From a virus: a DNA stretch of 23,997 nucleotides. Below the pieces are notes generated by a model, which was not told where the DNA came from, made no database searches, and saw nothing but the letters and a program-made list of their open reading frames with translations. Positions 1-23,997 of this stretch are shown here, piece after piece. The first letter of the stretch is position 1. Every line of letters starts with the position of its first letter. The position numbers and the translations under genes are program-made. Where the stretch lies: the IMG/VR virus record IMGVR_UViG_3300021093_000356, positions 1 through 23,997 of that record; one strand, written 5' to 3'.

Positions 1-49
1 TTGTAACCGTTGCCAGAAGAGGCAGGGCTACTGTAAGGAATTGTTGCAT
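1..49 (-). CDS. N-terminus of unidentified secreted or membrane protein (partial)
   Basis: Only the first 16 codons lie in the window. The ATG is at 49-47 and the gene runs off the left edge. The visible residues, MQQFLTVALPLLATVT, form a hydrophobic stretch like a signal peptide or an N-terminal membrane anchor. The start follows directly on a TAA codon (52-50) of an open frame that begins in the GC-rich patch upstream. No good Shine-Dalgarno sequence is visible, so translation may be coupled or weak. I do not recognise the family; the missing 3' part is needed. Confidence 0.5.
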   Translation of the reverse strand, partial: MQQFLTVALPLLATVT

Positions 50-168
50 TTAGTTTAATTGAACTCTACATCCCAATAGAAGGGGGGTATACCGCTCCTC
101 TCGGAGGGCACCTTCCTGGGCTCTAATGGTAATACTCAAACTCTCATAATAAAAATTAGTACTACCTA
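50..168 (-). other. GC-rich gap with a possible hairpin and an ATG-less open frame
   Basis: This stretch lies between tRNA-Ile and the partial gene and is clearly richer in G+C than its surroundings, mainly at 75-120. Read on the minus strand it contains CTCC-GAGA-GGAG, a short stem closed by a GNRA-type loop, next to a GGTATACC palindrome. GAAGG and CCTTC further out could close an outer stem, so a structured RNA is possible. The same stretch is open in one minus-strand frame that ends with TAA at 52-50, directly before the next ATG. That frame has no ATG; a TTG at about 145 is the only plausible start. I cannot decide between a structured leader, a tiny gene and a gene remnant. Confidence 0.3.
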
Positions 169-240
169 TGGGAACAGATAGATTTGAACTATCGACCTCT
201 GCGTTATCAGCACATTGCTCTACCGCTGAGCTATGCTCCC
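169..240 (-). tRNA. tRNA-Ile (GAU)
   Basis: Read on the minus strand, the 72 nt fold as a complete cloverleaf. The acceptor pairs GGGAGCA with TGTTCCC. The D stem is GCTC/GAGC, the anticodon loop CTGATAA gives anticodon GAU, and the T arm is GATAG-TTCAAAT-CTATC. No CCA is encoded after the discriminator A, so the host must add it. There is one mismatch at the top of the anticodon stem. It lies 3 nt after tRNA-Val and was probably cut from the same transcript. Confidence 0.93.
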
Positions 241-243
241 ATA

Positions 244-315
244 TGGGAAATATCGGATTCGAACCAATGACCGTCTGCGTGTAAAGCAGCTGCGCTACCG
301 CTGCGCCAATCTCCC
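244..315 (-). tRNA. tRNA-Val (UAC)
   Basis: This is a complete cloverleaf on the minus strand. The acceptor pairs GGGAGAT with ATTTCCC, the D stem is GCGC/GCGC, the anticodon loop TTTACAC gives UAC, and the T arm is ATTGG-TTCGAAT-CCGAT. No CCA is encoded. A sigma70-like promoter ends about 10 nt upstream, so the transcript should start only a few bases before the tRNA. It is the first of a two-tRNA unit with tRNA-Ile. UAC reads A-ending valine codons, which AT-rich phages tend to use more than their hosts. Confidence 0.93.
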
Positions 316-325
316 GAATAAATGA

Positions 326-354
326 ATATTATCACTCTTATTCTTTTTTGTCAA
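326..354 (-). promoter_or_regulatory. sigma70-like promoter for the tRNA-Val/tRNA-Ile pair
   Basis: Minus strand: TTGACA (354-349), 17-nt spacer, TAATAT (331-326) with an extended -10 TG just upstream. GATAAT (333-328) at 15 nt is an alternative -10. The -35 lies inside the last codons of the preceding gene. The expected start near 319 is only about 5 nt before tRNA-Val. The -35 is perfect; the -10 matches the consensus at 4 of 6 positions. Confidence 0.6.
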
Positions 355-754
355 GCGTGCATCCTTCAACCCAAGGCGCACACAATCTAATCTCTCCTCC
401 TAATGACTGACATTCTTTAGTGTAACACACCTTAGTGTCAATGTTACTTTCAATATATATCGGTTTACTAACTTCAGCTGGTTTTAAACCGCTATTTCTC
501 CAATAGTCATCAATAGCAATACTGACATCTCTTTCAACTCTACGTTTTACTTTGTCAGGATCTTTAAGTATAAGCTCATTAAGAATAGTTTGTGGGAAAT
601 ATTTTCTTTGAATTTCATCCAGTAAGTCCCAAAGTCCATGTTCTGATACTCCTGTACATTGTGAGAGTGTTGCAATAATAGTTGATACTACAATGCTGAC
701 AATAATAAGTTGTTTTTTATCTGGTTTTTTCTTACCAAAATTAAAATTAATCAT
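338..754 (-). CDS. Conserved-type membrane-anchored protein of unknown function
   Basis: The 138-residue protein has a basic N-terminus (GKKKPDKKQ) followed by one hydrophobic segment at about residues 15-33. This looks like a signal anchor, or a signal peptide with a Cys near its end. The rest is soluble and mixed-charge. Four cysteines in the mature part (C109, C114, C123, C131), in a spacing such as C-x4-C, could form disulfides outside the cytoplasm. The ATG at 754 has a purine-rich AAGGAAAA element upstream and a strong promoter 33 nt away. I do not recognise a named family. Proteins of this type occur among small T4-like cyanophage genes, but no function can be assigned. Confidence 0.75.
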   Translation of the reverse strand: MINFNFGKKKPDKKQLIIVSIVVSTIIATLSQCTGVSEHGLWDLLDEIQRKYFPQTILNELILKDPDKVKRRVERDVSIAIDDYWRNSGLKPAEVSKPIYIESNIDTKVCYTKECQSLGGEIRLCAPWVEGCTLDKKE

Positions 755-786
755 AGCTAGATTTTCCTTTGAACCCTAGCAGAGTT

Positions 787-815
787 ATTTTAGTTGTGTA
801 TAGGTCACCTGTCAA
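787..815 (-). promoter_or_regulatory. sigma70-like promoter for the gene at 338-754
   Basis: Minus strand: TTGACA (815-810), 17-nt spacer, TAAAAT (792-787), which is 11 of 12 consensus positions. The expected start near 780 leaves about a 26-nt leader before the ATG at 754. It lies just behind the stop codon of the upstream gene, so it separates this small gene from the late tail operon. Confidence 0.72.
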
Positions 816-818
816 GCC

Positions 819-1031
819 CTATAAATCAAACTTCTTACATTCGATAGCGTCTGGATTATCATCGCAATAAAGTTCCAAAGGCGTTGGATCATGAGTATCT
901 TCGGGATGTCTTTCTGCATATCTTTGAAGAGATTCTAATTCTTCCTCAGTGTGTCTACGTGCCTGAGGAGATATTTGTGGGTCATCTAAAATTTGTTTAT
1001 CGTGTTTGATATGCTGTTGGATGTTTTCCAT
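819..1031 (-). CDS. Small acidic protein of unknown function
   Basis: This 70-residue protein is highly charged and helical in character, with a run rich in Q, E and H (QARRHTEEELESLQRYAERH). It ends with two cysteines in a D/E-rich tail (YCDDNPDAIECKKF). The ATG at 1031 is preceded by a good GAGGTAACA ribosome binding site. It starts 9 nt after the hub gene stops, so it is the last gene of the tail block before the promoter at 787-815. No membrane segment or known motif is visible. It could be a small virion or assembly protein by position, but this is only inference. Confidence 0.7.
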   Translation of the reverse strand: MENIQQHIKHDKQILDDPQISPQARRHTEEELESLQRYAERHPEDTHDPTPLELYCDDNPDAIECKKFDL

Positions 1032-1040
1032 TGTTACCTC

Positions 1041-2375
1041 TTACTTTTTAAATTCATCTTTCCACTGAGTATCTCTAATAATTGTACACATTGTCACTAA
1101 TTTATCTGGCGACCACTGATGAATAACAGATGCAACTACATACTTACCACTATATATAGGATCATCCGTTAAAGCCTGACTAGCACCTTTGTTTCTGTCT
1201 TTTGTGGGTATTGTTATTTTAATGCAATCTCCAGCGGAAATTGTTGTATTGCCAGGTATCTTTATATTTAGAACAAAATGTTTCATTGATACATATCTCA
1301 ATGTAGAATATAACAATTCGTCTATTGTCTTATCTACAACATTTCCACTTAAAGCTCCAACACTAGTTCCTTTACCTTCATCAGAATACATGTATGTAGG
1401 AAGTCCGACTAAATATTGCCTTGTAAATCTTTGATCTAATTTTAACGTTGATTTTCCAAATGGTTTTACTTTTTCAGCATGAGACATCTTACTGAAAAAC
1501 TCTGATATTTTATATCTTTTGACTGAAGTTGTGGTTAAGTCAACCAGATCAATTCCAGTTACAGTTCCAGCGTAAGATCCCAATCTCATCTGTTCAAGAT
1601 CCTTTGATACATCATTGTATTTTACATAATCCAATGAAACAATATCCTCAAGTTGTGGATTTAGTTTTCCTGTCTCTCCTGGAGCTCCAAGATTCTTTTG
1701 TCTATAGACAAATTCTTGTAACTTTGGTAACCTGACGTTTTGTTCAAATAGGTAATCTACTGACCTAAAGACGTAACCTTCTCTTGCGCTAAAGTAAAAA
1801 ACATAACCAGTTTGCTTCTTTCCAGATCTTGTTGCGTGTTGACATGTCCAACTAATAGCATCAAATGGTCTCCAATTTGGAGAAATTATAGTTACTGGTC
1901 TATCAGTTGTTTCTATAGCCTTTGTTAATTCTTTGGTTCCTAGTTCTTTTGTTAATAAATCAGTAACTATCTCAGAAATTGGTTTCTTTTTATAAACTTT
2001 ATTTACTCTCTTCCATTCATTGATTAAAGCATCTTGAGTTATAAACTCCATTTTAAAGGCTTCTTGTCTTTCACTTTTTACTCTGTCTGATATTCTATGA
2101 CAAAATAAATCACATTTGAATGTGATTGGACCACCAGCTTGTTTAAAATCAGATTCTATTTCAAATCTTAACAATTCATTACCTTTCAATAGATCATGGA
2201 ATCCTTCTCCTGGATCGTTAATGACCACATCAGCTTTAATATAAGGAGTTTCAATACTAGAATAAATGATAATTTCAGATACTAGATCTTTAGTATTTGG
2301 GAGTATTGGTTTACCTGGATTTTCTGGGTAACAAATTTGTAACTTCTTTAATTTATACTCATTAGATTGTGCCAT
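1041..2375 (-). CDS. Baseplate hub protein, gp27-like
   Basis: The 444-residue protein shows the layout of T4 gp27 and the gpD/VgrG-type hub fold. The N-terminal part has alternating beta strands around YIKADVVINDPGEGF and a second barrel near FKCDLFCHRISDRV. A middle segment follows with SPNWRPFDAISWTC, a typical hub helix-loop, and a C-terminal barrel ends with YSGKYVVASVIHQWSPD. In T4 the gp27 trimer joins the tail tube to the cell-puncturing spike gp5. Here the gene lies 3 nt after the second tape measure, matching the order of hub and tape-measure genes in T4-like clusters. It should assemble at the centre of the baseplate. The exact gp27 name rests on fold-type features and context, not on a clear sequence match. 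Confidence 0.7.
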   Translation of the reverse strand: MAQSNEYKLKKLQICYPENPGKPILPNTKDLVSEIIIYSSIETPYIKADVVINDPGEGFHDLLKGNELLRFEIESDFKQAGGPITFKCDLFCHRISDRVKSERQEAFKMEFITQDALINEWKRVNKVYKKKPISEIVTDLLTKELGTKELTKAIETTDRPVTIISPNWRPFDAISWTCQHATRSGKKQTGYVFYFSAREGYVFRSVDYLFEQNVRLPKLQEFVYRQKNLGAPGETGKLNPQLEDIVSLDYVKYNDVSKDLEQMRLGSYAGTVTGIDLVDLTTTSVKRYKISEFFSKMSHAEKVKPFGKSTLKLDQRFTRQYLVGLPTYMYSDEGKGTSVGALSGNVVDKTIDELLYSTLRYVSMKHFVLNIKIPGNTTISAGDCIKITIPTKDRNKGASQALTDDPIYSGKYVVASVIHQWSPDKLVTMCTIIRDTQWKDEFKK

Positions 2376-2378
2376 ATC

Positions 2379-5300
2379 TTATTTAATCGCTGCTAATGCT
2401 TCTGAAGATACCATATTTCTAAAAGGATGTCCCATAGGGACCAAGAAATCTGTATTATTTTTATTGGTTCCACCAGCAGTATTGATTGCAATTGTTCCAC
2501 CGCCGCCACCACCGCCGCCACTAGTCCCCTGATTATTATTTATTGTGGAAACTTGAGGTTTAGCAGCCTCTCCACTCTTTGCATCTTTTAATTGTGCAGA
2601 CTGTTGTAATACTTGACTTCCTGTTGGAGTGGCTGGAGTAGCAGGTTTTATTTCTGCTTGAGGAGTTCCTTGTTTCGCATTGATTGTCGCCATCAAGACT
2701 TCTCTCTCAAGAGCTTCTCCACTTAGACCTTTTAATTTACCTTCTTCTCTTGCTTTCTTAGCTGCCGCGAACTCTGCGTCTGTTGGGGTGAGATCAGTTC
2801 TTAACATCTTTTTCAACTGTTCGGTTGAAAGTTTAGTTAAATCATTAGATCCTCCAGCAGCACGGCGCAGAGGATGGTCTGCAGGAAAACCAGCATCAGC
2901 TCCACCACCTAAACGTGATACCTCTTGTTCGTAGAACATAGCTTGTTCTTTTTTAGCTATATCAACTATATCTGGACCACCTTTGCGAGTAAATCCTTCT
3001 AGTTCTTTTGATCCAAGATCATACTTGTACGTAGTTGCAGACACAGATCCATCTGGATTTGTTGTAATTTTTGGTTCACTTGGCACTCCAGTTGAAGTTT
3101 TACCACCAGGGGTTCCAGCAGCTGGGGTTCCAGTTCCAGCAGCTGGGGTTCCAGTTCCAGCAGCTGCTGGTGAGCTCACCCCTAACATCTTTCTAGCAGT
3201 ATCTCCACTTAAAGCGGCACCCAAGGTATCCCACCAATTATTTTCTGCTGGAGCAGCTCCACCACTAGCACCACCAGAAGAAGATGAAGATGAAGATGAA
3301 GATGAAGAATTTGAAGCGGGCCCACTACTTTGATCACCAAGATCATCAACCTTTCCAGCACCTTTACCAAGTAAATTTATGAGCATTTTTGAAGGTTTAA
3401 TTTCTTGATATTGTTTCCAAAAATCTTTATCTGCTTTAGTTCCAGCAGCTCCCCCAACATCAATACCTATACAACCAGCAGTTCCATTGTTTCCAATATC
3501 ATTATGAAACATTAAACCACTTCTGCTACCCAATGAACCACTAGAGTTACCAATATAAACAGACCAATCTCCTAATCCTGCCATAACATATCCATGATAA
3601 TCAGCACCAACTAAAGAATATGTACCATCTGGATGGGGAGACATTTTTGTATGGAAACGATCTTTTTGTGAGACATTACTCTTACTTGATATTCCTGATC
3701 TTGCCTTATAAGATTTTCCTACCTTGGCACCACCTTTATACATTGAAAGTGTTCCTGTCCATCCAGAACCATCACCATCAACTTTTATCATTCCTCCTCC
3801 CGCCAGGGATTGACGTATCATAGACATTTTCTTTCTACGATCTCTACCAGCACGAGGATCTGGTATCAATTCACCCCCACCAGCATAAGGTAAAACATAA
3901 CCACCTGCCTTTGCTTCTCTATATCTACTTGCAGTTAATGCGGGATTGTTTACTGTACGGGGAGTATCAAATGGAATCACAAATGCACTACTTAAAGATC
4001 CACCTGATGCCTTTTTCATTCCAACCCATTCTGTGCCATGACCAATGAATGATGTTGAATTACCACCATCAAGTGATACAGGATATCCAGATTGAGGTCC
4101 ACTAATCCATCCTCCACCAGCTTTTTGTGGTGGATTAGTTCCAACATTATTTCTTCTATTTCTTGGTGGTGAAGTAGTATCTACTCCTTTTGCTTTGGCT
4201 TCGGCATCATATTTTCTAACTAATTCTTCTCTTCTCTTAACATCATCTTCTGTAATATAATTTAAATCTAATCCTTTCTTTGGAGCTTGTTTAATGAAAA
4301 ATGCTCTTACTTGATTAAATGCTTTTTGTTTCTGTAACGTATTTTTATCCTCATCGATTCTTAATCGCTGCCAAAAAATACCATTATGTTTATATACCTC
4401 ATAATCTCCATTAGTTGCGTTCAGTAGAACTTTATACCGTGTTTTTCCATCGGGGCCCACGAATGGGAGTTCGTGCCTATTTGCTGCCGCATTAGAAGAA
4501 TCCATCTTTCTTCTTTGATCAGATGATTGCCCCTGTTGTGTAGCTACAGAAGCACCTTTACTTTGCCCTGTACTTAGATCTTGACTTCCTTTTCCTTGTT
4601 TTGCAGCTTCAACAGCAGATGCAGAAGATTCATCAGCAGAATCTTCTTTTGCTCCTTCATTTGGAGTGGTATCTGGAATAATTGGTGCGGGTGCTGTGCC
4701 TTTTGCGCCTTTCTTATCTACTTTTTTAGTCATGAAAAGTAGACCACTTACTATATCAGCAAGTAACCCTCTTACTGTTTTATTTCCACCAGGACTCCAA
4801 ACTCCACTATCAGATGGATTTTTAATCGTAATATTACCAGTTCCTATTTTATCTGCTAGAGATTCTCCATCAGCAGAATCATCTTTTTCTCCAGACTTAA
4901 TCTTATCTTTTGCAGCTATGGCATCAAATAAATTCGCAGGAACTCCAAATGATTGTGCAATAGGAATAGATAAAGCTTTAATAAATGGTTTGCTAGATTC
5001 TCCAACTGGTCCAAGTGAATTAACTACGTTACCTAAATTGGTTAATAACGCTGCACCAACTGCCTTAAACGGCAATCTCATTGCGTCTCCAATATTCTTT
5101 GCTATTTTGGAATCTGACATTACAGATTTGATACCATCAGTAACATTTGCAAGAGGATCTCCACCACTTCTTGTGTATTTGTTATCTAATGGTATAATAG
5201 CTTCAGTTCCATGCAACATTGCAGGATAACCTGAATCTGGACCTTGAGCAATTCCACCAGTTGCATATTCCTTTGGTTTTCCTGTCTTTAGATAAGAGAT

Positions 5301-6401
5301 CTGTTCATCGATTTCAGATCCTTTTCCCTGCAGCTGATCCAAAGGATTTAAATTCTTTTTCTGTTCCTCTAATTTCTTTATTTTCTCTTCGTTTGATCCA
5401 GGTGCCGCATCAGTTTTTCTCTCCTGTTCATTGACAGTTCCTGGGAACATTGCAGGAATTGTAGCACCAGCAGTAAATAATACAGCACCAGCTGCAAGAA
5501 CTTTACCCCAACCAGGCAAAGCATTTGCAGCCATCAAAATTCCTTTGGCTGCTTTTGCAGCTATACCTAAGGCTTTAGGTAACATTCTCAATAGATTAAA
5601 TGCAGTCTTAAGATCTCCTAATATCTTCCACGGTTTGTTCATCCAAGTTAAAGTTTTAAATAAAACAAATGCACCAACTAAGAATTGAACTACACCTATA
5701 ACTTTTTCAAATATATTACCATCAATAATTTTAACAATACCATCCAACATGTTGGTAATGCCAAAATTAATCAAACCCATAAAAAATTCAAATATTTTCC
5801 TGACTGCTATAAAAAATTTACCAACTTTTTCTGTATTCTGTGGATCCATTATCCACTTCAATACACCACTAACAAGTGCAGATTTTATTAATAGTTGAAA
5901 TAAATCTCTTATAAAATCTAAAAATCCTCCTGCCGCTTTTTTCGCCACATTTTTGATGGGGGCGAACATTTTACCTAAACCTAGACCTTCAGATTTTTTC
6001 TCGGAAGATTGATCTAATGATCTTCTTGCAGCATTAGATTCTCTTTTATCCTTATCCTGTTTTAATTTAAGTAGTTTTTTCTGACTATCTAACTGGAATT
6101 TATTAAACTTTGCTCTTTGTTTATCTGCTTTTACTAACTTTGTATTTAATGATTTTACATTCTTATTAATACTTGATACTGTAGTAATAGTAGAATTAAT
6201 GCTTGCTCCCAATCGGTTGATGCCTAATATTGTCTTTCTTCCATAGGCATTCATTCCATTTGTTCTATCTGTTGCACCACCACCCGCAGGAGATCCACCT
6301 TTACGAATCATGAACTTCTGAGCATTGATCGTAATTGATTCTAAATTTTTATCTCTTACTCCACCTGGATTTACAAATTTGTATAGTGATAATTGAGCCA
6401 T
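2379..6401 (-). CDS. Second tape-measure-like protein with YkuD-like domain
   Basis: This 1340-residue protein has the marks of a tail tape measure. It has a coiled N-terminal region (about 55-125), then hydrophobic amphipathic helices (about 150-325, including VSGVLKWIMDPQNTEKVGKF), and Gly-rich motifs SGYPAMLHGTEAIIP (about 387) and SGPQSGYPVSL (about 765). Residues about 870-1015 look like an L,D-transpeptidase (YkuD-like) domain, with SPHPDGTYSLVG and FHNDIGNNGTAGCIG, where H966 and C977 are candidate catalytic residues. A poly-Ser linker, a WWDTLG motif, a GTPAA repeat and a run of nine Gly follow. The N-terminal third is paralogous to the upstream 1434-residue protein. It probably fills the tail tube and may act on peptidoglycan during injection. 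The spacing of His and Cys is shorter than in classical YkuD enzymes, so the activity is uncertain. Confidence 0.75.
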   Translation of the reverse strand: MAQLSLYKFVNPGGVRDKNLESITINAQKFMIRKGGSPAGGGATDRTNGMNAYGRKTILGINRLGASINSTITTVSSINKNVKSLNTKLVKADKQRAKFNKFQLDSQKKLLKLKQDKDKRESNAARRSLDQSSEKKSEGLGLGKMFAPIKNVAKKAAGGFLDFIRDLFQLLIKSALVSGVLKWIMDPQNTEKVGKFFIAVRKIFEFFMGLINFGITNMLDGIVKIIDGNIFEKVIGVVQFLVGAFVLFKTLTWMNKPWKILGDLKTAFNLLRMLPKALGIAAKAAKGILMAANALPGWGKVLAAGAVLFTAGATIPAMFPGTVNEQERKTDAAPGSNEEKIKKLEEQKKNLNPLDQLQGKGSEIDEQISYLKTGKPKEYATGGIAQGPDSGYPAMLHGTEAIIPLDNKYTRSGGDPLANVTDGIKSVMSDSKIAKNIGDAMRLPFKAVGAALLTNLGNVVNSLGPVGESSKPFIKALSIPIAQSFGVPANLFDAIAAKDKIKSGEKDDSADGESLADKIGTGNITIKNPSDSGVWSPGGNKTVRGLLADIVSGLLFMTKKVDKKGAKGTAPAPIIPDTTPNEGAKEDSADESSASAVEAAKQGKGSQDLSTGQSKGASVATQQGQSSDQRRKMDSSNAAANRHELPFVGPDGKTRYKVLLNATNGDYEVYKHNGIFWQRLRIDEDKNTLQKQKAFNQVRAFFIKQAPKKGLDLNYITEDDVKRREELVRKYDAEAKAKGVDTTSPPRNRRNNVGTNPPQKAGGGWISGPQSGYPVSLDGGNSTSFIGHGTEWVGMKKASGGSLSSAFVIPFDTPRTVNNPALTASRYREAKAGGYVLPYAGGGELIPDPRAGRDRRKKMSMIRQSLAGGGMIKVDGDGSGWTGTLSMYKGGAKVGKSYKARSGISSKSNVSQKDRFHTKMSPHPDGTYSLVGADYHGYVMAGLGDWSVYIGNSSGSLGSRSGLMFHNDIGNNGTAGCIGIDVGGAAGTKADKDFWKQYQEIKPSKMLINLLGKGAGKVDDLGDQSSGPASNSSSSSSSSSSSGGASGGAAPAENNWWDTLGAALSGDTARKMLGVSSPAAAGTGTPAAGTGTPAAGTPGGKTSTGVPSEPKITTNPDGSVSATTYKYDLGSKELEGFTRKGGPDIVDIAKKEQAMFYEQEVSRLGGGADAGFPADHPLRRAAGGSNDLTKLSTEQLKKMLRTDLTPTDAEFAAAKKAREEGKLKGLSGEALEREVLMATINAKQGTPQAEIKPATPATPTGSQVLQQSAQLKDAKSGEAAKPQVSTINNNQGTSGGGGGGGGTIAINTAGGTNKNNTDFLVPMGHPFRNMVSSEALAAIK
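3113..3166. repeat. 21-nt tandem repeat in tape measure 2 (GTPAA linker)
   Basis: Two exact copies of a 21-nt unit (3113-3133 and 3134-3154) and a partial third copy encode the GTPAAGT repeat. It lies in the low-complexity linker behind the YkuD-like domain. Because 21 nt is seven codons, changes in copy number keep the frame. Confidence 0.9.
3277..3309. repeat. Microsatellite encoding poly-Ser linker
   Basis: A GATGAA-type hexanucleotide tract on the plus strand encodes a run of serines on the minus strand, between the YkuD-like domain and the WWDTLG motif of tape measure 2. Slipped-strand changes here would alter linker length without a frameshift. Confidence 0.85.
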
Positions 6402-6406
6402 TTATC

Positions 6407-9400
6407 TTAATACATTGTGAAGAATGATTTATAACAAGCTTGAGGCATAGCAGTTGTTTCAACTACTTGCGGAGGAGGAGTTGGAATTATTTGTCTCCTG
6501 AAATTATTTAGGATTACTACTTTGTTTTTAGTAAACATGTTTTCATCTGGCAGTTTTGGAGACTCTTTGACTATTTGCGTGTTTGCATTAGACATTGATG
6601 TAGATGCTGGTTTGATATTTGATAAATCAATACCATTCTGAGCAAGTTCAAATCCCTTTGCGGCAATATTAGCATACTTATTTGGGAATAAATATGCCTG
6701 GATTTCTTCATATCCAGATTGTCCTGGTTTTACTCTTTTAGCCATCGCTGGGAAATTTTTAGCCCATTCTTGCATTGGTGTGAGTTTAACTTCTTTCTTG
6801 TCTTCTTTTGGTTTTGGTGGAGTTGCAGTAGGTGAAGTTGGAGAATATGAGATTTTACTCATATCAATACCTTTAGCAAAGTTCAATGATGGTGATGGAT
6901 TTAAGTATGATTGAATATCATCATATCCAGATTGTCCTGGTTTTACTTTTTTAGCCATTTCTGGGAAATTTTTAGCCCATTCTTGCATTGGTGTGAGTTT
7001 ACCTGGTTTGGTGCCAAAAGGATTTTTTGATAAACTATCTGCAATAGAATTAAACATTCCAGATGAATCTGGAGTAAAGTTTAATGAATTTGGATTAAAG
7101 TTTAAATCTATTAATCCACCAGCCGCTGCAGATTTTGTTTGTAATCCTGCAAGGGCTTTTTGACATTCAGCTAAATGTGCCTTATACTTACCTCCAGTAA
7201 ATGTTGTCCAAGCACTGAAATTTACACCACCTGATATTTTGTAAGCAATTTTAGCATTAGTTTCGGGTTTAAATAATTCTTCATTAGAGTTTAGTCCCCA
7301 GTTTTTTCTTCTGCGTGGACCAAGATCACCAATCATATTAATTTGCCAAAGTCCATATGAATTATCTGGTGGTTTTTTGTTGTGTGCCATTGGATTACCA
7401 GTGGACTCTGCCCATGCAACCGCAGCAGCGATTGCAGCATGTCTACCTTTAAATCCTACTTTCAATGCAAGACTAACAAGTTGTTGTTTATTTAAAGCAC
7501 CTGATGTGGGTATAGATCCTGGAGTATAACTTGCATTTGGATCTGGGGTTGTAGAACCAGTACCAGGACTAGAACTAGGACTAGAACTAGGACTAGAACT
7601 AGGAGAAGAAGATGAACTTGCAGGTTGACCACTAATCATTTGTCTTGCAGTCTCTCCAGAAAGAGCCTTTCCTAATGTATCCCACCAATTTTCTGCTGGA
7701 GCAGATTGGGTCTGTTGTGAATTTGAAGAAGGTGAAGATGATGATGGTTGATCCCCAGGCGCAGCTCCTGGATCTGCAGATGCATCCCATTTGTCACCTG
7801 TTGCTTTTAATAATGATTCTCTACTAATATCTCTTCCTCCAATACCTGATCCTCGTTCTCTTTTCATAGCAGAAAAGTGCATTGCATCATCAAAGAAACT
7901 TCCCCAACCAAGACCGTACTTAGCTGCTATTTGACCAACATTTGATGGAAAATCTCCATATCTCTTTCCTTTAAATGCTGGATTTCTGGTCCAGTTAATA
8001 TCAATTGCAGCTCCGTATGGGTGTGCATACAATGGACCTTTTCCATCTTTATTTCCTGATGGAGGTCCATCAGGCCTAAATCCTCCCATCTCATTAATTT
8101 TATATCCAGTTCCTTCTAATTCGTAAACAAATCCTTGGAATCTTTGTGCCAAAGCTTTTGCTACTTCAGCTCTCCTTCCACTCTTAGAATTGATATATGT
8201 TAGAGGAACACCTGCAGCCCATGAAGTTGATGATGTATTTGGAACTACTCTATGTGATCCTCCGGCCGCAAACTCTGGTTTCTTTTTAGATTCTGTCTTT
8301 TTAGCTTCTGCAAGTTTTGTGTTAATAATATGTTGTTGTTCTCTATTTTTATATTCTGCAGGAGCCATTAACATGCCTCCGCTAGCCATTTTAGCTAAAA
8401 TTCCCTTTGCATAGGAGATTCTTGGTCCATCATGATGAACTCCAGCACGTTCCCAATTTTTTCTAAACCAGACAGCTGCTTTTGCAGTGTCAGTCATTTT
8501 TTTGAATCCTTCAGACAACTTTTCAGTTGTCCTCATCTCATTAACGGCAAATTTAAAGTTATCCTCATTTGTAGGAACTTTGTTATAGTCACCACCATAA
8601 CTTTCAATAAATTTATCATAACGATCTCCTGGAACTGAATTAGTCCATTGAGCCCAACCATATCCTCTTCTTGTAGTTCCTTTAGGCCATGGTTTTGAAT
8701 TTCTTCCAAATGGTCCGCCTTCTCTAATACCAGGAATGAATCCTGCAGATTCGTGTGCGAAATTGCCCGCAATCGCTGCTGCAGCTTCCTTTGTCATTCC
8801 CAAATTACTTTGGAACTTCTTAGCAATAGCGACTCCCTTATCTACTACACTGCCACCAGCAGCAGGAATACCACTAGAATCTACAGATCCAGTATCACTG
8901 CCGGTGCCTGCTGGAGTTCCAGCTGGAGCGGCGCCTGTTCCTGTACTGCCAGTAGTTGATCCTTCTTTATTGAAATCTTTATTAACTAACATTCCAAGAA
9001 CACCAACCACTGATGCAAGTAATCCAGTTACACTCGTATCAGAACTTAATTGTCCTTTAGTTATGTTAGGAGCAGTATCTTTGGCAATTAAACTTTCAGC
9101 TTCATCTGGTGCTGAACCTTGTTTTATTTCTGATTTACTTGGTTTTTTAGTACTTGCTGCTAATTTAGACTGATTGATTAAAACTCCAGACTTACCAAAT
9201 TGAACTTGAAGTTGTCCAATTTCAGCTCCTAACATCTGATCAGCAAGTTTTCCACCTGGACCTAGATTTTTCACTGTTTGACTAGTAGCATCAACTAAAA
9301 TACCACCAACCTGTTGTGGTGTTAGTTTCTTACCATCTCGTACAATACCACCCCTTTCAAATTCTTCTGTTTTTGGTGGTGGTCCTTTTGGTTTTTGTCC

Positions 9401-10711
9401 GAAGAATATATCATATAATTTTCCACCAGCCCAATCACCAGCAAATCCACCTATGATAGCACCTAATGGTCCACCAAAACCAGTACCAATAGTACCTAAA
9501 ATACCAGCGCCGATTGCCTTAAATGCAGCTCTTCCTAGTGGTTCTCCCATTGCAACAGAGAGACCAAAGTCTAATAATGCGCCAATTAGAGGTAATCTTT
9601 TAACGAAAGGTCTAATTACTTTTAATGCAGTTTTTGTTCCACCTTTACCGAGAACACCAACGGCAGTTTTTCTTAGTGCATTTTGAACTCCAGATCGTGC
9701 ATACTTACCACCCAGAGACTTTACGGCATCATTGCCAAATCTCTTCCTAGCCGCCTCGATACCATATCTGTCTGCATACCTTCTGGCAGCCGCTGGTGAG
9801 GTTGTGGGACCTGTTCTGCCTGGGCCTGAACCAGTTATCCCTGTCTGTGGCTTTCCTCTATTTCGGGAGTTATTGTTGTTATTATTATTTTTTTTAAAAT
9901 TAGATTCCTTTCCAAGTATACCTGCAATATCTCTGAATAAAGACATTGGATCTGAAAGCCACCTTAAAGTCAAAATACCTGGAATAGCAGTTAATATTTG
10001 GCCTAATCCCTGGAAAGTTTGTCCTATATCTCCTTTTCTCAGTCCATCAACAGTATCAAATATTCCAGATCCAAGTGTTATTATTGATCCTGCAATAAAT
10101 CCACCTACTTTTTCTACTACATTAAAAAGAAATTTACATACTTTTTGTATACCTATAAATATTTTTCCAACTTTTTCTGTGTTCTTTGGATCCATCATCC
10201 ATTTTAAAACACTACTTGTTATTGCATACTTGATGAATAACTGCAATAAATCTTTTATAAAATCAAAAAATCCTGAAGCTGGTTTAGTAACTTTTTCTGC
10301 AATTGCTTGAGGTTTAATTCCCAAAGGATTTCTTTCTGAAGTATCTTCTGATTTTGAATCTAAAGACCTTCTAGAAGCATTTTTTTCCGCAAACTCTTTT
10401 TTCTTCTCAGACTTTAAATCATCAGCTCTTAACTTTGCAGATTTGAGATTATCTTTAGATTCTCTCTTATCAATTGTTTCAAAAACTTTAAATGTTTTAA
10501 CTAAAGACTGGTTGAATGAAACAAGTTGAGAGTTCAACGAGTTTATAGCTTGACCTAAATTATTAAAAGCCTTTAACGATGTCTTGAAAGACGAAAATGC
10601 AGGGTCTGAATCTGCAGATTTTTTCTTGCCATTAACAAGCACTTTCGCACCTAACTTTGTAGATACGGAAGAAAATTTAGTAAATTTCTTTTTTGCTGTT
10701 ACTGTGGCCAT
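6407..10711 (-). CDS. First tape-measure-like protein with three wall-active domains
   Basis: At 1434 residues this is the largest gene in the window. The N-terminal part (about 1-330) is coiled and amphipathic and shares WMMDPKNTEKVGKIF with the next gene. A Gly-rich hydrophobic stretch lies at about 371-430. Three peptidoglycan-active domains then follow. A phage-tail lysozyme-like domain at about 630-780 has FAHESAGF with E654. A peptidase M15-like domain at about 850-955 has the zinc motif HPYGAAID (H897, D904) and DDAMH (D942, H945). A transglycosylase-like domain at about 1080-1200 has AESTGN (E1102) and SYGLWQIN. Near the C-terminus LTPMQEWAKNFP is repeated. The ATG overlaps the preceding TAA as TAATG. 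The protein probably sets tail length and opens the cell wall. Domain names rest on motifs I can see. Confidence 0.8.
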   Translation of the reverse strand: MATVTAKKKFTKFSSVSTKLGAKVLVNGKKKSADSDPAFSSFKTSLKAFNNLGQAINSLNSQLVSFNQSLVKTFKVFETIDKRESKDNLKSAKLRADDLKSEKKKEFAEKNASRRSLDSKSEDTSERNPLGIKPQAIAEKVTKPASGFFDFIKDLLQLFIKYAITSSVLKWMMDPKNTEKVGKIFIGIQKVCKFLFNVVEKVGGFIAGSIITLGSGIFDTVDGLRKGDIGQTFQGLGQILTAIPGILTLRWLSDPMSLFRDIAGILGKESNFKKNNNNNNNSRNRGKPQTGITGSGPGRTGPTTSPAAARRYADRYGIEAARKRFGNDAVKSLGGKYARSGVQNALRKTAVGVLGKGGTKTALKVIRPFVKRLPLIGALLDFGLSVAMGEPLGRAAFKAIGAGILGTIGTGFGGPLGAIIGGFAGDWAGGKLYDIFFGQKPKGPPPKTEEFERGGIVRDGKKLTPQQVGGILVDATSQTVKNLGPGGKLADQMLGAEIGQLQVQFGKSGVLINQSKLAASTKKPSKSEIKQGSAPDEAESLIAKDTAPNITKGQLSSDTSVTGLLASVVGVLGMLVNKDFNKEGSTTGSTGTGAAPAGTPAGTGSDTGSVDSSGIPAAGGSVVDKGVAIAKKFQSNLGMTKEAAAAIAGNFAHESAGFIPGIREGGPFGRNSKPWPKGTTRRGYGWAQWTNSVPGDRYDKFIESYGGDYNKVPTNEDNFKFAVNEMRTTEKLSEGFKKMTDTAKAAVWFRKNWERAGVHHDGPRISYAKGILAKMASGGMLMAPAEYKNREQQHIINTKLAEAKKTESKKKPEFAAGGSHRVVPNTSSTSWAAGVPLTYINSKSGRRAEVAKALAQRFQGFVYELEGTGYKINEMGGFRPDGPPSGNKDGKGPLYAHPYGAAIDINWTRNPAFKGKRYGDFPSNVGQIAAKYGLGWGSFFDDAMHFSAMKRERGSGIGGRDISRESLLKATGDKWDASADPGAAPGDQPSSSSPSSNSQQTQSAPAENWWDTLGKALSGETARQMISGQPASSSSSPSSSPSSSPSSSPGTGSTTPDPNASYTPGSIPTSGALNKQQLVSLALKVGFKGRHAAIAAAVAWAESTGNPMAHNKKPPDNSYGLWQINMIGDLGPRRRKNWGLNSNEELFKPETNAKIAYKISGGVNFSAWTTFTGGKYKAHLAECQKALAGLQTKSAAAGGLIDLNFNPNSLNFTPDSSGMFNSIADSLSKNPFGTKPGKLTPMQEWAKNFPEMAKKVKPGQSGYDDIQSYLNPSPSLNFAKGIDMSKISYSPTSPTATPPKPKEDKKEVKLTPMQEWAKNFPAMAKRVKPGQSGYEEIQAYLFPNKYANIAAKGFELAQNGIDLSNIKPASTSMSNANTQIVKESPKLPDENMFTKNKVVILNNFRRQIIPTPPPQVVETTAMPQACYKSFFTMY
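6707..7000. repeat. Duplicated LTPMQEWAKNFP segment in tape measure 1
   Basis: Two copies, at about 6707-6788 and 6919-7000, encode near-identical segments of about 30 residues (LTPMQEWAKNFP, then KPGQSGY and an IQ-YL end). Their DNA is also very similar, which suggests a recent duplication or gene conversion. In each copy a Pro-rich linker follows. Confidence 0.85.
7565..7600. repeat. 12-nt tandem repeat encoding SSSP linker
   Basis: Three exact copies of AGGACTAGAACT (plus strand) encode SSSP repeats between the M15-like and the transglycosylase-like domains of tape measure 1. The unit is four codons long, so copy changes are in frame. Confidence 0.92.
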
Positions 10712-10905
10712 TATAGATCGTGCCTAGCTGCTTGGTTTTGTTTTTGAATTCTATCATTCTCTTCTTTAATATATTGAGTCAACAGAATAACATAAGAATC
10801 TCTCTCCCAGGGCATCATATTTTCAATGTCTTGCAAACTGTACTTATGATGTTGCATTAAGGCAAAATTTAATCGTATATAATTCTCTAGAGAATTATAT
10901 ATCAT
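10711..10905 (-). CDS. Small tail assembly chaperone, second-frame domain (T-like)
   Basis: This 64-codon frame lies between gp26 and the first tape measure, the standard place of the second tape-measure chaperone domain (lambda T, P2 E'). The protein is helical and has the pattern YSLQDIENMMPWERDSYV followed by an acidic/basic helix, which resembles many such small tail proteins (my recollection of the family, not a search). Its ATG at 10905 has no Shine-Dalgarno sequence; upstream is only TTTTTTCGCATAGCG. The frame is -1 relative to gp26 and open across the gp26 stop, so it may be made as a gp26 fusion by frameshifting, by re-initiation, or both. Its TAA overlaps the next ATG (TAATG). It might be the counterpart of T4 gp51 by position only. 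Confidence 0.75.
   Translation of the reverse strand: MIYNSLENYIRLNFALMQHHKYSLQDIENMMPWERDSYVILLTQYIKEENDRIQKQNQAARHDL
10876..10901. repeat. 26-nt perfect palindrome behind the frameshift site
   Basis: The 26 bases are fully self-complementary (half-site TATATAATTCTCT). In RNA they give an 11-bp stem with a CTAG loop, starting 12 nt after the slippery heptamer and just behind the ATG of the 64-codon frame. It could stimulate frameshifting, hide the start region, or bind a protein. The stem is AT-rich, so its strength is modest. Confidence 0.8.
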
Positions 10906-10907
10906 CG

Positions 10908-11618
10908 CTATGCGAAAAAAGATGCTAGACCCTCAATTCTAACTTCACTTTCAACCTCAGTATTAGGATTTGTTACCTTAACTACTTTTTCTAGTTTAGG
11001 CATAGTTTCAAAGAATTTTTGAAGTTTTTGGAATTGTTTGTTGTCCATACTTTCAATAAATTCCATAACTTCTTTTTTGGGAACATCTTTTGTTTCCCAA
11101 ACTTCTTCTCCACTAAAAATTTGATCTATACAACTTGCAGTAAGATCAAATGCAGTTTCTGCACCAGCATCAACAGTAAAGTTATTCTTGACGAATGTAT
11201 CTAAACTTGGATACTTCATAATGACTCCAACGTTATCATCAATTTGAATTTTTGGATCATGAGCTTCAGGCATCTCCACTTCAATTTCATCAAGATTGAT
11301 GTCTACAGTTACTTCGGTAGCACCGTCATCTGGACATGTTATTGTTACTGTAGAAACTTCACCAACAGATTTAGATCTGATTTTTAGGAAAATATATTCG
11401 ATTTCAAATGTAGGCAGATCATCTACCTTTTTCTTTAAGGTAGTGCAATTTTTAATGATGGTTTTTACAGCATTGATCATTTGTTTTTGATCTTCAGTTT
11501 CCATAGCCATAATAAGAATTTTTTCTTCTTTGACTAAGAAAGGTCTATATTTGATTTTTTCTTTTGTAGTTGGTAAAATCAACTCATATTCAGGCGTTAC
11601 AAGTTTAGGTAAAGGCAT
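10908..11618 (-). CDS. 26: Baseplate hub assembly protein gp26
   Basis: The 236-residue protein has the size and character of the T4 gp26 family (T4_baseplate). It opens with a beta-rich N-terminus (LVTPEYELILPTTKEKIKYRPFLVKEEK), includes a TITCPDDGATEVTVDINLDE segment, and ends with a helical half containing KEVMEFIESMDNKQFQKLQKFF. In T4, gp26 is needed for hub assembly around the tape measure gp29, a chaperone-like role in the cytoplasm. A clear AGGAGTAATT site precedes the ATG at 11618. It heads the operon of tape measures and hub. The last codons, TCT TTT TTC GCA TAG, contain a T-TTT-TTC heptamer in the correct frame for -1 slippage. Slippage would join residue 235 through R-I-A to the whole next frame, giving a product of about 302 residues. 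Confidence 0.82.
   Translation of the reverse strand: MPLPKLVTPEYELILPTTKEKIKYRPFLVKEEKILIMAMETEDQKQMINAVKTIIKNCTTLKKKVDDLPTFEIEYIFLKIRSKSVGEVSTVTITCPDDGATEVTVDINLDEIEVEMPEAHDPKIQIDDNVGVIMKYPSLDTFVKNNFTVDAGAETAFDLTASCIDQIFSGEEVWETKDVPKKEVMEFIESMDNKQFQKLQKFFETMPKLEKVVKVTNPNTEVESEVRIEGLASFFA
10914..10920 (-). promoter_or_regulatory. Candidate -1 ribosomal frameshift heptamer
   Basis: In the gp26 reading frame the sequence is T TTT TTC, a valid X-XXY-YYZ slippery heptamer, one codon before the gp26 stop (10910-10908). After a -1 slip the frame reads CGC ATA GCG ATG and continues in the 64-codon frame with no stop. A perfect palindrome starts 12 nt downstream. The downstream frame has no ribosome binding site of its own. 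Confidence 0.6.
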
Positions 11619-11651
11619 AATTACTCCTATTAAAACATTTCAGTGTATCTT

Positions 11652-11659
11652 TATTTATT
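11652..11659 (-). promoter_or_regulatory. Candidate late promoter for gp26 and the tape-measure operon
   Basis: AATAAATA on the minus strand matches 7 of 8 positions of the T4 late motif TATAAATA. It overlaps the stop codon of the gp54-like gene. The expected start near 11640 gives a leader of about 22 nt with the strong gp26 ribosome binding site. In AT-rich DNA such motifs also occur by chance. Confidence 0.4.
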
Positions 11660-12470
11660 TGGGATTAGCACCATTAATATTATTGAATGGAGGTAGTCCT
11701 AAGTCTTTTTTCTTTTGAGCGTTATTTTGAATTATCTTCTTAGTTATATCTACAGACTGTTTCATTCTATCACTACTTTCACCCTTAGCCTTGACAAATG
11801 AATTTCTATTATTTCTAGTTTGAAGAGCAACGGTATTAGCTTCATTTCTCATCAATCTGTATCTCTCATAATAGAAACTAACTTGAAATTTTAATAGTTG
11901 AGAACTTCCACCACTAAGAGACATTGATCCTACATTAAATGGGAAACAATTATAAACTCTGTATACAGAAGTCTCTACATTTTCATAGTCAAATAATCCT
12001 TTTTTCCAAGCACCATTATCAAAGTCTTCAATTCCTTTTTCATACTTAGTTATTGTCATATAAGGACTGACTAACTGTTTATAGTATGTAACATGGTGAG
12101 ATACATCACTGTTAATAGCTCCCAACCATTTTTCAAATAAGTATCTAATCTCTGCATACTTATCTACATGAAAAGACAACTGAATTTCACTGTAACTTGT
12201 TCCTGTAGGATAACGGAACATTGTGCCAAATAATTTATGTTCAGCTGTGTTGAGATTTTTACTTGGTAGTGTGACTTCATCGCACATACCATCTATTAAA
12301 TCAGATAATCTATTTTTTCCTATCTCTCTTACTCCCATATTAAAAAATTCGCTACCAATAACTTTAAGTACTGGTGGCGGTTCAATTTGCACCAAATATA
12401 GATTAGAAGTCTGATAACCATTATTAACTAACAGATTTCTAAATGTGTTTATGGAATTACCTATTGCCAT
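11655..12470 (-). CDS. 54: Baseplate tail-tube initiator, gp54-like
   Basis: The 271-residue protein looks like a tail-tube-fold protein. Its opening (NNGYQTSNLYLVQIEPP) is followed by strands and the phrase CDEVTLPSKNLNT, then FRYPTGTSYSEIQLSFHVD, typical of the gp19/gp54 fold. Later, VYNCFPFNVGSMSLSGG and LKFQVSFYYERYRL form the matching C-terminal strands. In T4, gp54 sits on gp48 on top of the baseplate and starts tail-tube polymerisation. Its start overlaps the upstream gene by 14 nt, and gp48 lies nearby in divergent orientation, which fits the T4 order 48-54. The tail-tube protein gp19 itself is an alternative, but the position and length favour gp54. Confidence 0.65.
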   Translation of the reverse strand: MAIGNSINTFRNLLVNNGYQTSNLYLVQIEPPPVLKVIGSEFFNMGVREIGKNRLSDLIDGMCDEVTLPSKNLNTAEHKLFGTMFRYPTGTSYSEIQLSFHVDKYAEIRYLFEKWLGAINSDVSHHVTYYKQLVSPYMTITKYEKGIEDFDNGAWKKGLFDYENVETSVYRVYNCFPFNVGSMSLSGGSSQLLKFQVSFYYERYRLMRNEANTVALQTRNNRNSFVKAKGESSDRMKQSVDITKKIIQNNAQKKKDLGLPPFNNINGANPK

Positions 12471-12933
12471 TTTTCCAAACGATTTCCTTTTCTAAAGAAT
12501 TTTGTTTTTTGTTTTTTATAGTATAAAACTTCTCTAAAGGTAATTTCGCAGATCCACTCCAATCATTTTTATTCACTGGATATATCGATGTTGTTACCTT
12601 ACTATCTTCATATCTGGTGATAATACTTTTAGGTATGCTCATAGAATTATTTAGAAGCTTTTCTACAAGCAAAACCCTTTTCTCTGGTTTTAATAAATGA
12701 AGATTCGCACCAACAAATCCATCATCATAGGTTTCTAAAACATAAACTAGGGGATATCTATCGTTCTTCTTACTATTTGAGTTTTCATATTCAAAATAAA
12801 CCAAACTTCCTATTTTTGGTCTTCTGATTGGATTAGAAGAATCCTGTAATAACTCAAAAAATTGTTTTCTGAACCAATCTGCAGATTTTTTCTTTCCTTG
12901 AGTTGAATCAAGTATTTTATCGTAGATGTTCAT
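12457..12933 (-). CDS. Conserved-type protein of unknown function next to gp4
   Basis: The start at 12933 gives 158 residues and overlaps the gp4 stop as ATGA, which is more likely than a TTG 39 nt upstream. A GGAGAAAG element lies before it. Residues near the middle, RYPLVYVLETYDDGFVGANLHLL, are a pattern I associate with an unnamed protein found in many T4-like phages, with a short beta-rich core around PKIGSLVYFEYE. The rest is helical and basic. No catalytic motif is clear. By position between gp4 and the tube initiator it is probably a virion or DNA-packaging-completion protein, but this is inference from context only. Confidence 0.75.
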   Translation of the reverse strand: MNIYDKILDSTQGKKKSADWFRKQFFELLQDSSNPIRRPKIGSLVYFEYENSNSKKNDRYPLVYVLETYDDGFVGANLHLLKPEKRVLLVEKLLNNSMSIPKSIITRYEDSKVTTSIYPVNKNDWSGSAKLPLEKFYTIKNKKQNSLEKEIVWKNGNR

Positions 12934-13364
12934 ACTTTTAAGTCTTTCTCCGTTAGAACTAAAAATTCCCAAAGATGATCCTTACAAAATTCTTCAGCAG
13001 CTGCCCATTTACACTGATTTACAATATATTGATTCACCTCAGCGAGATATTGTTTTGTTCTTCTTTTTGTACTCGTCGGTGGTTTAGTAAACCTTTCTGG
13101 TTTTATTTCAACTAAGTATTTTTTAATTTCACCTCTAGAGTTTCTAACTTTCATGAAGAAGTCAGGAAAGTATCTATGCATCTTTTTGTCAATAGGCGAA
13201 TAATAAGGAATTATCAGTTCTTCACTTCCCCACTGCAAAACACTTTCTTTTATGTCACAGTATTTCATGAACTTCAATTCCCAAGAAGACCTATAAATAA
13301 TATTAGTATAGTCTCCTATATATTTATTTTTGTTGGTGGGTACAAATTTACCAGAGTAGTTCAT
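12930..13364 (-). CDS. 4: Head completion protein gp4 (PD-(D/E)XK nuclease-like)
   Basis: The 144 residues match T4 gp4 (also called gp50) closely in layout: SGKFVPTNKNKYIGD, IIYRSSWELKFMKY, then HRYFPDFF and YLVEIKPE. E29, D68, E86 and K88 form the pattern of a TnsA-like PD-(D/E)XK nuclease. In T4 this protein completes filled heads before tail attachment, perhaps trimming DNA at the portal. The C-terminal WAAAEEFCKDHLWEFLVLTEKDL region is also typical. The ATG at 13364-13362 abuts the divergent gp48 ATG with no gap (CATATG), so its translation start signals lie inside gp48. The downstream gene overlaps its stop by ATGA. Confidence 0.9.
   Translation of the reverse strand: MNYSGKFVPTNKNKYIGDYTNIIYRSSWELKFMKYCDIKESVLQWGSEELIIPYYSPIDKKMHRYFPDFFMKVRNSRGEIKKYLVEIKPERFTKPPTSTKRRTKQYLAEVNQYIVNQCKWAAAEEFCKDHLWEFLVLTEKDLKV
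13292..13299 (+). promoter_or_regulatory. T4-type late promoter for gp48-gp53
   Basis: TATAAATA, an exact match to the T4 late -10 motif, lies on the plus strand inside gp4, 65 nt before the gp48 ATG. It is the only such perfect motif in front of the plus-strand genes. It would make a transcript starting near 13310 that is antisense to the 5' end of gp4 mRNA. Confidence 0.55.
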
Positions 13365-14288
13365 ATGTCATCTATATTCAAATATCCTGCAGATATGGCT
13401 GACTTAAATGCAGCTGCGGGGTTAGATATTGGAAGTGACTCACGAGGAAGAGTTAAAGATCTTATGTGTATGAGAGTTCTCGACTCTTCAAGTAATGCTG
13501 TAAATCCATATTCTAACATAACCCCCTCAGGATTTGTTGCTGGTGGATCCGCTCCAGCAAAAGCGTCCATATGGTTATATATGCCCCAAAGTATTAATGC
13601 AAGTTATTCAATTGAGTATGCAGACATAAACTTAGGAGTAATAGGAAAAGGAGCACTACAAGGTGTTGCTGATGGGCAGTTTTCATCTGGGGATGCACAA
13701 CAAATAGGTCAGAAGTTAAAAGCAATGGCAGAAGGTATGTTCCCAGAAGTTCAAATGGGCACTATTGGTAATGCAATTGGTATTGCAAATAATGGACTCG
13801 GATTGGAAGGGGGTTCACTTAGTGGATCTGATGTTAGTGCATTGACGCAGAAAAAAGCATTTAACCCATATTTAGAAAACGTATTCAAAGGTGTTGGGTT
13901 TCGAACTCACCCATTTAATTTTAAATTTGTTGTTAGATCAGCAGCCGAAGGAGTACAGGTAAAAGGAATAATTAAAACCCTAAAAGAAGCAATGCACCCA
14001 GATTTTTCTGGAGGTGGAAATAGATTCTTAAAAATTCCAGATTTATTTGATATTAAATTTGTCAGAAATTCTGGTAACTTATCTGCTACTAATGTATTAT
14101 ATAAATTTAAACCCTGCGTTTTAACAAGTTTGAATGTAAACTATACCCCAGATGGATACTATGCTGTACCTGGAGATTTGTTACTAAACGAATGGAATGA
14201 TATCTCAGTTTCTGTTGATATTTCACTGCAATTTAAAGAAACTCAGATTCTCACGAAAAAAGATTTCAAAGATACTATTACTTTCTAA
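13365..14288 (+). CDS. 48: Baseplate tail-tube cap gp48
   Basis: The ATG at 13365 gives 307 residues starting MSSIFKYPADMADL. A longer frame from 13176 is ignored because it overlaps gp4 completely. The conserved segment AFNPYLENVFKGVGFRTH plus FNFKFVVRSAAEG marks T4 gp48. The C-terminal VLTSLNVNYTPDGYYAVPGD and SVSVDISLQFKE are strands of the tube fold. gp48 caps the central baseplate and, with gp54, provides the platform for the tail tube. The start is back to back with gp4, and only a weak AGAG element lies upstream, so its ribosome binding site is poor. It is 2 nt from gp53. Confidence 0.85.
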   Translation: MSSIFKYPADMADLNAAAGLDIGSDSRGRVKDLMCMRVLDSSSNAVNPYSNITPSGFVAGGSAPAKASIWLYMPQSINASYSIEYADINLGVIGKGALQGVADGQFSSGDAQQIGQKLKAMAEGMFPEVQMGTIGNAIGIANNGLGLEGGSLSGSDVSALTQKKAFNPYLENVFKGVGFRTHPFNFKFVVRSAAEGVQVKGIIKTLKEAMHPDFSGGGNRFLKIPDLFDIKFVRNSGNLSATNVLYKFKPCVLTSLNVNYTPDGYYAVPGDLLLNEWNDISVSVDISLQFKETQILTKKDFKDTITF

Positions 14289-14290
14289 TC

Positions 14291-15205
14291 ATGTATTACT
14301 TTCAACTTTTACCAGATATAGCATTATCCACACCAACATCAATTGATAGTAGTGCAAAAACAACAGCAAAGAATATCTTTAGAAGTATCAGATTTAGATC
14401 TGATATGAAAAGATATACTCAATTTTATGAAAAATATGTCATATTAGATGGTGAAAGACCAATGGATGTTTCCATGAAATTTTATGAGGATCCAAACTAC
14501 GATTGGTTAGTCATTTTATTCAATAACATCAAAAATGTAGATAATGAATGGCCAAGAAGCACACAACAAATCAATGAAATAATTAGAACAAAATATACAG
14601 ATCCATATTCAGTTCATCACTATGAAACTAAACAAGTAATATTTGAAGGTGATGAAATTTTACCAGAAGGTAAAGTAGTACAAGAAAACTTTACTTTTAC
14701 AACGCCTTCTCAAATTTCTGGATTTGGTTTTAATGGGATTATTACATCTGGAAGTCCTATTATTCAAATTAGAGGAAGTGCAGAAATTCTGTCTTCTGGA
14801 CCTGCTGTATTTAAAAATGTATTTAAAGGTGGTCCATTATTTGTTCCTCCTAGTATTTTCCCTGATGGTACTGAAATAATAGAATGTAGAAGAAATATAG
14901 ATAATACCTATTATGTTCTGGTAGATCAAAATGCTCTTGTTACATCAACTACTCCAATTTTATTTGGAACTTCAAAATACGGTCCTGTGACTTTAAAAGG
15001 TGAACAACTCATAAAAACTGTTTATAACCAAGATTATGAAATGGAATTAAATGATAAAAAACGATCAATATCTCTTTTAAATCCAAGTCTACTAACACAA
15101 GCAGTTGAAGAGTTTAGAGAAAAACTTGCATATAAGGAATTGACGGAATTTGCACCAGAAGAAATGGAATTCACAATAGAACAAAAAATAAGTTCTTTTT
15201 ATTAG
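14291..15205 (+). CDS. 53: Baseplate wedge subunit gp53
   Basis: The 304-residue protein begins MYYFQLLPDIAL. It carries the gp53 signature near residues 50-80, with ILDGERPMDVSMKFY, NYDWLVILFNNI and WPRSTQQINEII, followed by HHYETKQVIFEG. gp53 closes baseplate wedges by joining neighbours through a LysM-like fold. It is longer than T4 gp53 (196 residues), as the middle (about 120-240) holds an extra beta-rich insertion with several Gly-Ser turns. The ATG lies 2 nt after the gp48 stop, so both share one transcript. A strong terminator begins 5 nt after the stop. Confidence 0.88.
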   Translation: MYYFQLLPDIALSTPTSIDSSAKTTAKNIFRSIRFRSDMKRYTQFYEKYVILDGERPMDVSMKFYEDPNYDWLVILFNNIKNVDNEWPRSTQQINEIIRTKYTDPYSVHHYETKQVIFEGDEILPEGKVVQENFTFTTPSQISGFGFNGIITSGSPIIQIRGSAEILSSGPAVFKNVFKGGPLFVPPSIFPDGTEIIECRRNIDNTYYVLVDQNALVTSTTPILFGTSKYGPVTLKGEQLIKTVYNQDYEMELNDKKRSISLLNPSLLTQAVEEFREKLAYKELTEFAPEEMEFTIEQKISSFY

Positions 15206-15209
15206 AAAA

Positions 15210-15242
15210 CCCTGGCAAAGATTTTTGCCAGGGATTTTTTTT
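15210..15242 (+). terminator. Intrinsic terminator between gp53 and gp32
   Basis: A perfect 10-bp stem (CCCTGGCAAA with TTTGCCAGGG) and a 4-nt loop are followed by ATTTTTTTT on the plus strand. On the minus strand the same stem is followed only by TTTTC, so it may weakly stop gp32 transcripts too. It separates convergent late and replication units. Confidence 0.92.
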
Positions 15243-15284
15243 CGCGCTATTTGTGAATTGTAGCTCGATTTAGGTTAGGGGGGG

Positions 15285-16211
15285 TCAGTCCTCTTCAGCT
15301 AGACGAGCAAAGTAACTCATAGCATCGTCTTCATCTTCATCCTGAGTGATCTTAGGAAGAGAAGGAGAAGGCGCAGCTGCTCGGAAGTTAGAGACTTCTT
15401 CAGTCCAGTTACCACCACCTTGTTCTTCATCTTCAACAGTCTCAACATCAGGACGACGAGTAGTACTCTTGACAGTATTCAGAACAGTGTTCAGACGTTC
15501 CTGCAATTCTTCAAAGGTCTTGAAGTTACTTGCATCAGAGAATTCTGTAAGGGAATATTCTTTTTTCCAAATAGCTTCCAGTTGATCATCATCGAACTTG
15601 CCGAGAGTACCAGGAGTTGCGAACTCAGACTTATCGTAGTTCCAATACCCATCAAGTTTGCGAATCTTCAGTTTAAAGTTTGCACCTTTCCACAGATCGA
15701 AAGGATTCATGGGAGTTTCATCTGCAAACTGAGGTTGCATTGCTTCCATGATCTTATCAAAGATTTTCTTACCGAACTTGTAGAGGAAGACCCGACCATC
15801 GTTCTCAGGATGAAGAGGATCTTCTACCACATAGATGTTTGCATAGTAAGACAGTTTGCGTTTTTGTTTGCGAGCAATTTCCTTATCAGAATCACTACCA
15901 CTGTTCCACAGTTGACGATTCAGTTCACCAACTGGATCTTTCTTACCAAGAGTAGTGAGACTATTTTCAATATACCAACCACCAGGGCCTTGGAACGCAT
16001 GACTCCAGACTTGGGCCCAAGGGATATCTTCACCCTCAGGAGCAGGAAGGAGTCGAATCACAGCATAACCATTTCCAGACTTATCCATTTCGGGTTTCCA
16101 GAAGCGTTCATCTGCACTACTACCGCCTTCTGGTGTAGAAATCTTTTCGATTTCCTTAGTCAGTTTCTCAAGGTTAGCAAAAGATTGTTTTTTAAGTGTT
16201 GAAAAAGACAT
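15285..16211 (-). CDS. 32: Single-stranded DNA-binding protein gp32
   Basis: The 308 residues follow T4 gp32 closely. The N-terminal basic helix region (about 1-25) serves cooperative binding. An OB-fold core includes YAVIRLLP, GGWYIEN, KQKRKLSYYANIYVVEDPLHPENDG and FGKKIFDKIMEAM. The KRKLS element matches the T4 LAST motif. A low-complexity acidic tail (DEDEDDAMSYFARLAEED) would contact replication partners. It coats ssDNA in replication and recombination. Unlike T4 gp32, which holds a zinc ion through H64, C77, C87 and C90, this protein has no cysteine at all; the matching segment reads NSLTTLGKKDPVGELNRQLW. The gene is richer in G+C than its neighbours, as expected of a highly expressed gene, and has its own consensus promoter and GGAG ribosome binding site. 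Confidence 0.95.
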   Translation of the reverse strand: MSFSTLKKQSFANLEKLTKEIEKISTPEGGSSADERFWKPEMDKSGNGYAVIRLLPAPEGEDIPWAQVWSHAFQGPGGWYIENSLTTLGKKDPVGELNRQLWNSGSDSDKEIARKQKRKLSYYANIYVVEDPLHPENDGRVFLYKFGKKIFDKIMEAMQPQFADETPMNPFDLWKGANFKLKIRKLDGYWNYDKSEFATPGTLGKFDDDQLEAIWKKEYSLTEFSDASNFKTFEELQERLNTVLNTVKSTTRRPDVETVEDEEQGGGNWTEEVSNFRAAAPSPSLPKITQDEDEDDAMSYFARLAEED

Positions 16212-16249
16212 TCGTATTTCTCCGTATTGTTTATATTGTGTCGTATTTC
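16212..16249 (-). promoter_or_regulatory. gp32 mRNA leader with AATACG repeats
   Basis: The roughly 45-nt leader contains GAAATACGA twice (16249-16241 and 16220-16212), and a variant CAATACGG between them (16229-16222). The proximal copy lies between the GGAG site and the ATG. T4 gp32 represses its own translation by binding its leader, so these repeats are candidates for a similar site. Confidence 0.45.
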
Positions 16250-16262
16250 ACTTGACCATAAT

Positions 16263-16291
16263 ATTATACTCTATTTAGGCTTCATTGTCAA
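16263..16291 (-). promoter_or_regulatory. Perfect consensus sigma70 promoter for gp32
   Basis: Minus strand: TTGACA (16291-16286), 17-nt spacer, TATAAT (16268-16263). All 12 consensus bases match, with ideal spacing. The -35 overlaps the last codons of the upstream gene. The predicted start near 16256 leaves about 45 nt before the gp32 ATG. Confidence 0.88.
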
Positions 16292-16601
16292 GGGTCTTGG
16301 CAGGCGTCTCAATGCGGTTCTGCATGTTGGACAGAATATCCAACAGACTATTAGATCCAAACGCTTTGGCGAGGGAATCCATGTTGTTTCTGATCCCTAT
16401 AGCAATAGGATCATCAGATAACAACAATCTCATGTACAAAATTTTCTGTTTCTCAATTAGTTCTGTCATTTTACGTAAGAATTCTCTCTTGTCTGATAAA
16501 GACATGGAACTAAACTCATTAATCTTAGATTGCAAATCTTCAAATCTCATTTGAATATCTACAACTTCAGCTCTAATTATTGGGGAATCGAAAAATGACA
16601 T
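16275..16601 (-). CDS. Unknown helical protein between gp59 and gp32
   Basis: The 108-residue protein is predicted to be almost entirely helical, with heptad-like leucines and charged residues (RFEDLQSKINEFSSMSLSDKREFLRKMTELIEKQK). No enzymatic motif or membrane segment is visible. It overlaps the gp59 start-side neighbour by 25 nt, and its last codons contain the -35 of the gp32 promoter. Placement between the helicase loader and gp32 suggests a role in replication or in gp32 function. In T4 no gene sits here. It is not clearly DsbA, which in T4 lies behind gp33. I assign no name. Confidence 0.8.
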   Translation of the reverse strand: MSFFDSPIIRAEVVDIQMRFEDLQSKINEFSSMSLSDKREFLRKMTELIEKQKILYMRLLLSDDPIAIGIRNNMDSLAKAFGSNSLLDILSNMQNRIETPAKTLDNEA

Positions 16602-17188
16602 AGAATTTTTTCTTTTAAGCTAAACTTTAATTTAGTATAGTTTATATTTAAAAACGGTCTATATTTAACCATTAACTTTTTGATTTTAGGCCAGAAAAGT
16701 TTTTCTGATATTTGTTTATCTAATCTCTTAGTAAATCCTAACATATCATCTAGAACTATCATTGTTTCCAAAGATATTCTATTTGCCAAATATTTTTTAA
16801 GGATGATTGGATGTTGACCATTCTTAACTTCAAATAATTCATCAAAATTATTTACTTCACTAATCAATTCATCAACTTCAGTTGAAACAAGATAAGATAT
16901 ACTATCTATTTTCTTTTTCCATTCAGAATATACTTCTTCACCTCTTTGCCTTGTAATAGATCCTACCCAGGCATTTACATCAGAAACAAAATTAGAGACA
17001 AAGTAATCTCTTACTTTCTCTCCATCGTACTTGTTACACAATTTTTGAAAGAAGTATCTATCTTTTCTGACATTGAATTTATCTTCAGTGGTTTTTACTT
17101 TTCCGTTAAATTTAAAATAATCATATGTATCTGAACTGAAATGTAGTTTCAGTGCAACATACATTTTATATACTTCGTAAGCATTCAC
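16577..17188 (-). CDS. 59: DNA helicase loader gp59
   Basis: This 203-residue helical protein (T4 gp59: 217) opens with NAYEVYKMYVALKLHF. It contains DYFKFNGKV, FFQKLCNKYDGEKVRDYFVSNF and a C-terminal basic helical half around VKYRPFLNINYTKLK, the family's usual layout. gp59 binds forked DNA and gp32 and loads the gp41 replicative helicase. It lies between gp33 and gp32 as in T4. Its start overlaps the gp33 stop by 4 nt (ATGA), and its end overlaps the following gene, so translation is coupled through this unit. Confidence 0.9.
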   Translation of the reverse strand: MNAYEVYKMYVALKLHFSSDTYDYFKFNGKVKTTEDKFNVRKDRYFFQKLCNKYDGEKVRDYFVSNFVSDVNAWVGSITRQRGEEVYSEWKKKIDSISYLVSTEVDELISEVNNFDELFEVKNGQHPIILKKYLANRISLETMIVLDDMLGFTKRLDKQISEKLFWPKIKKLMVKYRPFLNINYTKLKFSLKEKILCHFSIPQ

Positions 17189-17445
17189 AGTGGCAAGATA
17201 GCTCTAGAAGTTCTCTTCATAAAATTTAGTTGTTGTGCATCGTACTTAATTTTTTCTTTTAGTGGTTTAGAGATAAGTTTGTTAACAGTTTCAATTTCTA
17301 TTGAGTTTGTCTCACAAAAATCTACTACCGCTTCAATATAGTTAAGTCCACTAGTTTTCACAAGTGTCTCAATCTCATCCGCAAATTTGGTAGGCGTCAT
17401 AAAGTTTTCATCTAAAAATTCTTTTAAGGATTTTATCTCATCCAT
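17185..17445 (-). CDS. 33: Late transcription co-activator gp33
   Basis: The 86-residue protein matches T4 gp33 (112 residues) in its central segment, ETLVKTSGLNYIEAVVDFCE, followed by NSIEIETVNKLISKPLKEKI. gp33 links host RNA polymerase to the sliding clamp so that gp55-directed late promoters fire. In T4 its hydrophobic C-terminus binds the clamp; here the end is SRAILPL, hydrophobic too. The N-terminus is shorter than in T4. It overlaps the exonuclease stop by 8 nt and gp59 by 4 nt. The late-type TATAAATA motifs in this window fit its presence. Confidence 0.82.
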   Translation of the reverse strand: MDEIKSLKEFLDENFMTPTKFADEIETLVKTSGLNYIEAVVDFCETNSIEIETVNKLISKPLKEKIKYDAQQLNFMKRTSRAILPL

Positions 17446-18103
17446 ATACTTGATTGTATTCGTTTATGTATTCTTTTAAAAGTCCGACATGATAACCAAT
17501 ATTCTTTTTAATAAAGAGTTGAGACGATCCACTCTCGCAAGCAATAATAGTTACTAGTTGAACTGGTTGAATTTGATACCTTTCGTAGTACATAACAGCA
17601 TACGCTGTTTCTTGTACAAAATAATTTTCAATTTGATATTCTTCTTTTTCTTTAGAAGATGTCTTAAAGTCAATCACTGATAAGACACCATCAAATTCTG
17701 CAATACAATCAACTCTGCCAGCAAGTTGAAGATAATCACTATACAGAGCTGCTTCTAATAGATGAATATTATTCAATCGATCAAGATATTTCTTGACCGT
17801 TTTAAACATAGTATATGGAAGAGGGTTTTGACTTTCAACTGTCTCGTCTAGACAGTTGTTCAAATACTTCTCTATTATATCATGAAACTTGGTTCCACGG
17901 GAAGAGGCCCTTGTACTAATTTTATTAGCCTCTTCCTCCCCAACTCTCTTTCTCCACTCAGCAATAGATTTAAGAGAACGAATGCCAGTTACAGTCGTTA
18001 CAGATTTATACTTATTACCTTCTGGAGTAAGATAATACCTTTTATTATTTATAGTTTCAGTTAAAAGGTCGATTGGTTCAACCAGTTTCAGATGACAAAA
18101 CAT
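17438..18103 (-). CDS. PD-(D/E)XK family exonuclease
   Basis: At 221 residues this looks like the RecB/MGME1-like exonuclease common in cyanophages. The order is: the early helix with GTKFHDIIEKYL (H74), E117 in HLLEAALYS, GRVD (D132), then VIDFKT (D145, K147), which is the core metal-binding site. A later QETAYAVMYYERY segment fits the Q/Y motif of the family. It likely trims DNA ends in recombination or degrades host DNA. Its ATG overlaps the PhoH stop (TAATG), and gp33 overlaps its end. Confidence 0.85.
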   Translation of the reverse strand: MFCHLKLVEPIDLLTETINNKRYYLTPEGNKYKSVTTVTGIRSLKSIAEWRKRVGEEEANKISTRASSRGTKFHDIIEKYLNNCLDETVESQNPLPYTMFKTVKKYLDRLNNIHLLEAALYSDYLQLAGRVDCIAEFDGVLSVIDFKTSSKEKEEYQIENYFVQETAYAVMYYERYQIQPVQLVTIIACESGSSQLFIKKNIGYHVGLLKEYINEYNQVYG

Positions 18104-18855
18104 TAATATCCTAGATTTATTTTACTAATTAGATAACTCCTTACGAGTCCAGAACGAACAATATCTTCTACACCAAACTCAACACACTCAAACTCTTCCA
18201 TGACCTGTAGAATTTTCATAAAATCTAAGATGCCATTCCTCTCATTGTTCTTAACAAGATCAGACTGTGTATAATCACCAGAGAAAATAATCTTGGTATT
18301 CTGACCAACCCTAGTAATAATAGAATCTAGTTCATGGAAGTTTAAATTGCTAAATTCATCTACAATAATAATGCAGTTATCAAGAGTAACTCCACGAATA
18401 AAAGAAGTAGACCAAAAGGAAATAGTTTCTTGAGATCTAAGATTATCATAAAGCATTTCAAATTGTTGATCGTTTTCCATCTCAAACATGTACTTTACCA
18501 TGTTCTTATATGGAATCTGATATAAACTTGACTTGTCTTCGTGATCACCAGGCAAGAATCCAATTTCTCTAGTGGGAACAAGAGATCTTACAATGTAAAT
18601 CTTCTCATATGGATTCTCAAGATTCAAAACATCCTTTAGTGCAAGGTAAAGAGAAATGAATGTCTTACCAGTACCAGCCGCACCATGCAATACAAGATTT
18701 TTATTCTTTGAATATGCTTCAAATGTCCTTTCTTGATTCTCTGTAAGAGGATTAATATTAATCAGTAAATCTGAACTGATGGGTTTCTTTCTTCTCATTT
18801 GTTTAGTACTCATATTACTAACATCAGAGGATGATCTCTTCTTTCTTACTGGCAT
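18103..18855 (-). CDS. phoH: PhoH-like ATPase
   Basis: The 250-residue protein starts at the ATG (18855), 1 nt behind the upstream stop; a GTG 27 nt earlier is less likely. The Walker A motif GAAGTGKT lies at about residues 58-65 and Walker B is IIIVDEFSNL. VRSLVPTREIGFLPGD and IIFSGDYTQSDL are PhoH signature segments. PhoH proteins are P-loop ATPases; in bacteria some are phosphate-starvation induced, while their role in phages is not settled. The gene lies between a small unknown gene and the exonuclease, suggesting a link to nucleic acid metabolism. PhoH is a frequent marker of marine phages. Confidence 0.95.
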   Translation of the reverse strand: MPVRKKRSSSDVSNMSTKQMRRKKPISSDLLININPLTENQERTFEAYSKNKNLVLHGAAGTGKTFISLYLALKDVLNLENPYEKIYIVRSLVPTREIGFLPGDHEDKSSLYQIPYKNMVKYMFEMENDQQFEMLYDNLRSQETISFWSTSFIRGVTLDNCIIIVDEFSNLNFHELDSIITRVGQNTKIIFSGDYTQSDLVKNNERNGILDFMKILQVMEEFECVEFGVEDIVRSGLVRSYLISKINLGY

Positions 18856-18856
18856 A

Positions 18857-19087
18857 TTAAAGGTATCTCGATAGGTTTGCACGAGGATGGGATTTCTGCA
18901 CCTTGCTCATAACTTCTTTAAATCCTTCTGACTGTTTAGGTGTACCATAGGCAACACCACCAACACCAGCGGGCCAGTTTCTATCCCAATCGGGATTGTC
19001 TATTTTCCACTGATCATACTCTTTCATTGTCATGTAGAGTTCTTTTTCTTCACCAGTTTCTTTGTGTTTAACGGGATAAGTCGGCAT
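18857..19087 (-). CDS. Small conserved-type protein with FmdB-like start
   Basis: Starting at the ATG (19087), the 76-residue protein begins MPTYPVKHKETGEEKEL and continues MKEYDQWKIDNPDWDRNW. The opening resembles FmdB zinc-ribbon proteins, yet no cysteine is present, so a zinc site cannot form. A longer frame with a start at 19150 would overlap the upstream gene by far more and was rejected. It overlaps that gene's end by 20 nt and ends 1 nt before phoH. The basic C-terminus (SHPRANLSRYL) is notable. Function unknown; the FmdB label, if used, rests on the start alone. Confidence 0.72.
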   Translation of the reverse strand: MPTYPVKHKETGEEKELYMTMKEYDQWKIDNPDWDRNWPAGVGGVAYGTPKQSEGFKEVMSKVQKSHPRANLSRYL

Positions 19088-19625
19088 AATTAAACCAAGT
19101 AGGTTGGACAGCAGGAGACTTCCATTTTGCAAAAGAAACTTTATCTCCAATATAGTAGTTGCGATAGGATTGAATACTATCTCCCTGTACTTTATATTTA
19201 TCAGGCATTGCAGGAGGGGGATCTAACCATCCATTATCACGAAGATTATTTGGATAATTTTTTAGATATGCTTTCAACTTTTCGGTTGAATGAAACTTAC
19301 CGTACCGTCTTGTATATTCAATACAGCATTGCTCAAAGAGTTCGTAGAGCCAGTTGTAATGGGAAGAAGAACTTCTAGTCCAAATAGCAGAAGGATGGTT
19401 AATGTGACAAGCCTTGTAGAGATTAGATTCCCTTGGTTCATCGAGTTTGAATCTCTTAACTTTGCGATTGCCACTATTGGAAGGACCATAATAAGAAAAC
19501 CCATCGATAACTCGATGAGCAGTAGAAAGAAGTTGGGCATATTCGACAATCATTTTAACAACATGTTTGTCAACGTGTTCTTGAGCACAAGTGACAGGGT
19601 TATAATCTAGATAGAAGATGTTCAT
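19068..19625 (-). CDS. Conserved-type cyanophage protein of unknown function
   Basis: The 185-residue protein begins MNIFYLDYNPVTCAQEHVDK and continues HVVKMIVEYAQLLSTAHRV, a pattern I recall from many T4-like cyanophages, without a set function. Later segments such as HINHPSAIWTRSSSSHYNWL and WNFYADL-like endings add conserved His, Trp and Tyr residues. The many His, Asp and Lys in the first 35 residues could form an active or nucleotide-binding site. The start overlaps the stop of the tiny upstream gene (ATGA), so it lies in the thyX transcript. A DNA- or nucleotide-processing role would fit the setting but is not shown. Confidence 0.8.
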   Translation of the reverse strand: MNIFYLDYNPVTCAQEHVDKHVVKMIVEYAQLLSTAHRVIDGFSYYGPSNSGNRKVKRFKLDEPRESNLYKACHINHPSAIWTRSSSSHYNWLYELFEQCCIEYTRRYGKFHSTEKLKAYLKNYPNNLRDNGWLDPPPAMPDKYKVQGDSIQSYRNYYIGDKVSFAKWKSPAVQPTWFNYADLSR

Positions 19626-19762
19626 TGTTCTTCAGTATTTTTCACTCTAAATTCTTCTTTGATTTTACTACGAATTCGTTGGTAAAAGCTGAGAATATCA
19701 TGATTGTTATTATATAAAAGACCACATTCTTTGGCCATTTCAATTACTTCTTGATTATTCAT
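19622..19762 (-). CDS. 46-residue protein between thyX and the next gene
   Basis: This short gene fills what would otherwise be a gap. It starts with an ATG that overlaps the thyX TAA (TAATG) and ends with a TGA that overlaps the next ATG (ATGA). Such double coupling is strong evidence that it is real. The product begins MNNQEVIEMAKECGLLYNNN and contains a helical FYQRIRSKIKEEF segment. No known domain is evident. It resembles short phage ORFs of the type often missed by length cut-offs. Confidence 0.72.
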   Translation of the reverse strand: MNNQEVIEMAKECGLLYNNNHDILSFYQRIRSKIKEEFRVKNTEEQ

Positions 19763-20451
19763 TAGTCGATCCTCAGAGATGGTTGAATTTCTTCACAGTC
19801 GCAGGGCATTTCTACCCAACCAAGAGCTTCAGAAACATTTGGAAATACACATGAAAAGATGCACTTGATTTCATTTGCGATATCCATGTGTTCTTGTTGT
19901 GTTCCATTTGCTGATCTCAGTTTAACATAATGAATCCAAGAACGGCAAGATCCAGTCATGTAAATTCTTGTTGGAGTGGCCAAAGGCAGAACAAAACGAG
20001 CACATTCCTTTGCTACACCATGTTCCAGAAGAGTTCTATAAAGAGTATTTGCAGCTGCAAAATGTTCTGCAATCATTCCTTGAAGTCCAAGTTTTTCATA
20101 CTCTCCCATATCATCAATAGAATTTTGTCGATTCTTTGTATCTTGACGACGAAGATTTGGTACAGGGATGTGTTCTGTTATGAGATTAGTATCTGCATAA
20201 CGTTGTGAAAATTCTTGGAAGGTAAAAGATCTATGACGAAGAATTTGAGCTGCGATACCACGAGAAGTTTCAATCTCAATAGTCATTGTGGATTGTTCAA
20301 ATACAGACCAATGGTTATGATCAATACAATACTTAAGAAGTTTTGCAAAGTTAGGATTGCTTTGGTTATTCGGATTACTAACTCTAGCAATGTAGGCCAT
20401 AGTCGTCTCAGCTTGTGGTGTAACCGAAATAAGTCTACACATTTTTGTCAT
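19762..20451 (-). CDS. thyX: Flavin-dependent thymidylate synthase ThyX
   Basis: The 229-residue protein has the ThyX motif RHRx7S as R72-H73-R74 and S82 (RHRSFTFQEFSQRY), and conserved HWSVFEQ and TGSCRSWIHY segments. It makes dTMP from dUMP with FAD, NADPH and methylenetetrahydrofolate, supporting phage DNA synthesis. The ATG at 20451 is used; an internal Met4 is an alternative. It overlaps the upstream gene's end by 17 nt. The C-terminal tail has a Cys pair (CDC). Confidence 0.95.
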   Translation of the reverse strand: MTKMCRLISVTPQAETTMAYIARVSNPNNQSNPNFAKLLKYCIDHNHWSVFEQSTMTIEIETSRGIAAQILRHRSFTFQEFSQRYADTNLITEHIPVPNLRRQDTKNRQNSIDDMGEYEKLGLQGMIAEHFAAANTLYRTLLEHGVAKECARFVLPLATPTRIYMTGSCRSWIHYVKLRSANGTQQEHMDIANEIKCIFSCVFPNVSEALGWVEMPCDCEEIQPSLRID

Positions 20452-20716
20452 CTTCTACTCTCCGCATCAGAACTTTTACTACACCATTTAAACACAGGGC
20501 TTGAAAATAATCAATGCCCTTGGCTTGGAGATATCCATCTCCATAAATTGATCCTATAGAAAATTTCCATAAGAACATTAGTAATAAAGGAGATACTAAA
20601 AAGAATTCTATAAATTGTCTAACTCTTTTTACATTTAACTCTTTAGTCTCTTCTTCCTCTTCTCGTTTTTTGATTAAATCTTCGGGGTTAAAACTAAGTA
20701 TACTACTTTTTTTCAT
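20435..20716 (-). CDS. Small membrane protein of unknown function
   Basis: The 93-residue protein has a charged N-terminal half (KKREEEEETKELNVKRVRQF) and then a hydrophobic segment at about 36-52 (FLVSPLLLMFLWKFSIG), which could span the membrane. The C-terminus (RRVEDDKNV) is charged. It overlaps the gene before it by 14 nt and thyX by 17 nt, which implies coupled translation with thyX. No homologue is recognised. The high density of overlaps in this block argues that it is expressed. Confidence 0.75.
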   Translation of the reverse strand: MKKSSILSFNPEDLIKKREEEEETKELNVKRVRQFIEFFLVSPLLLMFLWKFSIGSIYGDGYLQAKGIDYFQALCLNGVVKVLMRRVEDDKNV

Positions 20717-20963
20717 TGTTAATACTCGGCATTAATTTAGGATTAACTCTACCTTCTGTCCAGACAATAGACTGAATAGAACCAGGACCATATGTGTCAT
20801 AGTAGAAGTCAAATGCATCTACCATTCTTGGAGCCCTGGCAATATCATATCTAACCTCACCATCAACAATATAAGTAATTAACTTAGCATCTTGAGGTAA
20901 GCTTTTATCTTTAGACTCATGTTTAGAGCAATTTTGAAAAAGTATTTTACAATTATACTTCAT
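20703..20963 (-). CDS. Conserved-type small protein, unknown function
   Basis: The ATG at 20963 overlaps the upstream TGA (ATGA) and gives 86 residues starting MKYNCKILFQN. A run of seven G ten to fifteen bases upstream acts as its ribosome binding site and also encodes the end of the preceding protein. The GTG at 20978 is an alternative start but less likely. The protein has a beta-rich start with two Cys and a central segment RAPRMVDAFDFYYDTYGPG. I do not recognise it. Confidence 0.75.
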   Translation of the reverse strand: MKYNCKILFQNCSKHESKDKSLPQDAKLITYIVDGEVRYDIARAPRMVDAFDFYYDTYGPGSIQSIVWTEGRVNPKLMPSINNEKK

Positions 20964-21394
20964 GAACGTCCCCCCCACTTAATTTGTGGGAAGGATTCTT
21001 GTACAACATTTTTAGTAACTCTATACTTTTCTTGAAGTCTTCCGTCTTTTACAAGGACAAGTAGTTCAGCTTCTTCCTTATGAAGTCCCTCTAAAAGTTG
21101 AATAAACAACATTTCTCTACGAGTCTTTGTAATAGAATCATTTCCACCTTTCAAAAAGTTATGAAGGGTTCTATGTTCTTTCTCTAAAACTGTATGTTCT
21201 GTTCCTTTTGGAGCCTCATTTGGAGTGAAGGGAACTTCACCTTCAGGCAGAAGAGAGATAACACTCTCATCAAAATTCCAAATAAGAATGGCTCTTAAAC
21301 CATCACTGTTATGTTCTTGAAACAATTTGATTTTTTCTTGTTTTGTTTTAGCGTTAGATACTTTTTGTAGTACCTCTGAAATTAACAATCTCAT
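20960..21394 (-). CDS. DUF6433-type protein
   Basis: The 144 residues begin MRLLISEVLQKVSNAKTK. Typical blocks follow: LIWNFDESVISLLPEGEVPF, TPNEAPKGTEHT, REMLFIQLLEGLHKEEAELL, and the end FPQIKWGGRS. I recall this pattern as a family of T4-like marine phages named DUF6433, whose function is unknown. The ribosome binding site GCAGGAG precedes the ATG. It starts 1 nt after the RNase H stop, which suggests a replication-related role, but none is proven. Confidence 0.8.
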   Translation of the reverse strand: MRLLISEVLQKVSNAKTKQEKIKLFQEHNSDGLRAILIWNFDESVISLLPEGEVPFTPNEAPKGTEHTVLEKEHRTLHNFLKGGNDSITKTRREMLFIQLLEGLHKEEAELLVLVKDGRLQEKYRVTKNVVQESFPQIKWGGRS

Positions 21395-21395
21395 T

Positions 21396-22268
21396 TTAAA
21401 ACTCCTGCAAATGCATTATATGTTCTTGTAGTTTGTGTTTGATAAAGTAATCAAGAATTTTATTTCTAGAGGGAAGTTCACTTTTGTGATATTCATCCAA
21501 GATTGATTCTTTTATTTCTTCTGGAATATAATCGAGGTCGATTAAAGTTCTATTCCTATTATAGTTATCGAGCTGTTCTTTTGTAAATGAAGATTCAATA
21601 TCCTTTGATATTAATGTATCCAAAAACTTTTTAGAGATAGGTCGTTGTCTTTTTTTAGCCGAGAAAGTGTCATCGTCTGAAAAAACATTAGGAATTGCAT
21701 CACTTCTATCACCTTTGATAACATGTTCTTGAGTGAACCTCCTAGGATCCTCACCGATAACATATTTTTTAGCAACAGGATTATATTGTTTTACAAATGG
21801 ATACTTCTGTAACTGAATGAAATCTTTATCACCAGACAGAATTAACACCTTCTGAGGCGGCTGCATATCCCTTTGCAATCTAATATTTTTAATAGCAATT
21901 TCTTTACACATGATAGCAATAATATCATCTGCTTCAGAACCTTCAACATTCATAATTCTATAGGGCATATTCTCCCTAATCTCATCTCTAATTTTGTTTA
22001 GAGTTTCAAAAATTGAAGTCCAATTAAGTTCTGACTTTTCCCTATCTTTTTTTCTAGTACATTTATAATATGGAAAAAAGGATTTTCTCCAATAACTTTT
22101 AGAATCATAACATAATATCATTTCACCATATTCACTGAACTTTTGTTTATAACTTCGCAAACAATTCAGTACAATATGCCTTACAATATTCTCATCTAAT
22201 TCTTCTTTATCTTTAACTTGAACCATGATACTTGATATCATCACTTGGTTCATATCAATGAGAATCAT
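21396..22268 (-). CDS. rnh: RNase H (5'-3' exonuclease, FEN-like)
   Basis: The 290-residue protein matches T4 RNase H (305 residues). Acidic metal ligands are visible as D5 (LIDMNQ), D55 (CYDSKSYWRK), E109 and D114/D115 (EGSEADD), and D147/D149 (LSGDKDF). SYWRKSFFPYYK supplies the basic region. In T4 it removes RNA primers from lagging-strand fragments with gp32 and the clamp. The ribosome binding site GAGGAG overlaps the end of the upstream gene. It lies ahead of DUF6433 in the operon. T4 also has rnh close to dsbA, 33, 59 and 32, although here several genes intervene. Confidence 0.92.
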   Translation of the reverse strand: MILIDMNQVMISSIMVQVKDKEELDENIVRHIVLNCLRSYKQKFSEYGEMILCYDSKSYWRKSFFPYYKCTRKKDREKSELNWTSIFETLNKIRDEIRENMPYRIMNVEGSEADDIIAIMCKEIAIKNIRLQRDMQPPQKVLILSGDKDFIQLQKYPFVKQYNPVAKKYVIGEDPRRFTQEHVIKGDRSDAIPNVFSDDDTFSAKKRQRPISKKFLDTLISKDIESSFTKEQLDNYNRNRTLIDLDYIPEEIKESILDEYHKSELPSRNKILDYFIKHKLQEHIMHLQEF

Positions 22269-22271
22269 TTT

Positions 22272-22505
22272 TTACTCCTCGTTGTCATTTTCATCATTAA
22301 AAAAATCATCATCTATATGGAGGTACATTAATTCATCTTTAGTAAGATTTCCATCTTGATCATACATTTCTGGATGGAAGATACTTTTAGCATATGAAGC
22401 ATGTTCTAACCATTCACAATATCTGTCGTTAACAAACCACCCCATAAAGAAACCAACAATTAATGTTAGTAGTATTGTGAAGAAAAGTAGAATCTGCGTT
22501 TCCAT
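22272..22505 (-). CDS. Small membrane protein with acidic tail
   Basis: The 77-residue protein begins METQILLFFTILLTLIVGFF, a clear single membrane segment (about 5-26), followed by WFVNDRYCEWLEH and an acidic tail (DDDFFNDENDNEE). It ends 3 nt before rnh and its GAGGAG serves as the rnh ribosome binding site. A GGAG element precedes its own ATG. The layout of TM then acidic cytoplasmic tail is like other short phage membrane proteins. Function unknown. Confidence 0.8.
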   Translation of the reverse strand: METQILLFFTILLTLIVGFFMGWFVNDRYCEWLEHASYAKSIFHPEMYDQDGNLTKDELMYLHIDDDFFNDENDNEE

Positions 22506-22566
22506 TTTAGTCTCCGTAAGGTTAAATCATTAAACAAAAATTAATACCTCCTGTGAGACTTATTAC

Positions 22567-22574
22567 TATTTATT
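22567..22574 (-). promoter_or_regulatory. Weak late-type promoter candidate
   Basis: AATAAATA on the minus strand lies between glutaredoxin and the membrane protein, 62 nt before its ATG. It matches the T4 late motif at 7 of 8 positions. AGGAGGT at 22552-22546 is a strong but orphan Shine-Dalgarno in the same leader. Chance occurrence is quite possible. Confidence 0.25.
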
Positions 22575-22577
22575 TTA

Positions 22578-22814
22578 TTAGAGAAGATTTTGTTCTCTGA
22601 GATGTGAAATAGCTTCTGTCGCCCCACCAACAAGATTTCCATTAATAAAAACTCTTGGGAAAGTAGAACCTTCACCAAACATATTTACAAACTCAGTACG
22701 ATCAAAATCTTCAAATAGTTTGCGTTCTACACAAGACCATCCTTTAGAATTAACAACTTGTTTAATCATGTCACAATAAGGACAACCATCACGAGTGTAA
22801 ATTTCTATATTCAT
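22578..22814 (-). CDS. Glutaredoxin
   Basis: The 78-residue protein has the redox motif CPYC (C11, C14) after a beta strand (MNIEIYTRDG), the cis-proline in STFPRVFI and the GG glutathione-binding turn in NLVGGATEA. It reduces disulfides and would supply electrons to a ribonucleotide reductase, as the T4 NrdC protein does. The gene sits behind tRNA-Pro and a consensus promoter. It is a typical length for a phage glutaredoxin. The symbol nrdC would be reasonable but is left open, as the exact donor role is not shown. Confidence 0.93.
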   Translation of the reverse strand: MNIEIYTRDGCPYCDMIKQVVNSKGWSCVERKLFEDFDRTEFVNMFGEGSTFPRVFINGNLVGGATEAISHLREQNLL

Positions 22815-22834
22815 AATAGATTAGCAATGTAAAT

Positions 22835-22850
22835 CCTTCTTTTTAGAAGG
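22835..22850 (-). other. Short hairpin between tRNA-Pro and glutaredoxin
   Basis: CCTTCT and AGAAGG form a 6-bp stem with a 4-nt loop, 4 nt after the tRNA end. No U-run follows on the minus strand, so it is not a clear terminator. It could be a processing or stability element of the tRNA-glutaredoxin transcript. Confidence 0.35.
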
Positions 22851-22854
22851 GAAG

Positions 22855-22926
22855 TCGGGGTGAGAGGGATCGAACCTCCGACATCCTGCTCCCAAAGCAG
22901 GCGCGCTACCGCTGCGCTACACCCCG
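22855..22926 (-). tRNA. tRNA-Pro (UGG)
   Basis: This is a complete cloverleaf on the minus strand. The acceptor pairs CGGGGTG with CACCCCG, the D stem is GCGC/GCGC, and the anticodon stem CCTGC/GCAGG encloses TTTGGGA, giving UGG. The T arm is GGAGG-TTCGATC-CCTCT. No CCA is encoded. It lies about 36 nt behind the likely start of a perfect sigma70 promoter. Confidence 0.95.
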
Positions 22927-22929
22927 ATG

Positions 22930-23187
22930 TTAACGGATTTCAAACTCCATTTTTCTGGGCACCCTCCTATTATAATCCTCTAAAGGATTCTTGTCAACCT
23001 TTTTTTCCTTTGGTTTTGTAAATCCCTCTATGGTTGTGACCATAGAAAGATCCTCAGCACTTATTACTGGGCATCCATTTCTATCTATTCTAAGGTATGT
23101 ATGATTATCACACCCGCAAGACTTTCCTTTATTAGTTTGTGTTACTTCTAATTCAACTCCACATGCCTTACATCTGATCCTTGCCAT
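22930..23187 (-). CDS. Small zinc-ribbon protein of unknown function
   Basis: The ATG at 23187, with GGAG upstream, gives 85 residues; an earlier start at 23229 would run through the preceding gene. C6, C9, C24 and C26 (CKACG then CGC) form a likely zinc ribbon. The opening MARIRCKACGVELE is, as I recall, found in several T4-like cyanophage proteins. The C-terminal part is basic and low in hydrophobics. It overlaps the upstream gene by 20 nt and its last codons contain the consensus promoter for tRNA-Pro. It may bind nucleic acid. Confidence 0.78.
   Translation of the reverse strand: MARIRCKACGVELEVTQTNKGKSCGCDNHTYLRIDRNGCPVISAEDLSMVTTIEGFTKPKEKKVDKNPLEDYNRRVPRKMEFEIR
22969..22997 (-). promoter_or_regulatory. 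Perfect consensus sigma70 promoter for tRNA-Pro and glutaredoxin
   Basis: Minus strand: TTGACA (22997-22992), 17-nt spacer, TATAAT (22974-22969), all 12 bases matching. It is embedded in the 3' codons of the zinc-ribbon gene. The expected start near 22962 lies 36 nt before tRNA-Pro. Confidence 0.85.
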
Positions 23188-23383
23188 TAGACTTTCTCCA
23201 CTTTTCAAATTCCTTTTGATCTTTATCAAGTTGTCGTTTTAATTTAATTTTCATAAAATATTTAATAATGTCAATACGAAATAATTTTAATCTTAATTCT
23301 ATATATTTGGGAACATTGGGATCTTCAAATAGTACAAATACTATTATGAATAATATAGAGAGATAAAAATATTGTAAAAACAT
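23168..23383 (-). CDS. Small membrane protein of unknown function
   Basis: The ATG at 23383 gives 71 residues. A longer frame from 23479 simply translates tRNA-Ser and is not used. The protein has a hydrophobic N-terminal helix (FLQYFYLSILFIIVFVLF, about 2-19), then a very basic C-terminal half (KIKLKRQLDKDQKEFEKWRK). Its start lacks a good Shine-Dalgarno sequence and follows tRNA-Ser by 17 nt. It overlaps the zinc-ribbon gene by 20 nt. No family is recognised; I keep it because of its position and its coupling. Confidence 0.6.
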   Translation of the reverse strand: MFLQYFYLSILFIIVFVLFEDPNVPKYIELRLKLFRIDIIKYFMKIKLKRQLDKDQKEFEKWRKSNGKDQM

Positions 23384-23400
23384 AAGCGTTACTAATTTAA

Positions 23401-23485
23401 CGGAGAGGGTAGGATTCGAACCAACGGATGCTTTCACATCGGCAGTTTTCAAGACTGCTGCCATAAACCACTCGGCCACCTCTCC
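23401..23485 (-). tRNA. tRNA-Ser (UGA)
   Basis: The 85-nt class II tRNA on the minus strand has a long variable arm (GATG-TGAA-GCATC-like stem). The acceptor pairs GGAGAGG with CCTCTCC, the discriminator is G, and the anticodon stem GCAGT/ACTGC encloses CTTGAAA, giving UGA. The T arm is GGTTCGAATCC. No CCA is encoded. A promoter-like element lies 140 nt upstream inside the preceding gene. Confidence 0.95.
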
Positions 23486-23514
23486 AATAATGTTAATAAT
23501 CTAGAATGTAATTA

Positions 23515-23781
23515 TTATTCTTCTGGAGGATCTTCGGGAGGATTTTCTGAATAAAATTTTTCAGTAATTTGATCCATCATTTTAACTTCATAAAGAGGAT
23601 TCTTCTGAAGTTTAAACCACTTCTTCATTTTACTACGACGTTCTGTTTGTGTCAAGTTATTATCGTCGAGAATCTCATTGTACCTAGCCAATTCTTTTCC
23701 ATATTTGAAAATCTGTTTGTCAAGATAACGAGTCTTGTTAGCCTGAGCATACCTACGTTGCAGTTCTTCTTCGTTCATCAA
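23515..23781 (-). CDS. Charged helical protein of unknown function
   Basis: The 88-residue protein is rich in charged residues and probably all helical: MNEEELQRRYAQANKTRYLD, YGKELARYNEIL, a basic stretch RRSKMKKWFKLQKN, and an acidic Pro-rich tail PPEDPPEE. Two Met codons open the gene. It lies between the psbA terminator and tRNA-Ser, and contains a TTGACA-N17-TAAAAT element in its coding sequence. No family is recognised. Confidence 0.75.
   Translation of the reverse strand: MMNEEELQRRYAQANKTRYLDKQIFKYGKELARYNEILDDNNLTQTERRSKMKKWFKLQKNPLYEVKMMDQITEKFYSENPPEDPPEE
23627..23655 (-). promoter_or_regulatory. sigma70-like promoter inside the gene at 23515-23781
   Basis: Minus strand: TTGACA (23655-23650), 17-nt spacer, TAAAAT (23632-23627), 11 of 12 bases matching. 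The predicted start near 23620 would send a transcript into tRNA-Ser at 23485 after about 135 nt. It lies wholly inside a coding sequence, so chance is harder to exclude than for the others. Confidence 0.5.
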
Positions 23782-23811
23782 AAATCCTCAGTGTAAAACT
23801 ATTTAGTCAAT

Positions 23812-23837
23812 AAAAAAGGAGGGGTTCCACCCCCTCC
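23812..23837 (-). terminator. Intrinsic terminator after psbA
   Basis: On the minus strand GGAGGGG and CCCCTCC form a 7-bp G+C stem with a 6-nt loop, followed by six T. It starts 27 nt after the psbA stop and would insulate psbA mRNA from the small genes behind it. Confidence 0.93.
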
Positions 23838-23863
23838 AAAGTTACCATAAGTCAAACCATTTG

Positions 23864-23997
<134 letters not shown>

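Follow-up and report, generated by a model that had tools for sequence, protein, structure and literature searches.

The record studied was a 23,997-base viral contig of a marine T4-like phage (IMG/VR record IMGVR_UViG_3300021093_000356), and the whole of this stretch is hereafter called the window. In the ocean, few viruses are more common than T4-like cyanophages. On the minus strand, the window carries, in this order, gp26, a 64-aa gp51-like ORF, and a 1434-aa gene. The features assigned to this region were as follows:

10908..11618, minus strand: gp26 ORF, 236 aa, predicted short tail assembly chaperone (G-like); PF12322 T4_baseplate, E = 8.7e-73; phrog_150 baseplate hub, E = 1.8e-78; AlphaFold model with a mean pLDDT of 87.8
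10930..10934, minus strand: GAGGG, a Shine-Dalgarno (SD)-like element 9–10 nt upstream of the heptamer (sequence, conservation)
10914..10920, minus strand: slippery heptamer T TTT TTC, in phase with gp26 (conservation and wobble constraint in relatives)
10908..10910, minus strand: TAG stop codon of gp26, which the predicted −1 shift would avoid (sequence)
10711..10919, minus strand: −1 frame after the shift, FF-RIA-MIYNSLEN...RHDL, gp51 domain, T-like (phrog_634, phrog_150, coding constraint)
10711..10905, minus strand: 64-aa ORF annotated from ATG 10905, the C-terminal part of the −1 frame (sequence)
10876..10901, minus strand: predicted stimulatory hairpin with a perfect 11-bp stem and a UAGA loop; it follows the heptamer at a distance of 12 nt, and an outer 3-bp helix does so at 7 nt
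6407..10711, minus strand: 1434-aa tail protein with lysozyme-like domains, tape-measure candidate (Phage_lysozyme2, SLT_3; phrog_790; weak match to phrog_9570, tape measure)

The 64-aa ORF matched phrog_634, the baseplate hub assembly catalyst (gp51), with E = 2.6e-25 and, weakly, the far end of phrog_150 (positions 242–280, E = 6e-4); evidently, some members of phrog_150 carry both the gp26 and the gp51 parts. In T4-like relatives, gp26 and gp51 are still annotated as two genes, and the cyanophage gp51 either appears as a very small gene of its own, the "baseplate hub assembly catalyst", or is left out. The arrangement in the window is of the G/GT type, with a short gene and its −1 extension lying directly upstream of the tape-measure candidate. 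An earlier note on this DNA had placed the 64-codon frame before the tape measure, which agrees with the gene order, the downstream 1434-aa gene being a candidate whose identity as the tape measure we infer. The closest relative of the window was L001, with a gp26 97% identical, and the nearest cultured phage was S-H38 (62%).

On the minus strand, the junction between the two frames reads GCA TCT TTT TTC GCA TAG CG ATG ATA, the heptamer being followed by GCA TAG, whereas the −1 reading of the same junction is TTT TTT CGC ATA GCG ATG ATA and leads into the 64-aa ORF. The earlier note had described a gp26 end of GCA TCT TTT TTC GCA TAG with the heptamer in phase, and a −1 slip reading CGC ATA GCG ATG into the 64-codon frame; the sequence, coordinates, and frame were found to be as it had described, and the slip reading was confirmed from the sequence. 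The presence of the heptamer at the end of gp26 goes beyond chance because six in-phase T's occur at just 2 of the 6394 in-phase positions of the minus-strand genes of this AT-rich window, and TTTTTTC occurs five times on its whole minus strand. Two other in-phase runs were considered as candidates and rejected: TTTTTTT near the end of gene 22272–22505, where the −1 reading hits stops at once, and GGGGGGA near the end of gene 20960–21394, where it merely enters the overlapping next gene.

Conservation of the site and of its phase was assessed in two sets of relatives. The first set comprised 160 related loci from two viral-contig scans (161 with the window). The gp51 domain was in the −1 phase relative to gp26 in 161/161 loci, and an in-phase T TTT TT(C/A/T) lay within the overlap in 160/161, the exception being L134, in which the gp26 end was lost by deletion or misassembly. 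The second set was seeded with distant relatives and yielded 62 readable junctions, 61 of which had a T TTT TTN heptamer; the remaining locus, L175, had five T's in a genome 99% identical to that of Stenotrophomonas phage Moby, which has six, and the shorter run is attributed to a sequencing error or a mutation. The heptamer was present in P-SSM2, S-PM2, ACG-2014e, MA01, an Ochrobactrum phage, and Moby, as well as in vibriophage PVA8 (KVP40-type, Straboviridae) and Sinorhizobium phage phiM9 (as TTTTTTG). Thus, at least eight named phages carry the site, across Kyanoviridae, Straboviridae (Schizotequatrovirus), Menderavirus, and Pootjesviridae. A T6 run was not found in the Ackermannviridae phage ST-W77, though the homologous −1 frame was kept. 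According to the earlier note, a frameshift would be refuted if close relatives lacked the heptamer or the −1 phase; when this comparison was run, both proved to be kept, and the frameshift interpretation gained support.

A non-redundant set of 88 junctions, less than 90% identical to each other, was used to distinguish nucleotide from protein constraint. Since these loci were chosen as heptamer-bearing, the heptamer in 88/88 of them is not independent of the 160/161 figure, and the informative evidence is therefore the latter value together with the contrast between wobble and amino acid change. The codon preceding Phe-Phe was AGT, TCT, GAT, AAT, or GCT, encoding S, D, N, or A, and ended in T in 88/88 loci. 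The Phe-Phe pair itself was written TTT TTC in 81/88 loci, against a background ratio of TTT to TTC of 589:234. On the gp26 tree, the numbers of wobble changes at the three heptamer codons were 0, 0, and 3, compared with a median of 28 over 233 codons. Thus, the synonymous positions of the heptamer are constrained at the nucleotide level in the 88 junctions. An explanation by which Phe-Phe is needed as a protein sequence alone, with the heptamer as a by-product of AT-rich codon use, draws on the conservation of the GL-x-(x)-FF motif in T4-type gp26 as well, which does not frameshift. However, T4-type gp26 encodes the kept motif as GAG/GAA TTC TTT, the codon before the Phe pair ending in A or G, so that the heptamer is gone from a gene that has no need of it; in the group studied, moreover, the preceding codon changes its amino acid yet keeps its T, and wobble change is near zero. 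T4-type gp26 may accordingly be regarded as a natural control, in which the protein motif is kept and the coding TTC TTT would be unable to slip, and the likelihood of the protein-only explanation is negligible.

The −1 frame bears the signature of coding sequence from the first codon after the heptamer, where third-position changes already dominate: over 18 codons counted from the first after the slip in the 88 loci, changes at codon positions 1, 2, and 3 numbered 167, 126, and 385, respectively. No stops were found in the −1 frame of these loci within 45 codons, and neither of the other two frames was open past the slip. In 39/88 non-redundant loci, no ATG, GTG, or TTG precedes the conserved NF motif, and separate initiation at gp51 consequently cannot be the general mode. 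These observations bear on the alternative that the 64-aa ORF is a separate gene expressed by termination–reinitiation, with the stop at TAG 10910–10908 and the restart at ATG 10905. The ATG in the window does lie two bases past the gp26 stop, an ATG occurs at the same codon in 31/88 loci, and the P-SSM2 and S-PM2 annotations use such a gp51 start; ACG-2014e, in contrast, carries no gp51 annotation at all. Beyond the start-less loci, reinitiation leaves unexplained both the invariant, phase-locked heptamer and the coding constraint on the −1 frame upstream of the ATG. No Shine-Dalgarno sequence was found at the normal distance before ATG 10905, the preceding bases being TTCGCATAGCG, in line with the statement of the earlier note that this frame has no ribosome binding site. 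As an account of the junction, reinitiation is considered very unlikely, although some independent re-initiation may take place where an ATG closely follows the gp26 stop, as in the window and in the 31/88 loci.

Two putative stimulators flank the heptamer. An SD-like 4-mer was found at the place of GAGGG in 81/88 loci, whereas control windows averaged 8% (maximum 50%). In most loci, a GAGG/GGAG-type element starts 13–15 nt before the heptamer, with a spacing of about 10 nt, and the Glu codon ratio GAG:GAA was 55:13 at this element vs. 444:1226 elsewhere in gp26. The spacing falls within the range of 9–14 nt reported for the stimulation of −1 frameshifting by SD sequences (PMC5009743). Downstream, the window hairpin had a minimum free energy of −9.8 kcal/mol (45 nt), and none of 200 synonymous shuffles was as stable (p = 0.005); its stem is retained, with added pairing, in the closest relative L001. 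The GAGGG element and the 11-bp hairpin are absent from the earlier note. Energy tests against shuffled sequences were used rather than covariation because the stems lie in different registers across groups. Folding directly 3′ of the heptamer gave z of about −1.4 to −1.7 against dinucleotide shuffles and a mean z of −2.07 against synonymous shuffles, with p < 0.01 in 30% of loci, whereas farther downstream the mean z against synonymous shuffles was −0.07 to −0.32, with p < 0.01 in 0–2% of loci. The folding excess is thus confined to the stretch just downstream of the heptamer. The hairpin was individually non-significant in about half of the loci (synonymous shuffles), and its position varies; in one large group, a GUAUGGCUCA...UGAGUCAUAC stem follows the heptamer at a distance of about 5 nt, and the burial of the ATG in the stem of this group is a further point against reinitiation. 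The energy tests therefore argue for a predicted hairpin in the group as a whole and in the window, not in each member.

Both flanking elements also bear on transcriptional slippage, in which the polymerase would add or drop a U on the T run and produce minority transcripts in which gp26 and gp51 share a frame. In its favor, the site is a homopolymer, poly-A/T runs can act in this way (PMC3711429), and eight T's are present in some relatives. However, slippage usually needs eight or more (PMC3711429), and the run has six T's in 85/88 loci and seven in 3/88. Slippage requires neither a constant X XXY YYZ codon phase nor the usual terminal C, and the SD-like element and the hairpin fit ribosomal shifting. 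Slippage at the level of the transcript is accordingly judged extremely unlikely.

Homology to both T4 proteins was recovered with PF12322, phrog_150, phrog_634, phmmer, and hhalign. The virtual gp26–gp51 fusion has 302 residues; in phmmer comparisons, T4 gp51 aligns over its residues 23–280, whereas T4 gp26 matches its gp26 part alone. The profile of the gp26 family matched that of T4-type gp51 with a probability of 97.6% (hhalign). In predicted models, the window gp26 and T4-type gp51 share the order of elements, with gp51 adding C-terminal helices. Since T4 gp51 aligns with nearly the whole fusion, T4 makes from two genes what, in the group studied, apparently comes from a single start. In L244, a T4-type gp51 is interrupted by a one-base split, which is probably an error. 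The HK97 chaperone 2ob9 was the second PDB fold match for gp26, a weak one (probability 0.57, E = 0.6, TM 0.41 by target), and this model-based link is suggestive only. A PDB sequence search with gp26 returned nothing meaningful, and a fold search with the T4 gp51 model returned no match. T4 gp51 is required for assembly and absent from the particle (PMC3004832). The cyanophage gp51 was described by Sullivan et al. (2010) as only about 20% as long as T4 gp51, with similarity at the C-terminus, and a frameshift was unmentioned there (PMC3037559).

The site, its phase, its nucleotide conservation, the −1 coding from the slip onward, and the alignment of T4 gp51 with the fusion were all observed by comparative sequence analysis. 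Taken as a whole, the sequence evidence strongly favors a lambda G/GT-type −1 programmed frameshift at T TTT TTC that would make short and long tail assembly chaperones (probability of about 0.93); the slip in vivo, its efficiency, the roles of the stimulators, and the chaperone function are what we infer. By this mechanism, most ribosomes would finish gp26 (236 aa), whereas some would slip by −1 at the heptamer and yield, from the same start, the gp26–gp51 fusion of 302 residues. The SD-like element about 10 nt upstream and the downstream hairpin probably raise the rate of the slip, as in E. coli dnaX. By analogy with lambda gpG and gpGT, the short and long products would keep hold of the tape measure protein and bring in the subunits of the tail tube; the lambda chaperones bind the tape measure and the tail tube and are absent from the virion (PMC5009743).

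The programmed frameshift would explain the difference in size between cyanophage and T4 gp51, give the true long product, and fit gp26/gp51 into the tail-length control scheme known from lambda G/GT. The site belongs, on good evidence, to a known class, and an evolutionary connection to T4 genes 26 and 51 is plausible. A tentative scenario, possible rather than probable, is that the ancestral T4-like state was a dnaX-like cassette (internal SD, T TTT TTC, and hairpin) for short and long chaperones, which the T4 lineage later split into divergent genes 26 (the short form) and 51 (a frozen fusion), with subsequent decay of the heptamer. In T4, a gene pair would then have taken the place of a frameshift, of which the heptamer codons would be the trace.

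The lambda G/GT chaperone frameshift is reportedly a conserved feature of dsDNA phages with long tails (Xu, Hendrix, and Duda, 2004), and the tail assembly chaperones of T4-like phages, encoded by the same genes as those considered here, are said to have been identified by Vladimirov, Gautam, and Davidson in 2022. A 2016 review describes wide conservation of G-T frameshifting among phages with long tails, "except T4" (PMC5009743). PMC12846349 refers to the work of Vladimirov (2022) in connection with poly-T slippery sequences in the chaperone genes of T4-like phages, and the PRFect paper (PMC10885494) does so in connection with a fused long copy that some T4-like phages have instead. Given these citations, the frameshift in T4-like relatives has likely already been described, at least in outline. 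The suggestion of the earlier note that the site is a new case holds at most in part: the literature search found no text on a gp26/gp51 slippery site in cyanophages, whereas for T4-like relatives priority likely lies elsewhere. No description of the three-part cassette or of the start-less gp51 frames was found in the literature searched, which excludes the text of Vladimirov (2022); if that text does not contain them, both this cassette and its disappearance from T4 would be new elements.

Compared with known systems, the junction resembles lambda G/GT in that a −1 shift lies near the 3′ end of a short chaperone gene, before a large tail or tape-measure gene, the short −1 ORF supplies a C-terminal domain, and neither half of the fusion needs a start of its own; it differs in its unrelated sequence and in the combination of T TTT TTC with flanking elements, SD-like on the upstream side and a hairpin on the downstream side. 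With E. coli dnaX it shares an internal SD about 10 nt upstream, an X XXY YYZ heptamer, and a downstream stem-loop, although the heptamer of dnaX is A AAA AAG and its shift leads to a shorter product. The Vandenendeviridae phage Adele has a −1 shift on poly-T (GTTTTT) at the end of its chaperone gene, likewise inferred from conservation (PMC12846349), in another phage family, the likeness being drawn from its description. Of the T4 proteins, gp26 is a homolog of the short form, and gp51 aligns along nearly the whole virtual fusion; as the earlier note had stated, T4 itself does not use this mechanism, the two products coming from two separate, divergent genes without the heptamer.

Downstream of gp26, the ORF of the predicted short tail assembly chaperone, the window contained two adjoining large genes, each a candidate for the tape measure gene:

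2379-6401, minus strand, large gene, 1340 aa, tape measure candidate
6407-10711, minus strand, large gene, 1434 aa, tape measure candidate

Their products had similar N-terminal regions (…FFDFIKDLLQLFIKYAITSSVLKWMMDPKNTEKVGK… and …FLDFIRDLFQLLIKSALVSGVLKWIMDPQNTEKVGK…, respectively) and matched the same PHROGs, and because of these two features the genes look like tandem paralogues. Elsewhere in the window, the gene at 20960-21394 (minus strand) carried an in-phase GGGGGGA heptamer 16 nt upstream of its end; a second ORF, which started there and lay in the -1 frame, overlapped the gene, and this is probably an ordinary gene overlap.

Among the related loci, the slip site of a Stenotrophomonas phage (L175, near 2249) had five T's versus the usual six, which altered the reading of a gp26 99% identical to that of Stenotrophomonas phage Moby; the shorter run is either a natural mutation or a sequencing error. 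In locus L134 (1276-2078), gp26 ended early, upstream of the slip site, owing to either misassembly or a deletion, and the gp51 frame was intact. In L244 (1483-2255), the T4-type gp51 gene was split where the reading frame shifts by one base, and sequencing error is the probable cause.

In Salmonella phage ST-W77 (Ackermannviridae; L169, around 3292), gp26 was followed by a gp51-like domain in the -1 frame, the junction contained neither the six-T run nor any other X XXY YYZ heptamer, and the record had no annotated gp51 gene; this domain may be expressed in a different way. The gp51 frame of Synechococcus phage ACG-2014e (L164, 2513-2695) was intact, yet unannotated in the RefSeq record, as would be expected of a gp51 frame without a start of its own.
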